The notes under the pieces: model-generated
Told to the model about the DNA's origin: nothing
The model's input: only the letters and a program-made list of their open reading frames with translations
Database searches by the model: none
Shown here: positions 1 to 64,000 of the stretch, piece after piece
Layout: each line of letters opens with the position of its first letter
How positions within the stretch are numbered: the first letter of the stretch is position 1
Made by a program: the position numbers and the translations under genes
Assembly (NCBI RefSeq): GCF_000165465.1
Contig: NC_017455.1
Span: forward strand, 868,001 to 932,000
Length of the DNA stretch: 64,000 bases
Direction: 5' to 3'
Origin: Halanaerobium praevalens DSM 2228
GTDB lineage: Bacteria; Bacillota; Halanaerobiia; Halanaerobiales; Halanaerobiaceae

Positions 1-1
1 A

Positions 2-454
2 AAAGAAGTTGGAGCTAGAAAACAAGTAGAATTAGAGCTTGAATTTCATAATTTTGAATTTGCCAATCGTGAAATTGAAATAAAAGATCCAATTGAACTT
101 GAACTTGAAATTTTTAACACTACTGATTCTTATGTAGTTGAAGGTGAAATTAAAGCCAAATTGATTTTGAGTTGTAGTCGCTGCCTACAAGAATATAATT
201 CTACAATCAACTTAGATCTAACTGAAAATGTTGTAAAAAATGAGATGGAAGATCAAGAAGAGTTATATTTAGATGAAATTATTATGGATAATATAATTTT
301 ATCTTTACCTATGAAACCACTTTGTTCTGAAGACTGTAATGGGATTTGTCCCCAATGTGGTCAGGATTTAAATAAGGGTGAATGTGATTGTGAGGTAGAA
401 ATATTAGATCCACGTTTAGCAAAATTGAAAGACTTTTATGATGAAGAGCAATAA
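2..454 (+). CDS. YceD/DUF177 family protein, 5' end outside window
   Basis: The frame is open from base 2, so this is the C-terminal 150 residues of a gene that starts upstream of the window. The TTG at 161 is internal. The visible part has the DUF177 pattern: a CSRC pair in the middle, then a cysteine cluster near the C-terminus (CSEDC, CPQC and a final CDC) that could bind zinc. YceD proteins are linked to accumulation of 23S rRNA / the large ribosomal subunit and are almost always encoded directly before rpmF, as here, with only 17 bases between the genes. The family call rests on the cysteine pattern and this pairing. Confidence 0.88.
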
Positions 455-471
455 ACAAGGAGGTGTATAAA

Positions 472-645
472 ATGGCTGTACCAAAGAAAAGAACTTCTAA
501 AACTCGTAAGCGTAAAAGACGTACTCATAAGAAATTGAGTGCTCCAAGCCTTACAGAATGTTCTAATTGCCATGAGAAGATTTTACCTCATCATGTGTGT
601 CCTGAATGTGGACATTATGATGGCAAAAAGGTGAGCAAAAATTAA
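472..645 (+). CDS. rpmF: 50S ribosomal protein L32
   Basis: This 57-residue protein starts with the L32 signature [17 protein letters not shown] and has two cysteine pairs (CSNC and CPEC) that form the zinc-ribbon variant of L32. I place the start at ATG 472, behind the strong AAGGAGGTG at 457-465. A GTG at 463 in the same frame lies inside that ribosome-binding site and would add three non-conserved residues. It lies 17 bases after yceD and is followed by a terminator hairpin, so yceD-rpmF forms the end of one transcription unit. Confidence 0.97.
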
Positions 646-660
646 AATATTTTAGATAAG

Positions 661-696
661 CAGAGATCTCTACTTAAGAGATTCTCTGTTTTTTTC
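661..696 (+). terminator. Rho-independent terminator after rpmF
   Basis: The left arm CAGAGATCTC pairs with GAGATTCTCTG around a short loop and is followed by a run of T at 689-695. It separates yceD-rpmF from the fatty acid/phospholipid genes. Confidence 0.75.
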
Positions 697-707
697 TTGC
701 CATAAAC

Positions 708-736
708 TTGCAATTGACCAATGGTTGAGATATAAT
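708..736 (+). promoter_or_regulatory. Predicted sigma-A promoter for plsX
   Basis: A -35 TTGCAA (708-713) is spaced 17 bases from a perfect -10 TATAAT (731-736), directly after the rpmF terminator. I could not recognise a FapR-type operator in this short region. Confidence 0.6.
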
Positions 737-793
737 GTTTTGCAAATGATATAGATAAAATTTTGTTTTTTTGTAATTTGGGAGGCGGCCTAA

Positions 794-1807
794 TTGTATA
801 AAATAGCTGTTGATGTTATGAGTGGAGAAAAAAAAGCAGAAGAGTTAATTAAAGGTGCTCTAAAAGCTTTAGCAGAAGAAAAAGAACTAGAATTGACCCT
901 GATTGGTGAATATGATATTATAAGCCAAGAGTTAGCTAAAACTGACTTTGATTCGAATCGGCTTAAAATTGAAAAAGCAGATCAAATAATAACTATGGAT
1001 GAATCACCAGTTAAGGCTTTAAGAAAGAAAAAAAATTCTACTGTTAATGTAGGAGCAAAGCTTTTACGAAAAAAGGAAGTAGAAGCCTTTATTTCTCCAG
1101 GTAATACAGGTTCAGTTATGGCAGCAGGTCTACTTAAAGTAGGTAGAGTTAAAGGTGTTTTAAGACCACCAATTGCAATTCAATTCCCTGCTATTAATGG
1201 AAGTACTTTGATTTTAGATAATGGAGCTAATACTAATTGTAGTCCTGAGAATTTAGAACAATTTGCTTTAATGGGACAGCTTTATGCAGAGAAAGTAATG
1301 AAAATAGATAATCCCCGCATTGCTCTTTTAAATATTGGAGAAGAAAAAACAAAAGGTAATAAACTAACTAAAGCAAGTTATGAACTTTTAAATAATAATC
1401 CGAAAATAAAGAATTTCATTGGGAATGTAGAGGGTAGAGATATTTTTTCTGAAAAAGTAGACATTATAGTTACTGATGGATTTGTTGGAAATATAGTTTT
1501 GAAAACAACAGAGGGAGCAGCCTCTTTTTTTCTGGAATTAATAAAAGATAGTTTTAAAACTAATTTACTTTCTAAACTTGCAGCTTTTATTTTAAAACCT
1601 TATCTTAAAAAATCTTTAGATAAAATTGATTATAGACAGTATGGAGGGGCTCCTTTATTAGGGGTTAAAGGCTTAGTGGTTATTAGTCATGGCAGTTCTG
1701 ATTCGACTGCTATTTATAATGCTATTAAAGCTGCTAAAAAAAGTATAGAAGAAAATATGGTTGAATTAATTAAAAGTGAGTTTGCTAAGAATGAGGAGTT
1801 GGAATAA
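794..1807 (+). CDS. plsX: Phosphate acyltransferase PlsX
   Basis: PlsX makes acyl-phosphate from acyl-ACP for membrane phospholipid synthesis; PlsY (at 11.3 kb) then uses it. The protein has 337 residues, a normal length. Family marks include GNTGSVMAAG (about residue 100), LDNGANTNC (about 140), LNIGEEKTKG and the late GGAPLLGVKG. The usual N-terminal motif DAMGGD is altered to DVMSGE. The start is TTG 794 behind GGAGGCGG (781-788). The stop is followed at once by fabK, so this is the first gene of a plsX-fabK-fabG-acpP unit. Confidence 0.95.
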   Translation: MYKIAVDVMSGEKKAEELIKGALKALAEEKELELTLIGEYDIISQELAKTDFDSNRLKIEKADQIITMDESPVKALRKKKNSTVNVGAKLLRKKEVEAFISPGNTGSVMAAGLLKVGRVKGVLRPPIAIQFPAINGSTLILDNGANTNCSPENLEQFALMGQLYAEKVMKIDNPRIALLNIGEEKTKGNKLTKASYELLNNNPKIKNFIGNVEGRDIFSEKVDIIVTDGFVGNIVLKTTEGAASFFLELIKDSFKTNLLSKLAAFILKPYLKKSLDKIDYRQYGGAPLLGVKGLVVISHGSSDSTAIYNAIKAAKKSIEENMVELIKSEFAKNEELE

Positions 1808-2755
1808 ATGGCATTGAAAACAGAAATTTGTGATTTATTAAAGATAGAAAAGCCAATTATTCAAGGGGGAATGGCCTGGGTTGCAACAGGAGAATTAGCT
1901 GCTGCAGTTTCAGAAGCGGGTGGTTTAGGTGTTATTGGAGCAGGCAATGCTCCAGCTGAGGTTATTGAAAATGAAATTGATAAGTTAAGAAAAATAACTG
2001 ATAAACCATTTGGCTTAAATATTATGTTACTTTCTCCTTTTGCAGATGATATAATAGATTTAGCTTTAGAAAAGAAAGTTCCTGTAGTTACTACTGGTGC
2101 TGGTAATCCTGGTAAATATATTAAAAAATTTAAAGAGATAGGAACCAAAGTAATTCCTGTTGTTCCTTCTGTTGCTTTAGCTAAAAGATTAGAAAGAACA
2201 GGAGTAGATGCAGTTATTGTCGAAGGAACAGAAGCAGGTGGTCATATAGGTGAATTAACAACAATGGCCCTTGTACCTCAATTAGTAGATGCTGTTAAAA
2301 TTCCTGTTATTGCAGCTGGAGGAATTGCAGATGGTAGAGGTTTAGCTGCTGTATTAGCTTTAGGAGCTGCTGGAGCTCAAATTGGAACTAGATTTGTTTG
2401 TTCTTCAGAATGTATAGCAGCTGATGCTTATAAACAAGCTATTATAAATTCTAGAGATAGAGATGCAGTAGTAACAGGTAGGAGTACAGGCCATCCAGTT
2501 AGAAATTTAAAAAACAAATTAACAAGGAAAATAAAAAAATTAGAAGCTCAAAAAGTTTCGAAAGCTGAAATTGAACAATTGGGTTCAGGTAAACTGAAAG
2601 CTGCTGCAATTGATGGTGATGTAGAAGAGGGCAGTGTTATGGCTGGTCAAGTGTCTGGTATGATTTCTGAAATAAAAAGTGTAGAAGAAATTATTAGAGA
2701 AATTATACTGAAAGCTGAAAAAAGAATTAAAGAAAATCATCAACTACTTGTTTAA
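1808..2755 (+). CDS. fabK: Enoyl-ACP reductase II, FMN-dependent (FabK)
   Basis: FabK performs the last reduction of fatty acid elongation. It is an FMN/TIM-barrel protein related to 2-nitropropane dioxygenase and unrelated to FabI. The 315 residues include IIQGGMAWV at the N-terminus, VEGTEAGGHIG (about residue 140) and the flavin-phosphate region AAGGIADGRG (about 170), followed by LGAAGAQIGTRF. It starts directly at the plsX stop codon and precedes fabG, which supports FabK over other flavin oxygenases. No FabI is seen in this cluster. FabK enzymes are naturally poorly sensitive to triclosan. Confidence 0.93.
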   Translation: MALKTEICDLLKIEKPIIQGGMAWVATGELAAAVSEAGGLGVIGAGNAPAEVIENEIDKLRKITDKPFGLNIMLLSPFADDIIDLALEKKVPVVTTGAGNPGKYIKKFKEIGTKVIPVVPSVALAKRLERTGVDAVIVEGTEAGGHIGELTTMALVPQLVDAVKIPVIAAGGIADGRGLAAVLALGAAGAQIGTRFVCSSECIAADAYKQAIINSRDRDAVVTGRSTGHPVRNLKNKLTRKIKKLEAQKVSKAEIEQLGSGKLKAAAIDGDVEEGSVMAGQVSGMISEIKSVEEIIREIILKAEKRIKENHQLLV

Positions 2756-2801
2756 TTTTAATTAAAATATTAATTAATAGAAGTTAAAAGAGGTGTCAGA
2801 T

Positions 2802-3548
2802 TTGATAAATCTTGAAAAAAAGAAAATTTTAATTACTGGGAGCTCACGTGGTATTGGGGCCGAAATAGCAAAAAAAATGGCAAGTTTAAAAGCAGAAGTT
2901 GTGATTAACTATTCTAGTTCTGAGGCTAGGGCTGAAAAAATTAAAAATGAAATTGAAGCTGCAGGTGGAACTGCTCATTTATTACAAGCAGATATAAGTG
3001 ATCATCAAGAAGCAAAAAAATTAGTGAAAACTGCTTATCAAAAAATGAATGGTTTAAATGTGTTAATTAATAATGCAGGCATAACTAGAGATAAATTATT
3101 GTTAAGAATGAAAGAAGTAGAATGGGATCAGGTGCTTGCAATAAATTTAAAGGGAGTTTATAACTGCTCTAAACATGCTGTAAGGTATTTATTGAAGTCA
3201 GAAAATGGAAAATTAATAAATATTTCTTCAGTAGTTGGAATTAATGGTAATGCAGGCCAGTCAAATTATGCAGCAGCCAAAGCAGGTGTAATTGGTTTTA
3301 CAAAAAGTATGGCTAAAGAATTAGCCACTAAAGGTGTTTGTTCAAATGTTATAGCACCTGGTTTTATAGATACAGAAATGACTGATAGCTTAAGTGAAAA
3401 TGTTAAAGAAGAAATTTTGTCTCAAGTTCCTTTAGCCCGTTTAGGTCAGGCTGAAGAAGTGGCTGATTTAGCTGCCTTTTTAGCTTCAGACAACTCAAAC
3501 TATATTAATGGAGAAGTAATTAAAATTGATGGCGGTATGGGCTCTTAA
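2802..3548 (+). CDS. fabG: 3-oxoacyl-ACP reductase FabG
   Basis: This short-chain dehydrogenase (248 residues) carries out the first reduction of the fatty acid cycle with NADPH. Seen are the cofactor motif TGSSRGIG near the N-terminus, NNAG, the catalytic Ser of NISSVVG and the YAAAK active-site Tyr-Lys. I choose TTG 2802 as start: AGAGGTG (2789-2795) lies six bases upstream, whereas GTG 2793 is inside that site. It lies between fabK and acpP, consistent with the acyl-ACP pathway rather than another SDR role. Confidence 0.95.
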   Translation: MINLEKKKILITGSSRGIGAEIAKKMASLKAEVVINYSSSEARAEKIKNEIEAAGGTAHLLQADISDHQEAKKLVKTAYQKMNGLNVLINNAGITRDKLLLRMKEVEWDQVLAINLKGVYNCSKHAVRYLLKSENGKLINISSVVGINGNAGQSNYAAAKAGVIGFTKSMAKELATKGVCSNVIAPGFIDTEMTDSLSENVKEEILSQVPLARLGQAEEVADLAAFLASDNSNYINGEVIKIDGGMGS

Positions 3549-3597
3549 AATATCCTTGCGTTTATAAAAGAGATTTTAGTGAAAGGAGGTGAATGGA

Positions 3598-3831
3598 GTG
3601 GAAGATATCTTAGAAAGAGTAATTGATATTGTAGCAGAAGAATTAGCAGTTGACAGAGATGAGGTTACTGAAGACTCTTCATTTATAGAAGATCTTGGAG
3701 CAGATTCTTTAGATGTGGTTGAATTAGTTATGGCATTTGAAGAAGATTTTGATGTAGAAATCCCTGATGAAGATGCAGAAGATATTCGTACAGTTGATGA
3801 TGCTGTAAGTTATTTGGAGGATATTCTTTAA
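3598..3831 (+). CDS. acpP: Acyl carrier protein
   Basis: A 77-residue acidic protein with the 4'-phosphopantetheine attachment motif DSLD; the modified serine is Ser37 (in [11 protein letters not shown]). It carries growing acyl chains for FabK/FabG and donates them to PlsX. I place the start at GTG 3598 because AAAGGAGGTG ends at 3591, and this gives the usual 77-residue ACP; GTG 3589 overlaps the ribosome-binding site. A terminator hairpin follows. In many Firmicutes fabF follows acpP, but here rnc does. Confidence 0.97.
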
Positions 3832-3842
3832 ATAATAATTGT

Positions 3843-3878
3843 GGATGAGGCTCCCCAGTGGAGTTTTCATCCCTTTTT
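3843..3878 (+). terminator. Terminator or attenuator between acpP and rnc
   Basis: GGATGAGGCTCC pairs with GGAGTTTTCATCC around a small loop and is followed by TTTTT. It may let acpP be expressed at a higher level than the genes downstream. Confidence 0.7.
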
Positions 3879-3906
3879 AGTTATTCTAATGGATGGTGAT
3901 ATATAA

Positions 3907-4620
3907 ATGAGAAAATTGTGTAATAAAAGAAAAACATTAAAATTCGAAAAAAGTCTTGATTTAAATTTTAATAATAAGTTTTTATTAGAAAGAGCTTTAA
4001 CTCATAAATCTTATCCAAATGAAAATAGACATCTTAACTTAAAAGATAATGAGCGTTTAGAGTTTTTGGGGGATTCAGTTTTGAGTTTATCAATTAGCAC
4101 TTACATATTTAATAAATTTTCTGATTTCCCAGAAGGAGATTTAGCAAAGATGAGAGCTGTTATTGTTAGTGCTCCAATTTTAGCAGAAGCAGCAAAGAGA
4201 ATTAATCTTGGTCAATATTTATTTTTGGGTAAAGGTGAAGAAATGACTGGAGGTAGAGAACGCGATTCTATTTTAGCAGATACAATGGAAGCAATTTTTG
4301 GTGCTTTATATCTTGATCAGAGTTTTAAAGTAGTAAGTGATTTTATTCTGGAATTATTGAAAGTTGATATAATAAATGTTGCAGCAGGTAATCACATTCA
4401 AGATTATAAAACTATGTTGCAAGAAGTAATTCAAGATATGGGTAATTTCAGACCTGAATATGAAGTTATTGATGAAGAAGGTCCAGATCATAATAAGACT
4501 TTTATAGTTGCTGTAAAAATGAATGAAGAAAGCCTTGGTTCTGGTCAGGGATCAAGCAAAAAGGAAGCTGAACAAGAAGCAGCAAAAGTTGCTTTAGATA
4601 AATTAGATAAACTTGATTAA
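3907..4620 (+). CDS. rnc: Ribonuclease III
   Basis: RNase III cuts double-stranded RNA in rRNA precursors and mRNAs. The 237-residue protein has the signature NERLEFLGDSVLSL (about residues 49-62), the second acidic site DTMEAIFGALYLD (about 120) and a C-terminal double-stranded RNA-binding domain ending in GSSKKEAEQEAAKVAL. The length is normal. The start ATG 3907 has only a weak ribosome-binding site (GGTGAT). The acpP-rnc order is common in Firmicutes. Confidence 0.96.
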   Translation: MRKLCNKRKTLKFEKSLDLNFNNKFLLERALTHKSYPNENRHLNLKDNERLEFLGDSVLSLSISTYIFNKFSDFPEGDLAKMRAVIVSAPILAEAAKRINLGQYLFLGKGEEMTGGRERDSILADTMEAIFGALYLDQSFKVVSDFILELLKVDIINVAAGNHIQDYKTMLQEVIQDMGNFRPEYEVIDEEGPDHNKTFIVAVKMNEESLGSGQGSSKKEAEQEAAKVALDKLDKLD

Positions 4621-4633
4621 TAGAGGTGTTTTA

Positions 4634-4990
4634 ATGTATGCTATAAGAGGTGCAATTAGTGTTTCTGCAAATAATAAAACAGATATTTTAGATGCTACTA
4701 AAGAAATTATGCAGAGTTTAATTGAAGCTAATTCTCTTACAGAAAAGGATTTAGTTAGCATAATAACTACAGCTACACCTGATTTGACAAAGGTTTATCC
4801 TGGTCAGGCTTTAAGAGAATTAGGGTATAATTTAACTCCTATTTTGTGCTTGCAAGAAATGAAGGTTGAAAATAGTAGTCAAAAAATGATAAGATTGTTA
4901 GTACATGTTAAAGGAAATAAAGATAAAACTCAGGTTAAACATCAATATTTAAAAAAAGCTAAAAATTTGAGGCCTGATTTAGTAGAATAA
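4634..4990 (+). CDS. aroH: Chorismate mutase, AroH type
   Basis: A 118-residue AroH-class chorismate mutase (chorismate to prephenate, for Phe and Tyr). Typical features are the opening YAIRGAISV, the central TATPDLTKVYPGQALRELG and the late region LVHVKGNKDKTQVKHQYL. ATG 4634 is preferred because AGAGGTG lies eight to ten bases upstream; an in-frame TTG at 4613 lies inside rnc. It sits between rnc and cmk and is not beside other aromatic genes. AroH before cmk is a known Firmicute arrangement. Confidence 0.9.
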   Translation: MYAIRGAISVSANNKTDILDATKEIMQSLIEANSLTEKDLVSIITTATPDLTKVYPGQALRELGYNLTPILCLQEMKVENSSQKMIRLLVHVKGNKDKTQVKHQYLKKAKNLRPDLVE

Positions 4991-5018
4991 AGATAATTTT
5001 AAAGGGTGATTAAAGTCA

Positions 5019-5675
5019 ATGAAAAATGTGATAGCAATTGATGGCCCAGGTGGAGCTGGCAAAAGTACTATTGCAAAACTTTTAGCTAAAAAAATAAACT
5101 ATCTTCATCTTGATACTGGGGCAATGTATAGAGCTGTAACTTGGGCAGCTTTAAAAAAAAATATTGATTTTAAAGATGAAGAAAAAATTATAAAAATAGC
5201 AGAAAAGAGTAAAATCATCTTTGATCAACAGGGAAATATTTTTTTAAATGGAAAAAACATTAGTCAAGAAATAAGAAATAATAAGGTTAATCAGTATGTT
5301 TCACAAGTTGCAGCAATTAAGGGTGTGCGTGATCTTTTAGTTGAAAAGCAACAAGATATAGCTAAAAAAAATAAAGTAGTAATGGATGGAAGAGATATTA
5401 CTACAGTAGTTTTACCTAAGGCAGAATATAAATTCTACTTAACTGCTTCTTTGGCAGAAAGAGCAAAAAGACGTTATCAACAAGAAAAAGTTAAGAATAA
5501 AAATGCAGATCTTAAACAAATTAAAGCAAGTATTGCTCGTAGAGATAAATTAGATAAGGAAAGAGAACATTCTCCTCTAAAAAAAGCTGAAGATGCTAGA
5601 TTAATAGATACAACTAATTTAAGTATTGAGCAAGTAATGTCTAAGATGATAGAGATAATTGAAGGTGAAATTTAG
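5019..5675 (+). CDS. cmk: Cytidylate kinase
   Basis: Cytidylate kinase phosphorylates CMP and dCMP. The 218 residues open with the P-loop GPGGAGKST (residues 8-16) and contain DTGAMYRAV, the nucleotide-binding MDGRDITTVV (about 120) and the lid region ARRDKLDKEREHSPL. The gene ends in TAG, whose last base is the first base of the plsC start codon, indicating translational coupling. Cmk upstream of plsC and an ispH-S1 gene is a conserved cluster in Clostridia and relatives. Confidence 0.96.
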   Translation: MKNVIAIDGPGGAGKSTIAKLLAKKINYLHLDTGAMYRAVTWAALKKNIDFKDEEKIIKIAEKSKIIFDQQGNIFLNGKNISQEIRNNKVNQYVSQVAAIKGVRDLLVEKQQDIAKKNKVVMDGRDITTVVLPKAEYKFYLTASLAERAKRRYQQEKVKNKNADLKQIKASIARRDKLDKEREHSPLKKAEDARLIDTTNLSIEQVMSKMIEIIEGEI

Positions 5676-6268
5676 TGAAAAAAATTATTTATCAGACGAT
5701 CAGATTATTTCTGTTAGCAATCTTTAAAGTTTTTTTTAGAATAAAAGTTAATGGTAAAGAAAATTTGCCAGATTCAGGTAAAGCTATAGTTCTTGCAAAT
5801 CATATAAGCTTATTAGATCCACCATTATTAGCAGCAGTTTTGCCTAGACCCTTAAGATTTATGGCAAAAAAAGAGCTGTTTAAAAATCCAATTTTACGTT
5901 TTGTTTTATTTCTTGCAGATGCTTTTCCAGTTGATAGAACTAAAAATGATATAACTGCTGTTAAAAAAGCTTTAGCTGTCTTAAAAAAAGAAGAAGTTTT
6001 AGGGCTGTTTCCTGAGGGAACAAGAAAGCCAGAAGGTGAGTTGGGAAGTCCCAAACTAGGATCTGTTATGTTAGCTATTAAAAGTGGAGCTCCTATTATA
6101 CCAGTTGGAATAAAAAACATAAAAACTGATGGTAGGATTACTATAAATATTGGAGAAAGTTTTAGTTTAGAGCAATTTTCACAAAAAAAATTGTCCAAAA
6201 CTGAAAGAAAAAAAGCAGCTCAATTTATTAAAAATAAAATTGCTGCAGCGATTAATTATTCAGAATGA
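5675..6268 (+). CDS. plsC: 1-acyl-sn-glycerol-3-phosphate acyltransferase PlsC
   Basis: A 197-residue membrane-associated acyltransferase that forms phosphatidic acid from lysophosphatidic acid. It has an N-terminal hydrophobic segment, the HX4D catalytic motif NHISLLDPP (His about residue 42), the FPEGTR motif (about 113) and IIPVGI. The start is GTG 5675, overlapping the cmk stop by one base. With PlsX (0.8 kb) and PlsY (11.3 kb) it completes the acyl-phosphate route to phosphatidic acid within this window. Confidence 0.93.
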   Translation: MKKIIYQTIRLFLLAIFKVFFRIKVNGKENLPDSGKAIVLANHISLLDPPLLAAVLPRPLRFMAKKELFKNPILRFVLFLADAFPVDRTKNDITAVKKALAVLKKEEVLGLFPEGTRKPEGELGSPKLGSVMLAIKSGAPIIPVGIKNIKTDGRITINIGESFSLEQFSQKKLSKTERKKAAQFIKNKIAAAINYSE

Positions 6269-6420
6269 TTATTGATAACTAGATTATTTTAATCTTTTTT
6301 AAATTATTTTAAATTTAAAGAAGGATTTTAAAGATTAATAGAGAAAATTGTTTAAGAGGCATCCTGTTTATTTATAGGATGTTGTATGTGTTGGTGTTGT
6401 GCTGGAAGGAGGTGAAGGTT

Positions 6421-8577
6421 CTGGAGGTTATTACATCAGAAGAGGCTGGATTTTGTTTTGGCGTTGAAAGAGCCTTAGATATGGTTTTGGAAGCTGCTAA
6501 AAAAAATGATGCTTTAAATGTTTATACATTAGGCCCACTGATTCATAATCCACAGGTAGTTGAAAGATTAGAAAAAAAGAATGTAAAAGTAGCCTCTTCA
6601 CTTGCCGAAATTGATTCTGGAATAGTTATAATTCGTTCTCATGGAGTGGCACCAGAAGTTTTAGCAAAGGCAAGAGCGAAAAAATTAAAAGTTATAGATG
6701 CCACCTGTCCCTATGTTAAAAATGCTCAAAAATATGCCAAAAGGCTTGTTGATGAAGGTTATCAAACCTTTATTTATGGTGATGAAGATCATCCTGAAGT
6801 TCAAGGTATTTATGGGGCAAGTGATAAAAAAGCATCTATAATTGGAGAAAAAGAAGATTTGAAGTCAATTGAGCTCAAGGCTAAAGTTGGTTTAGTAGCT
6901 CAAACAACTAAATCTCCTGAGTCTTTTCGCGAAATTATAGATTTAATAGCAACTAAAGTCAAAGAATTAAAAGTTTTTAACACTATTTGTAATACTACAG
7001 ATGTACGTCAATCCTCAGCTAAAAAATTAGCTGAAGATGTAGATATAATGTTTGTAATTGGGGGTCATAATAGTGCTAATACTACTAGACTGGCAGAAAT
7101 ATGTACAGTCACAAATACCCCTACTTATCATATAGAAACAGCCGCTGAAATAAAAAAAGAGTGGTTGTCTGAAAAAAATAAAGTTGGAATTACAGCTGGA
7201 GCATCAACTCCAGACTGGTTAATAAGGGAGGTTGTTCAGTTAATGAATGAAGAAAACAAAGAAGTAAATGTTGAGTCAACTGAAAACGAAGAGGAAAAAG
7301 AACAACAAGTGGTAGAGGAGGTAGAAGAAACAGTAACAGAAACTACAGAAGAAGATGAAGTTACTAACAGCGAAGAAGCTGAATTTAAATATAGCGATAA
7401 TGATATTGCTGATTTAAGCAAAGGTCAGAAAGTGACAGGTACTGTAGTTGAAATCAATGAAAATGGTGTTTATGTAGATGTTAATTATAAAACAGATGGA
7501 TTTATTCCATTACGCCATTTAAGTCATCGTACTGTAGAAGATGCAAATGATATTGTAAGTATGGATGAAGAAATTGAAGTTGTAATCTTGACTTTAGAAG
7601 ATGAAGAAGGTAATATGGTTTTATCTAAAAAACAAGCTGAATATGAAAAAGCTTGGGAAAAAATTGAAGAAGCTTATAATAATGAAGAAATTATTGAAGC
7701 TGAAGTTACTAAAGAAGTTAAAGGTGGTTTAGTTGTAGATGTTGGAGTAAGAGGATTTATTCCTGCTTCACATGTAGCAATTGGCTATGTTGATGACTTA
7801 AAAGATTATGTTGGAGAAAGTCTTCGTCTGAAAGTAATTGAAGTTGAAAGAGATAACAATAATGTAGTTCTTTCACATAAAAAAGTTTTAGAAAAAGAAA
7901 GAGCTGCTAAAAAAGAAGAAACTTTAGCTTCACTGGAAGAGGGTCAAACAGTAGAAGGTACTGTAACAAAATTAGTTGATTTTGGTGCCTTTATTGATCT
8001 TGGTGGAATTGAAGGTTTACTTCATATTTCAGAAATGTCATGGGGCAGAATTGAAAGCCCAGCTGAAGTTCTTACTGAAGGTGAAAAAGTAGAAGTTAAA
8101 GTACTTGGAGTTAATAAAGAAGAAGAAAGAATTTCTTTAGGATTAAAACAACTCTTAGCTGATCCTTGGGAAGAATTTGCTGAAAAGCATTATGAAGGAG
8201 AAGTTATTGAAGGTAAAATAACAAAATTAGTTGATTTTGGTGCCTTTATGGAAGTTGAGAAGGGAATTGAAGGATTAATTCATATTTCTCAATTATCACA
8301 CCGTCATGTTAAAACTACTGATGAAGTAGTTAGTGTTGGTGATGTAAAAGAAGCTAAAATTATTAATATTGATGCAGATCAAGAAAGAGTAGGTTTAAGC
8401 TTAAAAGAATTAGAAGAAAAGCCTGAGCCTAAAAAAGAATCCAGCAACAAATCTCAAAGCTCAAATAGAAGCAATAGAAGTAGTAGTAGATCTAATAAAA
8501 ATAATGATAACTCATCATCTAGTGGAGGAGCTACTATTAGAGAAATTGTTGGAGACATATTTGACCAGGGTGAATAA
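6421..8577 (+). CDS. ispH: IspH fused to four S1 domains
   Basis: Residues 1 to about 285 are IspH, the last enzyme of the MEP isoprenoid pathway, with three Fe-S cysteines visible in GFCFGV (Cys12), ATCPYV and NTICNTTDVRQ. A Glu-rich linker follows, then four S1 RNA-binding repeats (about 331-400, 415-485, 503-577 and 590-665; the last two share LVDFGAF), then a Ser/Asn-rich tail. This fusion is known in Clostridia and relatives; the S1 part may act like ribosomal protein S1. The proposed start is CTG 6421, because AAGGAGGTG lies eight bases upstream and this matches the family N-terminus. The in-frame GTG 6412 is inside the ribosome-binding site and ATG 6379 has none; if either is used, 3 or 14 residues are added. 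Confidence 0.93.
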   Translation: MEVITSEEAGFCFGVERALDMVLEAAKKNDALNVYTLGPLIHNPQVVERLEKKNVKVASSLAEIDSGIVIIRSHGVAPEVLAKARAKKLKVIDATCPYVKNAQKYAKRLVDEGYQTFIYGDEDHPEVQGIYGASDKKASIIGEKEDLKSIELKAKVGLVAQTTKSPESFREIIDLIATKVKELKVFNTICNTTDVRQSSAKKLAEDVDIMFVIGGHNSANTTRLAEICTVTNTPTYHIETAAEIKKEWLSEKNKVGITAGASTPDWLIREVVQLMNEENKEVNVESTENEEEKEQQVVEEVEETVTETTEEDEVTNSEEAEFKYSDNDIADLSKGQKVTGTVVEINENGVYVDVNYKTDGFIPLRHLSHRTVEDANDIVSMDEEIEVVILTLEDEEGNMVLSKKQAEYEKAWEKIEEAYNNEEIIEAEVTKEVKGGLVVDVGVRGFIPASHVAIGYVDDLKDYVGESLRLKVIEVERDNNNVVLSHKKVLEKERAAKKEETLASLEEGQTVEGTVTKLVDFGAFIDLGGIEGLLHISEMSWGRIESPAEVLTEGEKVEVKVLGVNKEEERISLGLKQLLADPWEEFAEKHYEGEVIEGKITKLVDFGAFMEVEKGIEGLIHISQLSHRHVKTTDEVVSVGDVKEAKIINIDADQERVGLSLKELEEKPEPKKESSNKSQSSNRSNRSSSRSNKNNDNSSSSGGATIREIVGDIFDQGE

Positions 8578-8588
8578 TTAAAAAAGCA

Positions 8589-8624
8589 CCCGCTGTCCTT
8601 TTTGATGAGGACAGCGGGTTTTTT
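8589..8624 (+). terminator. Strong terminator after ispH-rpsA
   Basis: A perfect ten-base-pair GC-rich stem, CCCGCTGTCC with GGACAGCGGG, is followed by TTTTTT. It ends the cmk-plsC-ispH unit. Confidence 0.93.
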
Positions 8625-8641
8625 ATGCTTAGTTAGTTAGA

Positions 8642-8670
8642 TTGCCTAATTAAATAAAGTATGATATTAT
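8642..8670 (+). promoter_or_regulatory. Predicted promoter for the DUF512-der-plsY-gpsA unit
   Basis: TTGCCT (8642-8647) and TATTAT (8665-8670) are 17 bases apart, just after the terminator and before the ribosome-binding site AGGAGG. Confidence 0.5.
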
Positions 8671-8695
8671 CAGCATGATAGGAGGTAGAAGAATA

Positions 8696-9994
8696 ATGGT
8701 TAAAATAAAAAATATTATTCCAAATTCTACCGCTGCTAAAGCTGGCTTAAAAACTGGTGATAAAATAATTACTATTAATAATCAAAAAATTAATGATTAT
8801 ATAGATTATTTATATCAAATTTCAGAATCTATTATCAGATTAGAAATTGAAAATAAAGCTGGTCAGAAAAAAAATATTGAATTAGAAAGAAAACTTGGAG
8901 AAAAATTAGGGATAGAATTTAAAGAAATAGTATTTGATGGACTTAAACAGTGCAAAAATAATTGTGTTTTTTGTTTTGTCAAACAACAACCAGCAAATAT
9001 GCGCCAAAGTTTAAATCAAATGGATGATGATTATCGTTTTTCTTTTTTACAGGGAAGTTTTGTTACTTTAACTAATCTTAAAGATAAAGAAATTGCTAGA
9101 ATAATTGATTTAAATTTAAGTCCAATAAATATTTCAGTTCATACTACTAGACCTGATTTAAGGGTCCAAATGATGAAAAATCCTAAAGCAGCAGAGATTA
9201 ATAGGCTTTTAAAACTTTTCCAAAAGCATAATATTCAATTTAATACCCAAATTGTACTTTGTCCTGGCTATAATGATCAGGCTGAGCTGGACAGAACATT
9301 AGAAGATTTATTAAGCTTTTATCCTCAGATTTTATCGATTGGAATTGTTCCAGTTGGCTTAACTAAACATAGAGCTGGACTTAGTGATTTGAGAACTTTA
9401 ACTAAAAAAGAAATGAGCGATTCTTTAAAACAGATAAAGTATTGGCAAAAACAGTCTCATAAATTATATGGTGAAAATATAATTTATGCAGCTGATGAAT
9501 TTTATTTAACCACTGATTATCAAATTCCAAGTTATCAAGCTTATAATGATTTTCCGCAATTGGAAAATGGTATTGGATTAACTGCTTTAACTAATAAAGA
9601 GATGGATAATATTTCTTTTCCAGACTCTTTAAAATCCAAAAAAAAATTTGCTCTAATTACTTCTGTTTTAGGGAAAAAAGCTTTAACTGGATTTATCAAA
9701 AAAACTCAGAATATAAAAAACTGTGATTTTGAAATAAAAGTAGTATCTAATTCATTTTTTGGTAAAACAGTTACAGTTACTGGGCTTTTAACTGCTCAAG
9801 ATTTGAAAACTAAAATTAAGAAGTTAAAAATAGAAAAATATGATAAAATTTTTATTCCCCAAATTGTACTAAATGATCAACTCAGATTTTTGGATGGAAT
9901 AAAAAAAGAAGAATTTTTAGAAGAATTATCTGATTATCAAATATATTTTATAAAAAATATTAAAGAAATTATGGAGGTGATTAAAAATGGCTAA
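8696..9994 (+). CDS. DUF512 protein with PDZ and radical-SAM-like domain
   Basis: The 432-residue protein begins with a PDZ-like segment (IPNSTAAKAGLKTGDKI), then has CKNNCVFC, a CX3CX2C motif typical of radical SAM Fe-S binding (about residue 83), followed by a C-terminal DUF512 region. The enzymatic reaction is unknown to me. Start ATG 8696 follows AGGAGG at 8680-8685; the upstream in-frame ATG 8675 lies before that site. It overlaps der by eight bases. A DUF512 gene directly before der is a conserved Firmicute pair, hinting at a role in ribosome or RNA maturation; that role is inference. Confidence 0.85.
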   Translation: MVKIKNIIPNSTAAKAGLKTGDKIITINNQKINDYIDYLYQISESIIRLEIENKAGQKKNIELERKLGEKLGIEFKEIVFDGLKQCKNNCVFCFVKQQPANMRQSLNQMDDDYRFSFLQGSFVTLTNLKDKEIARIIDLNLSPINISVHTTRPDLRVQMMKNPKAAEINRLLKLFQKHNIQFNTQIVLCPGYNDQAELDRTLEDLLSFYPQILSIGIVPVGLTKHRAGLSDLRTLTKKEMSDSLKQIKYWQKQSHKLYGENIIYAADEFYLTTDYQIPSYQAYNDFPQLENGIGLTALTNKEMDNISFPDSLKSKKKFALITSVLGKKALTGFIKKTQNIKNCDFEIKVVSNSFFGKTVTVTGLLTAQDLKTKIKKLKIEKYDKIFIPQIVLNDQLRFLDGIKKEEFLEELSDYQIYFIKNIKEIMEVIKNG

Positions 9995-11303
9995 ATCTAC
10001 AGTAGCAATTGTAGGCCGACCTAATGTTGGTAAATCAACCCTTTTTAATAGACTGGTTGGAGGACGCAGAGCTATAGTTGAAGGTGAACCAAATGTTACT
10101 CGCGATAGAATTTATGGTGAAACTGAGTGGCTAGGCAAAAAATTTAATGTTATTGATACAGGTGGAATTGTTCTTCATGATAATGATAAAATAAAAAACC
10201 AAATAAAATATCAGGCAGAAATAGCTATGGAAGAAGCAGATTTAATTTTATTTGTAGTAGACTCTAGAACCGGAATGACTGGAGTAGATGAAGATATAGC
10301 TCAACTTTTATATAGGACAAATAAAGAAGTTATTTTAGTTGTCAATAAAGTTGAAGATTTTTCTAATCAAGAAGAAATTGGTTGGGAATTTTATTCACTT
10401 GGTTTTGGGACTCCATTTCTTATTTCAGCTGAACATGGTAAAAATACAGGTCAATTATTAGATCAAGTTAAAGCAAATTTACCAGAAATTGAAACTGAAG
10501 AAGATGATGATGATAAAATTAATATAGCAGTAATTGGTAAGCCAAATGTTGGTAAATCTAGTTTAGTTAACCATTTAATTGGTAAAAAAAGAGTAATTGT
10601 TAGTGATATGCCAGGAACAACTAGAGATGCAGTTGATACTATGATTAAATGGAAAGATATTAGTTTTAACTTTATCGATACAGCTGGTTTAAGACGAAAA
10701 TCTCGAGTTAAAGAAGATGTTGAATATTATAGTAATTTAAGAGCTTTAAGATCAGTTGATAGAGCTGATGCTGTTTTAATGATGATTGATGCTCAAGAAG
10801 GAGTAACAGATCAAGATAAGAAAATAGCAGGTTATGCTCATGATGAAGGTAAGGCAATGGTAATAGCTATTAATAAATGGGATCTAATGGAAAAGGATTC
10901 AGGAACAATGGATAGATATACTGATGAAGTTTATTATCAACTTAAATTTTTAAACTATGTTCCAGTTACTTATATTTCGGCTTTAACTGGAGAAAGAATA
11001 GATGAACTTTTATCACTGCTTGAGTTTGTAGTTGATCAGAGTAATCTTAGGGTTAAAACTGGAATTTTAAATGAGGTTATTTCAGAAGCGGTTCAATTAC
11101 GTGAGCCACCAAGTAGAAAAGGAAAAAGACTCAAAATTTATTATGGAAGTCAAGTTGGAATTAAACCACCAACATTTGTTTTCTTTGTTAATGATCCTAA
11201 TTTAATGCATTTTGCTTATCAAAGATATTTAGAAAATGTGCTCAGGGAAGCTTTTGGTTATGTTGGTAACCCTATGCACTTTAAATTAAAACAACGTAAT
11301 TAG
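9987..11303 (+). CDS. der: Ribosome-associated GTPase Der (EngA)
   Basis: Der is needed for assembly of the 50S subunit. It is the only GTPase family with two tandem G domains, both visible: P-loops GRPNVGKSTLF (residue 9 on) and GKPNVGKSSLV (about 185), with DTGG/DTAG switch motifs and NKVE/NKWD. A KH-like domain ends the protein, with the typical REPPSRKGKRLKIYY. The length of 438 matches the family. The start ATG overlaps the end of the DUF512 gene, with ATGGAGGTGA as ribosome-binding site. Confidence 0.98.
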   Translation: MAKSTVAIVGRPNVGKSTLFNRLVGGRRAIVEGEPNVTRDRIYGETEWLGKKFNVIDTGGIVLHDNDKIKNQIKYQAEIAMEEADLILFVVDSRTGMTGVDEDIAQLLYRTNKEVILVVNKVEDFSNQEEIGWEFYSLGFGTPFLISAEHGKNTGQLLDQVKANLPEIETEEDDDDKINIAVIGKPNVGKSSLVNHLIGKKRVIVSDMPGTTRDAVDTMIKWKDISFNFIDTAGLRRKSRVKEDVEYYSNLRALRSVDRADAVLMMIDAQEGVTDQDKKIAGYAHDEGKAMVIAINKWDLMEKDSGTMDRYTDEVYYQLKFLNYVPVTYISALTGERIDELLSLLEFVVDQSNLRVKTGILNEVISEAVQLREPPSRKGKRLKIYYGSQVGIKPPTFVFFVNDPNLMHFAYQRYLENVLREAFGYVGNPMHFKLKQRN

Positions 11304-11312
11304 GAGGGTTTT

Positions 11313-11930
11313 ATGAGGATATTAATAGCAATATTTATTAGTTATTTAATTGGCTCAATTCCATCTGGTTTTCTTTTAACTAAATATGTTATGAGAAAAG
11401 ATGTTCGGCAATATGGTAGTGGTAATATTGGGGCTACTAATGTTGCCCGAGTTATGGGCTTGAAATCTGGAATCTTAGTTGCAATTTTTGATATACTAAA
11501 AGGTTATTTAGGAGTATTAGTTGGGCAGTTAATTATTGGAAACAGCCTATCAATAGCTATTTTATTAGTTGCAGTAACAGCTATTGCAGGTCATGATTGG
11601 TCAATATTTTTAGGTTTTTCTGGGGGTAAAGGAGTAGCTACTACCTTTGGAGTTATTTTAAGGCTCTATCCACTAGCTTTTTTAATTTATGCTTTAATCT
11701 GGCTTTTATTAGTACTTACTACTAGATATGTTTCTTTAGGCTCAATAATTGGCTCAATGTCTCTTCCTTTGACTCTTTATTTTAGTAGTTATGATTCAAA
11801 AAATATTTTCTTTGCCGCTTTATTATCAATATTTGTAATGTATACTCACCGAGAAAATATAAAAAGATTATTAAAAGGCGAAGAAAATAGAATGGATCCA
11901 GATAAATTAGGAAAGAGTGGTAAAAAATAA
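11313..11930 (+). CDS. plsY: Acyl-phosphate glycerol-3-phosphate acyltransferase PlsY
   Basis: PlsY transfers the acyl group from acyl-phosphate (made by PlsX) to glycerol-3-phosphate. The 205-residue membrane protein has several hydrophobic helices and the conserved loops IGSIPSGFLL, GSGNIGATNVARVMG (about residues 36-50) and GFSGGKGVATTFG (about 103-115). Its stop codon overlaps the gpsA start by one base, so the acceptor supplier GpsA and PlsY are probably co-translated. The basic C-terminal tail is likely cytoplasmic. Confidence 0.96.
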   Translation: MRILIAIFISYLIGSIPSGFLLTKYVMRKDVRQYGSGNIGATNVARVMGLKSGILVAIFDILKGYLGVLVGQLIIGNSLSIAILLVAVTAIAGHDWSIFLGFSGGKGVATTFGVILRLYPLAFLIYALIWLLLVLTTRYVSLGSIIGSMSLPLTLYFSSYDSKNIFFAALLSIFVMYTHRENIKRLLKGEENRMDPDKLGKSGKK

Positions 11931-12961
11931 TGAATTCTAAGATTACAGTAATTGGAGCTGGTAGCTGGGGAACAGCTCTAGCTAATTTACTAGCTAATAA
12001 TGGTGAAAATGTTGAAATATATGCTCGAGATAAAGAAGTAGTTAAGACAATTAATCAGCAAAATTATAATTTTAAATATTTTCCTGATATTAAATTAAAC
12101 ACCAATTTAACTGCTGTTAATAATTTAAAAAAGTCTTTAAAGGAAACTGAGCTAGTTGTTATTTCAGTTCCTACTCAAGCTTTAAGTGGGCTTTTAGAAC
12201 ATTTACAGAAGTTTTTAACAACCAATACAATTATTGTTTCTACTGCTAAAGGCATAGAAGAAAATTCTTTTCAAACTAACTCTCAAATGATAAAAGAAGC
12301 TGGTTTTGAAAATGTAGTAGTTTTGTCTGGACCTACTCATGCAGAAGAAGTGATGACTGAATTACCTACTGCAATTGTAGCTGCTGCTAAAAACAAAAAA
12401 ATAGCTGAAAAAGTTCAGAGCATTTTTATGTCCAAATATTTTAGAGTTTATACTAATCCTGATGTTAAAGGGGTAGAACTTGGTGGTGCTTTAAAAAATG
12501 TAATTGCTGTAGCAAGTGGTATTTGTGATGGACTTGATTTTGGTGATAACACTAGAGCAGCTTTAATAACTAGAGCTTTAAATGAAATGAGTCATTTTGT
12601 TGAATATCAAGGTGCTAAAAATGTTACCCTTGCTGGTTTATCAGGGATGGGAGATCTAGTTGTGACTTGTACAAGCATGCATAGTCGCAACAGACGCTTT
12701 GGAATTGAGATTGGTAAAGGCAAAAACATTTTAGAAGCCAAAGAAAAAGTTAATCAGGTTGTAGAAGGAGTCAAAACTACTCGAGCTATTTACAAGTGGT
12801 TAAATTCCAATGAAATTGAATTAGAAATGCCAATAACAGAGCAAGTTTACCAAGTTCTGTTTAATGATAAAGACCCTCGTCAAGCAGTAGAAGAGTTGAT
12901 GTTGAGAACTAAAAAACATGAAATGGAGTTATTAGTTGATAACTCTTTGTGGGATCTCTAA
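11930..12961 (+). CDS. gpsA: Glycerol-3-phosphate dehydrogenase [NAD(P)+]
   Basis: GpsA makes sn-glycerol-3-phosphate, the backbone for PlsY. The 343-residue protein has the N-terminal Rossmann motif GAGSWGTALA (residues 7-16), STAKGIE (about 105), GPTHAEEV and the catalytic-lysine region ELGGALKNVIAVASG (about 185-199), then the helix RFGIEIGKG. It starts inside the last base of plsY. The plsY-gpsA order after der is standard in Firmicutes. Confidence 0.97.
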   Translation: MNSKITVIGAGSWGTALANLLANNGENVEIYARDKEVVKTINQQNYNFKYFPDIKLNTNLTAVNNLKKSLKETELVVISVPTQALSGLLEHLQKFLTTNTIIVSTAKGIEENSFQTNSQMIKEAGFENVVVLSGPTHAEEVMTELPTAIVAAAKNKKIAEKVQSIFMSKYFRVYTNPDVKGVELGGALKNVIAVASGICDGLDFGDNTRAALITRALNEMSHFVEYQGAKNVTLAGLSGMGDLVVTCTSMHSRNRRFGIEIGKGKNILEAKEKVNQVVEGVKTTRAIYKWLNSNEIELEMPITEQVYQVLFNDKDPRQAVEELMLRTKKHEMELLVDNSLWDL

Positions 12962-12979
12962 AAACTTTTAGATTTTTCT

Positions 12980-13008
12980 TTGCTTAAGCAGGAAATAACT
13001 GTTATAAA
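12980..13008 (+). promoter_or_regulatory. Predicted promoter for the HU gene
   Basis: TTGCTT (12980-12985) and TATAAA (13003-13008), 17 bases apart, precede the HU gene by about 57 bases. HU is usually abundant and separately transcribed. Confidence 0.5.
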
Positions 13009-13064
13009 GCGAATATTTAATATTGGTAACAAAACTTAAACTTTAAAAAGGGGGTGAGTTTTAT

Positions 13065-13364
13065 ATGACTAAGAATGAACTTATTGATGTAGTAGCTGAA
13101 AAAACTGGTGTTACTAAAAAGGATACAGGAGAAGTAGTTAACGAAACTATTGATACTATCATGAATTATTTGAAATCTGAAGCTAAAAAAGATGAAGATA
13201 ATCGTGATAATGTACAGTTAATTGGTTTTGGTACTTTTGAAGTAAAAGATAGAAGTGCTCGTAAAGGGCGTAATCCTCAAACTGGAGAAGAACTTCAAAT
13301 TCCAGCACGTAAAGTACCTGTATTTAGAAGCGGTAAATCTTTTAAAGAAACCGTTGATGTTTAA
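13065..13364 (+). CDS. hup: DNA-binding protein HU
   Basis: HU is a small DNA-bending nucleoid protein. The 99 residues include the dimerisation helices from MTKNELIDVVAEKTG, the core QLIGFGTFEVKDRSARKGRNPQTGEE and the C-terminal IPARKVPVFRSGKSFK. It is slightly longer than the usual 90 residues because of a charged insertion (KKDEDNRDN, about residues 45-53) before the beta arm. The ribosome-binding site GGGGGTGA is strong. Position after gpsA is conserved in Firmicutes (the hbs/spoIVA region), but no spoIVA is present here. Confidence 0.97.
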   Translation: MTKNELIDVVAEKTGVTKKDTGEVVNETIDTIMNYLKSEAKKDEDNRDNVQLIGFGTFEVKDRSARKGRNPQTGEELQIPARKVPVFRSGKSFKETVDV

Positions 13365-13376
13365 GCTTTAATATTA

Positions 13377-13415
13377 ATTAGAAGAAGAACCGGTTAAACC
13401 GGTTCTTCTTCTAAT
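13377..13415 (+). terminator. Perfect 19-bp inverted repeat after hup
   Basis: The two arms from 13377 and from 13397 are perfectly complementary over 19 bases with a single-base centre, built on AAGAACCGGTT. There is no T run after it, but a second hairpin with one follows immediately. It may be a terminator stem, an mRNA 3'-end stabiliser or a protein-binding palindrome. Confidence 0.6.
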
Positions 13416-13417
13416 AT

Positions 13418-13475
13418 AAAAATTACTTTATTTCTGTTTTTGTTTAAAGCAGAAATAAGGTAATTTTTCTTTTTT
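13418..13475 (+). terminator. Second long hairpin with T tract after hup
   Basis: AAAAATTACTTTATTTCTG (13418-13436) pairs with CAGAAATAAGGTAATTTTT (13450-13468), 19 pairs with one G-T, and runs into a T-rich tract at 13464-13475. This is the likely transcription stop for hup. Confidence 0.8.
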
Positions 13476-13562
13476 GCAGGAAATTATTCAGTTAACTAGA
13501 AATTTACTATTAGATACTTAGAATAAATTTAAAAATACTAAATAATTTAAGGAGGCAAAATA

Positions 13563-14378
13563 ATGAATCAGATTACTCTAGGTTTACAATCAATAATTGT
13601 TGATTATGGAATGAAATTTGCTTTAGCTTTAGCTTTATTAGTTGTTGGTTTATTTGTAATCAAATTTACTATTAAATTAATAGAAAAAAATATTCAGGGT
13701 AAATTTGAAAGAACCTTAACTGGTTTTTTAATGTCAATAACAAGAGCTGTTTTATTAATCTTGTTATTTATATCTATTGCTTCAACTATTGGAATTGAAG
13801 TTACTTCATTTGTTGCTGTTTTAGGTGCAGCTTCTTTTGCTGTTGGTTTTGCTTTACAAGGAAGTTTATCTAATTTTGCTGGTGGAGTTTTATTACTTAT
13901 GTTTAGACCTTTTACTGCTGGTGACACTATAGAAGTAGCTGGTCATAAAGGTAAAGTACATGAGATACAGATTCTTTATACTATTATTATTACATTTGAT
14001 AACAAAAAAATTATGATTCCAAATAGTAATATTTCAAGTAGTAGTATTACTAATTTTTCAGCAATGGATAAAAGAAGAGTTGATCTTAATTTTGGTATTG
14101 GTTATGATGATGATTTTCATAAAGCGATAGCTATTTTAAAAGACTTAGCAGCTAAACATCAATTAATTTTAGATGAACCAGAACCAATTATTAGAGTTGC
14201 TGAGCATGCTGGTAGTTCAGTTAATATTGATTGCAAAGTATGGGTTAAAGCTCCCGATTATTGGACAGTTTATTATGATTTACATGAAGAGGTAAAAGAT
14301 GCTTTTGATGAAGCCAATATTGGTATTCCTTATCCTCAGTTAGATGTTCATTTTGATAAGGAGACGAAACTATGTTAG
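13563..14378 (+). CDS. mscS: Small-conductance mechanosensitive channel MscS
   Basis: MscS opens under membrane tension and releases solutes on hypo-osmotic shock, an important safety valve for a halophile. The 271-residue protein has three N-terminal hydrophobic helices, the pore helix with the Ala/Gly-rich pattern GAASFAVGFALQGSLSNFAGG (about residues 92-112), the typical FRPFTAGDTIEV and a cytoplasmic beta domain with MIPNSNI. Its end overlaps the photolyase start by seven bases, suggesting coupled expression. Confidence 0.94.
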   Translation: MNQITLGLQSIIVDYGMKFALALALLVVGLFVIKFTIKLIEKNIQGKFERTLTGFLMSITRAVLLILLFISIASTIGIEVTSFVAVLGAASFAVGFALQGSLSNFAGGVLLLMFRPFTAGDTIEVAGHKGKVHEIQILYTIIITFDNKKIMIPNSNISSSSITNFSAMDKRRVDLNFGIGYDDDFHKAIAILKDLAAKHQLILDEPEPIIRVAEHAGSSVNIDCKVWVKAPDYWTVYYDLHEEVKDAFDEANIGIPYPQLDVHFDKETKLC

Positions 14379-15736
14379 TTAATAAAAAAAGAATAGAAAA
14401 AATTAACAAGTCTCAGTTAAAGAAAGGGGAATTTGTAGCTTATTGGATGCAAGCATCACCAAGATTGGAATATAATCAGGCTTTAGGTTATGCTATTGAA
14501 AAAGCAAATGAATTAAATCAGCCTCTCTTAATTTTTTTCTTAATTGATGCTAAATTTCCAGAAGCAAAAACTGCTCATTTTAAATTTATGCTTCAGGGAT
14601 TAAAAGAGCTAAAAACTAAGTTGAAAAATGAGGATTTTAATTTTTATCTGATAGATTATAATAAATTAGAAGATATTAAGCAAATAACTAAAAAAGCCTC
14701 TTTGCTTATAAGTGAAAAAGCATATTTAAAACATCTAAGAAAATGGAAAAATCAAGTTGCAGCCAAAGTAAAAATTCCTTTTTACTTAGTTGAAAGTAAC
14801 CTTATTTGTCCAATTGAAGAAGTAAGTGATAAAGAAGAATATGCAGCTTATACTATTCGTAAAAAAATAAATAAGATTAAAAATGAATATTTAAAAGAAT
14901 ATCAACTTCAAAGGCTAAAAAATAAGAATAAAATTGAATTTGAAAATAAAAATTTAAAATTTGTTAAAAATTTGAATCAGTATTTAGAAAATAAAAATTT
15001 CGAATTACAACAGGACCTTAGCGATCATTTTAGAGGTGGTTATAAAGCAGCTAAATTAAAGTTAAATGATTTTTTGAAAAACAAATTAAAAGATTATGAA
15101 GAAAAAAGAAATATTCCTCACTTGAATTTTCAATCTGATCTAAGTCCCTATTTACACTTTGGGCAAATAGCTGCACAAGAGATTGCTTTAGCAGCTTTAA
15201 ATTCTGAATATGATGAAAAAAGTTTTTTGGAAGAATTAATAGTTAGACGTGAATTAGCATTTAATTTTGTTTATTATAATCAAAATTATGATGGCTCACT
15301 AAAAGATATTTTATATGATTGGGCTTATCAGAGTTTAATGGAGCATCAAGCAGATGAGAGAGAATATCTTTATACTTATCAAGAATTAGAAAATGCTAAA
15401 ACTCATGATAAATACTGGAATGCAGCTCAAAAAGAAATGCTTTTAACTGGTAAAATGCATAATTATATGCGCATGTATTGGGGTAAAAAAATATTAGAAT
15501 GGAATTCAGATCCAGAAGAGGCTTATCAATGGGCTTTGAAACTGAATAACAAATATTCTTTAGATGGCAGAGATGCTAATAGTTATGCTGGAGTTGCTTG
15601 GATTTTTAGTAAGCATGATCGTGCTTGGAAAGAAAGAAAAATTTTTGGTAAGGTGCGTTATATGAATGCAGCTGGGCTTGAACGTAAATTTGAAATGGAA
15701 AAGTATATAGCTAAAATTAATGAACTTACTAATTAA
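14372..15736 (+). CDS. Class II CPD deoxyribodipyrimidine photolyase
   Basis: The 454-residue flavoprotein repairs UV-induced cyclobutane pyrimidine dimers with light. Class II features are VAYWMQASPRLEYNQAL near the N-terminus, LSPYLHFGQIA, and the C-terminal flavin/DNA-binding stretch with MRMYWGKKILEW, LDGRDANSYAGVAWIFSKHDRAW and GKVRYMNAAGLERKF. Class II enzymes differ from E. coli PhrB and are patchily distributed in bacteria. It starts inside the end of mscS. A photolyase in an otherwise anaerobe-like genome implies life in shallow, sunlit brine at some time (inference). Confidence 0.95.
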   Translation: MLVNKKRIEKINKSQLKKGEFVAYWMQASPRLEYNQALGYAIEKANELNQPLLIFFLIDAKFPEAKTAHFKFMLQGLKELKTKLKNEDFNFYLIDYNKLEDIKQITKKASLLISEKAYLKHLRKWKNQVAAKVKIPFYLVESNLICPIEEVSDKEEYAAYTIRKKINKIKNEYLKEYQLQRLKNKNKIEFENKNLKFVKNLNQYLENKNFELQQDLSDHFRGGYKAAKLKLNDFLKNKLKDYEEKRNIPHLNFQSDLSPYLHFGQIAAQEIALAALNSEYDEKSFLEELIVRRELAFNFVYYNQNYDGSLKDILYDWAYQSLMEHQADEREYLYTYQELENAKTHDKYWNAAQKEMLLTGKMHNYMRMYWGKKILEWNSDPEEAYQWALKLNNKYSLDGRDANSYAGVAWIFSKHDRAWKERKIFGKVRYMNAAGLERKFEMEKYIAKINELTN

Positions 15737-15821
15737 GTTTTAAAAAAGGATATTAAGATTCATTGTTGAATAAATAATAGTAGTAAGGTAAATTTATAAA
15801 AAATAAATTGGAGGTAATTTA

Positions 15822-16337
15822 ATGTTAAAAGAAAGTATAGCAAAAGCTCTTAACCAACAAATTAATGCGGAATTATATTCAGCCTATTTATACCAGTCTA
15901 TGGCTGCTTATTTTGAAGATAAAAGTTTAGCTGGTTTTGCAAATTGGATGGATCTGCAGGCAGAAGAAGAAATGGCTCATGCTCGTAAAATTTATGATTT
16001 TGTAAATGAAAGAGGTGGGCGAGTTATTTTAGAAGGGATTGAAAAACCAAAAAGTAGTTGGGAATCTCAACTTGATGTTTTTAAAGAATCTTTAGCTCAC
16101 GAAGAAAAAATAACTGCAATGATTAATGATTTGGTTTCTTTAGCTGCTGCTGAAAAAGATTATGCGACTCACTCATTTTTACAGTGGTTTGTTGATGAAC
16201 AAGTAGAAGAAGAAGATACAGTTGGAGAAATTGTTGATAAATTAGAATTAATTGGTGATTCAACTCAGGGCTTATTTATGATGGATGATAAATTAGCAGC
16301 TAGAGTTACAGAACCTTCTACAACAGATACTGAATAA
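15822..16337 (+). CDS. ftnA: Non-haem ferritin
   Basis: A 171-residue four-helix ferritin that oxidises and stores iron. Ferroxidase ligands are visible: Glu in INAELYSAYLYQSM (about residue 17), the EEEMAHARK motif (about 49-57) and the later QWFVDEQVEEE. The ribosome-binding site is GGAGG, eight bases before ATG 15822. It is transcribed alone: a weak terminator hairpin follows. It stores iron and protects against oxidative damage together with the neighbouring photolyase in a stress-related stretch. I could not identify a Fur or PerR box with confidence. Confidence 0.95.
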   Translation: MLKESIAKALNQQINAELYSAYLYQSMAAYFEDKSLAGFANWMDLQAEEEMAHARKIYDFVNERGGRVILEGIEKPKSSWESQLDVFKESLAHEEKITAMINDLVSLAAAEKDYATHSFLQWFVDEQVEEEDTVGEIVDKLELIGDSTQGLFMMDDKLAARVTEPSTTDTE

Positions 16338-16344
16338 AAAACTG

Positions 16345-16380
16345 AGAGATATATCTAGAAAATGGTAGATATATCTCTTT
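16345..16380 (+). terminator. Terminator hairpin after ferritin
   Basis: AGAGATATATCTA (16345-16357) pairs perfectly with TAGATATATCTCT (16366-16378) and is followed by a short T run. Confidence 0.65.
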
Positions 16381-16422
16381 AATTACTTAAACTAATCTAT
16401 TTTAGAGTTTGGAGGTTAAAAA

Positions 16423-16728
16423 ATGGGGTTATTAGATACAATTAAATCTATTTTTAGCGGTAATCAAAATAAAAAAATAATTGATTTTTATGTTGAAGAT
16501 AAGCAATGTTCAAAGCAAATGAAATTATTATTTAGAAAAAGTTATGATATTCAAAAAGTTTATGCTGAAGACCGTGAAGCTGATTATGAAATAAAAAAGG
16601 TTATTGTTTGTGATAATTGCTATAATAAAATTGATCTCCACTTAGAATTTGATAAAAGGTATAATATAATTAATCAAGAAATTAAAAGTGGGAAAATCAT
16701 TAGTAAAGAAGAGTTTGAAAAAAATTAA
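16423..16728 (+). CDS. Small unknown protein with CxxC motif
   Basis: I do not recognise this 101-residue protein. It starts at ATG 16423 behind GGAGG. The N-terminus is a short amphipathic stretch (MGLLDTIKSIFSG), there is one Cys in KQCSKQMK (about residue 29), then a pair in VCDNCYNK (about 65-68), and a Lys/Glu-rich C-terminus. It has no membrane segment or signal peptide. The three cysteines could form part of a metal site. Codon use is like its neighbours. It stands between ferritin and the amidohydrolase as a probable single-gene unit. Confidence 0.75.
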   Translation: MGLLDTIKSIFSGNQNKKIIDFYVEDKQCSKQMKLLFRKSYDIQKVYAEDREADYEIKKVIVCDNCYNKIDLHLEFDKRYNIINQEIKSGKIISKEEFEKN

Positions 16729-16798
16729 ATATTTATTTAAGTTTTATTTTAAATTTATATTAATCTTTTAATAAATTTTATTTGAGAGGATGTATATA

Positions 16799-18097
16799 GT
16801 GAAAATTTTAATAAAAAATATTGCAGAAATTTATAGTTCAGATTCAAAAGTTAAAAAAAATCAGTTTATTTTAATTGAAGATCAAATTATAAAGAAAATT
16901 GACTCAATGGCTAAAATTGATCAAATTAAAGATTATGATCATTTAATTGATGCTCAAGATAAAATTGTTTTGCCAGGTTTTATTAATACCCATACTCATG
17001 TTGCAATGACTATGATGAGAGGTTATGCAGATGATATGCCATTAGATAGATGGCTTCAAGATAAAATTTGGCCTTTTGAAAGTAAAATTAATTCAGATGA
17101 TATTTATTGGGGAACTGCCTTAGGATTAATAGAAATGATTGAATCAGGTACAACGGCTTTTTCAGATATGTACTTTTCAATGGATAGAGTTGCTGATTTA
17201 GTTGAAAAAAGTGGTTTAAGAGCTTGTCTAGCAGAAGGGCTAATAGAAGTTAATGATGGTCAAAAAGGTTTTGACAAAGCACTTGATTTTGCTCTTAATT
17301 ATAATCAAAGAGCTGAAGGGAGAATAAGTACGATGCTTGCCCCACATGCACCTTATACTTGTGGTAAGGATTATCTTCAGAAAATAAAAAGAGCAGCTCA
17401 AGAACATGATCTAGGAGTTCATATTCATCTTTCTGAAAGCAAAAAAGAAGTTAACGATTTTTTAAATAAATATCAAAAGTCACCTGTTAAATATTTAGAT
17501 GATTTTAATTTTTTTGATAATCATATTTTGGCAGCTCATTGTGTTCATTTAGAACCAGGAGACTTAGAAATATTAAAGAAAAATAATATTCAGGTAGCAC
17601 ATAATCCAATTAGTAATGGCAAATTAGCTAATGGAATTGCACCCATTTCTGATTATTTAAAAAATAATATCAATGTTAGTATTGGTACTGATGGTGTTTC
17701 TAGCAACAATAATTTGGATATGCTAGAAGAAGCAAAAATGGCTTCTTATTTACAAAAAATAAAGTATGAAGACCCGACAGCTATGGATACTCAAACTATT
17801 TTAGAAATTTTAACTATTAATGGGGCAACTGCTCTAAATCTTGATAATCTTGCTTTAATTAAACCAGGTTATAAAGCTGATTTACAATTAATTGATATCA
17901 AAAAAGATAGTTTTTTCTATCCCCATCATAATAACTTGTCAAACTTATTTTATGCAGCTAAAGCTAGTAGTGTTGAGACAGTGATTGTGAATGGTAAAAT
18001 AATAATGGAAGATAGAGAACTTAAAACCTTAGATAAAGAAAAAATATATTATGAAGCAGAAAAAAGATCACTTGCAATTTCTAAGCAAATAAAATAA
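16799..18097 (+). CDS. mtaD: 5-methylthioadenosine/S-adenosylhomocysteine deaminase (amidohydrolase)
   Basis: This 432-residue amidohydrolase deaminates MTA/SAH or related adenosine compounds. Metal-site motifs are visible: PGFINTHTHVAMTMMRG (about residues 60-76), HIHLSESKKEV, HNPISNGKLANG and GTDGVSSNNNLDM. The MRG..DDMPLDRWL pattern favours MtaD over atrazine chlorohydrolase-like relatives, but the substrate is inferred. GTG 16799 is chosen because GAGAGGA lies eight bases upstream; ATG 16790 overlaps that site. It is not next to other methionine-salvage genes in this window. Confidence 0.88.
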   Translation: MKILIKNIAEIYSSDSKVKKNQFILIEDQIIKKIDSMAKIDQIKDYDHLIDAQDKIVLPGFINTHTHVAMTMMRGYADDMPLDRWLQDKIWPFESKINSDDIYWGTALGLIEMIESGTTAFSDMYFSMDRVADLVEKSGLRACLAEGLIEVNDGQKGFDKALDFALNYNQRAEGRISTMLAPHAPYTCGKDYLQKIKRAAQEHDLGVHIHLSESKKEVNDFLNKYQKSPVKYLDDFNFFDNHILAAHCVHLEPGDLEILKKNNIQVAHNPISNGKLANGIAPISDYLKNNINVSIGTDGVSSNNNLDMLEEAKMASYLQKIKYEDPTAMDTQTILEILTINGATALNLDNLALIKPGYKADLQLIDIKKDSFFYPHHNNLSNLFYAAKASSVETVIVNGKIIMEDRELKTLDKEKIYYEAEKRSLAISKQIK

Positions 18098-18125
18098 ATG
18101 TTTTAATAAACGAAAGGAGAAAATT

Positions 18126-20963
18126 ATGACTAAAACTATTAAGTTTTTTCTCTCCATTTTTGCAGTAACAGCAATTTTGCTGATACTTTTTATCTCTACG
18201 GGGGCTAATATTTATACTGATTGGCTCTGGTTTAAAGAATTGAATTTTGAAAAAACATTTACAATTATGTTTTTATCTAATTTTATTTTAAGAGTATTAA
18301 TTGGAGCTATTTTTGCAGCTTTAATCTATTTAAATTTACATTTTACTAAAAAGCCAATAGTGAAATTTATCAATATTAAAAGTAATGATCGAGTAGAAAA
18401 TTTATTTGGAGAAGAAAGAAATCAAATTTTTGATTGGCTAAATAAAAAAAGATTAAATTTAATTTATTTATTTTCAAGTTTAATTTTTGGATTTTTATTT
18501 TCTTCAATTTCAACTGATAGTTGGAAAATGGTTTTAAAGTTTTTAAATAAAACTGAATTTAATAACTTAGATCCTATATTTAATAATGATATTTCTTTTT
18601 ATGTGTTTTCTTTACCATTTTACTCTTTTTTAAGGGAAATGGGAACAGTAGTTATTGTCTTATCATTAATTTTAGTTGGAGCTATTTATATAGTATTTAC
18701 TGGTATTCATTCTTTTAGTGAAATTTCTTCTAAACTAAGTAAAAGAGCAAAAAAACATATGTCAATTTTAGTTTTTTTCTTTTTACTCTTTAAGGCTTGG
18801 GATTACAGGCTTCAAATGTATAATATTCTATTTTCTTCTGATGGAGTAGTTTTTGGGGCCGGTTATACTGATGTTAATGCCAATTTGCTAGGTTATAAAA
18901 TATTATTTATTACAGCTATTTTTGTTGCTTTAACAGTTCTTTATAGTTTAGTTAAGAGCAATTATAAACCTTTAGTTTTTGGAATTGCTGCCTGGGTAAT
19001 ACTTTCAGTGATCTTTACAGGTGTTTACCCTGCTTTTATGCAGCAATATAGTGTTGAACCAAATGAGATTAATCGGGAAAAACAATATATTGAAAATAAT
19101 ATTAAAATGACACTTGCAGCTTATGGCTTAGATGATGTTAAAAATGATGATTTTGAGCTTTCTGATAAGGAATTAAGTTATGATGAATTAATGGAATATG
19201 AGACTGTAGTCGATAATATTAGACTTTGGGATTATAGGCCTTTGCAAGATACTTATAATCAATTACAGGCTTTAAGACAATATTATACTTTTGAAGGAAT
19301 AGATGTAGATCGTTATCAATTAGGGGATGATTATACTCAAATAATGCTAGGAGCTAGAGAGCTAGATCAAGATACTTTAGCTCAAGAAGCTCAAACCTGG
19401 GTTAATAAAACTTTAAAATATACTCATGGTTTAGGAGTAACAATGAGTCCATCTGGTAAAATTAGAGATAATGGTCAACCACAATTTTTAATTCAAGATA
19501 TTCCTCCTAAAACCAATAATAAAAATATTAATTTAGAAAACAGTTCTATTTATTATGGAGAAAAAACAAATAATTATGTAATTGTTAATACAAATCAAAG
19601 AGAATTCCACTATCCTATGGGTTCAGAAAATGTATATACAACTTATAAAGGTAAAGGTGGAGTAGAGATATCTAATATTTTCAAAAAAGCAATTTTTTCT
19701 CTACGCTTTAATACAATGAAAATTTTGTTATCAGATGATATTACAACAGAGAGCCAAATAATGTATGATCGTAATATACATCGTCGAGTTCGAAAAGTAG
19801 CTCCATTTTTAAAATATGACAGTAATCCTTATATAGTTAATGCAAATGGAAGATTATTTTGGATTTATGATGCCTATACAACAACTAATCTCTATCCTTA
19901 TTCTCAACCATATAATGGTCAAGATAATTATGTCCGAAATTCAATTAAAGTAGTTGTAGATGCTTATAATGGTAATTTAGATTATTATATAATTGATGAA
20001 GAAGATCCAATTGCTGCTACCTATAGTAAAATTTTTGATGATCTATTTAAGTCTAAAGATCAAATGCCGAAATCAATTAAAAGGCATTTACGCTATCCGA
20101 AAGACTTATTTCAAATTCAAACTAAGATCTATAGTAATTATCATATGAAAGACCCAGTAGTTTATTATAATCGTGAAGATGTGTGGCAAATACCTCAAGA
20201 AAATTATCAAGGTTCAACAATTGATGTAGAGCCTTATTATATTATGAATCAATTGCCTGGTGAAGATAAAGCAGAATTTATTTTAATGACACCATTTACT
20301 CCATCTAATCGAGATAATATGGTTGCTTGGATGGCTGCTAGAAATGATGGGGAAAATTATGGTGAGTTATTTACCTATAGATTCCCTAAAGACCAGTTAG
20401 TTTATGGTCCTAATCAGATTGAGTCAAGGATTGATCAGGAATCTGAAATTTCACAGCTTTTAACTCTTTGGAGTCAGCGAGGTTCAAATGTTATTAGAGG
20501 TAATTTATTGGTTATTCCTGTTAATAATAGTGTTTTATATGTTGAGCCTATTTTCTTACAAGCTGAAGGTGGTGGAATACCAGAATTAAGAAGAGTGATT
20601 ATTTCTTATAAGAATAAGATTATTATGAGAAAAAATATGGAAGAAGCTCTAGAAGCAATGTTTAAAGAAGGTAAAGGAATTTCTGTACCAGAAGAAGATG
20701 TAGAAGAATTACAAGAAGAAACAGGTTTAGATGTAGAAACAACAACAGGAGTAGAAATGGAAAGTGATTCAAAAACTGAAAGTTCAAATTCTGAAAAAGA
20801 TGGAGAATTCATTTCTAGTACTAATAAAGAATTAATTAAAGAAGCTAATGAGCTTTATCAAAAAGCTCAAGAATCTTTACAAAATGGCGAATTTGCAACT
20901 TATGGTGAAACAATAAATAAACTTGGAGATATTTTAAATCAATTATCTAGAACAGGAGAGTAA
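18126..20963 (+). CDS. UPF0182 family large membrane protein
   Basis: A 945-residue protein with about seven predicted membrane helices in the first 310 residues (the opening one is FFLSIFAVTAILLILF), then a long, probably extracytoplasmic domain rich in Tyr and Asp, ending with an acidic Glu/Ser-rich linker and a short helical C-terminus. The pattern DWLWFKELNFEKTF near the N-terminus and YTDVNANLLGYK are typical of UPF0182. The function is not known. It begins a tightly packed run of genes, with six bases to the next gene. Confidence 0.88.
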   Translation: MTKTIKFFLSIFAVTAILLILFISTGANIYTDWLWFKELNFEKTFTIMFLSNFILRVLIGAIFAALIYLNLHFTKKPIVKFINIKSNDRVENLFGEERNQIFDWLNKKRLNLIYLFSSLIFGFLFSSISTDSWKMVLKFLNKTEFNNLDPIFNNDISFYVFSLPFYSFLREMGTVVIVLSLILVGAIYIVFTGIHSFSEISSKLSKRAKKHMSILVFFFLLFKAWDYRLQMYNILFSSDGVVFGAGYTDVNANLLGYKILFITAIFVALTVLYSLVKSNYKPLVFGIAAWVILSVIFTGVYPAFMQQYSVEPNEINREKQYIENNIKMTLAAYGLDDVKNDDFELSDKELSYDELMEYETVVDNIRLWDYRPLQDTYNQLQALRQYYTFEGIDVDRYQLGDDYTQIMLGARELDQDTLAQEAQTWVNKTLKYTHGLGVTMSPSGKIRDNGQPQFLIQDIPPKTNNKNINLENSSIYYGEKTNNYVIVNTNQREFHYPMGSENVYTTYKGKGGVEISNIFKKAIFSLRFNTMKILLSDDITTESQIMYDRNIHRRVRKVAPFLKYDSNPYIVNANGRLFWIYDAYTTTNLYPYSQPYNGQDNYVRNSIKVVVDAYNGNLDYYIIDEEDPIAATYSKIFDDLFKSKDQMPKSIKRHLRYPKDLFQIQTKIYSNYHMKDPVVYYNREDVWQIPQENYQGSTIDVEPYYIMNQLPGEDKAEFILMTPFTPSNRDNMVAWMAARNDGENYGELFTYRFPKDQLVYGPNQIESRIDQESEISQLLTLWSQRGSNVIRGNLLVIPVNNSVLYVEPIFLQAEGGGIPELRRVIISYKNKIIMRKNMEEALEAMFKEGKGISVPEEDVEELQEETGLDVETTTGVEMESDSKTESSNSEKDGEFISSTNKELIKEANELYQKAQESLQNGEFATYGETINKLGDILNQLSRTGE

Positions 20964-20969
20964 TTATTT

Positions 20970-22241
20970 ATGACTGACTTAGAATTTAAGACTTATCAAA
21001 ATAAATTTAATTTACACCATTTAGCAACAGATAAATTCAAAACAAATTTAATTCAAATATATTTCATGCTGCCTCTTGTAAGTTCAAAAGAGGCAGCCAT
21101 GAATGCCTTAATTCCTTCGATTTTGGAAAGAGGATCAAAAAATTATCCTAATAATCAATTAATAAAAAGTGAATTAGAAAAACTTTATGGTTCTCATCTA
21201 AGTGCTAATATTTTAAAAAGAGGAGAAAATCAAATCTTAAGATTTTCTCTAGAAATGGTTAATGAAAAATATTTAACTCATAGAAGTGATTTAACTAAAA
21301 ATGCTTTTAAATTATTAAATGATATAATTTTTAATCCACTATTAGAATCGGGTAAATTTAAAGAAAAATATTTTGAGCAAGAAAAAGATATTTTAAAAGA
21401 AGATATTTCAGCTTTAATTAATGATAAATATAGTTTTGCTTTAGAAAATTGTTTAAGTAAAATGTGTAAACATGAGAAGTATGGAATTTATAAATTAGGT
21501 TCAATTCCAGCCTTAGCAGAAATTGAAAATCAAGAGTTATATGATCATTACCAATATTTAATTAAAAAAGCTAAAAAATCTATTTTTTTAGTTGGTAATT
21601 ATGAACAATCTTTTTTAGATGACATTTTTGAAAATACAGCAATGACTGCTGGTGAAGATCTTTTTGATACTGAAACTAAAGTTGTTTATCAAACTAAAGA
21701 AGAAAATTTCTATCAAGACCAATTAAGAGTTAATCAGGCTAGGCTTTCACTTGGTTTTAGAACTGGAATTACTAGAAAAGATCCAGCTTATTATTCATTA
21801 TTAGTTTTTAATAGTTTAATCGGAGGTTCAACTCATTCGAAGTTGTTTCAAGAAATAAGAGAAAAAAGAAGTTTAGCTTATTATGTTAATGCTTCAATAG
21901 AAACCACAAAGGGTCTACTTGTAATTAATAGTGGCATTAATGCCCAAGATCAAGCAAAAGTCACAGAATTAGTTAAAAAAGAAATTCACGCAGTGGCTCA
22001 AGCGGATTTTAGTAAAGAAGATTTTATTCGTTCTAAAAAAAGTGTAATTAACCATTTAAGGCAGGATTTAGATAGTAATAAGGCACTTTCTGCTCATTTT
22101 CTTTTAAGTTTAGTTAATAATAAGCCCGAATCAATAGCTAAGATTATTAATTGTGTTAAAAATGTAAAACCTGAAGATATAACTAAAATTGCTAACAGTT
22201 TAAAATTAGATACTGTATATTTATTAAAAGGTGAGGAATGA
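20970..22241 (+). CDS. ymfF: M16-family peptidase-like protein YmfF type (no zinc motif)
   Basis: A 423-residue M16-like protein. The family zinc motif HxxEH is absent; where it would be expected there is PSILERGSKNYP. Other M16 features are present, such as EKDILKEDI and the C-terminal FREIREKRSLAYY-like stretch (QEIREKRSLAYYV). This fits the YmfF subfamily, which forms a pair with the zinc-bearing YmfH; such pairs are thought to work as a heterodimer. It overlaps ymfH by four bases. The substrate is unknown, and I see no peptide precursor nearby. Confidence 0.87.
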   Translation: MTDLEFKTYQNKFNLHHLATDKFKTNLIQIYFMLPLVSSKEAAMNALIPSILERGSKNYPNNQLIKSELEKLYGSHLSANILKRGENQILRFSLEMVNEKYLTHRSDLTKNAFKLLNDIIFNPLLESGKFKEKYFEQEKDILKEDISALINDKYSFALENCLSKMCKHEKYGIYKLGSIPALAEIENQELYDHYQYLIKKAKKSIFLVGNYEQSFLDDIFENTAMTAGEDLFDTETKVVYQTKEENFYQDQLRVNQARLSLGFRTGITRKDPAYYSLLVFNSLIGGSTHSKLFQEIREKRSLAYYVNASIETTKGLLVINSGINAQDQAKVTELVKKEIHAVAQADFSKEDFIRSKKSVINHLRQDLDSNKALSAHFLLSLVNNKPESIAKIINCVKNVKPEDITKIANSLKLDTVYLLKGEE

Positions 22242-23530
22242 TTAATTTGCAAAGTATACATAATAAGAATATGGACGAAACTTTAGTTAAAGAAAAATTA
22301 GATAATGGTTTAAATGTCTATATATTCCCTAAAAAAGAATATGTAAAACAATATGCAATGCTCTCAGTAGATTTTGGTTCAAACGATATTGATTTTGTTG
22401 ATGTAAAAAATGGTAGTAAAAGACATATGCCAACAGGTATTGCCCATTTTTTAGAACATCAATTATTTGAAGATCAAGAAGCTAGTATTTTTGAAAAATT
22501 TGCTGATTTAGGTGCTTCAGCAAATGCTTATACTAATTTTGATAGTACTAATTATTTATTTTCAAGTAGTAGTAATTTTAATCAGTCATTAACTAATTTA
22601 TTAGATTTTGTTCAAAATCCATATTTTAATCAAAAAAATGTAGAAAAGGAAAAAGGAATTATTATTCAAGAAATAAAAATGTATCAAGATAATCCTTATT
22701 GGAGATCTTATTTTAATCTTTTATCGGCTCTTTATTCTAAACATCCAGTAAAAAATGATATAGCAGGAACAGAGGCAAGTGTAAATTCTATTACTCCTGA
22801 AGATCTATATATTTGTTATTATAATTTCTATCTTCCTTCTAATATGGATTTAATTTTAATTGGAGATCTTGATCCAGAAAAAATATTAAATTTAATTAGA
22901 GAAAATCAAGCTAAAAAAGATTTTCCTCATTTTAAAAATCCAGTTAGTATTATTCAGGAGGAACCAGAAGCAGTTGCTAAAAAACTAGTTAAAGAAAAGA
23001 TGAATATTTCAAGACCTATAGTTCAAATGGCTTTTAAAGATCCTGTTAAAAGTCAAAAACCAGCTGAAATTATTAAAAAAGAATATATAGTAAATCTGCT
23101 TTTAGATATTGTTTTTGGACGCAGTAGCAAAAATTATAATGAATTATATGATAAAGGTATTATTGATAATAGTTTTTCTTGTTCTTATAATAAAAAACCT
23201 GATTATGCTTATGTTCATTTACATGGAGAAAGCCATAAACCTGATTTAATGCGTGAAAAAATAAAAGAAAAATTAGTTAAAATTGACCAGACTGAAATTG
23301 AGAAAAACTTTGAGCGAATTAAACGTAAATATCAAGGTAGTTTTATTAGATTATTTAATAACTTTAATAATCTAGCTTCAGAATTTATTAACTATAGACG
23401 TTTAGGAATCGATATTTTTGAATTGGCAGAAATAATAGATGCTATCAGCTTAGAAGACCTAATTAACTATTCAGATCAAGTTTTTAATAAAGAATTAATG
23501 GTGGAATCAATTATCTTAAATGAGGAATGA
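22238..23530 (+). CDS. ymfH: M16-family zinc peptidase YmfH type
   Basis: A 430-residue M16 metallopeptidase. The inverted zinc motif is intact as HFLEH (about residues 69-73, in GIAHFLEHQLFE), with the distal Glu in EKGIIIQEIKMYQDNP. It is the active partner of the zinc-less M16 protein encoded just upstream; the start ATG overlaps that gene's stop (ATGA). No signal peptide is seen, so it probably acts in the cytoplasm. Its natural substrate is not established. Confidence 0.9.
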   Translation: MINLQSIHNKNMDETLVKEKLDNGLNVYIFPKKEYVKQYAMLSVDFGSNDIDFVDVKNGSKRHMPTGIAHFLEHQLFEDQEASIFEKFADLGASANAYTNFDSTNYLFSSSSNFNQSLTNLLDFVQNPYFNQKNVEKEKGIIIQEIKMYQDNPYWRSYFNLLSALYSKHPVKNDIAGTEASVNSITPEDLYICYYNFYLPSNMDLILIGDLDPEKILNLIRENQAKKDFPHFKNPVSIIQEEPEAVAKKLVKEKMNISRPIVQMAFKDPVKSQKPAEIIKKEYIVNLLLDIVFGRSSKNYNELYDKGIIDNSFSCSYNKKPDYAYVHLHGESHKPDLMREKIKEKLVKIDQTEIEKNFERIKRKYQGSFIRLFNNFNNLASEFINYRRLGIDIFELAEIIDAISLEDLINYSDQVFNKELMVESIILNEE

Positions 23531-23535
23531 TTTCT

Positions 23536-24678
23536 ATGGCTTTTAAGCTTTATAACTTTATTTTTTATATTACAATGGCAGCTTTTGGTTATTTTAATTT
23601 ATTTTTTCAAGATGTAGGGCTGGATTCTTTTCAAATTGGATTAGTTAATGCTATTCCAAGAATCTTTGCCCTTTTACTTATGCCTTTTTGGGGTTTTTTG
23701 ACTGATTACTTACAAGAAAACAAAAAAGTATTATTAATAACTTTACTGGGAACTTTGGTTTCAGTAATCTTATTTCCTCAAACTGAATCTTTTAAACTTT
23801 TAATGCTGCTTATGTTTTTTTATACTTTATTTCAAAATCCTATTATACCACTTTCAGATAGTTTGCTTTTAGATTATTTAGGTGATAATTCTAATTACTA
23901 TGGTAAATTTAGACTTTGGGGTTCTGTTGGCTATATGCTTTCTGTTTCAATTTTGGGTTATTTTTTAGAGGCAACTGCTTCTGCTAACTTATTTTATATT
24001 TATGCTTTAGTTTTAATTATTTCCATTTTCTTGCTAAAATTTTTACCAAAGAGTAAAAGAGAAATTAAAGTATTAGATCCAGGAGATTTTAAAAAGATTT
24101 TTAGAAAAAAGAGGCTAGTTTATTTTTTGTTTTTTGTTTTTATTTTACAAACAGCAATGAATGCTAACTATAGTTATTTTCCAATTTATATAGTTGATCA
24201 TGGTGGAGGAGCCTTTTTATTAGGTATTGCTTTAACAATTTCTTCTGCTAGTGAAATTTTAGCTTTTCTCTTTTCAGATAGAATAATTAAAAATAATAAA
24301 TTTAGTAAAATAATTATAATAATTAGTCTAGGCTTTGTTTTAAGATGGTTAAGTTTAGCCTTATTTCCTTATAGATTAATTATTTTAGTTTCTCAAATAC
24401 TGCATAGTATAACTTTTGGACTCTTTTTTGCTGTTGGAGTTGACTATGTTGATCAAATAAGTGGAGAAAAATTTAGAGCAACTGGTCAAAATATTTATGC
24501 AGCTGTTTTTATGGGAGTTAGTGCTATTTCAGGTAGTTTATTAGGAGGTAAAATTTATCAAATTGCTGGAGGAGAAAAAATGTATTTTGTCTGGGCTCTG
24601 CTTTCTTTGACTGCCGGCTTAATTTATAGTTTTTATCTTTTAAAGAAAGAAAAGGAGATTAAAATAAATGCAGCTTAA
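23536..24678 (+). CDS. MFS transporter, MFS_1-like
   Basis: A highly hydrophobic 380-residue protein with about twelve predicted membrane helices and the pattern of the MFS_1-like/LacY-type branch, including GFLTDYLQENKK after helix 2 and FRLWGSVGYMLSVSILGYF in the middle. The substrate cannot be told from sequence. I choose ATG 23536 because GAGGA lies nine bases upstream; ATG 23527 overlaps the ymfH stop directly after that site. It overlaps queG by 11 bases and so belongs to the same transcript. Confidence 0.85.
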   Translation: MAFKLYNFIFYITMAAFGYFNLFFQDVGLDSFQIGLVNAIPRIFALLLMPFWGFLTDYLQENKKVLLITLLGTLVSVILFPQTESFKLLMLLMFFYTLFQNPIIPLSDSLLLDYLGDNSNYYGKFRLWGSVGYMLSVSILGYFLEATASANLFYIYALVLIISIFLLKFLPKSKREIKVLDPGDFKKIFRKKRLVYFLFFVFILQTAMNANYSYFPIYIVDHGGGAFLLGIALTISSASEILAFLFSDRIIKNNKFSKIIIIISLGFVLRWLSLALFPYRLIILVSQILHSITFGLFFAVGVDYVDQISGEKFRATGQNIYAAVFMGVSAISGSLLGGKIYQIAGGEKMYFVWALLSLTAGLIYSFYLLKKEKEIKINAA

Positions 24679-25762
24679 TAGTTTAGTTAAAAAAAGCGCA
24701 GCAAATTTAAAAATAGATATTTGTCAAATTACTGATGGCAATGATTTAGTTGAAGCAAGAAAAATTTTGGAGCAAAGAGTTAAAAGTGAATACTGGCCTC
24801 AACCTTTAACTAATCAAAATTTGGATGAATTAACAAAACCAAGACTGCAGCTTGATAATTTAAATTCGATTATAGTTGCCGCTATTAGTTATAATAATCA
24901 AGGTGGTAATCAATATTTATCAAATTATGTTACAGTTTTAGATTATCATAATTATTTGGAAAATAAATTAGAAGAATTAGTGAATAATTTAAAAAATAAA
25001 ATTGATAAAGATTTCAATTATAAAATTTTTGTTGATACAGCTCCATTTTTAGAAAGAGAAGTAGCTAGAAAAGCAGGAGTTGGCTTTATAGGTAAAAATA
25101 CAATGTTGATCAATCCTAATTTTGGTTCTTATTTATTTTTAGGTGAAATACTTACAGATCTTAAAATAAAAAAAGATCAACCATTAATTAATACGTGTGC
25201 TAATTGTAAAATTTGCCTTGAAAATTGTGAAGGAGATGCTTTAAAAAAAGATTATTTACTTGCTGCTGATGATTGTATTTCTTATTTAACTCAAAAAAAA
25301 AGTTTATTAACAGAAGAAAATATTAAAAAAATAAACAATCATCTTTGGGGCTGTGATGCTTGTCAAGAGAAATGTCCTTATAACAAAAATATATTAACCA
25401 CAAATAATAAGAATTTAAATTTTTTTAATAAAAATCTTAGTTATTTTTTAAATTTGAAAAGAAAAAAAATACCAGCTGAATTAGAAAAGACAGCTATTGT
25501 TTGGAGAGGTAATCGAATTTTATTGAGAAATGCTTTAATTGTAGCTGCTAATTTAAAAAAAGAACAATATTTTGATTTAATTATTGATAAGTTAGATGAC
25601 AATTCTCCTATAATTAGGTATTATGCAGCTTATGCTTTGGCTAAAATAAATTTTAAACGAGCCAAAAAGATTATAAAAAAACAGCTTATAAAAGAAAAAG
25701 ATCAATTTTATCAAAAGAAAATAACTGAAATTTTAGAACAGGAGGCTGAAAATGAAGCTTAA
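24668..25762 (+). CDS. queG: Epoxyqueuosine reductase QueG
   Basis: QueG is the cobalamin-dependent enzyme that converts epoxyqueuosine to queuosine in the anticodon of tRNAs with GUN anticodons, which include tRNA-Asp(GTC) encoded at 40.1 kb. The 364 residues hold FVDTAPFLEREVARKAGVGFIGKNTMLI (in part, about 120-145) and eight cysteines for two 4Fe-4S clusters: CANCKICLENC (about 178-188) and CDACQEKCPYN (about 233-243) plus DDCISYL. The C-terminus resembles a HEAT-like repeat. It overlaps both neighbours by 11 bases. Confidence 0.95.
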   Translation: MQLNSLVKKSAANLKIDICQITDGNDLVEARKILEQRVKSEYWPQPLTNQNLDELTKPRLQLDNLNSIIVAAISYNNQGGNQYLSNYVTVLDYHNYLENKLEELVNNLKNKIDKDFNYKIFVDTAPFLEREVARKAGVGFIGKNTMLINPNFGSYLFLGEILTDLKIKKDQPLINTCANCKICLENCEGDALKKDYLLAADDCISYLTQKKSLLTEENIKKINNHLWGCDACQEKCPYNKNILTTNNKNLNFFNKNLSYFLNLKRKKIPAELEKTAIVWRGNRILLRNALIVAANLKKEQYFDLIIDKLDDNSPIIRYYAAYALAKINFKRAKKIIKKQLIKEKDQFYQKKITEILEQEAENEA

Positions 25763-27401
25763 TTTAGATGGAAATCAAATAGAAGTGGTACAAAATAAAA
25801 AAATTAAAGATATATTAAATGAAAATCAGATTTCTAAACTAGATGAAGTAATGGCTGTCTTTATTGATAATAAAGTTTGTAATTTAAATGAAAAAATAAC
25901 TAAAAAAGCAAAGCTCAAGCCAATTAGAATTAATTCAGAATTAGGAAATAGAATTTACAGAAGTAGTCTTTATTTAGTTTTAGCTAAAGCAGTTTATGAA
26001 CTTTTTCCAGAAGTTATTCTCAAAATAGAAATTTCTATTAGTAATGGTGTCTATTGTGAATTAGAAAATAAAGATAGTTTAACTAAAAGTGAAATATTTA
26101 AGCTAAAAGATAGAATGAAGGAAATAATTAATTCAGATTATAAAATAAAAAAACATAAATTAAAAAAAGAAGAAGTCTTAAAAATAATCCAAGATGAAAA
26201 TTGTTCTTTTAGAAGCGAATTAATTAAAAAACAAGATCAAGCTCATTATACTTTATATGAAATTGATGGTTATTATGATTATTTTTATTATAATATGGTT
26301 CCTTCAACTTCCTATTTAAAAGAATTTGATTTACATTTAAGGATTCCAGGTTTTGTATTATTATTTCCTAAGTTTTTTAGTGATAAAGAAGTTCCTAAAT
26401 TTAAAGAACAACCTAAATTAGCTAATATTTTTTTAGAATATGAACGCTTAGGTAATATTTTGGGAATAAATAATGTAGTAGAATTAAATCAAATAGTAGA
26501 AAAAAATAATCACAATGAAATAATTAGAATAGCTGAAGCTTTACATGAGAAAAAAATAGCTAAAATAGCAGATAAAATAAAAAGTGGGATGCCTAGAAAT
26601 AAAATTATTTTAATTGCTGGCCCTAGTTCTTCTGGTAAAACAACTTTTACTCATCGGCTTTCAACCCAATTAAAAATTAATGGTTTAAGACCAGTTCAAA
26701 TTTCTGTCGATAATTATTTTGTTAATCGAGAAAATACTCCTTTAGATCAGAATGGAGAAAAAGATTTTGAAGCTTTAGAAGCTATAAAATTAGATTTATT
26801 TAATGATCATCTTTTACAGTTAATTCAGGGAGAAGAAATAGAATTACCTAAATTTAATTTCGAAAAGGGAGTTAGAGAAAGAAGTAATAAATTTTTACAG
26901 TTAAAAGAAGATCAACCAATTTTAATTGAAGGTATTCATGGTTTAAATGATAGATTAACTGAAGTTATACCCCAAGATTTAAAATTTAAAATTTATATTA
27001 GTGCTTTAACTCAGCTAAATATTGACTGTCATAATAGAATTCCGACCACAGATACAAGGTTGTTGAGAAGGATAGTAAGGGATAATCAGTATCGCGGTTT
27101 ATCTGCTTCAGATACCTTAAATTTATGGAGAAGTGTTCGGAGGGGAGAAGAGAAAAACATTTTCCCTTATCAAGAAAATGCAGATATTATGTTTAATTCT
27201 GCTTTAATTTATGAATTATCAGTATTAAAAAATTATGTAGAACCGCTTTTAAAACAAATTGATAAAACAAATAGAAACTATTATCAGGCACAGCGCTTAT
27301 TAGAAATTCTAAGTAATTTTAAAGCTATACCTGATAGTGAAGTCCCTTTTACTTCAATTTTAAGAGAGTTTACTGGAATGAGTGTTTTTAGAAAAGAATA
27401 A
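25752..27401 (+). CDS. Nucleoside kinase with TGS and ThrRS-like N-terminal domains
   Basis: The 549-residue protein starts with a TGS-like domain (about residues 1-62) and a segment resembling the ThrRS second additional domain, then carries a uridine kinase/phosphoribulokinase domain from about residue 280, with P-loop AGPSSSGKTTFTHRLS and VDNYFVNRENTPLD. Such proteins are annotated as nucleoside or uridine kinases in many Firmicutes; the purpose of the tRNA-synthetase-like front is not known. The gene starts inside queG, and its last 42 bases are also the end of the opposite-strand nucleotidase gene. Confidence 0.88.
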   Translation: MKLNLDGNQIEVVQNKKIKDILNENQISKLDEVMAVFIDNKVCNLNEKITKKAKLKPIRINSELGNRIYRSSLYLVLAKAVYELFPEVILKIEISISNGVYCELENKDSLTKSEIFKLKDRMKEIINSDYKIKKHKLKKEEVLKIIQDENCSFRSELIKKQDQAHYTLYEIDGYYDYFYYNMVPSTSYLKEFDLHLRIPGFVLLFPKFFSDKEVPKFKEQPKLANIFLEYERLGNILGINNVVELNQIVEKNNHNEIIRIAEALHEKKIAKIADKIKSGMPRNKIILIAGPSSSGKTTFTHRLSTQLKINGLRPVQISVDNYFVNRENTPLDQNGEKDFEALEAIKLDLFNDHLLQLIQGEEIELPKFNFEKGVRERSNKFLQLKEDQPILIEGIHGLNDRLTEVIPQDLKFKIYISALTQLNIDCHNRIPTTDTRLLRRIVRDNQYRGLSASDTLNLWRSVRRGEEKNIFPYQENADIMFNSALIYELSVLKNYVEPLLKQIDKTNRNYYQAQRLLEILSNFKAIPDSEVPFTSILREFTGMSVFRKE

Positions 27402-27959
27402 GTTTATATTTTCTTTAATTTCATCCCAATTATTTACTTTAGTAATTTGTTTATGGCCTTGGAAGTTATTATTATGGTACTTACTAACTAAAATAACTGG
27501 AATATTCTCACTTGCAACTTCTAAGGCATTTTCTTGTTTATCATCAATAAATAAATCTATTTCTTTTTTTACAGCTATTGGTGCTTTTGCTTTGGCATGA
27601 TGTAATTCATCAAAAGGAATATTGTTGTTTTTTAACCATTTTTCGGTTAAAGAACGATGCTCAGCACCTCTAGCAGTTATTAAAATCAATCTATGTCCTG
27701 CTTTTGATAACTGCTTAAGTATTTTTTTAGCTTTAGCTACTGGTTCTACACTATTATAGACATCTTCTATTTTTTGCTCTATAAAATCATTTAATTCTTG
27801 GTCACTAATTGCAAAGGCCTTACGCAGATCATAAGTATTTTCTTTTAAGCTAATTTCTCGATCAAGAAACTCGTTTAATTTTTGTTGCCAGATACTATTT
27901 TCATCTGGTCCTTCATCTGTCAATACACCATCAATATCTATCCCGAAATTATATTTCAT
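27360..27959 (-). CDS. HAD-family 5'(3')-deoxyribonucleotidase-like protein
   Basis: A 199-residue HAD phosphatase of the NT5C/YqfW type. Motif I is DIDGVLTDE (residues 7-15), motif II is ITARG (about 95-99), a Lys-rich region follows, and motif IV is DLFIDDKQENA (about 134-144). Enzymes of this type dephosphorylate (deoxy)nucleoside monophosphates. The gene runs against the flow of its neighbours and overlaps the nucleoside kinase 3' end to 3' end. Its ribosome-binding site is AGGTG upstream of ATG 27959. Confidence 0.85.
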   Translation of the reverse strand: MKYNFGIDIDGVLTDEGPDENSIWQQKLNEFLDREISLKENTYDLRKAFAISDQELNDFIEQKIEDVYNSVEPVAKAKKILKQLSKAGHRLILITARGAEHRSLTEKWLKNNNIPFDELHHAKAKAPIAVKKEIDLFIDDKQENALEVASENIPVILVSKYHNNNFQGHKQITKVNNWDEIKENINLFFSKNTHSSKLS

Positions 27960-28122
27960 TTTTAAAACACCTCATATAATAATTTTTTAGCTTTAGCTAA
28001 TATTAACATTTTTTTAGATTTATGTCCAGATTTCAAAAATTAAAGAAAAAATTAATTAACTTTATTTTTTAATATAAATAAGATAAAATAAAATTATAGA
28101 ATAGTAAATAGGAGGTAATAAA

Positions 28123-28779
28123 TTGACTGAAAAGACAAATAAAAGAAAAAAAGTAGAAACATTAGTTAAATTATTTTCTAAACACTATCCAGAGCCAGGT
28201 ACTGCTTTAAATTATAGAACTCCTTTTGAACTTTTAATTGCAACTATTTTATCAGCTCAAACTACTGATATTCAGGTTAATAAAGTAACAAAAAAATTAT
28301 TTAAAAATTATAATACTCCGAAAAAAATTTTAAATCTTAGTCAAAAAGAATTAGAAAAAAAAATAAATAGCATAGGTCTTTATCGAAATAAGGCTAAATA
28401 TATTTTAAAAACAGCTAAGATTTTAATTGAAGAATTTAATAGTCAAGTTCCTAAAACAAGAAAAGAGCTTTTAAAATTAAGTGGTGTTGGTAGAAAAACT
28501 GCAAATGTTGTTTTATCAAGTGCTTTTGCAAAAGCAGCTTTTCCTGTTGACACACATGTTTTTAGGGTTTCAGCTAGACTAGGTTTAAGTAGTGGTAAAA
28601 ATGTATCGACAACTGAAAAAGAGCTGACTGATTTAATCCCTAGAAAATATTGGATAGATTTTCACCATTGGTTAATCGATCATGGCAGAGCTTTATGTAA
28701 AGCTCAAAATCCAGACTGTAAAAATTGCTTTGCTAAAAAAATATGTAATTATTATCAAAATCAGACATTTGAAAATTAA
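28123..28779 (+). CDS. nth: Endonuclease III
   Basis: Endonuclease III is a DNA glycosylase/AP lyase for oxidised pyrimidines. The 218-residue protein has the helix-hairpin-helix LSGVGRKTANVV with the catalytic Lys (about residue 126), the catalytic Asp in FPVDTHVFRV (about 144), and a C-terminal 4Fe-4S cluster motif C-X6-C-X2-C-X5-C (from CKAQNPDC). The start is TTG 28123 behind AGGAGG. It is complete and of normal length. Confidence 0.97.
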   Translation: MTEKTNKRKKVETLVKLFSKHYPEPGTALNYRTPFELLIATILSAQTTDIQVNKVTKKLFKNYNTPKKILNLSQKELEKKINSIGLYRNKAKYILKTAKILIEEFNSQVPKTRKELLKLSGVGRKTANVVLSSAFAKAAFPVDTHVFRVSARLGLSSGKNVSTTEKELTDLIPRKYWIDFHHWLIDHGRALCKAQNPDCKNCFAKKICNYYQNQTFEN

Positions 28780-28845
28780 AGAATTCTTATAATTATTAAA
28801 ATAAGAGTTAGTTAAAATAAAAATAGTTTGTGGGAGGTAATATAA

Positions 28846-30156
28846 ATGAAAAAAATATTTGTTTTAGACACTAATGTGCTTTTAAATGATCCTCGTGCCA
28901 TTTATAGTTTTGATGATAATGATGTTGTAATTCCCCTAGCAGTTTTAGAAGAAATTGATAGTTTAAAAACTAAAAGTTCTGATCTTGGTTTTAATGCTAG
29001 AGCCAGTTCTAGAATTTTAGAAGAATTAAGAAATAAAGGTAATTTACATGATGGAGTAGAATTAGATTCAGGTGGAATAGTCAAAATTGTAATTAATGGT
29101 GGTTTAGAACTACCAGAAGGTTTAAGTTCAAGTAAAATGGATAATCGAATTATTTCTACTGCCCTTCATTTACAGGAAAAAAATGCAGATAAAAAGGTCA
29201 TAATGATCTCTGATGATATTAATTTACGTTTAATCTGTGATGCCTATAATTTAGAAGCAGAAGAACATAATTCAATTATTTTAAAAGAAGAAGAAGTTTA
29301 TTCTGGGTTTAAAGAAATAAATTGCAGCTCAGCTATGATTGATAAATTTTTTGAAGAACAAAAATTAGCTTTAGCAGAATTAGATGATTTGGATCTTTCT
29401 TTATATCCAAATGAATTTATTCAATTAACAGCAGATGATCAAAATAAAAATACTGCTTTAGCTAAATTTGATGGAGAAAATTTAGTTGTTTTAAATTATA
29501 ACAAAAGTCAACCTGCTAAAATTAGAGCCAGAAATAGAGAACAACAAATGGCATTAGAATTATTACTTGATGATCAGATAAAATTAGTTACTATTTCTGG
29601 TAAAGCCGGGACAGGGAAAACTTTATTAGCACTTGCTTCTGGTTTAGCTAAGGTAGTTGATGAACATAATTTTAGTCGTTTATTAGTAGCTAGACCGATT
29701 CAGCCAATGGGTAAAGAATTAGGTTTTTTACCAGGAGATATTGAAGAAAAAATGGCCCCTTGGATGCAACCTATTTTTGATAATTTAGATTTTATTGTTC
29801 AGAGAAATAAAGATGCCAAATTTGCTTATCAAAAATTATTAGATAAAGATTTAATTCAAATTGAACCTTTAACTTATATTAGAGGTAGATCAGTGCCTTC
29901 TCAATTTATTATAGTTGATGAAGCACAAAATTTATCTTTACATGAAGTTAAAACAATAGTAACACGCGCAGGAGAAGGATCTAAAGTGATCTTTACAGGT
30001 GACCCTTTTCAAATTGATAATCCATATCTTAATTTTCATAAAAATGGTCTTAATTATCTTGCTCATCAGTTTCATGGAGAAAAAATTGCAGGTCATATAA
30101 TGTTAAAAGAGGGAGAAAGGTCAGAACTTGCAGAAATAGCTAGTGATCTTCTTTAA
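28846..30156 (+). CDS. PIN-PhoH family ATPase (YlaK type)
   Basis: The 436-residue protein combines an N-terminal PIN nuclease domain (DTNVLLNDP at residues 7-15, with LEEIDSLK and a later acidic SDDINLR) and a C-terminal PhoH ATPase domain with Walker A SGKAGTGKTLLAL (about 250-262) and Walker B FIIVDEAQNLS (about 357). Fusions of this kind are thought to act as RNA helicase-nucleases. GGGAGGTAA precedes ATG 28846. The next gene begins 19 bases later, so the two may be co-transcribed. Confidence 0.92.
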   Translation: MKKIFVLDTNVLLNDPRAIYSFDDNDVVIPLAVLEEIDSLKTKSSDLGFNARASSRILEELRNKGNLHDGVELDSGGIVKIVINGGLELPEGLSSSKMDNRIISTALHLQEKNADKKVIMISDDINLRLICDAYNLEAEEHNSIILKEEEVYSGFKEINCSSAMIDKFFEEQKLALAELDDLDLSLYPNEFIQLTADDQNKNTALAKFDGENLVVLNYNKSQPAKIRARNREQQMALELLLDDQIKLVTISGKAGTGKTLLALASGLAKVVDEHNFSRLLVARPIQPMGKELGFLPGDIEEKMAPWMQPIFDNLDFIVQRNKDAKFAYQKLLDKDLIQIEPLTYIRGRSVPSQFIIVDEAQNLSLHEVKTIVTRAGEGSKVIFTGDPFQIDNPYLNFHKNGLNYLAHQFHGEKIAGHIMLKEGERSELAEIASDLL

Positions 30157-30175
30157 TACTCAGGAGTTGTATTAA

Positions 30176-32263
30176 ATGTCAAAAAAAATTAGAATAATAA
30201 TCATTACCGCACTTTTGCTGGGTTTTTTATTACCAGCTGCTGATTATTATTATGAGTTAGAACAAAGAAGTTTTTTAGAAAATGTTGAAGCTCAGCAAAA
30301 AAATGAAGTGAAAAATAATTTATCTTTGGCTCAAGAGGCTTTTTATAAGGGAAATTATAAAAAAGCAGAAGCTTATTATAAAAGAGCTATTAAATTAGAT
30401 CCATTTAATTTTGTTAGCCGTCGAAATTTAGCTGTAATTTATAATGATCAAAATAAGCTATTTGCTAAAAATGAAATACTATTAGAATTAGCAATTTTAA
30501 GTGGAAAAAATTATGATTATTTAAATTTAGCTCTTAATTTCTATGAACTTAATAATATTCAAGCTTCTAATTTTATTTTATCAAATAAAGTTGAACCAGA
30601 TTTAGAAAATAAATATCTTAGTTTTCAATATTATTATTATTTAATTAAAAACAATTTAGAAATTAAAAACTATAATTTAGCTGAAAAATATATTAGAGAA
30701 ATTGAAAAATTAGAAATTAATAAAGCAGAAGTTTATTTACTGCAAGCAGAATTAAATAAAAAAAGAAAAAACTTTAAGCAGGCTTATAAAGATTATCAAA
30801 GCTCATATCAAAAACAGAGAAGTCAAAGTTATTTATTCAAGGATATGGCTGAAATGTTAGAAAAAAATGGTGAAGAATTAAAAGCTTATAAATTATGGCA
30901 ACAAACACTTGCTTATGGTTTTTTTGAAAAATTAGCAAAGTCTCGAATAAATTATTATCAAGAAGAATATCCAGAATTAGTTTCAGAATCAGAAAGCTCA
31001 AAAAAACCAGTTGAGATTGATCCTTTTAGCTTAGAAGCGGATTGGAAAAAAATAGATAAGATAGAAGAATCTAAACAACAAAAAAACTTAAGAATAGGAC
31101 TAGAAGAAAAAAAGAAACAATTAGTATTTCAGTACTCTAATTCTTTTTCTATAGTTCAGGCAGATAAAATTTTATTTAGAGGTGAAGCTAAAAAAAACTA
31201 CTTAATAAAAGTTGAAGCAGATGATATTTATTTGATTCATAAACAAGAAAAAATCAAACTTGGTAGTTCTCAGCTTGAATATCAGTTTTATAGTAAGCAA
31301 GAAAATTCATCTTTTTATATTTATAATATTAATTATGGTCAAGGTTATTTTTGGCAGGGTAAATCAAACAGACAATATAGAGGGCAGATGATAATTAAGG
31401 GCAGAGGCGATAATTTCACTTTGATCAATCACTTAGGTTTAACCTCTTATTTAAGTTCTGTAGTTCCTTCAGAAATTTATGCTAGTTGGCCTTTAGAATC
31501 CTTAAAAGCTCAAGCAGTTGCTGCTAGAAGCTATACATTAAGTAATTTAGGACGACATAAGGCAGACGGTTATGACCTTTGTGCTAGTGTGCATTGTGCA
31601 GCTTATAAAGGTGTTTTAAGTGAAAATAGTAATACAACTAAAGCTGTGCTAGCAACTCAAGCTGAAAAAGCAATTTTTGGTGATAAAATAATTGAAGCAG
31701 TTTTTAGTAGTAATAGTGGAGGCTTTACTGAGAGAAGTGACCAAATTTGGAGTCAAGATTTGCCATATTTAAGAGGTTCAAATCAGATGAAGACACAAGA
31801 ATTTAACTTTCCCTTATCACCTTTAGAATTAAAAAGTTGGCTTTTAGCTGCTCCTGAATCATATTCTAAAGATTATCGCAGTCAAAATTATCGTTGGCAA
31901 ATTAAAATTCCTGCTCAAGTTATTGAATATAATAGTGGTTTAAAAAATATCAAAAAAATAAAGATTAATAAAAGAGCCAAAGCTGGAACCATAACCAGTT
32001 TAACTATTTATGGTGAAAATGGTAAAAAAGATTACAATGTTTCTCAAATTAGAAGAGTTTTAGGTGGCTTAAAAAATAGTCGTTTTTATTTTGATAGTCA
32101 TTATAATCAGGCTAATAATTTAAAAGATTTATATATTTATGGTTCAGGTTGGGGCCATAATTTAGGCTTAGATCAATCTGCAGCAGCAGGAATGGCAGCA
32201 GCTGGCTGGGATTATCAAAAAATAATAAAACATTTTTATGCAGGAGTTGAAATAAAAAATTAA
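30176..32263 (+). CDS. TPR protein with C-terminal SpoIID domain
   Basis: This 695-residue protein has an N-terminal signal anchor (about residues 7-24), TPR-like repeats (for example LAQEAFYKGNYKKAEAYYKRAIKLDP in parts, about 50-75, and more to about 255), a linker and a SpoIID/LytB domain (about 410-690). The proposed catalytic Glu of SpoIID transglycosylases is seen in VVPSEIYASWPLESLKAQAVAARSY. SpoIID removes glycan strands during engulfment in sporulating bacteria; here the fusion to TPRs suggests a vegetative envelope role or a scaffolded wall enzyme. That role is inference. Confidence 0.87.
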   Translation: MSKKIRIIIITALLLGFLLPAADYYYELEQRSFLENVEAQQKNEVKNNLSLAQEAFYKGNYKKAEAYYKRAIKLDPFNFVSRRNLAVIYNDQNKLFAKNEILLELAILSGKNYDYLNLALNFYELNNIQASNFILSNKVEPDLENKYLSFQYYYYLIKNNLEIKNYNLAEKYIREIEKLEINKAEVYLLQAELNKKRKNFKQAYKDYQSSYQKQRSQSYLFKDMAEMLEKNGEELKAYKLWQQTLAYGFFEKLAKSRINYYQEEYPELVSESESSKKPVEIDPFSLEADWKKIDKIEESKQQKNLRIGLEEKKKQLVFQYSNSFSIVQADKILFRGEAKKNYLIKVEADDIYLIHKQEKIKLGSSQLEYQFYSKQENSSFYIYNINYGQGYFWQGKSNRQYRGQMIIKGRGDNFTLINHLGLTSYLSSVVPSEIYASWPLESLKAQAVAARSYTLSNLGRHKADGYDLCASVHCAAYKGVLSENSNTTKAVLATQAEKAIFGDKIIEAVFSSNSGGFTERSDQIWSQDLPYLRGSNQMKTQEFNFPLSPLELKSWLLAAPESYSKDYRSQNYRWQIKIPAQVIEYNSGLKNIKKIKINKRAKAGTITSLTIYGENGKKDYNVSQIRRVLGGLKNSRFYFDSHYNQANNLKDLYIYGSGWGHNLGLDQSAAAGMAAAGWDYQKIIKHFYAGVEIKN

Positions 32264-32272
32264 TTAAAAAAT

Positions 32273-32301
32273 TTGCTTTTAGAGCAAATATTATTTATAA
32301 T
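32273..32301 (+). promoter_or_regulatory. Predicted promoter for the FMN riboswitch and ribU
   Basis: TTGCTT (32273-32278) and TATAAT (32296-32301) are 17 bases apart. Transcription would begin about 15 bases before the riboswitch. Confidence 0.65.
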
Positions 32302-32321
32302 ATTAATAACAAAATAATATT

Positions 32322-32436
32322 ATCTTCAGGGTCTGGTGAGCGAAAAAGCAATTCCAAACCGGTGGTTATAGTCCACGAGCATGAGCTGAACTGGTGTAAT
32401 TCCAGTACCGACGGTAAAGTCCGGAATAAAGAAGAT
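32322..32436 (+). promoter_or_regulatory. FMN riboswitch (RFN element)
   Basis: The conserved RFN pattern is present: the closing stem ATCTTC ... GAAGAT, GGGTCTGGTGAG, ACCGGTGGTTATAGTCCACGAGC (in part), GGTGTAATTCCAGTACCGAC and GTAAAGTCCGGA. It precedes a terminator and the riboflavin transporter gene, so FMN binding should stop transcription into ribU. Confidence 0.95.
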
Positions 32437-32448
32437 TAAAATAATTAG

Positions 32449-32487
32449 TGGCCTTGTATATTTATGATATGCAGGGTCATTTTTTTA
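32449..32487 (+). terminator. Riboswitch expression-platform terminator
   Basis: TGGCCTTGTATAT pairs with ATATGCAGGGTCA (with several G-U pairs) and is followed by eight T. It lies 13 bases after the RFN element. Confidence 0.85.
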
Positions 32488-32535
32488 TTTAAAATTACAT
32501 GAAGGTAATAAATAAAATACAAAGGAGTTTAACTA

Positions 32536-33111
32536 ATGGATACTAAAAAAATTACAATAACAGCAGTTTTATCAGCTTTTGCTTTAGTATTAATGCTGCT
32601 TATTCGTTTTCCGATGTTTTTACCATTTTTGATTTATGAACCAGGTGATATTCCAATTCTAATTATTGCCTTTTTATTTGGCCCAGCTTCAGCTTTAGGA
32701 GCAAGTTTTATGCTCTCAATCTTAATGGCAGTTTTTACAGGCTTAGGAGGTCCTTTTGGGGCATTTATGCATTTTTTAGCTACAGGCTCATTCACTGCAA
32801 TAGCAGGCTATTTTTATCAAAAAGATCATAGTAAAACAGGTGCAATTAAAGGTTTAGTTTTGGGAGCTTTAGTAATGACTTTTTTAATGGCTGGTACTAA
32901 TTTATTATTAAATCCAATCTTTTATGGTATACCACGAGAACAAGTTTTAAAAATGATGCTGCCAGGAATTTTACCTTTTAATTTAACTAAAGCTATTGTT
33001 AATTCAGTAATTACTGTTTTAGTTTATAAAAAATTAGCTCATTTTTTAATGAGTAAAGGTTTAATTAAAAACCAAAAATTATTTAAGCAGTCAAATGAAT
33101 CGATTATTTAA
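32536..33111 (+). CDS. ribU: Riboflavin ECF transporter substrate-binding subunit RibU
   Basis: RibU is the S component that captures riboflavin and works with the shared ECF module (EcfA, EcfA', EcfT), which is not in this window. The 191-residue membrane protein has about six hydrophobic helices and the typical FLIYEPGDIPILIIAFLFGP (in part, about residues 34-50) and GGPFGAFMHFLATG. The FMN riboswitch directly upstream strongly supports riboflavin as substrate. Confidence 0.95.
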   Translation: MDTKKITITAVLSAFALVLMLLIRFPMFLPFLIYEPGDIPILIIAFLFGPASALGASFMLSILMAVFTGLGGPFGAFMHFLATGSFTAIAGYFYQKDHSKTGAIKGLVLGALVMTFLMAGTNLLLNPIFYGIPREQVLKMMLPGILPFNLTKAIVNSVITVLVYKKLAHFLMSKGLIKNQKLFKQSNESII

Positions 33112-33163
33112 TTTGCTTTGTTAAATTTAGCTAGTAAATAATTAAACATAGCTTAAAATTAGT

Positions 33164-33192
33164 TTGACAAATAGCCCTTTCTGAGATAAAAT
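33164..33192 (+). promoter_or_regulatory. Predicted promoter for the beta-lactamase-fold hydrolase
   Basis: TTGACA (33164-33169) and TAAAAT (33187-33192), 17 bases apart. The expected transcript start is near 33199, just before the ribosome-binding site AAAGGAG (33200-33206), so the leader would be very short. This rules against ATG 33197 as the start codon. Confidence 0.65.
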
Positions 33193-33214
33193 TTTTATGA
33201 AAGGAGCTGTTTTT

Positions 33215-33973
33215 TTGCAGATAACTTTTTTAGGAACAGGTACTTCACATGGTGTACCTGTAATTGCCTGTGATTGTAAAGTTTGTCAATCTAATAATCC
33301 CAAAAATAAAAGAATGAGAACTTCAATTCATATTAAAAGTAAAGAATATAATTTATTAATAGATACCCCACCTGAGATGAGGTTAGAGTTAATTAAAAAT
33401 AAAATAAAACATGTAGATTCAGTTTTCATGACTCATGCTCATGCTGATCATTTGATGGGCTTTGATGATATTAGAGCTTTAAATTGGTTCCAAGGTAAAG
33501 AAATGCCTGTTTATGCTGATCAAAAGACCTTAGAAAATATAAAAAGAGTTTTTCCTTATATTTTTACTAAAAAAATCTCAGGTGGAGGTATTCCTCAAGT
33601 AATATTAAAAGAAATGAAAACAGAATTTGTATTAAAAGATCTTAAAGTAACACCTATTCCAATTTACCACGGAAAAAATAAAATTCTAGCTTATAGAATT
33701 AATAACTTCGCTTATTTAACCGATTGTAGTAAAATACCAAAAAGTTCTTTAGAATTACTAAAAGGTATCGAATATGCAGCTATTGATGCTCTAAGATTTA
33801 AAGAACATCCAACTCATATGTCTGTTGACCAGGCAGTTAAATTAAGTCAAGATTTAAATTTAAAACATACTTATTTGACCCATATTTCACATAATTTAGA
33901 CCATGAAAAATTAAAAGATTATTTACCTCGAAATATAAGTCCAGCTTATGATGGATTAGTAATTAATCTTTAG
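33215..33973 (+). CDS. PhnP-like metallo-beta-lactamase-fold phosphodiesterase
   Basis: The 252-residue MBL-fold protein has GTGTSHGVPVIACDCKVC at the N-terminus, with cysteines as in PhnP-like proteins that bind an extra zinc, and the metal-binding motif THAHADHLMGFDDIR (about residues 74-88), then DCSK and a late THISH. PhnP hydrolyses cyclic ribose phosphates; without a phn cluster nearby, the substrate here is open. The start is TTG 33215, eight bases after GGAG; ATG 33197 lies before that site. Confidence 0.87.
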   Translation: MQITFLGTGTSHGVPVIACDCKVCQSNNPKNKRMRTSIHIKSKEYNLLIDTPPEMRLELIKNKIKHVDSVFMTHAHADHLMGFDDIRALNWFQGKEMPVYADQKTLENIKRVFPYIFTKKISGGGIPQVILKEMKTEFVLKDLKVTPIPIYHGKNKILAYRINNFAYLTDCSKIPKSSLELLKGIEYAAIDALRFKEHPTHMSVDQAVKLSQDLNLKHTYLTHISHNLDHEKLKDYLPRNISPAYDGLVINL

Positions 33974-34025
33974 CAAACTTTAAATTAGAATAATTTTTAA
34001 AATAAAATAAAAATAGGTGATAGAT

Positions 34026-34511
34026 TTGAATATAGTACTTGTAGAACCAGAAATACCTCAAAATACAGGCAATATAGCAAGAACATGTGCAGTAACTAAT
34101 TCCACCCTTCATTTAGTGCGTCCGCTTGGATTTTCAACTTCAGATAAATATTTAAAAAGAGCAGGTCTTGATTATTGGGATAAATTAGATGTTAAATATT
34201 ACGATAATTTAACAGATTTCTTTATAAAAAATAAAGATGGACGCTTTTTTTATGCCACTACTAAAGCACCTAATTCATATTCTGATCTTGAATATGAAGC
34301 AGATGATTACTTTTTATTTGGTAAAGAAACTGCTGGTTTACCGGAGTCATTATTAGAGTCTAATTTAGATAAAGCAATTAGAATTCCCATGAAAGATGAT
34401 TTAAGATCACTGAACCTTTCTAATTCAGTTTCAATCATTATTTATGAGGCTCTGAGGCAAAATAATTTTATTAATTTAAATAAAAAAGGTAAATATAAAA
34501 AGGAAAATTAA
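34026..34511 (+). CDS. trmL: tRNA (cytidine/uridine-34 2'-O)-methyltransferase TrmL
   Basis: A 161-residue SPOUT methyltransferase that methylates the wobble-base ribose of tRNA-Leu; two copies of tRNA-Leu(TAA), a usual target type, are encoded at 40.6 and 40.8 kb. The knot motifs are clear: PQNTGNIARTCA (residues 11-22), LFGKETAGLP (about 100) and LRSLNLSNSVSIIIYEALRQ. TTG 34026 is chosen with AGGTGA five bases before it; the in-frame GTG 34017 is inside that site. Confidence 0.95.
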   Translation: MNIVLVEPEIPQNTGNIARTCAVTNSTLHLVRPLGFSTSDKYLKRAGLDYWDKLDVKYYDNLTDFFIKNKDGRFFYATTKAPNSYSDLEYEADDYFLFGKETAGLPESLLESNLDKAIRIPMKDDLRSLNLSNSVSIIIYEALRQNNFINLNKKGKYKKEN

Positions 34512-34563
34512 ATTTTATCTAGAAATATATTATATAATAGAGTAAATAGAAAGGAGGGGAGAA

Positions 34564-35868
34564 ATGGAAAAAAACAAATTTTTTAATATTCTAATAATCA
34601 TTTCAGTGTTTTTATTAGCAGTAACTATAAGTGTTTCTGCTTTCCAAGTTAAGTTAAATGACCGAGGAAAAGAAGTTATTGAAGCCCAAAAACATTTAGA
34701 AATTTTGGGGTATGAAGTAGCAATTGATGGTATTTTTGGGAAAAGTACTGAGGATGCAGCCAAAAAATTTCAAGCTGAAAACAACTTGCAAGTAGATGGT
34801 ATTATTGGAGGTAAAACACTCAGCTTATTAAAAGAAATGATTTCTGAAAAAGTATCTTATGAATTATATGTAGTAGATAAAGGAGATACTTTGTCAGCAA
34901 TTGCAGATTCAAAAAATATTAGTTTAAAAAAGCTTAAAAAATTTAATAATTTAGGTTCTGCTAAAATTAAAGTTGGTCAAGATTTAAAAATACCAAGAAA
35001 AAATATTGCTAAAGTTAAGTCAGTTGATAATAAAGAAAGCTCTAATTCTAAAACTGAGATGAAAACTGCTAAGATTTATTATACAATTCGTCCAGGTGAC
35101 ACTCTTTCTACTATTGCAGCACGTAGAAATTTGCCTGTAGAAGAAATTATGAATGCAAATAATCTTAGTTCTGATTTTATTAAGGCAGGAGAAGAGATAG
35201 TATTACCTATTACAGATTTTAAGCAGGCTGACAATTTAGCTAAAGATGAAGAAGTAAAAGAAAAACAAGCAGATGAAGTTCAAAAAAGAGTTAAAGCTAA
35301 TAATTCAGCTCAAAAAATTGTTTATGAAATACAAAGAGGAGATGCTTTAAGTACTATAGCTAAAATGTATGGTACTAATGTCGAAACAATTCGTAGAAAT
35401 AACAATCTGAATGGTAATAGAATTTTTGCTGGTGATAAGCTGATTATAAAAGATTATGAAAGAAAACCTTTTTCTTTAGGCAGAAATTCATTAATTTGGC
35501 CTGTTAAAGGAAGGATAAGTTCTAATTTTGGTTGGAGAACACATCCGATTAAAAAGACAAGATTATTTCATAATGGGCTGGATATTGCTGTTCCTAAAGG
35601 GACTGCTGTTAGAGCAGCTGCTTCTGGAAAAGTAGTACATAGTGGCTGGATGAATGGTTTTGGATATACAGTTATTATTGATCATGGTAAAGGAATAGAG
35701 ACTCTTTATGGACACAATTCTAAAGTTACAGTTGCTAGAGGAACTGAGGTTAACAAAGGTCAAACTGTTGCTTTATCAGGTAGTACAGGTTTAAGTACTG
35801 GTCCACACCTCCATTTAGGAGTTTTGAAAAATGGTGAACCAATTAATCCTAGAAAATACTTACCTTAA
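34564..35868 (+). CDS. Secreted M23 endopeptidase with PG-binding and three LysM domains
   Basis: The 434-residue wall hydrolase has a signal peptide (about residues 1-26), a peptidoglycan-binding-1 domain (about 27-90, with GIFGKSTEDAAKKFQ), LysM repeats (about 98-141, 165-210 and 254-297, each with GD.LS.IA) and a C-terminal M23 peptidase domain with HNGLDIAVPKGT (His/Asp zinc ligands) and HLHLGV. All zinc ligands are present, so it is likely active, cleaving peptide cross-links. AGGAGGGG is a strong ribosome-binding site. A long terminator hairpin follows. Confidence 0.94.
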   Translation: MEKNKFFNILIIISVFLLAVTISVSAFQVKLNDRGKEVIEAQKHLEILGYEVAIDGIFGKSTEDAAKKFQAENNLQVDGIIGGKTLSLLKEMISEKVSYELYVVDKGDTLSAIADSKNISLKKLKKFNNLGSAKIKVGQDLKIPRKNIAKVKSVDNKESSNSKTEMKTAKIYYTIRPGDTLSTIAARRNLPVEEIMNANNLSSDFIKAGEEIVLPITDFKQADNLAKDEEVKEKQADEVQKRVKANNSAQKIVYEIQRGDALSTIAKMYGTNVETIRRNNNLNGNRIFAGDKLIIKDYERKPFSLGRNSLIWPVKGRISSNFGWRTHPIKKTRLFHNGLDIAVPKGTAVRAAASGKVVHSGWMNGFGYTVIIDHGKGIETLYGHNSKVTVARGTEVNKGQTVALSGSTGLSTGPHLHLGVLKNGEPINPRKYLP

Positions 35869-35873
35869 ATTTT

Positions 35874-35932
35874 ATTATATTACCAGAGATAGTATATTTT
35901 TGGACTTTCTTTGGTAATATAATTAATTTTTT
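35874..35932 (+). terminator. Terminator after the M23 gene
   Basis: ATTATATTACCA (35874-35885) and TGGTAATATAAT (35912-35923) are perfectly complementary, with a T-rich stretch after them. Confidence 0.7.
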
Positions 35933-35953
35933 AAAACTTTTTTGCCTTTTTTC

Positions 35954-35982
35954 TTGACAAAGTGCTAATTTGTTGATATTAT
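35954..35982 (+). promoter_or_regulatory. Predicted promoter for tRNA Lys-fMet-Phe
   Basis: A perfect TTGACA (35954-35959) is 17 bases from TATTAT (35977-35982), followed by GCGTCGC near the likely transcript start, about 20 bases before the first tRNA. Confidence 0.75.
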
Positions 35983-36003
35983 AAAAAGCGTCGCAAGAGA
36001 AAT

Positions 36004-36079
36004 GGGCCATTAGCTCAGTTGGTAGAGCACCTGACTTTTAATCAGGTTGTCGGAGGTTCGAATCCTCCATGGCTCACCA
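36004..36079 (+). tRNA. tRNA-Lys (TTT)
   Basis: GGGCCAT and ATGGCTC form the acceptor stem, the anticodon stem CCTGA/TCAGG encloses CTTTTAA with anticodon TTT, and the 3' CCA is encoded. Confidence 0.97.
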
Positions 36080-36093
36080 TTTATTTTTTATAG

Positions 36094-36170
36094 CGCGGGG
36101 TAGAGCAGTCCGGTAGCTCGTCAGGCTCATAATCTGGAGGTCATCGGTTCGAATCCGGTCCCCGCAACCA
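36094..36170 (+). tRNA. Initiator tRNA-fMet (CAT)
   Basis: The anticodon loop is CTCATAA. The unpaired C1-A72 end (CGCGGGG with CCCCGCA) and the A11-T24 pair in the D stem mark it as the initiator. The anticodon stem is TCAGG/TCTGG, so the pairs at 29-41, 30-40 and 31-39 are A-U, G-C and G-U instead of three G-C. CCA is encoded. Confidence 0.95.
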
Positions 36171-36198
36171 TTTTTATTATAATTACATAATTTTATTC

Positions 36199-36274
36199 GG
36201 TGGGATAGCTCAGTCGGTAGAGCAGTGGATTGAAAATCCACGTGTCGACAGTTCGATTCTGTCTCCCACCACCA
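36199..36274 (+). tRNA. tRNA-Phe (GAA), copy 1
   Basis: Acceptor GGTGGGA/TCCCACC, anticodon loop TTGAAAA within GTGGA/TCCAC, encoded CCA. It is identical over its whole length to the copy at 40225. Confidence 0.97.
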
Positions 36275-36289
36275 TTTTTAAGAATATTA

Positions 36290-36320
36290 AAGCCAGGCAA
36301 ATTGCCTGGCTTCTTTTTTT
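36290..36320 (+). terminator. Terminator after tRNA Lys-fMet-Phe
   Basis: AAGCCAGGCAA and TTGCCTGGCTT are perfectly complementary around one base and are followed by a C and seven T. Confidence 0.9.
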
Positions 36321-36349
36321 ATTTATTTTTATTTAAAACTATATAAAAA

Positions 36350-37324
36350 TTATTCAAAAATAGTATCTGCATTATCTAATATATTTTGAGGTATCTTTAA
36401 ACCAATTTGACTAGCAGATTTTTTGTTTAAATATAATTTTAATTGTTTGGAAGATTCAACTCCCATTTGAGAAATATTTTCTCCTGCAAATATTTTAGCA
36501 GCCATTAAACCAGTTTGTTTACCTAACTGGTAATAATCTATGCCTAAAGTAGCAATTGCTCCTTGTTTAACTGAATTATTTTCTGAAGTAAAAACAGGGA
36601 CTTGATTATTATAAGCAGTTTCTAATACTGTTGGCATCGCTGAAACAATAATATTGTCTGTTGGGACATAGATCGCATCTACTTTCCCAATAAGTGAAGA
36701 AACAGCTAAACTAACTTCACTGCTATTACTGACAGTAGCTTCTTTTAGTTCTATTTTCATTTCTTTTGCTTTTTGTTTAGCTATTTTGACCTGAACAGTA
36801 GAGTTAACCTCACCTGGATTATATAAAATACCTAAATTTTTAATTTTTGGTAAGAAGTTTTTAATCAAGTCTAATTGTTTTGCTACTGGATTCATATCAG
36901 TAGTACCACTAGTATTTGTACCTGGCTTCTTCATATTTGAAACTATTCCAGCTGCTATTGGGTCTGTAACTGCTGTAATTAAAACTGGAGTATCAGAAAG
37001 TACATTAACAGCTGTTTGAGCAGATGGAGTCGCAATTGCTAAAACTAAATCAAGATTATTTTGTTTAAATCTCTGAGCAATAGTCTGAGCAGTGGCAAAG
37101 TCTGCCTGGGCATTTTGAAATTCAATATTAAGGTTTTCACCCTCTAAATAGCCTTTTTCTGCTAGCTGATCTATAAAACCTTCTCTGGCTAAATCTAAAG
37201 ATGGATGTTCAACGAATTGAGAAATCCCAATTTTAAATTTTTCCGCCCCCACATTTAATGAAAATACAAGTACTATAACTAAGACTAAAAAAATTAAATT
37301 ATTTTTCTTTAAAATGTTTTCCAT
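36350..37324 (-). CDS. ABC transporter substrate-binding protein, TrpX-like
   Basis: A 324-residue periplasmic binding protein of the PF04392 type, with a signal peptide (FLVLVIVLVFSLNVGA, about residues 13-28) and no lipobox Cys. Typical pieces are KIGISQFVEHPSLD, AIATPSAQTAVN, TAVTDPIAAG and GILYNPGE. Relatives bind tryptophan or other amino acids. No permease or ATPase gene is next to it, so it is an orphan here; its partners must lie elsewhere. Its own promoter matches consensus closely, so it is probably well expressed. Confidence 0.88.
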   Translation of the reverse strand: MENILKKNNLIFLVLVIVLVFSLNVGAEKFKIGISQFVEHPSLDLAREGFIDQLAEKGYLEGENLNIEFQNAQADFATAQTIAQRFKQNNLDLVLAIATPSAQTAVNVLSDTPVLITAVTDPIAAGIVSNMKKPGTNTSGTTDMNPVAKQLDLIKNFLPKIKNLGILYNPGEVNSTVQVKIAKQKAKEMKIELKEATVSNSSEVSLAVSSLIGKVDAIYVPTDNIIVSAMPTVLETAYNNQVPVFTSENNSVKQGAIATLGIDYYQLGKQTGLMAAKIFAGENISQMGVESSKQLKLYLNKKSASQIGLKIPQNILDNADTIFE

Positions 37325-37361
37325 ACTTATCTCTTCTCCCTTCTTCTAATTAATTTAATTA

Positions 37362-37391
37362 ATTATATAATTAATAGCTTTCACTTGTCAA
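37362..37391 (-). promoter_or_regulatory. Promoter of the substrate-binding protein gene
   Basis: On the minus strand a perfect TTGACA and a perfect TATAAT stand 18 bases apart, about 38 bases before the start codon. The divergent ppiB promoter begins just beyond its -35 box. Confidence 0.75.
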
Positions 37392-37393
37392 TT

Positions 37394-37422
37394 TTGAATT
37401 TTTGATTTAATTTGTATATAAT
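37394..37422 (+). promoter_or_regulatory. Promoter of ppiB
   Basis: TTGAAT (37394-37399) and TATAAT (37417-37422) are 17 bases apart. It is back-to-back with the promoter of the divergent binding-protein gene, with only two bases between the -35 boxes. Confidence 0.65.
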
Positions 37423-37465
37423 AGAATAAGTACGTTTAACAAAAAATAAATATGAGGTGTTTTAA

Positions 37466-37987
37466 ATGACTAAAAATCCAGAAGTAACAATAAAAATGCA
37501 AAATGGAGAAGAAATTAAAATTGAATTATATCCTAAAAAGGCTCCAAACACTGTGCGGAACTTTATAGAATTAATAAAGACTGATTATTATGATGGGCTT
37601 AAGTTTCATCGGGTAATTAAAGGCTTTATGATTCAAGGAGGTTGTCCTGATGGAACTGGGATGGGTAACCCTGGTTATTCTATAGCAGGCGAATTTTCAG
37701 CAAATGGTTTTAATAATGATTTAAGTCATAAAAGAGGAGTTATTTCCATGGCTAGAAGTGCTGCTCCTGATTCAGCTGGTTCTCAATTTTTTATCGTTCA
37801 CCAGGATTCTTTACATTTAGATGGTAAATATGCTGCTTTTGGTGAGGTTGTTGAAGGCATAGATGTTGTCGATCAAATTGCTGAAGTTGATACTGGAGCC
37901 AGAGATATGCCGCGAGAAGACCAGATAATGGAGTCTTTAGAAGTAGATACTTTTGGTGAAGAATATGAAAAAGCAGAAAAGATTTAA
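37466..37987 (+). CDS. ppiB: Peptidyl-prolyl cis-trans isomerase, cyclophilin type
   Basis: The 173-residue cyclophilin speeds proline isomerisation in protein folding. Active-site features are FHRVIKGFMIQGG (about residues 48-60), SMARSAAPDSAGSQFFI (about 92-108) and HLDGKYAAFGEVVEG. There is no signal peptide, so it is cytoplasmic. It is divergent from the TrpX-like gene and is followed by an inverted repeat. Confidence 0.96.
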   Translation: MTKNPEVTIKMQNGEEIKIELYPKKAPNTVRNFIELIKTDYYDGLKFHRVIKGFMIQGGCPDGTGMGNPGYSIAGEFSANGFNNDLSHKRGVISMARSAAPDSAGSQFFIVHQDSLHLDGKYAAFGEVVEGIDVVDQIAEVDTGARDMPREDQIMESLEVDTFGEEYEKAEKI

Positions 37988-38007
37988 CTAAATAATCGAG
38001 ATTAATT

Positions 38008-38047
38008 AACTTATAAGCTGGCAGTTAATTCTGTCAGTTTATAAGTT
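38008..38047 (+). repeat. Inverted repeat after ppiB (terminator-like)
   Basis: AACTTATAAGCTGGCAG pairs with CTGTCAGTTTATAAGTT, about 17 pairs with two G-T, but there is no T run, so termination by it is uncertain. Confidence 0.5.
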
Positions 38048-38073
38048 TGATTAATAAAAAAAGGAATGGTTAT

Positions 38074-38574
38074 ATGAATTACAAGACACATGTTTTAAGT
38101 GGTTTATTAGTGGGAGGTATTTTTCTCTTAAAAGAAGCTGACCCCCAAATTTATCTTTTGCCAGCATCTGCAGTTGGAGCTTTGATTCCAGATATAGATG
38201 AACCTCAGTCTTATGCAGGTAGAAAAATAAAAGTAGTTTCTAAAATGATTAAATCAGTTTTTGGGCATCGAGGTATAACTCACAGTTTTTTAGGAATGGG
38301 TATTATTTCTCTTTTAATTTACTTTTTATTAGATTATTTTAATTTAAGCTTTAAAATATTAACAATGTTTAATCTTGGTTATTTAAGTCATTTATTAACT
38401 GATTTAATAACTAAGGCAGGTGTGCCGCTGTTATATCCTTATAAAAAGAAAATCAGAATTCCTTTAATCAGAACAGGAGGCAAGCTAGAATTTGTTTTCA
38501 GAACAATTGTTTCAGCAGCTTTGTTATTTATTGCTATAGAATACTTAGATATAACTCATTTTACGGGTTTATAA
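38074..38574 (+). CDS. YdjM-like membrane-bound metal-dependent hydrolase (DUF457)
   Basis: A 166-residue membrane protein with the DUF457/YdjM pattern: opening YKTHVLSGLL, LIPDIDEPQSYAGRK and FGHRGITHSFLG (about residues 67-78), where the His and Asp residues may bind metal. E. coli YdjM is LexA-controlled, but the function is not established. I choose ATG 38074, behind AAGGAA; TTG 38047 in the same frame lies in the upstream inverted repeat. Confidence 0.85.
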   Translation: MNYKTHVLSGLLVGGIFLLKEADPQIYLLPASAVGALIPDIDEPQSYAGRKIKVVSKMIKSVFGHRGITHSFLGMGIISLLIYFLLDYFNLSFKILTMFNLGYLSHLLTDLITKAGVPLLYPYKKKIRIPLIRTGGKLEFVFRTIVSAALLFIAIEYLDITHFTGL

Positions 38575-38612
38575 AATTTTAGAATGAAATTATAAAAAAA
38601 CAGTTAAAATAC

Positions 38613-38656
38613 AAAAACCCCCAAGAAACCTGCACTACCAGGCAAAACTTGGGGGT
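38613..38656 (-). terminator. Terminator of tRNA-Leu(GAG)
   Basis: On the minus strand ACCCCCAAG pairs with CTTGGGGGT around an inner small hairpin and is followed by a T run (AAAAA on the plus strand at 38613-38617). Confidence 0.8.
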
Positions 38657-38678
38657 AAATTATCTGATTAAATAAAAA

Positions 38679-38765
38679 TGGTGCCGAAGGAGGGATTCGA
38701 ACCCTCACAGGCCAAGGCCCACAGCGCCCTCAACGCTGCGCGTCTGCCAGTTCCGCCACTTCGGC
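38679..38765 (-). tRNA. tRNA-Leu (GAG)
   Basis: On the minus strand the acceptor is GCCGAAG/CTTCGGC, the anticodon loop is TTGAGGG with anticodon GAG, there is a long variable arm, and ACCA ends the gene. Confidence 0.95.
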
Positions 38766-38778
38766 ACAACAATTATAT

Positions 38779-38806
38779 ATTATAACATAAAAAATAATTA
38801 TGTCAA
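38779..38806 (-). promoter_or_regulatory. Promoter of tRNA-Leu(GAG)
   Basis: On the minus strand a perfect TTGACA and TATAAT are 16 bases apart, about 14 bases before the tRNA. Confidence 0.7.
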
Positions 38807-38915
38807 TAATTTTTGATAAAAAATTCTTAAAATAGTAAATAAATTACTTTAAGGCAGGAATTAAGAATATAATCACGAATATGATGAATATAGCTAATAA
38901 AAGGAGGCAATAATC

Positions 38916-39791
38916 TTGGCAGAAAATAATTCTGAACAAAAACAAAGTTCGAAAAAGAAATACAAATGGTTTTTTATTATTTTAGTAGTTTTACTTTTAG
39001 TTTTTATTGGGGTTAGTGGTTATTATTTAGAAAGTGGTTTAAAGCCTTTTGCAGAAGAAAAAATTGGAGAAGATAGAACTTTAAATAACAAAGAAAATGA
39101 TTCTGGTCCTTTAAATCAAGCTTCAGATCAAGAAAATAATTTGAATACAGAACAAGATTTAGTTAATAAACTCCAAGAAAATTTGAATTTATTGTTTGTT
39201 GGTCTTGATGATAAAGAGAGTGTTGCACTTGGTTCAGTTGAAGCAGATTCTATAATTTTAATTAGTTTAAATGCAAATAAAGATGAAATTAAATTAAAAA
39301 AAATAGATGAAGAGCTTAATTATAAACAAAAACCATTAAAAAAATATAAGAATCAAAAATTGCAAACAGCAGTTAATAAGCTGATAGGTGTCGAAAGTGA
39401 TCTTTATTTATATCTGGATTATCAGGGATTTGAAAAAATAATTAATGAATTAGGAGGTATTGAAGTTGAGCTGAAACAAGCTCTAAAGGTACCTGCTTTG
39501 GGTTTAGATTTGAAAAAGGGAGAAAATTTACTTTCTGGTAAAGAAGCTCTTAATTTTGTCCGACTTCAAGACTATAAAGATAGTTCTCGAATCAAAAGAC
39601 AGAAAATGGTAATTAATTCTACACTTACTAAATTAAAATCTCAGAATATATTATTTAATATAAAAGAAATCTATAATACTCTAAAAGAAAGTTATAATTC
39701 TATTGAAACAAATATTAGTCCAGTTTTAGCTACTCAATTATTTGATTATTTTAGAAATGCATCAGATTTAAAGGTTGAATTTATAGATTAG
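38916..39791 (+). CDS. LCP (LytR-CpsA-Psr) family-like protein, divergent
   Basis: The 291-residue protein has a cytoplasmic Lys-rich start, one membrane helix (about residues 18-38), a polar linker and an LCP-like domain (about 90-290). Recognisable are LLFVGLDD, ADSIILISLNANKDEIKL, YLDYQGFEKIINELGGIEVEL and GKEALNFVRLQDYKDSSRIKRQKMVI. LCP enzymes attach polymers to peptidoglycan. The usual SIPRDT motif after the second strand is missing (KKIDEELNYK instead), so activity is doubtful. TTG 38916 lies behind AAGGAGG. Confidence 0.82.
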   Translation: MAENNSEQKQSSKKKYKWFFIILVVLLLVFIGVSGYYLESGLKPFAEEKIGEDRTLNNKENDSGPLNQASDQENNLNTEQDLVNKLQENLNLLFVGLDDKESVALGSVEADSIILISLNANKDEIKLKKIDEELNYKQKPLKKYKNQKLQTAVNKLIGVESDLYLYLDYQGFEKIINELGGIEVELKQALKVPALGLDLKKGENLLSGKEALNFVRLQDYKDSSRIKRQKMVINSTLTKLKSQNILFNIKEIYNTLKESYNSIETNISPVLATQLFDYFRNASDLKVEFID

Positions 39792-39902
39792 TTTTAGAAA
39801 TCAGCTGTTTGAGAAAAAATTATCTAGGGTCGATTTATTAAGAATATAGTAGTATATTGACTTTAAAATAATTTAATTGCCTCATAAAAGCTATTTTGGA
39901 TT

Positions 39903-39931
39903 TTGACTTAAACTGGCTTTTTATATATACT
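39903..39931 (+). promoter_or_regulatory. Predicted promoter for tRNA Val-Asp-Phe-Gly-Cys
   Basis: TTGACT (39903-39908) and TATACT (39926-39931) are 17 bases apart, 44 bases before the first tRNA of the group. The rest of the 180-base gap after the LCP-like gene shows nothing else that I recognise. Confidence 0.7.
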
Positions 39932-39975
39932 AGTTATTGCTGACGCAGTAATTATGCTTTTTAATTACAGCTGAT

Positions 39976-40051
39976 GGGCGAATAGCTCAGTTGGGAGAGC
40001 ACCTGCCTTACAAGCAGGGGGTCACAGGTTCGAGCCCTGTTTCGCCCACCA
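39976..40051 (+). tRNA. tRNA-Val (TAC)
   Basis: Acceptor GGGCGAA/TTCGCCC, anticodon arm CCTGC-CTTACAA-GCAGG, encoded ACCA. Confidence 0.97.
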
Positions 40052-40143
40052 TTTTAATTTTTAAATTTAATAAAAGAAGTTAAAAAGAAGTTAATCTGAG
40101 AAGTCTTATTTTTTATTTTCTGTATTTACTTCTTGACTCACAC

Positions 40144-40220
40144 GGAGGTGTAGCGTAGCGGTTTAACGCGCCGGCCTGTCAAGCCGGAGATCGCGGGTTC
40201 AAATCCCGTCTCCTCCGCCA
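40144..40220 (+). tRNA. tRNA-Asp (GTC)
   Basis: Anticodon arm CCGGC-CTGTCAA-GCCGG, discriminator G73, encoded CCA. The acceptor GGAGGTG/CTCCTCC has a T-T mismatch at 6-67. It is a candidate for queuosine, matching QueG encoded at 24.7 kb. Confidence 0.96.
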
Positions 40221-40224
40221 TTTT

Positions 40225-40300
40225 GGTGGGATAGCTCAGTCGGTAGAGCAGTGGATTGAAAATCCACGTGTCGACAGTTCGATTCTGTCTCCCACCACCA
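40225..40300 (+). tRNA. tRNA-Phe (GAA), copy 2
   Basis: Identical over its 76 bases to the gene at 36199. It lies only four bases after tRNA-Asp. Confidence 0.97.
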
Positions 40301-40306
40301 TTTTTT

Positions 40307-40381
40307 GCGGGAATAGCTCAGTGGTAGAGCATCACGTTGCCAACGTGAGGGTCGCGAGTTCAAATCTCGTTTCCCGCTCCA
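40307..40381 (+). tRNA. tRNA-Gly (GCC)
   Basis: Acceptor GCGGGAA/TTCCCGC, anticodon arm TCACG-TTGCCAA-CGTGA, encoded TCCA. Confidence 0.97.
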
Positions 40382-40396
40382 TTTAATTTGCATCCG

Positions 40397-40471
40397 GGCG
40401 GCATAGCCAAGTGGTAAGGCAGAGGACTGCAAATCCTTTATTCGTCGGTTCAAATCCGTCTGCCGCCTCCA
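40397..40471 (+). tRNA. tRNA-Cys (GCA)
   Basis: Acceptor GGCGGCA/TGCCGCC, anticodon loop CTGCAAA, encoded TCCA. Confidence 0.96.
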
Positions 40472-40492
40472 ATATAAATTTTGTTTTTTTAC

Positions 40493-40521
40493 TTTACAAA
40501 GTTTGTATTTATTGATATAAT
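40493..40521 (+). promoter_or_regulatory. Predicted promoter for tRNA Leu-Val-Leu
   Basis: TTTACA (40493-40498) and a perfect TATAAT (40516-40521) are 17 bases apart, 41 bases before the first tRNA-Leu. Confidence 0.7.
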
Positions 40522-40551
40522 ATAAATGTTGCAAATTTAATCATATACATA

Positions 40552-40657
40552 TTTAATAGTTTGCCGGGGTGGCGGAATTGGCAGACGCATCGGACTTAAA
40601 ATCCGGTGGGAATTTATTCCCGTGTCGGTTCGAGCCCGACCCCCGGCACCATTTTTT
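40552..40657 (+). repeat. 106-bp direct repeat, copy 1 (tRNA-Leu TAA with flanks)
   Basis: Identical to 40807-40912. It covers the whole tRNA-Leu(TAA) gene plus 11 bases before it and six T after it, so this is a recent duplication or a pair kept equal by gene conversion. Confidence 0.9.
40563..40651 (+). tRNA. tRNA-Leu (TAA), copy 1
   Basis: Acceptor GCCGGGG/CCCCGGC, anticodon loop CTTAAAA with anticodon TAA, long variable arm, encoded ACCA. Confidence 0.97.
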
Positions 40658-40728
40658 TTAGAAATTAAATTATTAGTTTTATGTATATTTTTATTATCTT
40701 TTTAATTACTAACTTAAATAAAATTTAA

Positions 40729-40805
40729 GTTGGTATAGCTCAGTTGGTCAGAGCGCTACGTTGACATCGTAGAGGCCAGTGGTTCGAATCCACTTACCAA
40801 CACCA
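40729..40805 (+). tRNA. tRNA-Val (GAC)
   Basis: Acceptor GTTGGTA/TACCAAC, anticodon arm CTACG-TTGACAT-CGTAG with anticodon GAC, encoded ACCA. Confidence 0.96.
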
Positions 40806-40806
40806 T

Positions 40807-40912
40807 TTTAATAGTTTGCCGGGGTGGCGGAATTGGCAGACGCATCGGACTTAAAATCCGGTGGGAATTTATTCCCGTGTCGGTTCGAGCCCGACCCCCG
40901 GCACCATTTTTT
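40807..40912 (+). repeat. 106-bp direct repeat, copy 2 (tRNA-Leu TAA with flanks)
   Basis: Identical to 40552-40657 at a distance of 255 bases, with tRNA-Val(GAC) in between. Confidence 0.9.
40818..40906 (+). tRNA. tRNA-Leu (TAA), copy 2
   Basis: Same sequence as the copy at 40563, with encoded CCA; it ends the tRNA run just before a terminator. Confidence 0.97.
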
Positions 40913-40936
40913 CCACAATTTTGTGGATTTTTTTTA
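40912..40936 (+). terminator. Terminator after the tRNA cluster
   Basis: TCCACAA and TTGTGGA are separated by two bases and followed by a run of T. Confidence 0.85.
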
Positions 40937-40954
40937 TACCTAAGAAATTTTTAT

Positions 40955-40983
40955 TTGACTTTTTAGCTTTTTAAGAATATAAT
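40955..40983 (+). promoter_or_regulatory. Promoter of the thrS T-box transcript
   Basis: TTGACT (40955-40960) and TATAAT (40978-40983) are 17 bases apart. Confidence 0.7.
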
Positions 40984-40989
40984 AATAAA

Positions 40990-41264
40990 AAATAAATAAT
41001 ATAAATGTTTTGATAGGGAAGAGTAAATTTTGCTAATTGTTAAAAGAGAATTGTGTCATTGGCTGAAAGCACATAACTAATTACTAATTGAAAACCACCC
41101 TGGAGCAGATAGAAAGAATTAAGTATTTCTATTCGGTTAAACCGTTATCTTATTAAGTGAATATTGATTTTAGTATATTTATTTTTATAGAATATTAAAA
41201 TTAGTATTAACTAGAGTGGAACCGCGCAATCCGTCGTCTCTATAATGAGATGAGGGATTTTTTT
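40990..41264 (+). promoter_or_regulatory. T-box leader for thrS, specifier ACC
   Basis: The T-box sequence AGAGTGGAACCGCG is at 41213-41226. The specifier region reads GAAAACCACCCTGGAGC, which aligns with the pheS leader (GAAGTTCACTCTGGAGC) and gives codon ACC (Thr) at 41094-41096. A terminator stem (ATCCGTCGTCTC with GAGATGAGGGAT, then T run) occupies 41229-41264. Uncharged tRNA-Thr should allow read-through into thrS. Confidence 0.93.
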
Positions 41265-41365
41265 GATTTTTAAGCGATTATTTATTTTTTAAAGGCTAAT
41301 TACTAATTTATTTAAACTATTGATTAAAATAACAATTAAGATTAATTTTATGAGGAGGAAATAAA

Positions 41366-43297
41366 ATGGAAAAAGTTAAAGTAACACTGCCAGATGGTTC
41401 AGTTAGAGAATATGAGGCAGGAGTGACAATTAAAGATGTTGCTTATTCAATCGGTAGTGGTTTAGGTAGGGATGCTATTGCTGGTATTGTAAATGAAAAA
41501 GAGGTAGATGCCGATTTTAAAATTGAAAAAGATGTAGAACTTTCTATTATTACAATTGATAGTCAAGAAGCTTTAGAGATTATTAGACATACTGCTTCTC
41601 ATGTAATGGCTCAGGCTGTTAAAAGACTTTATGATAATGTTCAAGTTGCTATTGGTCCAGCTATTGAAGATGGTTTTTACTATGATTTTGATCTAGAAGA
41701 AACTTTTAATGAAGAGTCTTTAGTTGAAATAGAAGCTGAAATGAAGAAGATAATTGAAGAAGCTATTAAAATAGAAAAAAAAGTATTACCACGAGAAGAA
41801 GCTTTTGAATTAATGAAATCTCGTAATGAAAAATATAAATTAGAATTAATAGATGAACTTGATGATCAAATGATAAGTTTTTATTTTCAGGGTGATTATG
41901 TTGATCTTTGTCGTGGTCCTCATTTACCATCTACAGGTTATGTTAAAGCATTTAAACTTCTTAATGTAGCAGGTGCATATTGGCGTGGAGATGAAAATAA
42001 TCAAATGCTGCAGAGAATTTATGGGACAGCTTTTGCTAAAGAAAAAGATTTAGAAAAATATTTAAATAGAGTAGAAGAAGCTAAAAAACGTGATCACAGA
42101 AAACTAGGTAAAGAACTTGATCTTTTTAGTATGCAGGATGAAGGTAGAGGTTTTCCATTTTTCCATCCTAAAGGAATGGCTCTTAGAAATGCTTTAGTTG
42201 ATTTTTGGAAAGAAGAACATTATCAAGCTGGTTATGAAGAAATTCAGACTCCAATCATTTTAGATGAGTCACTTTGGCATCAATCAGGTCATTGGGATCA
42301 TTATCAAGATAATATGTATTTTACAAAAATTGATGAAGAAGCACATGCAGTTAAACCAATGAATTGTCCTGGTGGAATTTTAGTTTATAAAGATTCAATG
42401 CATAGTTATCGTGAGCTACCAATCAGAATGGCAGAATTAGGTTTAGTTCATCGTCATGAAATGTCAGGTGCTTTACATGGTCTAATGAGAGTTAGAAGCT
42501 TTACTCAAGATGATGCTCATATTTATTGTCTTCCAAGCCAAATTGAAACTGAGTTAAGTGGAGTTATTAAATTAGTAGATAAAATTTATAGTGCTTTTGG
42601 CTTTAATTATAATGTAGAACTTAGTACTAAGCCAGAAAAAGCAATGGGAGATGATGCACTCTGGAATAAGGCTACAGATGCTCTCCAAAATGCTATAGAA
42701 AAAAATAATTTAGATTATGAAGTTAATGCAGGAGATGGAGCTTTTTATGGTCCCAAAATTGATTTTCATTTAGAAGATAGTCTTGGTAGAACTTGGCAGT
42801 GTGGTACTATTCAGCTTGATTTTCAAATGCCTGAAAGATTTGATTTAAATTATATTGGTCAAGATGGAGAAGAACACCGTCCAGTAATGATTCACCGGGC
42901 AATTTATGGTAGTATTGAACGTTTTATTGGTATTTTGATTGAACACTTTGCAGGTGCTTTTCCAACTTGGATGGCTCCAGTACAAGTAGAAATTATTCCA
43001 GTTTCTGATGATCAAATTGATTATGCAATGCAGGTTAAAGAAGAACTTAAACAGGAAAAAATAAGAGTAGAGGTTGATAGTCGTTCTGAAAAAGTTGGCT
43101 ATAAGATTAGGGATGCTCAAGTTAAGCAAGTTCCATATATGTTAATTGTTGGTAGTAGAGAAGAAGATAATGGTACTGTTTCTGTACGTGATAGACGAGA
43201 GGGAGATTTAGGAACAAGTAATTTAGCTGAATTTAAAGAAAATATTTTAGAAGAGATTGCAGCTAAAAACATTAATACTGAAGATATAGAACTTTAA
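41366..43297 (+). CDS. thrS: Threonyl-tRNA synthetase
   Basis: ThrRS of 643 residues with all usual parts: TGS domain (1-62), the editing/second additional domain with HTASHVMAQAV (about 72-82), the class II catalytic core with MNCPGG (zinc Cys), RMAELGLVHRHEMSGALHGL, WQCGTIQLDFQMPERF and HRAIYGSIERFIGILIEH, and a C-terminal anticodon-binding domain. GAGGAGG precedes ATG 41366. Expression is governed by the T-box leader directly upstream. Confidence 0.98.
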   Translation: MEKVKVTLPDGSVREYEAGVTIKDVAYSIGSGLGRDAIAGIVNEKEVDADFKIEKDVELSIITIDSQEALEIIRHTASHVMAQAVKRLYDNVQVAIGPAIEDGFYYDFDLEETFNEESLVEIEAEMKKIIEEAIKIEKKVLPREEAFELMKSRNEKYKLELIDELDDQMISFYFQGDYVDLCRGPHLPSTGYVKAFKLLNVAGAYWRGDENNQMLQRIYGTAFAKEKDLEKYLNRVEEAKKRDHRKLGKELDLFSMQDEGRGFPFFHPKGMALRNALVDFWKEEHYQAGYEEIQTPIILDESLWHQSGHWDHYQDNMYFTKIDEEAHAVKPMNCPGGILVYKDSMHSYRELPIRMAELGLVHRHEMSGALHGLMRVRSFTQDDAHIYCLPSQIETELSGVIKLVDKIYSAFGFNYNVELSTKPEKAMGDDALWNKATDALQNAIEKNNLDYEVNAGDGAFYGPKIDFHLEDSLGRTWQCGTIQLDFQMPERFDLNYIGQDGEEHRPVMIHRAIYGSIERFIGILIEHFAGAFPTWMAPVQVEIIPVSDDQIDYAMQVKEELKQEKIRVEVDSRSEKVGYKIRDAQVKQVPYMLIVGSREEDNGTVSVRDRREGDLGTSNLAEFKENILEEIAAKNINTEDIEL

Positions 43298-43324
43298 TTA
43301 TTAATTATTTAATTAAAACTGATC

Positions 43325-43371
43325 AAGAAAAATACTTCAAATTAAATTTAGTTAAAAGAAGTATTTTTCTT
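43325..43371 (+). terminator. Hairpin after thrS
   Basis: AAGAAAAATACTTC (43325-43338) and GAAGTATTTTTCTT (43358-43371) are perfectly complementary over 14 bases. The T-rich right arm runs into the -35 box of the infC promoter. Confidence 0.7.
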
Positions 43372-43398
43372 GACAGTAATCATCGTCTATGCTATACT
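43370..43398 (+). promoter_or_regulatory. Promoter of infC-rpmI-rplT
   Basis: A perfect TTGACA (43370-43375) and TATACT (43393-43398) are 17 bases apart, overlapping the end of the thrS terminator by two bases. Confidence 0.8.
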
Positions 43399-43404
43399 TA
43401 ATAA

Positions 43405-43570
43405 GGAAAATAAAGTAGAAACACCTGTTTCTCACCAGTTAAACTGGTTAATATCAGTTTCCTCTGCAATTTTAATTGCTGAGGAAGTAGTAGATCTATC
43501 TTAGCAGATAGTCTATTTTTAGCTGATTATGGAATTTAACGGGTGGTTTTTATCACTCGTTTTTTTTATT
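43405..43570 (+). promoter_or_regulatory. Leader of infC-rpmI-rplT, probable L20 autoregulatory element
   Basis: The 200-base leader folds into successive hairpins (GAAAC/GTTTC, ACCAGTT/AACTGGT, TTCCTC-GCAAT/ATTGC-GAGGAA, CTATCT/AGATAG) and ends with a terminator ACGGGTG/CACTCGT with eight T at 43539-43567. In B. subtilis the leader of the same operon is bound by L20, which causes early termination. Position and terminator support the same mechanism; I could not check the L20-binding structure. Confidence 0.75.
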
Positions 43571-43607
43571 TATATTTTGTTTTATATCACTCAGGAGGTG
43601 CATAAAT

Positions 43608-44123
43608 ATCGTTAAAGATTTAAGAGTTAATGATCGTATTAGATCAAGAAAAGTTCGTCTGATCGATCAAGAAGGAGAGCAAATTGGTATCAAGTCATTG
43701 GATGATGCATTGGATCGTGCCGCAGAATATGGTATGGATTTAGTAGAAGTTGCTCCACAGGCCAATCCACCTGTATGTAGAATTATGGATTATGGTAAGT
43801 ATAAGTATGAACAGGCTAAGAAAGAAAAGGAAGCCAAAAAGAACCAAAATGTAATGAATGTTAAAGAGGTGCAAATGGGTGTTAAAATTGAAGATCATGA
43901 CTTTAATGTTAAATTAAAGCAGGCCCGTAGATTCCTTAATAACAAAGATAAAGTCAAAGTTAGAATTCGCTTTAGAGGAAGAGAAATGATGCATAAAGAG
44001 TTAGGCTATGACTTAATGGATCGTTTAATTGAACAAACCAAAGATATCGGTAAAGTAGAAAGTAAGCCTAAGATGGAAGGTAGAAATATGATGATGTTTC
44101 TAACTCCAGAAAGTGATAAATAA
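43608..44123 (+). CDS. infC: Translation initiation factor IF-3 with AUC start
   Basis: IF3 keeps the 30S subunit free and checks start codons and initiator tRNA. The coding frame is clearly longer than the ATG at 43698 would allow: upstream codons encode VKDLRVNDRIRSRKVRLID, the conserved IF3 N-terminus. The only start-like codon at the right distance (nine bases) from AGGAGG (43593-43598) is ATC 43608, with no ATG, GTG or TTG available. This gives 171 residues, normal for IF3. Later marks are YGKYKYEQAKKEKEAKK, KVRIRFRGREMMHKEL and GRNMMMFLTP. Confidence 0.95.
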   Translation: MVKDLRVNDRIRSRKVRLIDQEGEQIGIKSLDDALDRAAEYGMDLVEVAPQANPPVCRIMDYGKYKYEQAKKEKEAKKNQNVMNVKEVQMGVKIEDHDFNVKLKQARRFLNNKDKVKVRIRFRGREMMHKELGYDLMDRLIEQTKDIGKVESKPKMEGRNMMMFLTPESDK

Positions 44124-44205
44124 GAGTCAATAAAATAACTTAGTGCTTAAATAAATAATTATTTGCCAGGATATTTTAATTATTATAGTATTAGGAGGTT
44201 AAATC

Positions 44206-44400
44206 ATGCCAAAGCAAAAAACACACAAAGGTATAGCTAAAAGAGTAAAAACTACAGGTAGTGGTAAGCTTAAGCACCACAAAGGATTTCACAGTCATAT
44301 TTTAACCAAGAAATCTGGTAATAGAAAAAGAAATTTACGTCAAGCTAAATTATTAAGTAAACCATATCAAAAGAAATACAAAAAGTTGTTACACAGATAG
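44206..44400 (+). CDS. rpmI: 50S ribosomal protein L35
   Basis: A 64-residue, very basic protein starting with [23 protein letters not shown], the L35 signature, and ending in [15 protein letters not shown] precedes ATG 44206. It lies between infC and rplT in the conserved order. Confidence 0.98.
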
Positions 44401-44462
44401 TAATTAATAAAATAAGATAAAAAATAATAGATGTTAAAATTTTGGAAGGAGTGTCATTTAAG

Positions 44463-44822
44463 ATGCCACGTGTAAAAAGAGGAAATAAGGCGCGTAAGCG
44501 TAGAAAAAAAGTTTTAAAGATGGCTAAGGGATATTTTGGATCCCGCAGTAAACTATATCGTCCTGCAAATCAGGCAGTAATGAAATCTCTTCATTATGCT
44601 TACAGAGATAGAAGGAATAAAAAGAGAACATTTAGAAAGCTTTGGATTACTAGAATCAATGCAGCTGCTAGAAATGAAGGTCTTTCTTACAGTCGCTTCA
44701 TTAATGGTTTAAGACAAGCTAATGTAGAAATTGACCGTAAAATGTTAGCTGATCTTGCAGTTAATGATTCTGATGGTTTTGCTAATTTAGTAGATTTAGC
44801 AAAAGAGAAATTAGGAAATTAA
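44463..44822 (+). CDS. rplT: 50S ribosomal protein L20
   Basis: The 119-residue basic L20 starts [23 protein letters not shown] and has [19 protein letters not shown] and [12 protein letters not shown]-like stretches ([14 protein letters not shown]). L20 helps early 50S assembly and probably represses its own operon through the leader. ATG 44463 follows GGAAGGAG; upstream in-frame codons from 44442 overlap that site. Confidence 0.98.
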
Positions 44823-44826
44823 TTAA

Positions 44827-45636
44827 ATGAATATAATTAGCAGTTCTCAAAATGATAAAATTAAATATCTAAATAAGCTTTATCGGAGTAGAAATAGACG
44901 TAAAGAAGGAGTCTTTATTCTCGAAGGTAAAAGACTTATTGAGGCTGCATTAGCAGGAGGAGCAGATTTTAAACAGGTCTTTCTCACTCCTGCTTTTTTT
45001 AAATCAGCTGCAAATGAAAAATTATTGGCTGCTTTAAAATTAGAGGCAGATTTAATTTATTTAGAAGAAAAATTATTAAAAGAAACTGCTTCTACAGTTA
45101 ATCCTCAAGGAATTTTGGCAGTTGTAGAAGAATCAGTTTTTAAAGGTCAAGATTTTTATAATAAAGCTGATAAGATCTTGCTCTTAGATCGAATTCAGGA
45201 TCCAGGTAATATGGGAACTATAATTAGAACTGCAGTCGCTGCTGGTTTTGATGGAATAATTGCTCTTAAGGGATCGGTTGATATTTATAACCAAAAAGTT
45301 ATTAGATCCACAATGGGTGGAATCTTTTCAATTGCTATTAGACAGAAGTTAAGTCAGCAAGAATTTTTAGTTGAGTTAAAAGAAAAAGCTTTAGATCATG
45401 AACTTTTAGCAGCAGATATTGAAGCTGAGGAATATCATTTTGAACATCAATATCAGTCTAAGTTAATTTTAATGATTGGTAATGAAGCTAATGGTTTAGA
45501 TCCTCAATTATTAACTAAAGCTAAGACTAAGATAAAAATTCCTCTTGCTGGAGAAATCGAATCTTTAAATGCAGCTGTAGCAGCTTCAGTTATTGCTTTT
45601 GAAATATTAGCTCAAGCTTTAAAAAAAAGTAATTAA
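44827..45636 (+). CDS. TrmH/SpoU-family RNA 2'-O-methyltransferase (YsgA type)
   Basis: A 269-residue SPOUT methyltransferase with an N-terminal L30e-like substrate-binding domain (KIKYLNKLYRSRNRRKEGVFILEG) and C-terminal knot motifs LLLDRIQDPGNMGTIIRTA (about 117-135), LMIGNEANGL (about 214-223) and IPLAGEIESLNAAVAASV (about 238-255). It starts four bases after rplT, as in many Firmicutes, and probably methylates 23S rRNA; the exact nucleotide is not known to me. Confidence 0.9.
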   Translation: MNIISSSQNDKIKYLNKLYRSRNRRKEGVFILEGKRLIEAALAGGADFKQVFLTPAFFKSAANEKLLAALKLEADLIYLEEKLLKETASTVNPQGILAVVEESVFKGQDFYNKADKILLLDRIQDPGNMGTIIRTAVAAGFDGIIALKGSVDIYNQKVIRSTMGGIFSIAIRQKLSQQEFLVELKEKALDHELLAADIEAEEYHFEHQYQSKLILMIGNEANGLDPQLLTKAKTKIKIPLAGEIESLNAAVAASVIAFEILAQALKKSN

Positions 45637-45670
45637 TTTTTGAACTTAAGTTAAAATGTAAATTTGATTC

Positions 45671-45699
45671 TTGTTAGATACTTTCTTTTATGATATAAT
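45671..45699 (+). promoter_or_regulatory. Promoter of the pheS T-box transcript
   Basis: TTGTTA (45671-45676) and TATAAT (45694-45699) are 17 bases apart; the same hexamers and spacing occur before tyrS. Confidence 0.65.
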
Positions 45700-45719
45700 T
45701 AAAAAAATAATATAATAAT

Positions 45720-45967
45720 TAAAAGCTAAGAAAGAGAGAGTAACTAAAAAAATAAATTAAAAGAGATTAACTGCAGTAGCTGAAAGTAGTTAAATTTTAG
45801 ATTTTAGTGAAGTTCACTCTGGAGCTGAAGGCTGAATTTAAGTAGGCTTTTCCGGAAGTTAAAAGCTTTCGTTAAAAAAATAAGTGATCCTATTTTTTTG
45901 ATTATAATGAATAGGGTAATCAGGGTGGTAACACGGTATCTCGTCCCTTTAGGGCGGGATTTTTTTG
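45720..45967 (+). promoter_or_regulatory. T-box leader for pheST, specifier TTC
   Basis: The specifier region GAAGTTCACTCTGGAGC gives codon TTC (Phe) at 45813-45815. A T-box-like AGGGTGGTAACACGG occurs near 45922, followed by a terminator (CGTCCC with GGGCGGG, then TTTTTTT) ending at 45967. It matches tRNA-Phe(GAA), encoded twice in this window. Confidence 0.92.
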
Positions 45968-46002
45968 TTTATATTAGAATTATATATATGGAGGTGTTGG
46001 TT

Positions 46003-47028
46003 TTGGATCTATTAAATGATCTAAAAACGATTGAAAAAAATGCAGAAAAAGAATTAGCAAAAGTAGAAGATCTAGATCAATTAGAAGATTTAAGAATTAA
46101 GTATCTAGGTAAAAAAGGAGCTATTCAGTCAGTTTTTTCAAAAATGGGTAAAATTGAGGCTGAACAGCGACCAATCGTAGGTAAAAATGCAAATATTTTA
46201 AAGAATAAAATTCAGAACTGGATTAATGAACATCAGCAAAAATTGGCAGCTGAGGCAGCAGAAAAAAGATTGAAAAAAGAAAAAATTGATGTTAGTCTAC
46301 CAGGGAGTAATTTAAAGATTGGTAAAAGTCATCCGCTTTCATTAGTAACTAAAGAAATAGAAGATATTTTTATTGGTTTAGGGTTTAATATTGCAGAAGG
46401 ACCAGAAGTAGAAAGTGAATATTATAATTTTGAAGCTTTAAATATTCCTGCTCATCATCCTGCTCGTGACCTTCAAGATACTTTATATATTGATGATCAT
46501 TACTTATTAAGAACTCATACTTCACCAGTTCAAGTCAGAACAATGGAAGCTGAAGAACCACCAGTTAGAATTATCGCTCCAGGCCGAGTTTATCGTTCTG
46601 ATGAATTAGATGCTTCTCATTCTCCAATTTTTCATCAAACAGAAGGTTTAGTAATTGATAAAAATATCTCTTTTAGTGACTTAAAAGGAACAATTGAATT
46701 AATAGTAGAAGCTTTATTTGGCCAAGATCGTAAAATTAGATTCCGTCCTAGTTATTTTCCTTTTACTGAACCTAGTGCTGAGGTAGATGTTTCTTGTATT
46801 GTTTGTGGAGGAGATGGCTGTTCTCTATGTTCTCAAACTGGTTGGCTAGAAATTATGGGAGCTGGAATGGTTCATCCAAATGTATTAGAAAAATCTGGTT
46901 ATGATAGCGAGATTTATAGTGGTTTTGCTTTTGGAGTCGGACTTGATCGATTGGCTTTATTAAAATATGGAATTGATGATATTAGAGTTTTATATGAAAA
47001 TGATAAAAGATTTTTAGAACAATTTTAA
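46003..47028 (+). CDS. pheS: Phenylalanyl-tRNA synthetase alpha subunit
   Basis: PheS is the catalytic subunit (341 residues). It has an N-terminal coiled-coil, and class II motifs FNIAEGPEVESEYYNFEALNIP (in part), LLRTHTSPVQVR, PGRVYRSDELDASHSPIFHQ and FGVGLDRLALLKYGI. The start is TTG 46003, six bases after GGAGGTG (45990-45996). An open frame extends upstream to 45898 but overlaps the T-box terminator. Confidence 0.97.
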   Translation: MDLLNDLKTIEKNAEKELAKVEDLDQLEDLRIKYLGKKGAIQSVFSKMGKIEAEQRPIVGKNANILKNKIQNWINEHQQKLAAEAAEKRLKKEKIDVSLPGSNLKIGKSHPLSLVTKEIEDIFIGLGFNIAEGPEVESEYYNFEALNIPAHHPARDLQDTLYIDDHYLLRTHTSPVQVRTMEAEEPPVRIIAPGRVYRSDELDASHSPIFHQTEGLVIDKNISFSDLKGTIELIVEALFGQDRKIRFRPSYFPFTEPSAEVDVSCIVCGGDGCSLCSQTGWLEIMGAGMVHPNVLEKSGYDSEIYSGFAFGVGLDRLALLKYGIDDIRVLYENDKRFLEQF

Positions 47029-47071
47029 ATAAATTTAATGCTAATTTTTAGAAAAAGAAAGGATGATAAAT

Positions 47072-49501
47072 TTGCAAATATCATATAATTGGTTAAAAAA
47101 ATATATCGATATAGATTTTACTCCTGCAGACCTTTCCGAAAAATTAACCATGGCTGGCTTGGAAGTTGAAGGAGTAGAGTATTTAGGAGAAGGTTTAGAA
47201 GATATAATAATTGCTAAAATAGAAAAAATTAAAAAACATCCAAATGCAGATAAACTTGTAATTTGTATGCTAAAAACTAAAAAAGAAGGAAATTTAATTC
47301 CAGTCGTTACTGGTGCTTCAAATGTTAAAAGTGGACAAATGGTTCCTTTTGCTCCAGTAGGAGCTAAATTACCTGGCGGTATGGAAATTGAAGAGGTTAA
47401 ACTAAGAGGTCAGCTATCTCAAGGAATGATTTGTTCTAAAGATGAATTAGGTTTACAAGCAGAAAAAGCACCAGGAATTATGGTTTTAGCTAAATCGGCT
47501 CCTTTAGGCTTTAATTTTGCTAAATATAAAAAACTAGATGATTATATATTTAAATTAGATTTAACTCCTAATTATGCACGTTGTTTAGGAATGATTGGGG
47601 TTGCAAGAGAAATAAAATCTTTATATGCAACAGAAAAAAAATTAATTACCCCTCCAATTTCTTTTACTGAAGCAGAAGATTTAGGTAATATTAATGATTA
47701 TTTAGAAGTAGAAATCAAAAATCCTGAATTATGTCAACGTTATACTGCTCGTTTAGTTAAAAATGTTCAAATTAAAGAGTCTCCAGAATGGATAAAAAGA
47801 CGCTTAAAAGCTGCTGGTATTAGACCAGTAAATAATGTTGTTGATATTTCTAACTTTGTTTTAATGGAATATAATCAGCCACTGCATACTTTTGATTATG
47901 ATAAAATAAAAGAAGGTAAAATTATAGTAAGAAGAGCAGAAGCTGGAGAAAAAATGATAACTTTAGATGAAACAGAAAGAAGTTTAGATACTGAAATGTT
48001 AGTTATTTCTGATCCAGAAAAAGCAGTTGCAGTTGGAGGAGTAATGGGTGGAGCAAATACTGAAGTAACAGCAGAAACTACCAATGTTTTAATTGAATCT
48101 GCTTATTTTAATCCAGTTAGTATTCGTAAAACTGCTAAGAAATTAGCTATGCATTCTGATTCATCTCATCGCTTTGAAAGAGGAGTAGATATTGAAAAGG
48201 CAATTGAAGCGAATAATCGAGCTTGTCAAATGTTAGCTAAATGTGATGGAGCTAAAGTAGTACCTGGTATAATTGATAATTATCCTGTTAAATATGAAGC
48301 AGCTGAAATCACTTTAAAAACTAAAAGAGTGAATCAGCTTTTAGGATTAGAGCTTAAAGAAAAAGAAATCAAGGCAAGTTTAATTAGACTTGGTTTTGAA
48401 GTTGAATCTTCAGCAGCTGGAGTTTGCACAGTAACTGTTCCTTCTTATAGAACAGATGTAGAAAAAAGTGCTGATTTAGTAGAAGAAATAGCTAGAATTT
48501 ATGGTTATAATAAAATACCTTCAACTAGACCAATTTCCAAACAGCGTGGCAAAAGAACAGCTAAACAGAAATTTAGAGCTCGGATAAAGAAAATATTACA
48601 AGCAGGTGGTTTAGATGAAGTTATAACATATAGTTTACAAGCTAAAAAACTTTATCAAGCTTTAAATTTAACTAAATCTCAAACTTATGCTAAATTTGTT
48701 AGAATTAAAAATCCTTTAAATGAGTCTTTTGCTATTTTAAGAACAACCCTCTTGCCAGGAATAATAAATGTTTTATCTGAAAATGCAAGGCGCCAAGAAT
48801 CAGAAATGTCTATTTTTGAAATAGGAACAGTTTTTAGAAATTCAGCTCAGGCTGAAAAACCAGAAGAGTTAAATAAACTTAGTGGTGGTCTTTTTGGTCA
48901 AGATAATGATCTCTGGCAGCAGGGAGCGCCCAACTTTTTTGAATTAAAAGGAGTTTTAGAATTATTATTTGCTAGACTACAAATTAGAGATTATAAATTC
49001 AGCTCTGATTTAGAGCAGACCGATTTTCTGCATCCTGGTAGAAAGGCAGTAATTAAAAACGAAACTGGTCAAAAGCTTGGTTTTATAGGAGAAATACATC
49101 CAGAATTGGCATCAGAAAATAATTTACCAGCTGGAACAAGTATTTTTGAGCTTGATTTCGATCTTTTATTTGAACTTAATTCTAAGCAAAATTATCAATA
49201 TGAAAAATTAGTCAAATATCCAGTTTTAGTTAGAGATTTAGCTTTAGTGATGGCTGCAGATATAGCTGTTGGTGAGATTTATACAGCTATCAAAAAACAA
49301 GGTGGTTTAATCTTAAAGAATTTAGAGTTATTTGATATTTATCAAGGAGATCAAATTAAAGCTGGCTATAAGAGCGTAGCTTTTAAATTGAAATTTCAAG
49401 CAGAAGATAGAACCTTAACTGACCAAGAGGTAAATCAGTGTTTTAATCAGATTACAAAACATCTCAAAAAAGAATATTCAGCAGAAATTAGAGGAATTTA
49501 A
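47072..49501 (+). CDS. pheT: Phenylalanyl-tRNA synthetase beta subunit
   Basis: PheT has 809 residues with the expected order: N-terminal part, EMAP/tRNA-binding domain (about 39-150, with HPNADKLVICMLKT and VTGASNVKSGQMVPFAPVGA), B3/4 editing domain, B5 (about 395-475), catalytic-like core and a C-terminal FDX-ACB domain. TTG 47072 gives MQISYNWLKKYIDID, matching the family; ATG 47063 overlaps AAAGGA. Together with PheS it forms the alpha2-beta2 enzyme. Confidence 0.97.
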   Translation: MQISYNWLKKYIDIDFTPADLSEKLTMAGLEVEGVEYLGEGLEDIIIAKIEKIKKHPNADKLVICMLKTKKEGNLIPVVTGASNVKSGQMVPFAPVGAKLPGGMEIEEVKLRGQLSQGMICSKDELGLQAEKAPGIMVLAKSAPLGFNFAKYKKLDDYIFKLDLTPNYARCLGMIGVAREIKSLYATEKKLITPPISFTEAEDLGNINDYLEVEIKNPELCQRYTARLVKNVQIKESPEWIKRRLKAAGIRPVNNVVDISNFVLMEYNQPLHTFDYDKIKEGKIIVRRAEAGEKMITLDETERSLDTEMLVISDPEKAVAVGGVMGGANTEVTAETTNVLIESAYFNPVSIRKTAKKLAMHSDSSHRFERGVDIEKAIEANNRACQMLAKCDGAKVVPGIIDNYPVKYEAAEITLKTKRVNQLLGLELKEKEIKASLIRLGFEVESSAAGVCTVTVPSYRTDVEKSADLVEEIARIYGYNKIPSTRPISKQRGKRTAKQKFRARIKKILQAGGLDEVITYSLQAKKLYQALNLTKSQTYAKFVRIKNPLNESFAILRTTLLPGIINVLSENARRQESEMSIFEIGTVFRNSAQAEKPEELNKLSGGLFGQDNDLWQQGAPNFFELKGVLELLFARLQIRDYKFSSDLEQTDFLHPGRKAVIKNETGQKLGFIGEIHPELASENNLPAGTSIFELDFDLLFELNSKQNYQYEKLVKYPVLVRDLALVMAADIAVGEIYTAIKKQGGLILKNLELFDIYQGDQIKAGYKSVAFKLKFQAEDRTLTDQEVNQCFNQITKHLKKEYSAEIRGI

Positions 49502-49573
49502 ATTTTAAAGCAGGAATTTGCTTATTTGTAATGAATATAATAAAGTAGACTACTATAGCTGGAGATGTTGCTA

Positions 49574-49924
49574 ATGATAGAAAATAATAATCAAAATAGA
49601 AAAAAATTTAAACTAAATATTTTGGGAGATCAATTTACAGTGACTGGTGACTTCAGTGAGAAATATATATATAAACTTGCTGATCATGTTGAAAAAACGG
49701 GTCAGGAAATAAAGAATGCTTATCCAAAACTTCCATTTAGAAGGTTATCACATTTAATGATGATCAATTTGGCTGATGAATATTTTAAATTAAAAAGTGA
49801 ATTTTTAGATTTAAAAACAGAAAAAGAAAGATTAAAAGACGCTAATCAAAGTTTACATCAAGAATTAAAAAAATTGAGAGAAGAAAATGAAGAATTAAAT
49901 ACCTTACTAGAGGAGGTAGATTAA
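49574..49924 (+). CDS. zapA: Cell division protein ZapA
   Basis: ZapA bundles FtsZ filaments at midcell. The 116-residue protein has the N-terminal beta part FKLNILGDQFTVTGDFSEKYI and a C-terminal coiled-coil (about 65-116, rich in Lys, Glu and Leu). ATG 49574 is preferred with GGAG nine bases upstream; ATG 49565 lies in that site. zapA-cvpA-polX-mutS2 is a conserved Firmicute order. Confidence 0.9.
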   Translation: MIENNNQNRKKFKLNILGDQFTVTGDFSEKYIYKLADHVEKTGQEIKNAYPKLPFRRLSHLMMINLADEYFKLKSEFLDLKTEKERLKDANQSLHQELKKLREENEELNTLLEEVD

Positions 49925-50416
49925 TTGGATACTATTAACTTCCTCGATCTAATTATTTTAGTAATCTTCCTCTTTTTTGGTTATAATGGTTTTAAAAGAG
50001 GATTTATTGATCAAACAAGTACAATTTTAGGTTTACTAGCGGCTTTATTTGTAGCAGTCAGACAATATGAATATTTTACTCAATTTATAGCACCTTATTT
50101 AGATTTATCAATTTCACTTTTGCAGTTTATTGCTTTTGCTATAATTTTTATTGTGGTTAATATAATAATTCATATTTTAGGAATTACTTTTAAAAAAATA
50201 GTAGATGCTATCTTTTTGCAGCCAGTAGACCATGCAGCAGGTTTTTTGATTGGAATCTTAAAGGCTGGAATTATTGTTTATTTATTAATCTTAATTCTGG
50301 CCCAAATACCATATCATAAAATTAATGATGTTTTAAATAATTCTTTTTTAGCAAAGAGAATTATTGAAGCATCTCCTTTAATACAATCAAAGATCGAGGA
50401 AATATTTCGGCCATGA
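49925..50416 (+). CDS. CvpA family membrane protein
   Basis: A 163-residue protein with four predicted membrane helices and the CvpA pattern FLDLIILVIFLFFGYNGFKRGFIDQ at the start (in parts). CvpA proteins are linked to colicin V production in E. coli and to envelope homeostasis in others; the function in Firmicutes is not established. The start is TTG 49925, one base after the zapA stop, behind GAGGAGG. Confidence 0.88.
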   Translation: MDTINFLDLIILVIFLFFGYNGFKRGFIDQTSTILGLLAALFVAVRQYEYFTQFIAPYLDLSISLLQFIAFAIIFIVVNIIIHILGITFKKIVDAIFLQPVDHAAGFLIGILKAGIIVYLLILILAQIPYHKINDVLNNSFLAKRIIEASPLIQSKIEEIFRP

Positions 50417-50434
50417 AATTTTCATGGCCTTTTA
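50409..50434 (+). terminator. Palindromic hairpin overlapping the cvpA stop
   Basis: GGCCATGAAA and TTTTCATGGCC form a perfect hairpin that contains the stop codon, followed by TTTT. Weak T tract, so termination may be partial. Confidence 0.6.
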
Positions 50435-50477
50435 GCATCTTATCTATACTAATTGACTTTTAAATGAGAGGTGGAAA

Positions 50478-52205
50478 ATGAAAAAAATTAATAACAAAGA
50501 AATTGCGAAAATTCTGTCAGAGTTTGCTGATTTAATGGCAATTAAAGGAGAAAATGATTTTAAAATCAAGGCCTATACTAATGCTGCTCGTCAAATTGAA
50601 TCTTATCAGACTAAAATATCTGAGCTAGTAGCTACTAATGAATTAAAAGAAATTAAAGGTATAGGTAGTGGTATAGCTGAAACAATTACTGAGTTATTAG
50701 AAAACGGAAGTATTTCAGAAATGGAAGCAATTAAAGCAGAACTTCCACCTGGAGTCATTGAGATGACAAATATTCAGGGTCTTGGTCCTAAAACCGCTCA
50801 CCGTTTCTATTATGAATTAGAAATAGAAGATTTAGAAAGATTAGAAAAAGCTTTGCAAACAGGAAAAATACAAAAACTGAAAGGTTTTGGTAAAAAATCA
50901 GAAGCTAAATTACTTAAAGCTCTCAAAAATCATGAAAAATATGTAGATAAAATTAATTTAAATAAAGCTTTAAAGACTGCCAATCAAATAATAAAAAAGA
51001 TTAAGCATCAGGTAGATTCTAGTTTATTTAGCCAAATAGAAGTTTGTGGAAGTAGCCGTCGAGCTAAAGAAATGACAGGCGATTTAGATATTTTAATTGC
51101 TACTTCTCAACCAGAAGCAATAGCAGCTAAACTAAAAAATTTAGATTTTACAGCAGAAGTTATTGGAGCTGGAAAAACAAAAGTAAGTATTAGAACAGAA
51201 GCAGGAGTACAGACTGACTTTCGTTTAGTTAGTCAAGCAGAGTTCCCATCTGCTCTCCATTATTTTACTGGTTCTAAAGCTCATAATGTGAGAATGAGGC
51301 AGTTGGCTAAAAATAATAATTTAAAGTTGAGCGAATATGGATTATTTAAAAAAGATGGTAGTAAAAAACTAATTGAATCTGAAGCAGATATTTTTTCAAT
51401 TTTAGGTTTAGATTATATTATACCTGAATTAAGAGAAGATGAGGGAGAAATTGAAGCAGCCCAAAAAGGTGAATTACCAACTAGTATAGAATTAAAAGAT
51501 ATTAAAGGTGATTTACACCTTCATTCTAACTATAGTGATGGTGTTTTCACCATTAAAGAAATGGCAGAAGCAGCGAAAAAAAGAAATTATAGATACCTTG
51601 CTGTAACTGATCATTCACAGTCTTTAACAATTGCTGGTGGGCTTTCAGTAGCAAAATTAGAAAAACAATTAACAGAAATTGAAGAACTTAATCAAAAAAT
51701 AGATGATTTTACTATTTTAAAAGGGATAGAAGTTGATATTTTAAAAAATGGTCAATTAGATTTTGAAGATCAACTATTAGCAAAGTTAGATTTTGTTATT
51801 GCTTCAGTTCATAGTAATTTTAATTTATCTGAAGCAGAAATGACTGCTCGAATCATTAAAGCAATTGAAAATCCATTTGTGAATTTAATTGGACATCCAA
51901 GTGGTCGAATTTTAGGTGGGAGAGAAGCTTATGCAGTTAATTTAGATAAAATAATTGCTGCTGCTGCCAAAAACAAAACAGCTTTAGAAATTAATGCTTC
52001 ACCACAGCGTTTAGATTTAAATTCTAAATGGGCAAGAAAAGCCAAAAAAGCAGGGGTGAAAATCTCTCTTAATACTGATGCTCACCATTATAAAGAGTAT
52101 CAAGATATAGAACTTGGAATTGCTACTGCAAGAAGAGCTTGGTTAGAAAAAGAAGATGTAATAAATACTTTTTCTTTAGCAGAACTAAGAGCTTTTATTA
52201 AATAA
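50478..52205 (+). CDS. polX: DNA polymerase/3'-5' exonuclease PolX
   Basis: A 575-residue family X polymerase for gap filling in base excision repair. Two helix-hairpin-helix segments (IKGIGSGIAETI, about 56-67; IQGLGPKTAHRF) lead to the nucleotidyltransferase site GSSRRAKEMTGDLDIL (about 192-207) with paired Asp. The C-terminal PHP domain has complete metal motifs GDLHLHSNYSDG (about 345-356), VTDHSQS, EVDIL, VHSNF, GHPSGR and NTDAHH, so the exonuclease is probably active. Confidence 0.96.
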   Translation: MKKINNKEIAKILSEFADLMAIKGENDFKIKAYTNAARQIESYQTKISELVATNELKEIKGIGSGIAETITELLENGSISEMEAIKAELPPGVIEMTNIQGLGPKTAHRFYYELEIEDLERLEKALQTGKIQKLKGFGKKSEAKLLKALKNHEKYVDKINLNKALKTANQIIKKIKHQVDSSLFSQIEVCGSSRRAKEMTGDLDILIATSQPEAIAAKLKNLDFTAEVIGAGKTKVSIRTEAGVQTDFRLVSQAEFPSALHYFTGSKAHNVRMRQLAKNNNLKLSEYGLFKKDGSKKLIESEADIFSILGLDYIIPELREDEGEIEAAQKGELPTSIELKDIKGDLHLHSNYSDGVFTIKEMAEAAKKRNYRYLAVTDHSQSLTIAGGLSVAKLEKQLTEIEELNQKIDDFTILKGIEVDILKNGQLDFEDQLLAKLDFVIASVHSNFNLSEAEMTARIIKAIENPFVNLIGHPSGRILGGREAYAVNLDKIIAAAAKNKTALEINASPQRLDLNSKWARKAKKAGVKISLNTDAHHYKEYQDIELGIATARRAWLEKEDVINTFSLAELRAFIK

Positions 52206-52264
52206 GTATTTATTGAAAATGAAGATTAATTAAGTAAATAAAATTAATTCCGGAGGTATTTAAG

Positions 52265-54640
52265 TTGAAAGAACATAGTCTGGAAGTATTAGAATATAAA
52301 AAGATAATTAAAATGACTGCTCAACGGGCAGCAACCAAAATTGGTAAAGAAATTATACAAAATTTAGAACCAGTAAATAATGCTGAATATATTAAAGATA
52401 GATTAGAAAAGGTAAGTGCTTTAAAATCAATGATAGTAGAATTTTCTAATCCTCCTTTTGGGGGAGCACGAGATATTAGGGAAGATTTAAAAAAAGCAGC
52501 TAAAGGTTCTGTGCTTTCTACAACTGCGATTAGTAGAGTTAGAAATACAATCAGAGCTGTTTTCGAATTAAAGCGTTATTTAAATGGTATAAAATCTAAT
52601 CTTGATCCCCGTATTATTGAAAGAGAATATCAAAAGATTTATGATTTATGTTCAGATTTGCAAACTACTCCAAGTTTAGCGAGAGAAATTGACCGCTGTC
52701 TTAATGAATATAATGAAGTTGCCGATGAAGCCAGTAATAAACTGCGCTCCTTAAGAGCACAAATCGAATCTATAGAAAATTCTATTCGGGATAAATTAGA
52801 TTCTATTATTAAAAGTAAAAAATACCAAGATATATTACAAGAAAATATTGTTACTAGAAGAGAAAATCGTTATGTTGTTCCTGTTAAACAAGAAAAGCGG
52901 AATAGTTTTGATGGAATAGTACATGGTCAATCTGCTAGTGGGTTAACTCTTTTTATGGAACCAATGGCAGTTGTTAGATTAAATAATCAATTAAGAGAAG
53001 TTCAAGCTAAAGAAAATGTTGAAATTCAAAGAATTTTGCAGATGCTTAGTTCTAAGATTGCTCAAAGTGAAAATATTATTAAAAGAAATTTAATGATTAT
53101 TAGTAATTTAGATAGTTTGGCAGCAGCAGCTAAATTTAGTCTTGATTTTGATTGTAATCAACCTGAAGTCAATGAGAGTGGAATTATTGAATTAAAAAAA
53201 GCTCGTCATCCTCTTTTAGGTGAAGAGCCAGTTCCTATTGATCTTAAACTTGGTAATGATATTGCTACTTTAGTAATTACTGGACCAAATACAGGTGGTA
53301 AAACTGTTGCTTTAAAAACTGTGGGATTATTAACTTTAATGACTCAAACAGGACTTCATATTCCGGCAGCTGCTAATTCTACTATCTCAATTTTTAATAA
53401 GATTTTTGCTGATATTGGAGATGAGCAGAGTATAGAACAAAGTTTAAGTACTTTTTCTTCTCATATGCATCGCATTAGAAAATTTTTAGCAGAATCAGAT
53501 AATTCAACTTTAGTTCTTATGGATGAGCTTGGAGTTGGTACAGATCCTGAAGAAGGGGCAGCTTTAGGAATTTCTATTTTAGAAAAATTACAAGAAAAAA
53601 AAGCAACTACTATTGCTACAACTCATTATAGTCAGCTTAAAAGTTATGCTTATGGAACAGAAGAGGTCGAAAATGCTTCGGTTGAATTTGATCTTGACAC
53701 TTTAAAGCCAACTTATAAATTAATTATGGGTGTACCTGGAGGTTCAAATGCTTTTGAGATAGCTCTTAGATTGGGGATTCCAGAGGAAATAATTGATCGT
53801 GCCCGCAGTCTCTTAAGTGAAGAAGAAATTAAAGTAGAAGATATAATTAATGAATTAAATCAAGAAAGAAATCGTTATCAAAAGCTTCGTCACGAAATGG
53901 AAGCATATAGAAATAGAGAAAAAGAACTAAAAGAAAAATATGAAAAAATGATTAAAGAGCAGCAGCAAAAACATGAAGAAGAAATTCAAGCTGCTAGAAA
54001 AGAAGCTGAAGCAATTGTAACTGAGACAAAAAAGGAAGCTAAAAGAATAATTTCTAATTTAAAAGGGAAAAATTATAATCAAAGGTCAGAAGTAGATCGA
54101 GCTCAGACTTCTGCTAATCAAGACTTGAAAGAATTAAGTCAGGTTTTAGAAGCTGAAAATGAAAAAGAAGAAGCTAAGATTTCTGCTTCAAAGTTTGAAG
54201 TTGGAGATCAAGTAAGGGTCCATAGTATTGGTCGAAAAGGTGAAATCATAAATATTGATCAAGATAAAAAAGAAGCTAAAATTCAGGCTGGAATTATGCA
54301 AGTTACAGCATCTTTAGCTGATTTAGTTAAAGTTGATATTCCAACTGAAAATGAAGAAAAACAATTAAAAAATTATAGAGTTCAAAAATCACAACATGTT
54401 TCTCCAAAGCTTGATTTACGAGGAGAAAGATATGAAGCAGCTCAGTATAAAGTTGATAAATATTTAGATGATGCTTTTTTAGCTGGTTTAAATGAAGTTG
54501 AAATTGTACATGGTAAAGGTACAGGTGCTCTTCGGCAAGCAGTTGAAGAAGTTTTAGAAAAAAGTTCTCATGCTAAAGATTATCGTTTAGGCCGTCAAAA
54601 AGAAGGCGGTATGGGAGTAACTATAGTTAAAATTAAATAA
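52265..54640 (+). CDS. mutS2: MutS2 family protein
   Basis: The 791-residue MutS2 protein has a core/clamp region, the ATPase with Walker A TGPNTGGKTVALKT (about 338-351), Walker B LVLMDELGVGTDPEEG (about 417-432) and ATTHY, a long charged coiled-coil (about 510-640), and a C-terminal Smr nuclease domain with LDLRG and HGKGTGALR. MutS2 acts on recombination intermediates and, in B. subtilis, on stalled ribosomes. It is a TTG start at 52265 behind GGAGG. Confidence 0.97.
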   Translation: MKEHSLEVLEYKKIIKMTAQRAATKIGKEIIQNLEPVNNAEYIKDRLEKVSALKSMIVEFSNPPFGGARDIREDLKKAAKGSVLSTTAISRVRNTIRAVFELKRYLNGIKSNLDPRIIEREYQKIYDLCSDLQTTPSLAREIDRCLNEYNEVADEASNKLRSLRAQIESIENSIRDKLDSIIKSKKYQDILQENIVTRRENRYVVPVKQEKRNSFDGIVHGQSASGLTLFMEPMAVVRLNNQLREVQAKENVEIQRILQMLSSKIAQSENIIKRNLMIISNLDSLAAAAKFSLDFDCNQPEVNESGIIELKKARHPLLGEEPVPIDLKLGNDIATLVITGPNTGGKTVALKTVGLLTLMTQTGLHIPAAANSTISIFNKIFADIGDEQSIEQSLSTFSSHMHRIRKFLAESDNSTLVLMDELGVGTDPEEGAALGISILEKLQEKKATTIATTHYSQLKSYAYGTEEVENASVEFDLDTLKPTYKLIMGVPGGSNAFEIALRLGIPEEIIDRARSLLSEEEIKVEDIINELNQERNRYQKLRHEMEAYRNREKELKEKYEKMIKEQQQKHEEEIQAARKEAEAIVTETKKEAKRIISNLKGKNYNQRSEVDRAQTSANQDLKELSQVLEAENEKEEAKISASKFEVGDQVRVHSIGRKGEIINIDQDKKEAKIQAGIMQVTASLADLVKVDIPTENEEKQLKNYRVQKSQHVSPKLDLRGERYEAAQYKVDKYLDDAFLAGLNEVEIVHGKGTGALRQAVEEVLEKSSHAKDYRLGRQKEGGMGVTIVKIK

Positions 54641-54672
54641 AATTATTTTAGTGAAACTTTAATTTTTCTAAT

Positions 54673-54710
54673 AAAAAAGAACTGCTCTTTATTAAAGAGC
54701 AGTTCTTTTA
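54673..54710 (+). terminator. Bidirectional terminator between mutS2 and the PBP gene
   Basis: AAAAGAACTGCTCTTT (54675-54690) and AAAGAGCAGTTCTTTT (54694-54709) are perfectly complementary, with T runs in both directions. It serves both convergent genes. Confidence 0.9.
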
Positions 54711-54731
54711 ATTTATTTTGTTAATATAAAC

Positions 54732-57155
54732 TTAATTATTGCCAAAAATATCAAATAAATTTCTAATTCTACTATTTGATTGATTTGAATTAGAATCTGA
54801 ATCAGATTTATTTTCCGTATCCTGATTTTCCGTTAAGGGCTCAGCTGCAGGATGTAGATTACAAATTCTATTTGTTTTAGTTTCATAACGAGGATTACCA
54901 TTTCTTTTTGTTTTTGGAATTCCATATTCTCTGTCTATTTCTTGTACTGGTTCACCAGTATTGACAGTATATGTTCCTTTAGTCAGCTCACTATATTCTT
55001 TATTAGGATTGCTTTCTTTAAACCATTTTTGAGTTGGTCCAATTCGAATTCCAGAATCTTTAATATAATATCTTTCTTCAACTTGCTCAGCAGGACAGTT
55101 TTCAGTTGCTAACATTCCGCTAACTTTGTCAACTTTTACTGTTTCTACAGGACCATGTAAACTTTCTTTTTTAGTTGGCTCAGTTCCTTTTTTATAAGGA
55201 AGAACATCTATTCTAGGAGAATATTGATTTGAAAGTAGACCTGTATAAGGATCTACATCTACTTCAATTACATTTTCAGGCATTTGAAAATTAATAATAG
55301 GCATATCTTTTACAGCTGCCCTCATATAATCTCCCCAAATTTGAGCTGCTTCACCACTACTTACAGTTTTAACATCATATTCCATGGAACGTCTTGTGTC
55401 TTCACCAATCCAGACACTTGTAGCAATTTGAGAAGTATAGCCAACAAACCAGGCATCAGTATAATCATTTGTAGTACCAGTTTTACCTGCTACATCCCTA
55501 TTTTTTATTTGAGTTCGATGTCCAGTTCCATTATTAACAACACTTTTTAACATGGAAGTTATTAAATAACTGTCAGCTTCTGACATAACCATTTTACTTT
55601 TAGGTTTTGCTTCATAAATTAATTTATCATGTTTATCATAAACTTTAGTAATAGCATGAGGTTCAGTATAAATCCCTTTATTGGCAAAAGCACTATAAGC
55701 AGATGCCATTTCTATTGGTGTTACACCTCGATTTAAACCACCAAGAGCTAAAGAATAATGATCAGCTAAACCATCATCTTTAGTTAAAGTTGAAATTCCA
55801 AGTTTTTGGCTAAAATCAACAACATTTTCTACTCCAATATCTTTTATTAATTTAACAGCAGCTATATTGACAGAATTAGTTAAGGCAGTATTTAAATTAA
55901 TTAAGCCTCGATAACGATCACCATAATTTCTAGGCCAAATACTTAGTTCATCATTTTTATCAGATTTTGAAGCAAGCATTGGTAAATCATTGATTACAGA
56001 GCCTGTTGTGTATCCACCTTTAATGAGAGCAGCAGAATAGACCATTGGTTTAAAGGCAGAACCTGGCTGTCTTACAGCTTGATAAGCTCGATTAAATTGA
56101 TCAGTTCCTCGACCACCAATCATGGTTCTAATTGCTCCATTATTTACATCTAAACTAATTAGAGAAACTTGTGGCTGCATATTTTTTCCTTGTTGACTTT
56201 GGAAAGAGGGTATAAATCCACTTTTTATTTTTTCATTAACGGTTTTTTCAGCTAATTTTTGCATTTTAGAGTCTAAAGTGGTATGGACCTGGAGTCCTCC
56301 ATTATAAACCATGGCAGCCCCAAAGCGATCTATTAATTGATCTCTAACATAGAGAGCAAAATAATGGGCTGTTTTTTCCTTTTCTTCCTTTTTAACAGTT
56401 TTTAAATTTAATTTAGCATTTTTAGCTTTATTTCTTTCTTTTTGACTAATATAGTCAAGTTCATACATTCGGTCTAAAACTATATTTCTGCGTTTAATAG
56501 CTAGTTTAGGGTTTCTTAAAGGAGAATAATTATTTGGTGATTGTGGTAAACCAGCAATTAAAGCAGCCTCTGCTAAGTCTAAATTTTCTACGCTTTTACC
56601 AAAATATTGAAGAGAAGCTGTTTCCACACCATAAGCACTATGACCTAAAAAGATTTCATTTAAATACATTTCTAAGATTTCAGATTTGGTATATAATCTT
56701 TCAAATTGAACTGCAAGATAAGCTTCTTGAATTTTACGGTAATATGTTTTATTTAAAGATAAAAATGAGTTTCTTGCTAACTGTTGAGTAATAGTACTTG
56801 CACCTTGATCTCGCAAATCACCTTTCATAATATTATTAATAAAAGCTCTTCCAATTCCCCAAAAATCAATACCATGATGAACATAAAATTTAGTATCTTC
56901 AATCGCTATAATTGCATTTTTTAAATCTTCTGGTATTCTCTCTAAGGGAACATAAACTCTATTTTCTTTAAATAATTTGGTTAATAGTTCACCATCTGAA
57001 TCATAAATTAAAGTAGCTTCACTTGAACCTTTATAACCACTAATATCAGGTGTATCCTGAATTATCCAAGTTATAGCACCTAAAATAGCGCCTGTTCCTA
57101 GGGCAAAAATTAATAAAAAAGTTATTAAAAATATTGCCTTTGTTTTTTTCTTCAT
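54732..57155 (-). CDS. Class A penicillin-binding protein (PBP1A family)
   Basis: The 807-residue peptidoglycan synthase has an N-terminal membrane anchor (about 7-28), a GT51 glycosyltransferase domain (with ED..FYVHHGID and GASTITQQLARN, about 70-230) and a transpeptidase domain with SxxK in RQPGSAFKPM (about 357-366), SxN in TNSVNIAA and KTG in AGKTGTTNDYTDAW. The Asn/Ser-rich tail is probably extracytoplasmic. The start is ATG 57155 behind AGGAGG (CCTCCT at 57163-57168). It is the only large gene on the minus strand here. Confidence 0.96.
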   Translation of the reverse strand: MKKKTKAIFLITFLLIFALGTGAILGAITWIIQDTPDISGYKGSSEATLIYDSDGELLTKLFKENRVYVPLERIPEDLKNAIIAIEDTKFYVHHGIDFWGIGRAFINNIMKGDLRDQGASTITQQLARNSFLSLNKTYYRKIQEAYLAVQFERLYTKSEILEMYLNEIFLGHSAYGVETASLQYFGKSVENLDLAEAALIAGLPQSPNNYSPLRNPKLAIKRRNIVLDRMYELDYISQKERNKAKNAKLNLKTVKKEEKEKTAHYFALYVRDQLIDRFGAAMVYNGGLQVHTTLDSKMQKLAEKTVNEKIKSGFIPSFQSQQGKNMQPQVSLISLDVNNGAIRTMIGGRGTDQFNRAYQAVRQPGSAFKPMVYSAALIKGGYTTGSVINDLPMLASKSDKNDELSIWPRNYGDRYRGLINLNTALTNSVNIAAVKLIKDIGVENVVDFSQKLGISTLTKDDGLADHYSLALGGLNRGVTPIEMASAYSAFANKGIYTEPHAITKVYDKHDKLIYEAKPKSKMVMSEADSYLITSMLKSVVNNGTGHRTQIKNRDVAGKTGTTNDYTDAWFVGYTSQIATSVWIGEDTRRSMEYDVKTVSSGEAAQIWGDYMRAAVKDMPIINFQMPENVIEVDVDPYTGLLSNQYSPRIDVLPYKKGTEPTKKESLHGPVETVKVDKVSGMLATENCPAEQVEERYYIKDSGIRIGPTQKWFKESNPNKEYSELTKGTYTVNTGEPVQEIDREYGIPKTKRNGNPRYETKTNRICNLHPAAEPLTENQDTENKSDSDSNSNQSNSRIRNLFDIFGNN

Positions 57156-57212
57156 TAACAAACCTCCTATCAATAAAATATTATAACATAAAACAACTGT
57201 TTATGGTACCCC

Positions 57213-57241
57213 TTGTTAGTAATTAATCTATCTGTTATAAT
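57213..57241 (+). promoter_or_regulatory. Promoter of tyrS
   Basis: TTGTTA (57213-57218) and TATAAT (57236-57241) are 17 bases apart. The expected transcript start near 57248 lies after ATG 57245, so that ATG cannot be the tyrS start. Confidence 0.7.
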
Positions 57242-57256
57242 TAAATGACAAAGGAT

Positions 57257-57304
57257 ACAGGAGGTGAACTACCTGTTGCTAAAAATGAGGAACAGGTATT
57301 TTTT
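57257..57304 (+). promoter_or_regulatory. Candidate tyrS attenuator with alternative hairpins
   Basis: CCTGT (57272-57276) can pair either with ACAGG upstream (57257-57261), holding the AGGAGGTG site in or near a hairpin, or, as ACCTGTT (57271-57277), with AACAGGT (57291-57297), which is followed by ATTTTTT just before the tyrS ATG. The two hairpins exclude each other, as in an attenuator. No T-box motif is present. Seen in sequence; the function is inferred. Confidence 0.5.
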
Positions 57305-57326
57305 ATGGAAATTAATGAACAGTTAA
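57273..57326 (+). CDS. Possible short leader ORF overlapping the tyrS start
   Basis: Eight bases after GGAGG there is CTG then TTG, opening a frame of 17 codons ([16 protein letters not shown] or one residue longer) that ends at TAA 57324-57326, inside tyrS in another frame. The good ribosome-binding site otherwise has no start codon at normal distance. Translation is unproven, and coupling to tyrS is a guess. Confidence 0.3.
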
Positions 57327-58525
57327 AAATATTAAAAAGAGGGGTAAGTGACCTTATCTCTGAAGAAGATCTTAAGCAAAAATTAATTGAGGCTCAAAAA
57401 GAAAATAGACCTTTAAGAGTTAAATTAGGTTTAGATCCATCTGCTCCAGATATTCATTTAGGACATACGGTTGTACTGCGTAAATTAAAGCAGTTTCAAG
57501 ATTTGGGACATCAAGTTTATTTAATTATTGGAGATTTTACAGGCATGATTGGAGACCCAACTGGGAAGTCAGAAACTAGAAATCAATTAACTAAAGAAGA
57601 AGTTTTGGAAAATGCCAAAACTTATCAAGAACAATTTTCTAAAGTTTTAGATCCAGAAAAAACAAAAGTTGTTTTTAATGGAGATTGGCTAAAAGAAATG
57701 GATTTTGCTGATGTTTTAGAACTTTCAGCTCATTATACAGTTGCCAGAATTTTAGAAAGAGATGATTTTTCTAAAAGATATAATGCTGGTAAACCAATTG
57801 GGATTCACGAATTTTTCTATCCTTTAATGCAGGGCTATGATTCAGTAGCAATTAAAGCTGATGTAGAATTAGGTGGTACTGATCAGCGTTTTAATCTTTT
57901 AGTAGGGAGAAAGTTACAGCAAGAATATGGTCAAAAAGCCCAGGTTGTTTTAATGATGCCATTACTTGAAGGTTTAGATGGTGTTAATAAAATGAGCAAA
58001 AGTTTAGATAATTATATTGGTGTTTATGATCAGCCAGCTGATATGTTTGGGAAAGTAATGTCAATTCCAGATGCTATGATTATCCGTTATTTTGAACTTT
58101 TAACTGATATTTCAATTGCTAAGCTTAACGAAATGAAGGCAAAGTTGGAGCGTGATGATTTTAATCCAATGGAGCTTAAAAAACAATTAGCAGCTGAGAT
58201 AGTAACAGAATATCATGATCAAGAAGCTGCAGTTGAAGCACGCCGAGAATTTGAAAGTGTATTTTCTAAGGGTAATTTACCTGAGGATATTCCGATAATT
58301 GAAATTGCAGAAGCTGATTTAGATGCAGGAGAGCTGTGGATTGTTAAATTAGTAGCTGCAACTGGTTTAGTTGACTCTAATAGCCAGGCTCGAAGAATGA
58401 TTAAACAAGGTGCTGTTAGTATAGATGACCAAAAATATGAGAAAATAAATATAGATCTTGAAGTTAAAGATGGAATGATTATTCAAATTGGGAAGCGTCG
58501 TTTTGCTAAAATTAAATTAGTTTAA
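57305..58525 (+). CDS. tyrS: Tyrosyl-tRNA synthetase
   Basis: A 406-residue class I synthetase with the HIGH-type HLGH (about residue 48), [18 protein letters not shown], the tyrosine-binding QGYDS region and KMSKS (about 232), ending with an S4 RNA-binding domain ([16 protein letters not shown]). ATG 57305 matches the family N-terminus. Its own ribosome-binding site is weak (GAGGA, 13 bases away), and it follows a stem with a T run, which points to regulated expression. Confidence 0.96.
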
Positions 58526-58591
58526 GTTTTAATTTAAATAAATTGATTTTTGAAAGTAGTATAAACTTTATCTAAGGAAAGGAAGTTTTAA

Positions 58592-61225
58592 ATGATTAAA
58601 AGTGGAGATGAAATAAGGCAGGCTTATCTTGATTTTTTTGAATCAAAAGGTCATTTGATTTTAGATAGTGCACCTTTGATTCCAAAAGATGATCCAACCC
58701 TGCTCTGGATTAATGCAGGGATGGCTCCCTTTAAGCCCTATTTTAACGGTAGTCTAGAGCCCCCTAAAACACGTATTTCTACTAGTCAAAAATGTATTAG
58801 AACAAATGATATAGAAAATGTTGGTAAAACAGCTCGCCACCACACCTATTTTGAAATGTTAGGTAATTTTTCTTTTGGTGATTATTTTAAAGAAGAAGCG
58901 ATTAGTTGGGCCTGGGAGTTTGTGACAGAGGTACTTGAATTAGAAGAAGATCGACTTTGGATTACAATTTACGAAGAAGATGAAGAAGCCTTTGCTATTT
59001 GGCATGATAAAGTTGGATTAGATGAAGAAAGAATTGTAAGAATGGGTAAAAAAGAAAATTTCTGGCAGATTGGAACTGGCCCTTGTGGACCTTGTTCTGA
59101 GATTCATTATGATCGGGGACCTGAAGCTGGAGAAAGTGAAGAAGATGTTTTAGGTGGTGAAGGTGATAGATATTTAGAAATTTGGAACCTTGTTTTTACT
59201 CAGTATAATTATACAGAAGCTGGTGAATACCAAGAATTACCAAATAAAAATATAGATACAGGGATGGGCTTAGAAAGAGTTGCATCTATTTTGCAAGCAA
59301 CAGAAACTAATTTTGAAACTGATTTAATTAAGCCTTTAATTGATCAAGTAGTAGAGATGTCTGGTATTGACTATCAAAAAGATGAGCAGAGTCTTACTTC
59401 CTATCGGGTAATTGCTGATCATATTCGTTCTGCTTCTGTAGCTATTTCTGATGGAGCTTTACCTTCAAATGAAGGTCGAGGTTATGTAATCCGTCGTTTA
59501 ATTAGAAGAGCTGCTCGTTACGGACGTAAACTTGGTTTTAAAGAACCATTTTTATATCAATTAGTAGAAAAAACTGCAGAAATAGTAGCAGCAGTTGCTC
59601 CTGATCTTAAAAAGCAGTTAGCTCATGTTAAAAATGTTATTAAATCTGAAGAAAAAAGTTTTCTTCAGACTTTAGAGCAGGGATTAAATATTTTAGAAGA
59701 TATTTTAAATAATTTAAAAGCAGAAAATAAAGAAGTGATTTCTGGCCAAGATGCTTTCCGTCTTTATGATACTTATGGATTTCCACTTGACTTAACAGAA
59801 GATATAGCAGCAGAAGAGGGAATTAAAGTGGATCAAAAGGGCTTTGAAAAAGAAATGGAAGCTCAGAGAAAAAGAGCTAGAGAAGCAAGAGCAGAAACTT
59901 CTTTTAATAATGGAGAAATAGAAAAAATATATGCTGAATATCAAGATCAAATTGAAGCAAGGAATTTTACTGGTTATCATTCATTACAAGCAAAAGCACA
60001 GATTGTTGGTTTAGTCAAAGCTGAGAAAGCACAAAAGAGTTTAAAAGCTGGAGATAAAGCAGAAATCATATTAACTAAAACTCCTTTTTATGCTGAAAGT
60101 GGTGGACAATTAGGAGATAAAGGCGTAATTAAAAATGATCAATTTGAAGCTGAAGTTAAAGACACAGTTAAAAAAGCAGAAGTTTTTGTGCATCAAGTAG
60201 AAGTTAAAAAAGGTAAAATAGAAGTTGGAGAAGAAGTTACAGCTGTTGTTTATCATAATAGGCGAGAAGCAACTGCTCGTCATCACTCAGCTACTCACCT
60301 ATTGCATAAAGCTTTAAAAGAGGTATTAGGAGAGCATGTTAATCAATCAGGGTCTTTGGTTGCTCCAGATCGATTACGCTTTGATTTTACTCATTTTTCA
60401 GCTCTTAGTTCTCAAGAATTAGAAGAGCTAGAGAGAAAAGTAAATAAAGCAATTAGAGAAAATTATCCAGTTGAAACTGAGATTAAAGCTATTGATGAAG
60501 CTAAAGATATGGGAGCTACAGCTCTTTTTGGAGAAAAATATGGTCAAGAAGTGAGAGTTGTTAAAATGGGAGACTTTAGTTTGGAACTTTGTGGAGGAAC
60601 TCATGTTAGAGCAACTGGAGATATTGGAGCTTTTAAAATAATAAATGAAAGTGGAATTGCAGCTGGAGTTAGAAGAATTGAAGCTGTAACAGGAGAATAT
60701 GCTTTAGATTATTTTAATTCTAAATTGGAGCTCTTAAACCAATTAGCAGCTGAATTAAAAACAGATCCTAATAATTTATTACAGAGAGTAAAACAAGTTA
60801 AAAAAGAACAAAAAGAATTAGAGAAAGAATTAGAAACTATGAAAGAAAAATTAGCTGGTTCTAAAAAAGATGATTTAATTGATCAGCTAGAAGAAGTTGC
60901 TGGTATTAATTTATTAACAGCTGAGTTAGAGGATTTAGATAATTCTGCTTTAAGAAATCTAACTGATCAACTTAAAGATAAAATTGATTCTGGTATAATT
61001 GTACTTGCTAGTAAAGGTGAAAATAAAGTTATTTTTGTGGCTTCAGTTAGTGAAGATTTAATTGCTAAAGGATTTAAGGCAGGTAATATTATTGCTCAAG
61101 TTGCTAAAATTGCTGGTGGTGGTGGTGGTGGACGTCCAGATATGGCTCAAGCTGGCGGTTCAAAACCTGAAAATACTAGTGCTGCCTTAGCAGAGGTTAA
61201 AAATATTATAAAAGAAAATAAATAA
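58592..61225 (+). CDS. alaS: Alanyl-tRNA synthetase
   Basis: AlaRS of 877 residues, complete: class II core (MAPFKPYFNG, RHHTYFEMLGNFSFGDYF), anticodon-recognition region, an editing domain with HHSATHLLHKAL (about 564-575) and CGGTH (about 667), and a C-Ala domain with the Gly-rich GGGGGGRPDMAQAGG. No T-box or other leader motif was recognised in the 66 bases upstream. It is followed by ireB and ruvX, a conserved order. Confidence 0.98.
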   Translation: MIKSGDEIRQAYLDFFESKGHLILDSAPLIPKDDPTLLWINAGMAPFKPYFNGSLEPPKTRISTSQKCIRTNDIENVGKTARHHTYFEMLGNFSFGDYFKEEAISWAWEFVTEVLELEEDRLWITIYEEDEEAFAIWHDKVGLDEERIVRMGKKENFWQIGTGPCGPCSEIHYDRGPEAGESEEDVLGGEGDRYLEIWNLVFTQYNYTEAGEYQELPNKNIDTGMGLERVASILQATETNFETDLIKPLIDQVVEMSGIDYQKDEQSLTSYRVIADHIRSASVAISDGALPSNEGRGYVIRRLIRRAARYGRKLGFKEPFLYQLVEKTAEIVAAVAPDLKKQLAHVKNVIKSEEKSFLQTLEQGLNILEDILNNLKAENKEVISGQDAFRLYDTYGFPLDLTEDIAAEEGIKVDQKGFEKEMEAQRKRAREARAETSFNNGEIEKIYAEYQDQIEARNFTGYHSLQAKAQIVGLVKAEKAQKSLKAGDKAEIILTKTPFYAESGGQLGDKGVIKNDQFEAEVKDTVKKAEVFVHQVEVKKGKIEVGEEVTAVVYHNRREATARHHSATHLLHKALKEVLGEHVNQSGSLVAPDRLRFDFTHFSALSSQELEELERKVNKAIRENYPVETEIKAIDEAKDMGATALFGEKYGQEVRVVKMGDFSLELCGGTHVRATGDIGAFKIINESGIAAGVRRIEAVTGEYALDYFNSKLELLNQLAAELKTDPNNLLQRVKQVKKEQKELEKELETMKEKLAGSKKDDLIDQLEEVAGINLLTAELEDLDNSALRNLTDQLKDKIDSGIIVLASKGENKVIFVASVSEDLIAKGFKAGNIIAQVAKIAGGGGGGRPDMAQAGGSKPENTSAALAEVKNIIKENK

Positions 61226-61318
61226 ATTTAAATAGGATTTATTAATCAAAACAAGGATTTTTAAGCTGGCTGAAGAAATAGTAAAATAAGGCAAATTTAA
61301 ATATGGGATGTGATATAT

Positions 61319-61579
61319 ATGGCAGCAGAAGATTTTAGCGATAAAACGATGCGATTTAAAATTAATAAAGAAGAATTAAGTGAAGCAGCATTTGTGCTGG
61401 GAAAAGTTGCAAAAGCCCTAGAAGAAAAGGGTTATAATCCTATTAACCAAATTGTTGGCTATTTACTTTCAGGAGATCCTGCTTATATAACCAGCTATAA
61501 GGATGCTAGAACAATGATTAGAACTATTGATCGAGATGAAATAATAGAAGAGTTATTATGCAGTTATTTAGATAAGTAG
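61319..61579 (+). CDS. ireB: IreB family regulatory protein (DUF965/UPF0297)
   Basis: The 86-residue protein matches the IreB family: DKTMRFKI near the start, [35 protein letters not shown] in the centre and EIIEELL at the end. In Enterococcus, IreB is a substrate of the PASTA kinase IreK and affects cephalosporin resistance. ATG 61319 is chosen; GTG 61310 lies in the GGGATGTGA ribosome-binding region. alaS-ireB-ruvX is a conserved Firmicute cluster. Confidence 0.92.
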
Positions 61580-61595
61580 GAATAATAGCTTAAAG

Positions 61596-61627
61596 GCAGC
61601 TGGATTTTTTCAGCTGCTAATTTTTTT
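61596..61627 (+). terminator. Terminator after ireB
   Basis: GCAGCTG and CAGCTGC form a short perfect stem around a T-rich loop, followed by AA and seven T. Confidence 0.75.
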
Positions 61628-61667
61628 AGCTAAAATTGAGTAAATTGCTTAGTTATTTAAACTTAAT

Positions 61668-61696
61668 TTGCTTATTGCTTCAAATAATTATATAAT
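61668..61696 (+). promoter_or_regulatory. Predicted promoter for ruvX
   Basis: TTGCTT (61668-61673) and TATAAT (61691-61696) are 17 bases apart. Confidence 0.65.
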
Positions 61697-61731
61697 ACCA
61701 TATTGAAGAAAGAAAATTGGAGGCAGGAGAT

Positions 61732-62139
61732 TTGAGAATTTTAGGTATAGATTATGGTAATAAAAGAGTGGGTATTGCAGTTAGTGATGCTCTTGGTTGG
61801 ACAGCTCAACCATTAGTAACCCTAAAGATGAATGGTCATCAAAAACTATTGGTCGAGATAAAAAAATATATAGATAAATATGATGTTGAAAAAATTATAG
61901 TAGGTATGCCTTATAATCTTGATGGCTCAAGAGGTAAAAGAGCAGAAATAACTCAGGCTTTTATCAATTTTTTAAATAACCAGCTTGAGATTCCAATTCA
62001 GATTCAAGATGAAAGATTGACTACAAAACAGGCTCAAAACATATTATTAGAAGCAGATGTTAGTCGTCAGGGAAGAAAAAAGGTTATTGACAAATTAGCT
62101 GCCTCTTTAATTTTACAATCTTATTTAGATTCTTTATAA
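61732..62139 (+). CDS. ruvX: Holliday junction resolvase-like RuvX (YqgF)
   Basis: The 135-residue RNase H-fold protein has GIDYGNKRVGIAVSD near the N-terminus with the catalytic Asp, VGMPYNLDGSRG (about 67-78), QDERLTTKQA and DKLAASLILQSYLD at the end with the last Asp. YqgF proteins act on pre-16S rRNA 5' ends in E. coli and may resolve junctions. TTG 61732 is chosen because GGAGG lies eight bases upstream; the upstream TTG 61717 does not have one. Confidence 0.95.
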   Translation: MRILGIDYGNKRVGIAVSDALGWTAQPLVTLKMNGHQKLLVEIKKYIDKYDVEKIIVGMPYNLDGSRGKRAEITQAFINFLNNQLEIPIQIQDERLTTKQAQNILLEADVSRQGRKKVIDKLAASLILQSYLDSL

Positions 62140-62202
62140 TTTATTAATCTGTTCTAAAAAATAAATTATTAATAGAACATAAAAAAGGAAAGGAGAATTA
62201 TT

Positions 62203-62469
62203 ATGAGTAATGGTAAATTTTGGATTGACGAAAAGAAAAAAGAATTAGTTTTATCAGATGAGACTGGTGAAAGCAGATTTATTATTGAAGAAGATATGAT
62301 AATTGATGGAGTAAAATATTTAATTATTGTTGATGCTAGAGCTGATGAAAATGCTGATGGAACAGTTGTTAAGATTTTAAATGAAGGTGAAGAAGAAATT
62401 ATAGCTCCAGTAGAAGAAAAAGAAGAATTCGAAAAAGTAAAAGCTCAATATTTAGAAAACATTGAGTAA
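62203..62469 (+). CDS. DUF1292 family protein
   Basis: A small acidic 88-residue protein with the DUF1292 pattern EDMIIDGVKYLIIVDA in the middle and a Glu-rich end. These proteins commonly follow ruvX in Firmicutes. Function unknown. GGAAAGGAG precedes ATG 62203. Confidence 0.82.
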   Translation: MSNGKFWIDEKKKELVLSDETGESRFIIEEDMIIDGVKYLIIVDARADENADGTVVKILNEGEEEIIAPVEEKEEFEKVKAQYLENIE

Positions 62470-62535
62470 TGATTACTTTAAAGCAACTAGATTCAATAAT
62501 GACTAAAATTTATTTTTGATTAAGGGAGGAAGAGT

Positions 62536-63555
62536 TTGAAGTTGAAAAAAATTGCTTTTTTATTTTTAATTTTTATTTTAAGTTTAAGTCTTTTTTTAAA
62601 GTTAGATTCTTTAATAGAGCCAGTTGATCAAGTTAATCCTAAACAAGTTAGGATTAAAATTGAGGCTGGAATGAGTGGCAGAGCAATAGCTGATCGCTTA
62701 GAAGAAAAAGGAGTTATTAAATCTTCTAAGGTCTTCTATTTTTTATTAAGACTTAAAAAGATAAATAATCTGCGTACAGGTTATTATCAAATTTCAACTT
62801 CAAACACTCTTTTAGAAATAATAACTAAAATCCAAACTGGCAAAGAAGAAGAATTTAAAATTACTATTCCAGAGGGTTTTACTTTTGATGAAATTATAAC
62901 TAGATTTTCAGAACTTGATTTTCCTAATTATGAATCTCAAAAATTAAAACAAGAAATTTATCAGCTGTTGCCAAAATTAAAAGAAGAGCTAAATTTTAAA
63001 GCAAATATTATAAAGTCAGAATTAATTTATCCAGTTGAAGGAATAATTATTCCTACAACTTATAAATTTCCACTTAGTTATCAGGAAGCAGACATTGTAA
63101 ATTATTTGGTCAAATATTTTATTAAAAATAGGGTTCCAGTTTTAAAAAAAGCAGCAAAGAACAATAAATTTTCTGCTTATGAACTGCTAATTATTGCTTC
63201 TCTAATTGAAGAAGAAGGTAAAATAGATTCTGAAAATGAAATTATTGCTTCTGTAATTTATAATCGCTTAGCTAAAAAAATGCCACTTCAGTTAGATGCT
63301 ACAGTGCAATATGCTTTAGCAGAAAGAACAAAAAGAGTTCTTTATTCTGATTTAGAAGTTGATTCACCTTATAATACTTATAAAATAAAAGAACTGCCAC
63401 CAACTCCAATAGCAAGTCCAGGTGCTAAAGCTCTCAAGGCAGCTATTAATCCAGCTGCTACAAATTATTTGTTTTATTTTGCTCAAGCAGATGGGAGCCA
63501 TATTTTTAGCAGAAATTATCAAGAGCATTTAAATAAACAGAGACAAAGAAATTAA
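62536..63555 (+). CDS. mltG: Endolytic murein transglycosylase MltG
   Basis: MltG cuts nascent glycan strands in the inner membrane. The 339-residue protein has an N-terminal membrane anchor (IAFLFLIFILSLSLFL), a LysM-like part (IEAGMSGRAIADRL) and the YceG catalytic domain with the active-site Glu in IASLIEEEGKID (about residues 224-235), YNRLAKKMPLQLDATVQYAL and YNTYK. The start is TTG 62536 behind GGAGGA. It is complete. Confidence 0.95.
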   Translation: MKLKKIAFLFLIFILSLSLFLKLDSLIEPVDQVNPKQVRIKIEAGMSGRAIADRLEEKGVIKSSKVFYFLLRLKKINNLRTGYYQISTSNTLLEIITKIQTGKEEEFKITIPEGFTFDEIITRFSELDFPNYESQKLKQEIYQLLPKLKEELNFKANIIKSELIYPVEGIIIPTTYKFPLSYQEADIVNYLVKYFIKNRVPVLKKAAKNNKFSAYELLIIASLIEEEGKIDSENEIIASVIYNRLAKKMPLQLDATVQYALAERTKRVLYSDLEVDSPYNTYKIKELPPTPIASPGAKALKAAINPAATNYLFYFAQADGSHIFSRNYQEHLNKQRQRN

Positions 63556-63568
63556 AAGGAAGTAGATT

Positions 63569-64000
63569 ATGAAAATTACTGATATCAACAATAAATTTTC
63601 AAAGCAAAATTATATAGAAGCTGAATTTAAAGAACTTGAAAAAGAATGTTTAAAAAATAGAATTCCAATTATTGATCGAGATGCAGCGGATTTATTAAAA
63701 TTGCAATTAAAAATTAAAAATCCTAAAAAAATATTAGAAATTGGAACTGCTTGTGGATTCTCAACTCTTTTATTAGCTAAATATAGTTCGGCTGAAACTT
63801 TAATTACTGGAATTGAATTAAAACAGGCAAGATTTAGAGAAGCTAAGAAAAATTTTGAGAAATTTAATTATCAAAAAAAAATTAACTTAAAAGCTGGAGA
63901 TGCTTTTGATGTCTTAATGTATTTAAAAGGGAATTATGATTTTATTTTTTTGGATGCTGCCAAAGGGCAGTATTTTTATCTTTTTGAATATTTAATGGAG
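63569..64000 (+). CDS. O-methyltransferase YrrM/TrmR type, 3' end outside window
   Basis: The first 144 residues of a class I SAM-dependent methyltransferase: motif I is LEIGTACGFSTLLLA, followed by GIELKQARFREAK and DFIFLDAAKGQY. In B. subtilis the homologue TrmR (YrrM), encoded next to mltG (YrrL), methylates 5-hydroxyuridine in tRNA. The gene continues beyond the window. AAGGAAG precedes ATG 63569. Confidence 0.9.
   Translation, partial: MKITDINNKFSKQNYIEAEFKELEKECLKNRIPIIDRDAADLLKLQLKIKNPKKILEIGTACGFSTLLLAKYSSAETLITGIELKQARFREAKKNFEKFNYQKKINLKAGDAFDVLMYLKGNYDFIFLDAAKGQYFYLFEYLME

Follow-up and report, generated by a model that had tools for sequence, protein, structure and literature searches.

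Initiator tRNAs that lack G:C pairs of the anticodon stem

The three consecutive G:C pairs of the initiator tRNA anticodon stem (29-41, 30-40 and 31-39; GC/GC/GC) are generally described as almost universal, and as necessary. Unconventional initiators are known from rhizobia and mycoplasmas, and these, reportedly described by Samhita et al. in 2012, are said to have lost the outer G:C pairs while keeping the middle one; both initiator copies of Halanaerobium praevalens likewise keep the middle pair, and the loss of the first pair is here order-wide. According to the summary in PMC10568206 of the work of Ayyub et al. (2018), mycoplasmas such as Mycoplasma pneumoniae have initiators with the pairs A29-U41, G30-C40 and G31-U39 (AU/GC/GU), and the same source, as far as that summary goes, links the AU/GC/GU stem of M. 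pneumoniae with co-evolution of the machinery. At these three pairs the initiator studied here is identical to that of mycoplasmas, and both keep G30-C40 and the other initiator features. H. praevalens differs from the mycoplasma system in its free-living, halophilic way of life and its genome of 2.3 Mb, in having a second initiator, with the stem AU/GC/GC, so that AU/GC/GU is not its only one, and in its unaltered ribosomal proteins S9 and S13 and initiation factor IF3, whereas the mycoplasmas tested have the S9 tail TKR and an altered IF3.

In Escherichia coli, the engineered 3GC and M1 (C30-G40) mutants probe the same pairs and show their role in the grip of the P site and in discrimination against CUG (PMC7949028, PMC10486304, PMC11497404); these mutants alter the middle pair, whereas the natural Halanaerobium variant retains it. 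A1339 and G1338 of 16S rRNA make A-minor contacts with the pairs 30-40 and 29-41, respectively, and swapping just 30-40 to C-G abolishes the discrimination against CUG (PMC11497404). The growth of E. coli with an AU/GC/GU initiator is reported to be substantially impaired (Samhita 2012, as summarised in PMC10568206), so that a cost is possible and the change is not necessarily neutral. In the literature covered, a search found no earlier report on initiator tRNA for this clade.

The initiator tRNA genes of H. praevalens

The window analysed here is a stretch of 64,000 nucleotides of the H. praevalens DSM 2228 chromosome (NC_017455.1, positions 868,001 to 932,000), whose features are given in Table 1 together with the other CAU tRNA genes of the genome. 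The tRNA-Met(CAU) of the window was called by both ARAGORN and Rfam (57.9 bits in Rfam), and its base pairs were numbered and read by hand. The acceptor stem (CGCGGGG/CCCCGCA) carries the C1xA72 mismatch followed by G2-C71 and C3-G70, the D stem contains A11-U24, the anticodon loop is CUCAUAA and the CCA end is templated in the gene. The anticodon stem (UCAGG/UCUGG) consists of U27-G43, C28-G42, A29-U41, G30-C40 and G31-U39. A preliminary description of this DNA had called exactly the same bases at 29-41, 30-40 and 31-39 and had found C1xA72 and A11-U24 intact, all of which was seen again on hand reading; its heading, according to which the tRNA lacks the three G:C pairs, is right for 29-41 and 31-39 but not for G30-C40, which is intact, so that two of the three pairs are gone.

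The genome, a single contig of 2,309,262 bases, gave 53 tRNA matches, and the stretches containing them were then read with ARAGORN. Four genes have a CAU anticodon: the window initiator (locus A), an elongator Met, an Ile2-type tRNA and a second initiator (locus B). The CAU anticodon, C1xA72, G2-C71, C3-G70 and A11-U24, by which initiators are recognised, occur together in the locus A gene and in the second copy, and the GC/GC/GC stem occurs in neither. The second initiator differs from the window copy solely by C39 and is also non-standard, with A29-U41; no standard GC/GC/GC initiator is present among the four CAU tRNA genes of the genome. The preliminary description had named a second, standard initiator, serving as the main form, as one finding that would speak against its reading, and there is indeed a second copy closer to the standard form, but it still has A29-U41. 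A mis-called elongator Met or Ile2 tRNA was ruled out by comparison of the four CAU tRNAs, and a sequencing error or pseudogene by the presence of the same U39 gene in the same Lys-fMet-Phe place in independent genomes.

Table 1. Positions of the features discussed in the text (window numbering unless a stretch, L034 or L041, is named)
Feature	Position	Strand	Basis and remarks
ispH frame	6421..8577	+	719 codons including the stop, IspH part N-terminal; CUG start (6421-6423) behind AAGGAGGTG
Sigma-70-like promoter, TTGACA-17-TATTAT	35954..35982	+	11/12, extended -10; directly upstream of the Lys-fMet-Phe cluster
tRNA-Lys(UUU)	36004..36079	+	ARAGORN; 5' neighbour of fMet, synteny kept in the family
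tRNA-fMet, locus A initiator	36094..36170	+	ARAGORN, Rfam, hand reading; stem A29-U41/G30-C40/G31-U39
tRNA-Phe(GAA)	36199..36274	+	ARAGORN; 3' neighbour of fMet, synteny kept in the family
Intrinsic terminator-like hairpin and T run	36290..36312	+	End of the tRNA cluster
infC (IF3)	43608..44123	+	AUC start behind AGGAGG (43593-43598); canonical RFRGRE (R129, R131, R133)
Elongator Met	L034:1059-1135	-	ARAGORN
Second initiator, locus B	L034:1275-1351; chromosome about 1910874-1910950	-	ARAGORN; AU/GC/GC
Ile2-type CAU tRNA	L041:60-136	+	ARAGORN

At the loose threshold of the promoter scan one match was found, against a mean of 1.3 in shuffled sequences, and that one fits 11 of the 12 consensus positions. 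Framed by this promoter match and a terminator, the cluster is likely to be transcribed, which predicts expression of the U39 gene. Elsewhere in the window, an FMN riboswitch lies at 32318-32440 and T-box leaders at 41001-41244 and 45719-45951, one of them ahead of a reading frame of 643 aa.

Distribution of the altered stem

When the initiator-core pattern was run over 59 genomes of the class, every one of the 29 Halanaerobiales genomes that gave a genuine initiator match had A29-U41, and the pair was also found, outside this order, in family f6 and in some copies of family f146. Families f5 and f7, assigned to Halobacteroidales from their relationship, have G29-C41, and Halobacteroidales keep GC/GC/GC. 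Phylum-wide, AU/GC/GC or AU/GC/GU was detected in 11 of 399 genomes (nine of this class and two of family f32) and GC/GC/GU in three of the 399. On the sequences compared, A29-U41 is a trait of the clade, and U39 is the less frequent form. Family f146 (L048-L051) also has initiator genes that start with T and end in CCCCGCT-ACCA, which gives U1xU72 instead of C1xA72, with a GC/GC/GC stem; the family has C1xA72 copies with A29-U41 as well.

Initiator matches were obtained in 12 genomes of the family, in which locus A has the order Lys-fMet-Phe and locus B the order Gln-Lys-fMet-(Gly)-Met-Ser-Glu-Val-Asp. U39 is present at locus A in five of these genomes (the window genome G000, G414, G416, which is Halanaerobium polyolivorans, G417 and G252) and at locus B in none of the 12. 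A tree built from infC, rpsI and rpsM, some branches of which are weakly supported, spreads the U39 genomes over separate places, and about four gains or four losses are needed to explain their distribution. With nucleotide 39 and the divergent G252 left out of the comparison, the two copies of a genome differ at 0.27 positions on average, against 1.73 for the same locus compared between genomes, and this low divergence within genomes indicates that the initiator copies evolve in concert. Nucleotide 39 itself differs between the copies in five of the 12 genomes, in three of them as the sole difference, which suggests that either no other position tolerates change as readily or the difference here is maintained. 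In G252 (MAG Soudan_29, L352), the U39 initiator is duplicated in tandem at locus A, as genes of 75 nt with a shortened D loop. In family f3, a U39 initiator occurs in two genomes, following tRNA-Asn in one of them, alongside C39 copies elsewhere.

An exact scan with one genome per species identified 79 stretches with AU/GC/GU, and those checked with ARAGORN are tRNA genes. Most belong to Mycoplasmoides, Ureaplasma and haemoplasmas, followed by Rickettsiales, Deianiraea vastatrix, Daviesbacteria, Gracilibacteria, rumen proteobacteria, a few Bacillota and Halanaerobium. Of the genomes searched a second time, many of which are incomplete metagenome bins, most gave no initiator core other than AU/GC/GU, with a pattern that can miss divergent initiators. 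AU/GC/GU is apparently the sole initiator stem in Deianiraea, several Rickettsiales, Daviesbacteria, Gracilibacteria and one family of Bacillota (L235, L228, L246, L288, L293, L240, L245, L251, L255, L271, L247, L266). Since genomes with only AU/GC/GU occur, GC/GC/GC is the usual form but no requirement for an initiator. One contig of the gamma-proteobacterial draft Acinetobacter sp. CFCC 10889 (L300) carries an initiator-like tRNA with AU/GC/GU, possibly from contamination or a mobile element.

Initiation partners and rare start codons

All genomes of the class with a readable gene keep the S9 tail SKR, the S13 tail NARTRKG and the FRGR motif of IF3 (R131, R133), whatever the stem. In the 16S rRNA of H. 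praevalens, positions 1337-1339 are GGA, positions 966-967 are GC and the 790 loop is standard. Nine mycoplasma-group genomes with AU/GC/GU, read in the same way, served as a positive control; in all of them the S9 tail is TKR and R131 of IF3 is lost, in agreement with the co-evolution reported for M. pneumoniae (PMC10568206). In two Bacillota genomes (G454 and G457, which by their matched positions are identical to G025 and G107), both initiator genes have AU/GC/GU, yet SKR and RFRGR are kept, and therefore compensation of the mycoplasma type is not obligatory. A change of R129 to K in IF3 was considered as co-variation and discarded, given that it is found in several families but does not track the type of stem. 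In place of the usual SKR, S9 tails accompanying AU/GC/GU initiators end in PKR in Daviesbacteria (L396, L397, L399) and in GKR in rumen proteobacteria (L381, L389).

A rare start codon is how infC is classically autoregulated, an arrangement that depends on functional discrimination by IF3. Most Halanaerobiales start infC with AUC, as does H. praevalens, and Halobacteroidales with canonical initiators use AUU, a clade-wide switch between two rare starts. For ispH, most of the genomes compared, with and without the altered stem, have CUG at the corresponding site and the others UUG or AUG; CUG is kept across most Halanaerobiia (AAGGAGGTGAAGGTTCTGGAG; homologous sites L306-L335 for the window codon). 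One genome with three initiators, all GC/GC/GC (G276), has an in-frame TAA two codons upstream of the ispH CUG, so that CUG is forced as the start. The CUG start of ispH is, on this comparison, very likely real, and a rare start kept for so long may have a regulatory role.

A tRNA probably tolerated with a weaker stem

From these comparisons, the locus A tRNA is probably a working formyl-methionine initiator, the weaker stem of which would be tolerated, with no visible compensation, because the middle pair G30-C40 is kept. In the Halanaerobiales ancestor, G29-C41 changed to A29-U41 in the initiator genes; later, at the Lys-fMet-Phe locus of Halanaerobium and relatives, C39 changed to U39, or back, about four times, giving AU/GC/GU, with the second locus staying AU/GC/GC. 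Entry into the P site would persist since G30-C40, the pair that A1339 contacts and to which discrimination against CUG has been tied, is kept; A29-U41 would still present its minor groove to G1338, and G31-U39 would be a single tolerated wobble beside the loop. Normal start selection would be expected, and the C39 copy possibly bears much of the load. RNA folding, in which modifications such as pseudouridine 39 are not included, predicted hairpins of -1.3 kcal/mol for AU/GC/GU, -4.1 for AU/GC/GC and -5.6 for GC/GC/GC.

The preliminary description had drawn a parallel with mycoplasmas, had pointed to the AUC start of IF3 and a likely CUG start of ispH, and had suggested that start selection is relaxed or altered, proposing to look for co-variation in the S9 and S13 tails and in IF3. 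The parallel is sound, as AU/GC/GU is given for M. pneumoniae (PMC10568206) and was found in the nine mycoplasma-group genomes, and the two starts are real or likely. A co-adapted, relaxed initiation of the mycoplasma kind, in which the altered stem would be accompanied by changes in S9, S13 and IF3 and by a wider use of unusual starts, could then appeal to the identical stem and to the occurrence of both rare starts in the same window, but we consider it very improbable: SKR, NARTRKG, FRGR and the GGA of 16S rRNA are all canonical in H. praevalens, in a test that picks up the S9 and IF3 changes of mycoplasmas. The rare starts of infC and ispH also occur in GC/GC/GC relatives and are therefore independent of the altered stem, so that the suggestion of relaxed selection, as far as these two genes go, is unsupported.

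The presence of two copies calls for two further readings, to both of which we give little credence. The initiators might be functionally specialised, with U39 kept at locus A for a different P-site stability, timing of expression or start-codon preference; the U39 and C39 forms of Halanaerobium would then be deliberately different, separated at one nucleotide against gene conversion, and their behaviour in the P site, and hence the start codons or conditions they prefer, would differ. The confinement of U39 to locus A in five of the 12 genomes despite homogenised copies, its recurrence on the tree, the tandem duplicate in G252 and the location of the loci in different tRNA clusters, each with its own promoter context, would fit such a division, which nevertheless seems unlikely, as seven of the 12 relatives lack U39, which is therefore not essential, as a C to T change is easy in a genome of 30% G+C and G-U is the mildest change of a stem, and as the counts are small and non-independent. 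Equally doubtful is that the U39 copy is slightly decayed and near-redundant, contributing little beside an AU/GC/GC copy that does the work: Halanaerobium always has a second copy nearer to the standard form and the U39 hairpin is predicted to be weaker, but G000, G414 and G417 show no decay at any other position, the gene has a strong promoter match and a terminator, and AU/GC/GU can work alone, since no other initiator stem was found in mycoplasmas, Deianiraea and others.

The initiator of H. praevalens is thus unusual but of a known kind, and what it adds is a free-living order that lacks one G:C pair throughout, with some species lacking two in one copy, and in which S9, S13 and IF3 are unchanged. 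Together with the several unrelated lineages in which AU/GC/GU is the sole initiator stem found, this supports a reduced rule that requires no pair but the middle one, G30-C40, and the three pairs seem more dispensable than the usual rule says. Natural pairs of initiators that are one base apart in one cell also offer a clean experiment.

Follow-up and report, generated by a model that had tools for sequence, protein, structure and literature searches.

The window, a stretch of 64,000 nucleotides, belongs to the 2,309,262-base genome of Halanaerobium praevalens DSM 2228 and carries tyrS on the forward strand (57305..58525), encoding a tyrosyl-tRNA synthetase (TyrRS) of 406 amino acids with tRNA-synt_1b, SYY-like C-terminal and S4 domains. 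A sequence-only reading of the locus had placed a promoter about 60 bases ahead of the tyrS ATG, and we find it at 57213..57241 on the same strand, with TTGTTA (57213-57218) and TATAAT (57236-57241) separated by 17 nt, 10/12 matches and a TG extension before the second hexamer; promoters of similar type are recognisable in many Halanaerobiales tyrS loci. Transcription is expected to start at about 57247-57249 and, since the promoter ends at 57241, the leader would be about 57 nt long. Within it lie, all on the forward strand, a very strong Shine-Dalgarno (SD) sequence AGGAGGTGA (57259..57267), a hairpin with 5' arm TACCTGTT (57270..57277), loop (57278..57290) and 3' arm AACAGGTA (57291..57298), the two arms being defined by covariation and pair counts among the tyrS loci of the order, and a run of six T (57299..57304) that directly abuts the ATG at 57305. 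The strong ribosome-binding site and the six T had both been picked out in that reading, as had the motifs ACAGG (57257-57261), CCTGT (57272-57276) and AACAGG (57291-57296), and all are present. The string GGAGGTGATCCAGCC, which we take to be the complement of a 16S rRNA 3' end, occurs at four places in the H. praevalens genome in a pattern search. Folding of 57247-57340 (94 nt) yields -14 kcal/mol with a z of -1.97, and 9 of 200 shuffles fold equally well; on its own this energy is weak, and the case rests on comparison.

Upstream, the stretch from ahead of the promoter to the SD (57197-57266) is nearly fixed in Halanaerobium, with 64 of 70 positions invariant across 11 loci, including TATGGTACCCC ahead of the -35; in L004 the sequence differs on the pbp side and the conserved stretch is retained from CTGTTTATGG onward. 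It is possibly a regulator site common to tyrS and the divergent penicillin-binding protein gene. A frame from the ATG at 57245, which is upstream of the expected transcript start, is open in most loci of the genus, and an N-terminal extension of TyrRS from this codon was rejected, as a TAA stop interrupts the frame in L009 and the L012 frame is out of phase.

No T-box precedes this tyrS, as the sequence-only reading had also maintained: nothing there matches Rfam at gathering thresholds, and T-box model RF00230 at its gathering score finds none at the window tyrS or at the 23 other loci of the order that were scanned (L044 is not in this set, nor is L043, which is a named copy of L027). The same scan at gathering score recovers T-boxes at 8/15 tyrS loci outside the order (7/8 loci plus 1/7 loci). 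Six matches above cut-off are present in the genome (G000:C1 29299, 532776, 815719, 909001, 913719 and 1396436), none at tyrS; those within the window lie at 41001-41244 and 45719-45951.

We searched 38 Halanaerobiales genomes, 29 with a TyrRS at threshold and nine with no match, and could read 27 tyrS leaders, the two remaining loci lacking a 5' end. We find that 26 of these 27 leaders carry a unit in which short spacers separate a strong SD, a hairpin and, L031 apart, a start codon, with GGAGG in 25 of the 26 and GGGGG in L030; the sole exception, L026, lacks a hairpin, its TTG start lying 8 nt after GGAGG. An automatic scan with strict criteria for this arrangement recovers 23/27 tyrS loci of the order, missing L006 (interrupted stem), L026, L030 and L031, vs 0/77 comparison tyrS loci (L044-L120, nearly all outside Halanaerobiales), and 69 of those 77 have an ordinary SD 4-12 nt from the start. 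In L034-L037 the TyrRS is extended from an upstream start, and the SD and hairpin precede that earlier start, so that the position of the hairpin tracks that of the start codon. Locus L031 (~1366-1500) has a perfect 9-bp stem that encloses an 88-nt loop and is not followed by any usual start codon, an oddity that may be genuine or may reflect an error in the sequence.

Covarying stems in the tyrS leaders of relatives, proposed as a check in the sequence-only reading, are indeed found. Pairs 3, 4 and 5 of a 6-bp core are standard in 26/26 loci, pairs 2 and 6 in 25/26 and pair 1 in 22/26; pairs 3 (C-G) and 5 (G-C) are invariant in all 26, and parsimony gives at least 10 both-sided Watson-Crick changes at pairs 1, 2, 4 and 6 (1, 1, 3 and 5, respectively) on a maximum-likelihood tree of the TyrRS proteins in which several forks are weakly supported. 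Stem types include ACCTGT/ACAGGT, GCCTGT/ACAGGC, ATCTGA/TCAGAT, ACCTGG/CCAGGT and ATCCGG/CCGGAT. Pairs were counted by our own scripts rather than through a covariance model, because the 3' arms collapsed when 20 leaders were aligned with MAFFT. The loops are unlike one another, with neither sequence nor length conserved (3-17 nt, a figure that shifts with the stem boundaries chosen, but 88 nt in L031). Shuffling the interval between SD and start in 13 leaders gives p of 0.0005-0.08 for each, 10 of the 13 under 0.05, and a combined p of ~4e-14 over rows that are not fully independent. The comparison indicates that the tyrS leader stem is selected for pairing. A DNA operator formed by an inverted repeat that binds a dimeric repressor was rejected, the arm-to-arm loop of 4-88 nt being unlike a fixed half-site spacing.

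The hairpin and T6 had been read as a transcription attenuator that terminates ahead of tyrS unless ACAGG pairs with CCTGT, and both the T-run and the ACAGG alternative do occur in all 11 Halanaerobium loci and in L024 of a sister genus. Of 25 loci, only these 12 have at least five T among the eight bases that follow the stem; the other 13 retain the stem and lack both T-run and alternative, and in most other genera the bases between stem and start are A/T-rich without forming a T-run (e.g., AATA, CATAATA and GAATATAA). Stem and T-run are thus not kept together, and on this ground the attenuator was rejected as an account of the conserved element and strikes us as very improbable for tyrS, with a weak terminator inside Halanaerobium alone still compatible with the sequence. 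The 5-bp ACAGG/CCTGT pairing is also the less stable of the two structures in all 12 loci, at -4.0 to -6.9 kcal/mol vs -9.5 to -17.4 kcal/mol for the downstream hairpin. A terminator scan omits the tyrS site, but it caps loops at 8 and so is no test of a site with a 13-nt loop. What survives of the sequence-only reading is a compact tyrS element with a covarying stem where relatives often have a T-box, without its attenuator function.

A 17-codon frame (57273..57326, forward strand) that overlaps the tyrS start and contains a Tyr codon had been described as well, and it is there, running from CTG at 57273 to TAA at 57326 with TAT as codon 9; it was said to have no normal start codon, which holds for the opening CTG but overlooks a TTG in frame at 57276. 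The frame is not conserved as a peptide. It has 17 codons in 8/11 Halanaerobium loci, 11, 3 and 5 codons in the remaining three of the genus and 2-49 elsewhere, holds Tyr in 6/26 loci, and CCG replaces CTG in 5/26; a leader peptide that senses Tyr was rejected on these counts. Counting against a view of the stem alone, CTG lies 6-8 nt behind GGAGG in 21/26 loci, where a start codon would normally stand, and a CUG start is conceivable where CUG is present. We treat CTG as part of the stem because its C (pair 3) and its G (pair 5) never vary and the middle letter covaries with its partner. The same CTG figures in a further proposal, that the hairpin hides a second SD (AGGTG, in the 3' arm) which translation or melting would free, the upstream SD being a standby site or the start of the CUG frame. 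AGGTG indeed lies 6 nt ahead of the ATG in 8/11 Halanaerobium loci, but the window itself has AGGTA, L010 and L012 have AGGC, and no SD-like letters are seen in L028, L029, L032, L033, L037 and L039; nor is there a second SD in the 3' arm of the genus nusG and M20 peptidase genes described below. With CTG also giving way to CCG in those five loci, we hold a hidden second SD to be distinctly unlikely.

The spacing of the leader points elsewhere. Textbook initiation has the SD and start codon ~5-10 nt apart, and SD-to-start distances in 115 ordinary genes of the H. praevalens genome are 4-13 nt (mean 7.5, peak 7-8). In contrast, the linear distance from GGAGG to the start is 29-41 nt (mean 35.8) in the 25 tyrS loci with a measurable start, too far for direct use of so strong an SD, and becomes 7-16 nt (mean 12.4) in the same loci when the hairpin is excluded; the hairpin, conserved in 26/27 loci, would thus shorten the gap, and it occurs only where the gap is long. 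We conclude that the tyrS element is probably a split ribosome-binding site of the kind known from phage T4 genes 25 and 38. The ribosome would pair with AGGAGGTGA at 57259-57267 while the 29-nt hairpin (57270-57298) remains folded and bulges out, cutting the 40-nt gap between GGAGG and ATG to ~11 nt and allowing the ATG to reach the P site. Conservation and geometry suggest that initiation requires the folded hairpin, which would be looped out on the 30S subunit. Several observations count against this split-site reading: the hairpin-excluded mean of 12.4 exceeds the 7.5 of ordinary genes if weak A-U and G-U closing pairs are left out of the stem, most Halanaerobium loci hold AGGTG (3' arm plus the next base), a weak SD at ordinary distance, the fixed pairs 3 and 5 are not required by pure spacing, and the stem of L031 is followed by no usual start codon.

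The same layout is found ahead of several further genes. Scanning a sample of the H. praevalens genome revealed nusG (G000:C1:1860184-1860782; L164, L168), with AGGAGGTG followed by GGATTC/GAATCC arms and ATG, a GGAUUC/GAAUCC stem in the genus. Among 30 Halanaerobiales nusG loci (L168-L197), 25 have the hairpin and a linear gap of 25-33 nt, and the other five have no hairpin and a gap of 7-10 nt; together with the L026 tyrS, these five loci show that loss of the hairpin goes with ordinary spacing. In one genus (L189, L190, L191 and L193) nusG has an ordinary SD 7-8 nt before the ATG, which could be hidden by a predicted GGGCC/GGCCC pairing. Pattern searches returned two more genes: an M20 peptidase (G000:C1:1080543-1080584; L198 ~440-485, L202-L212), with GTTTAATAG/CTATTAAAC between GGAGGTG and ATG in 10 of 11 loci of the genus and stem letters nearly fixed (L210 begins at a contig end), and a gene for a 210-aa protein with no Pfam match (G000:C1:2175081-2175126; L214-L224), with a GC-rich hairpin from SD to ATG in 11/11 loci of the genus and a compensating change from CCTGGCC/GGCCGGG to CCTGACC/GGTCGGG. 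A putative ArsP-like permease gene, whose Pfam score is below cut-off, is a possible fifth case (L160 ~9800-9841), with GGAGG, an A/T-rich hairpin GTTTTTAAT/ATTAAAAAC and ATG. Counts of GGAGG-hairpin-start in the 1.264-Mb own-genome sample give 4 vs 6, 5, 0 and 7 for control codons, or 4 vs 1, 1, 0 and 2 at a score of at least 10, and a wider SD pattern in the same genome gives 8 matches vs 19 and 6 when two sets of control codons are used; the number of sites is near chance, and conservation carries the case.

A regulator may act on the hairpin. ThrRS at E. coli thrS blocks the 30S subunit, and the tyrS hairpin could likewise be an operator in place of the T-box, to which TyrRS, perhaps via its S4 domain, or some other factor binds to block the 30S subunit. 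This is in line with an S4 domain in TyrRS, with the invariance of pairs 3 and 5 in all 26 loci, and with T-boxes at just over half of the tyrS loci scanned outside the order and at none within it; thrS itself is described as a split ribosome-binding site whose hairpin is accommodated by the ribosome (PMC3936740). Neither the sequence nor the length of the loop is kept, however, and three unrelated genes share the layout with other stems; the lack of conserved loop letters and the different stems of nusG and the peptidase argue against a tRNA-like operator. Mimicry of tRNA-Tyr was rejected, since no likeness to the variable arm of the genome's own tRNA-Tyr is seen by eye. An operator is, in our judgement, doubtful as the explanation of the element. 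A regulator acting on the tyrS hairpin, for which TyrRS would be the obvious candidate, is possible and compatible with the split ribosome-binding site, which it would turn into a switch. A wider version, in which the hairpins of tyrS, nusG and the few other genes are conformational switches, on when the stem is folded and turned down when it is melted or bound, with KCl, temperature or a protein (TyrRS for tyrS) setting the rate, seems to us rather unlikely; if true, it would define a cellular family of gap-closing RNA switches, opposite in sense to structures that hide the SD.

The proposed split ribosome-binding site is a testable candidate for what takes the place of the missing T-box at tyrS. 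A covarying hairpin kept across a bacterial order in the SD-to-start gap of core genes such as tyrS and nusG suggests that folded spacers serve initiation in bacteria and not only in phage T4. A literature search over titles and abstract openings of open-licence papers turned up none that reports such a hairpin, located between SD and start codon, in a cellular gene. The loci would provide a natural set of variants for structural work on a 30S subunit holding a hairpin between platform and P site, and start-codon predictors could misplace genes with this layout.

The T-box (RF00230) is a common control of tyrS in Bacillota, as the scanned loci outside the order illustrate; in contrast, the Halanaerobium tyrS leader is ~57 nt long vs 219 positions in the model, which it does not match. 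The E. coli thrS hairpin lies upstream of the SD and binds ThrRS, unlike the Halanaerobiales tyrS hairpin, which lies between the SD and start codon. The two systems are alike in that a folded hairpin lies within the part of a synthetase mRNA that the ribosome occupies, as described for thrS (PMC3936740) and as predicted here for tyrS. Closest are T4 genes 25 and 38, in which SD and start are likewise far apart and bridged by structure, reported to reduce the distance from 22 to 5 nt in gene 38 and from 27 to 11 nt in gene 25, with weaker structure lowering initiation (PMC3014915). That account describes the gene 25 arrangement as kept only in close T-even phages (PMC3014915), unlike the candidate split sites of Halanaerobiales, which appear in chromosomal housekeeping genes, order-wide, with gaps of 29-41 nt and covariation in the stem.
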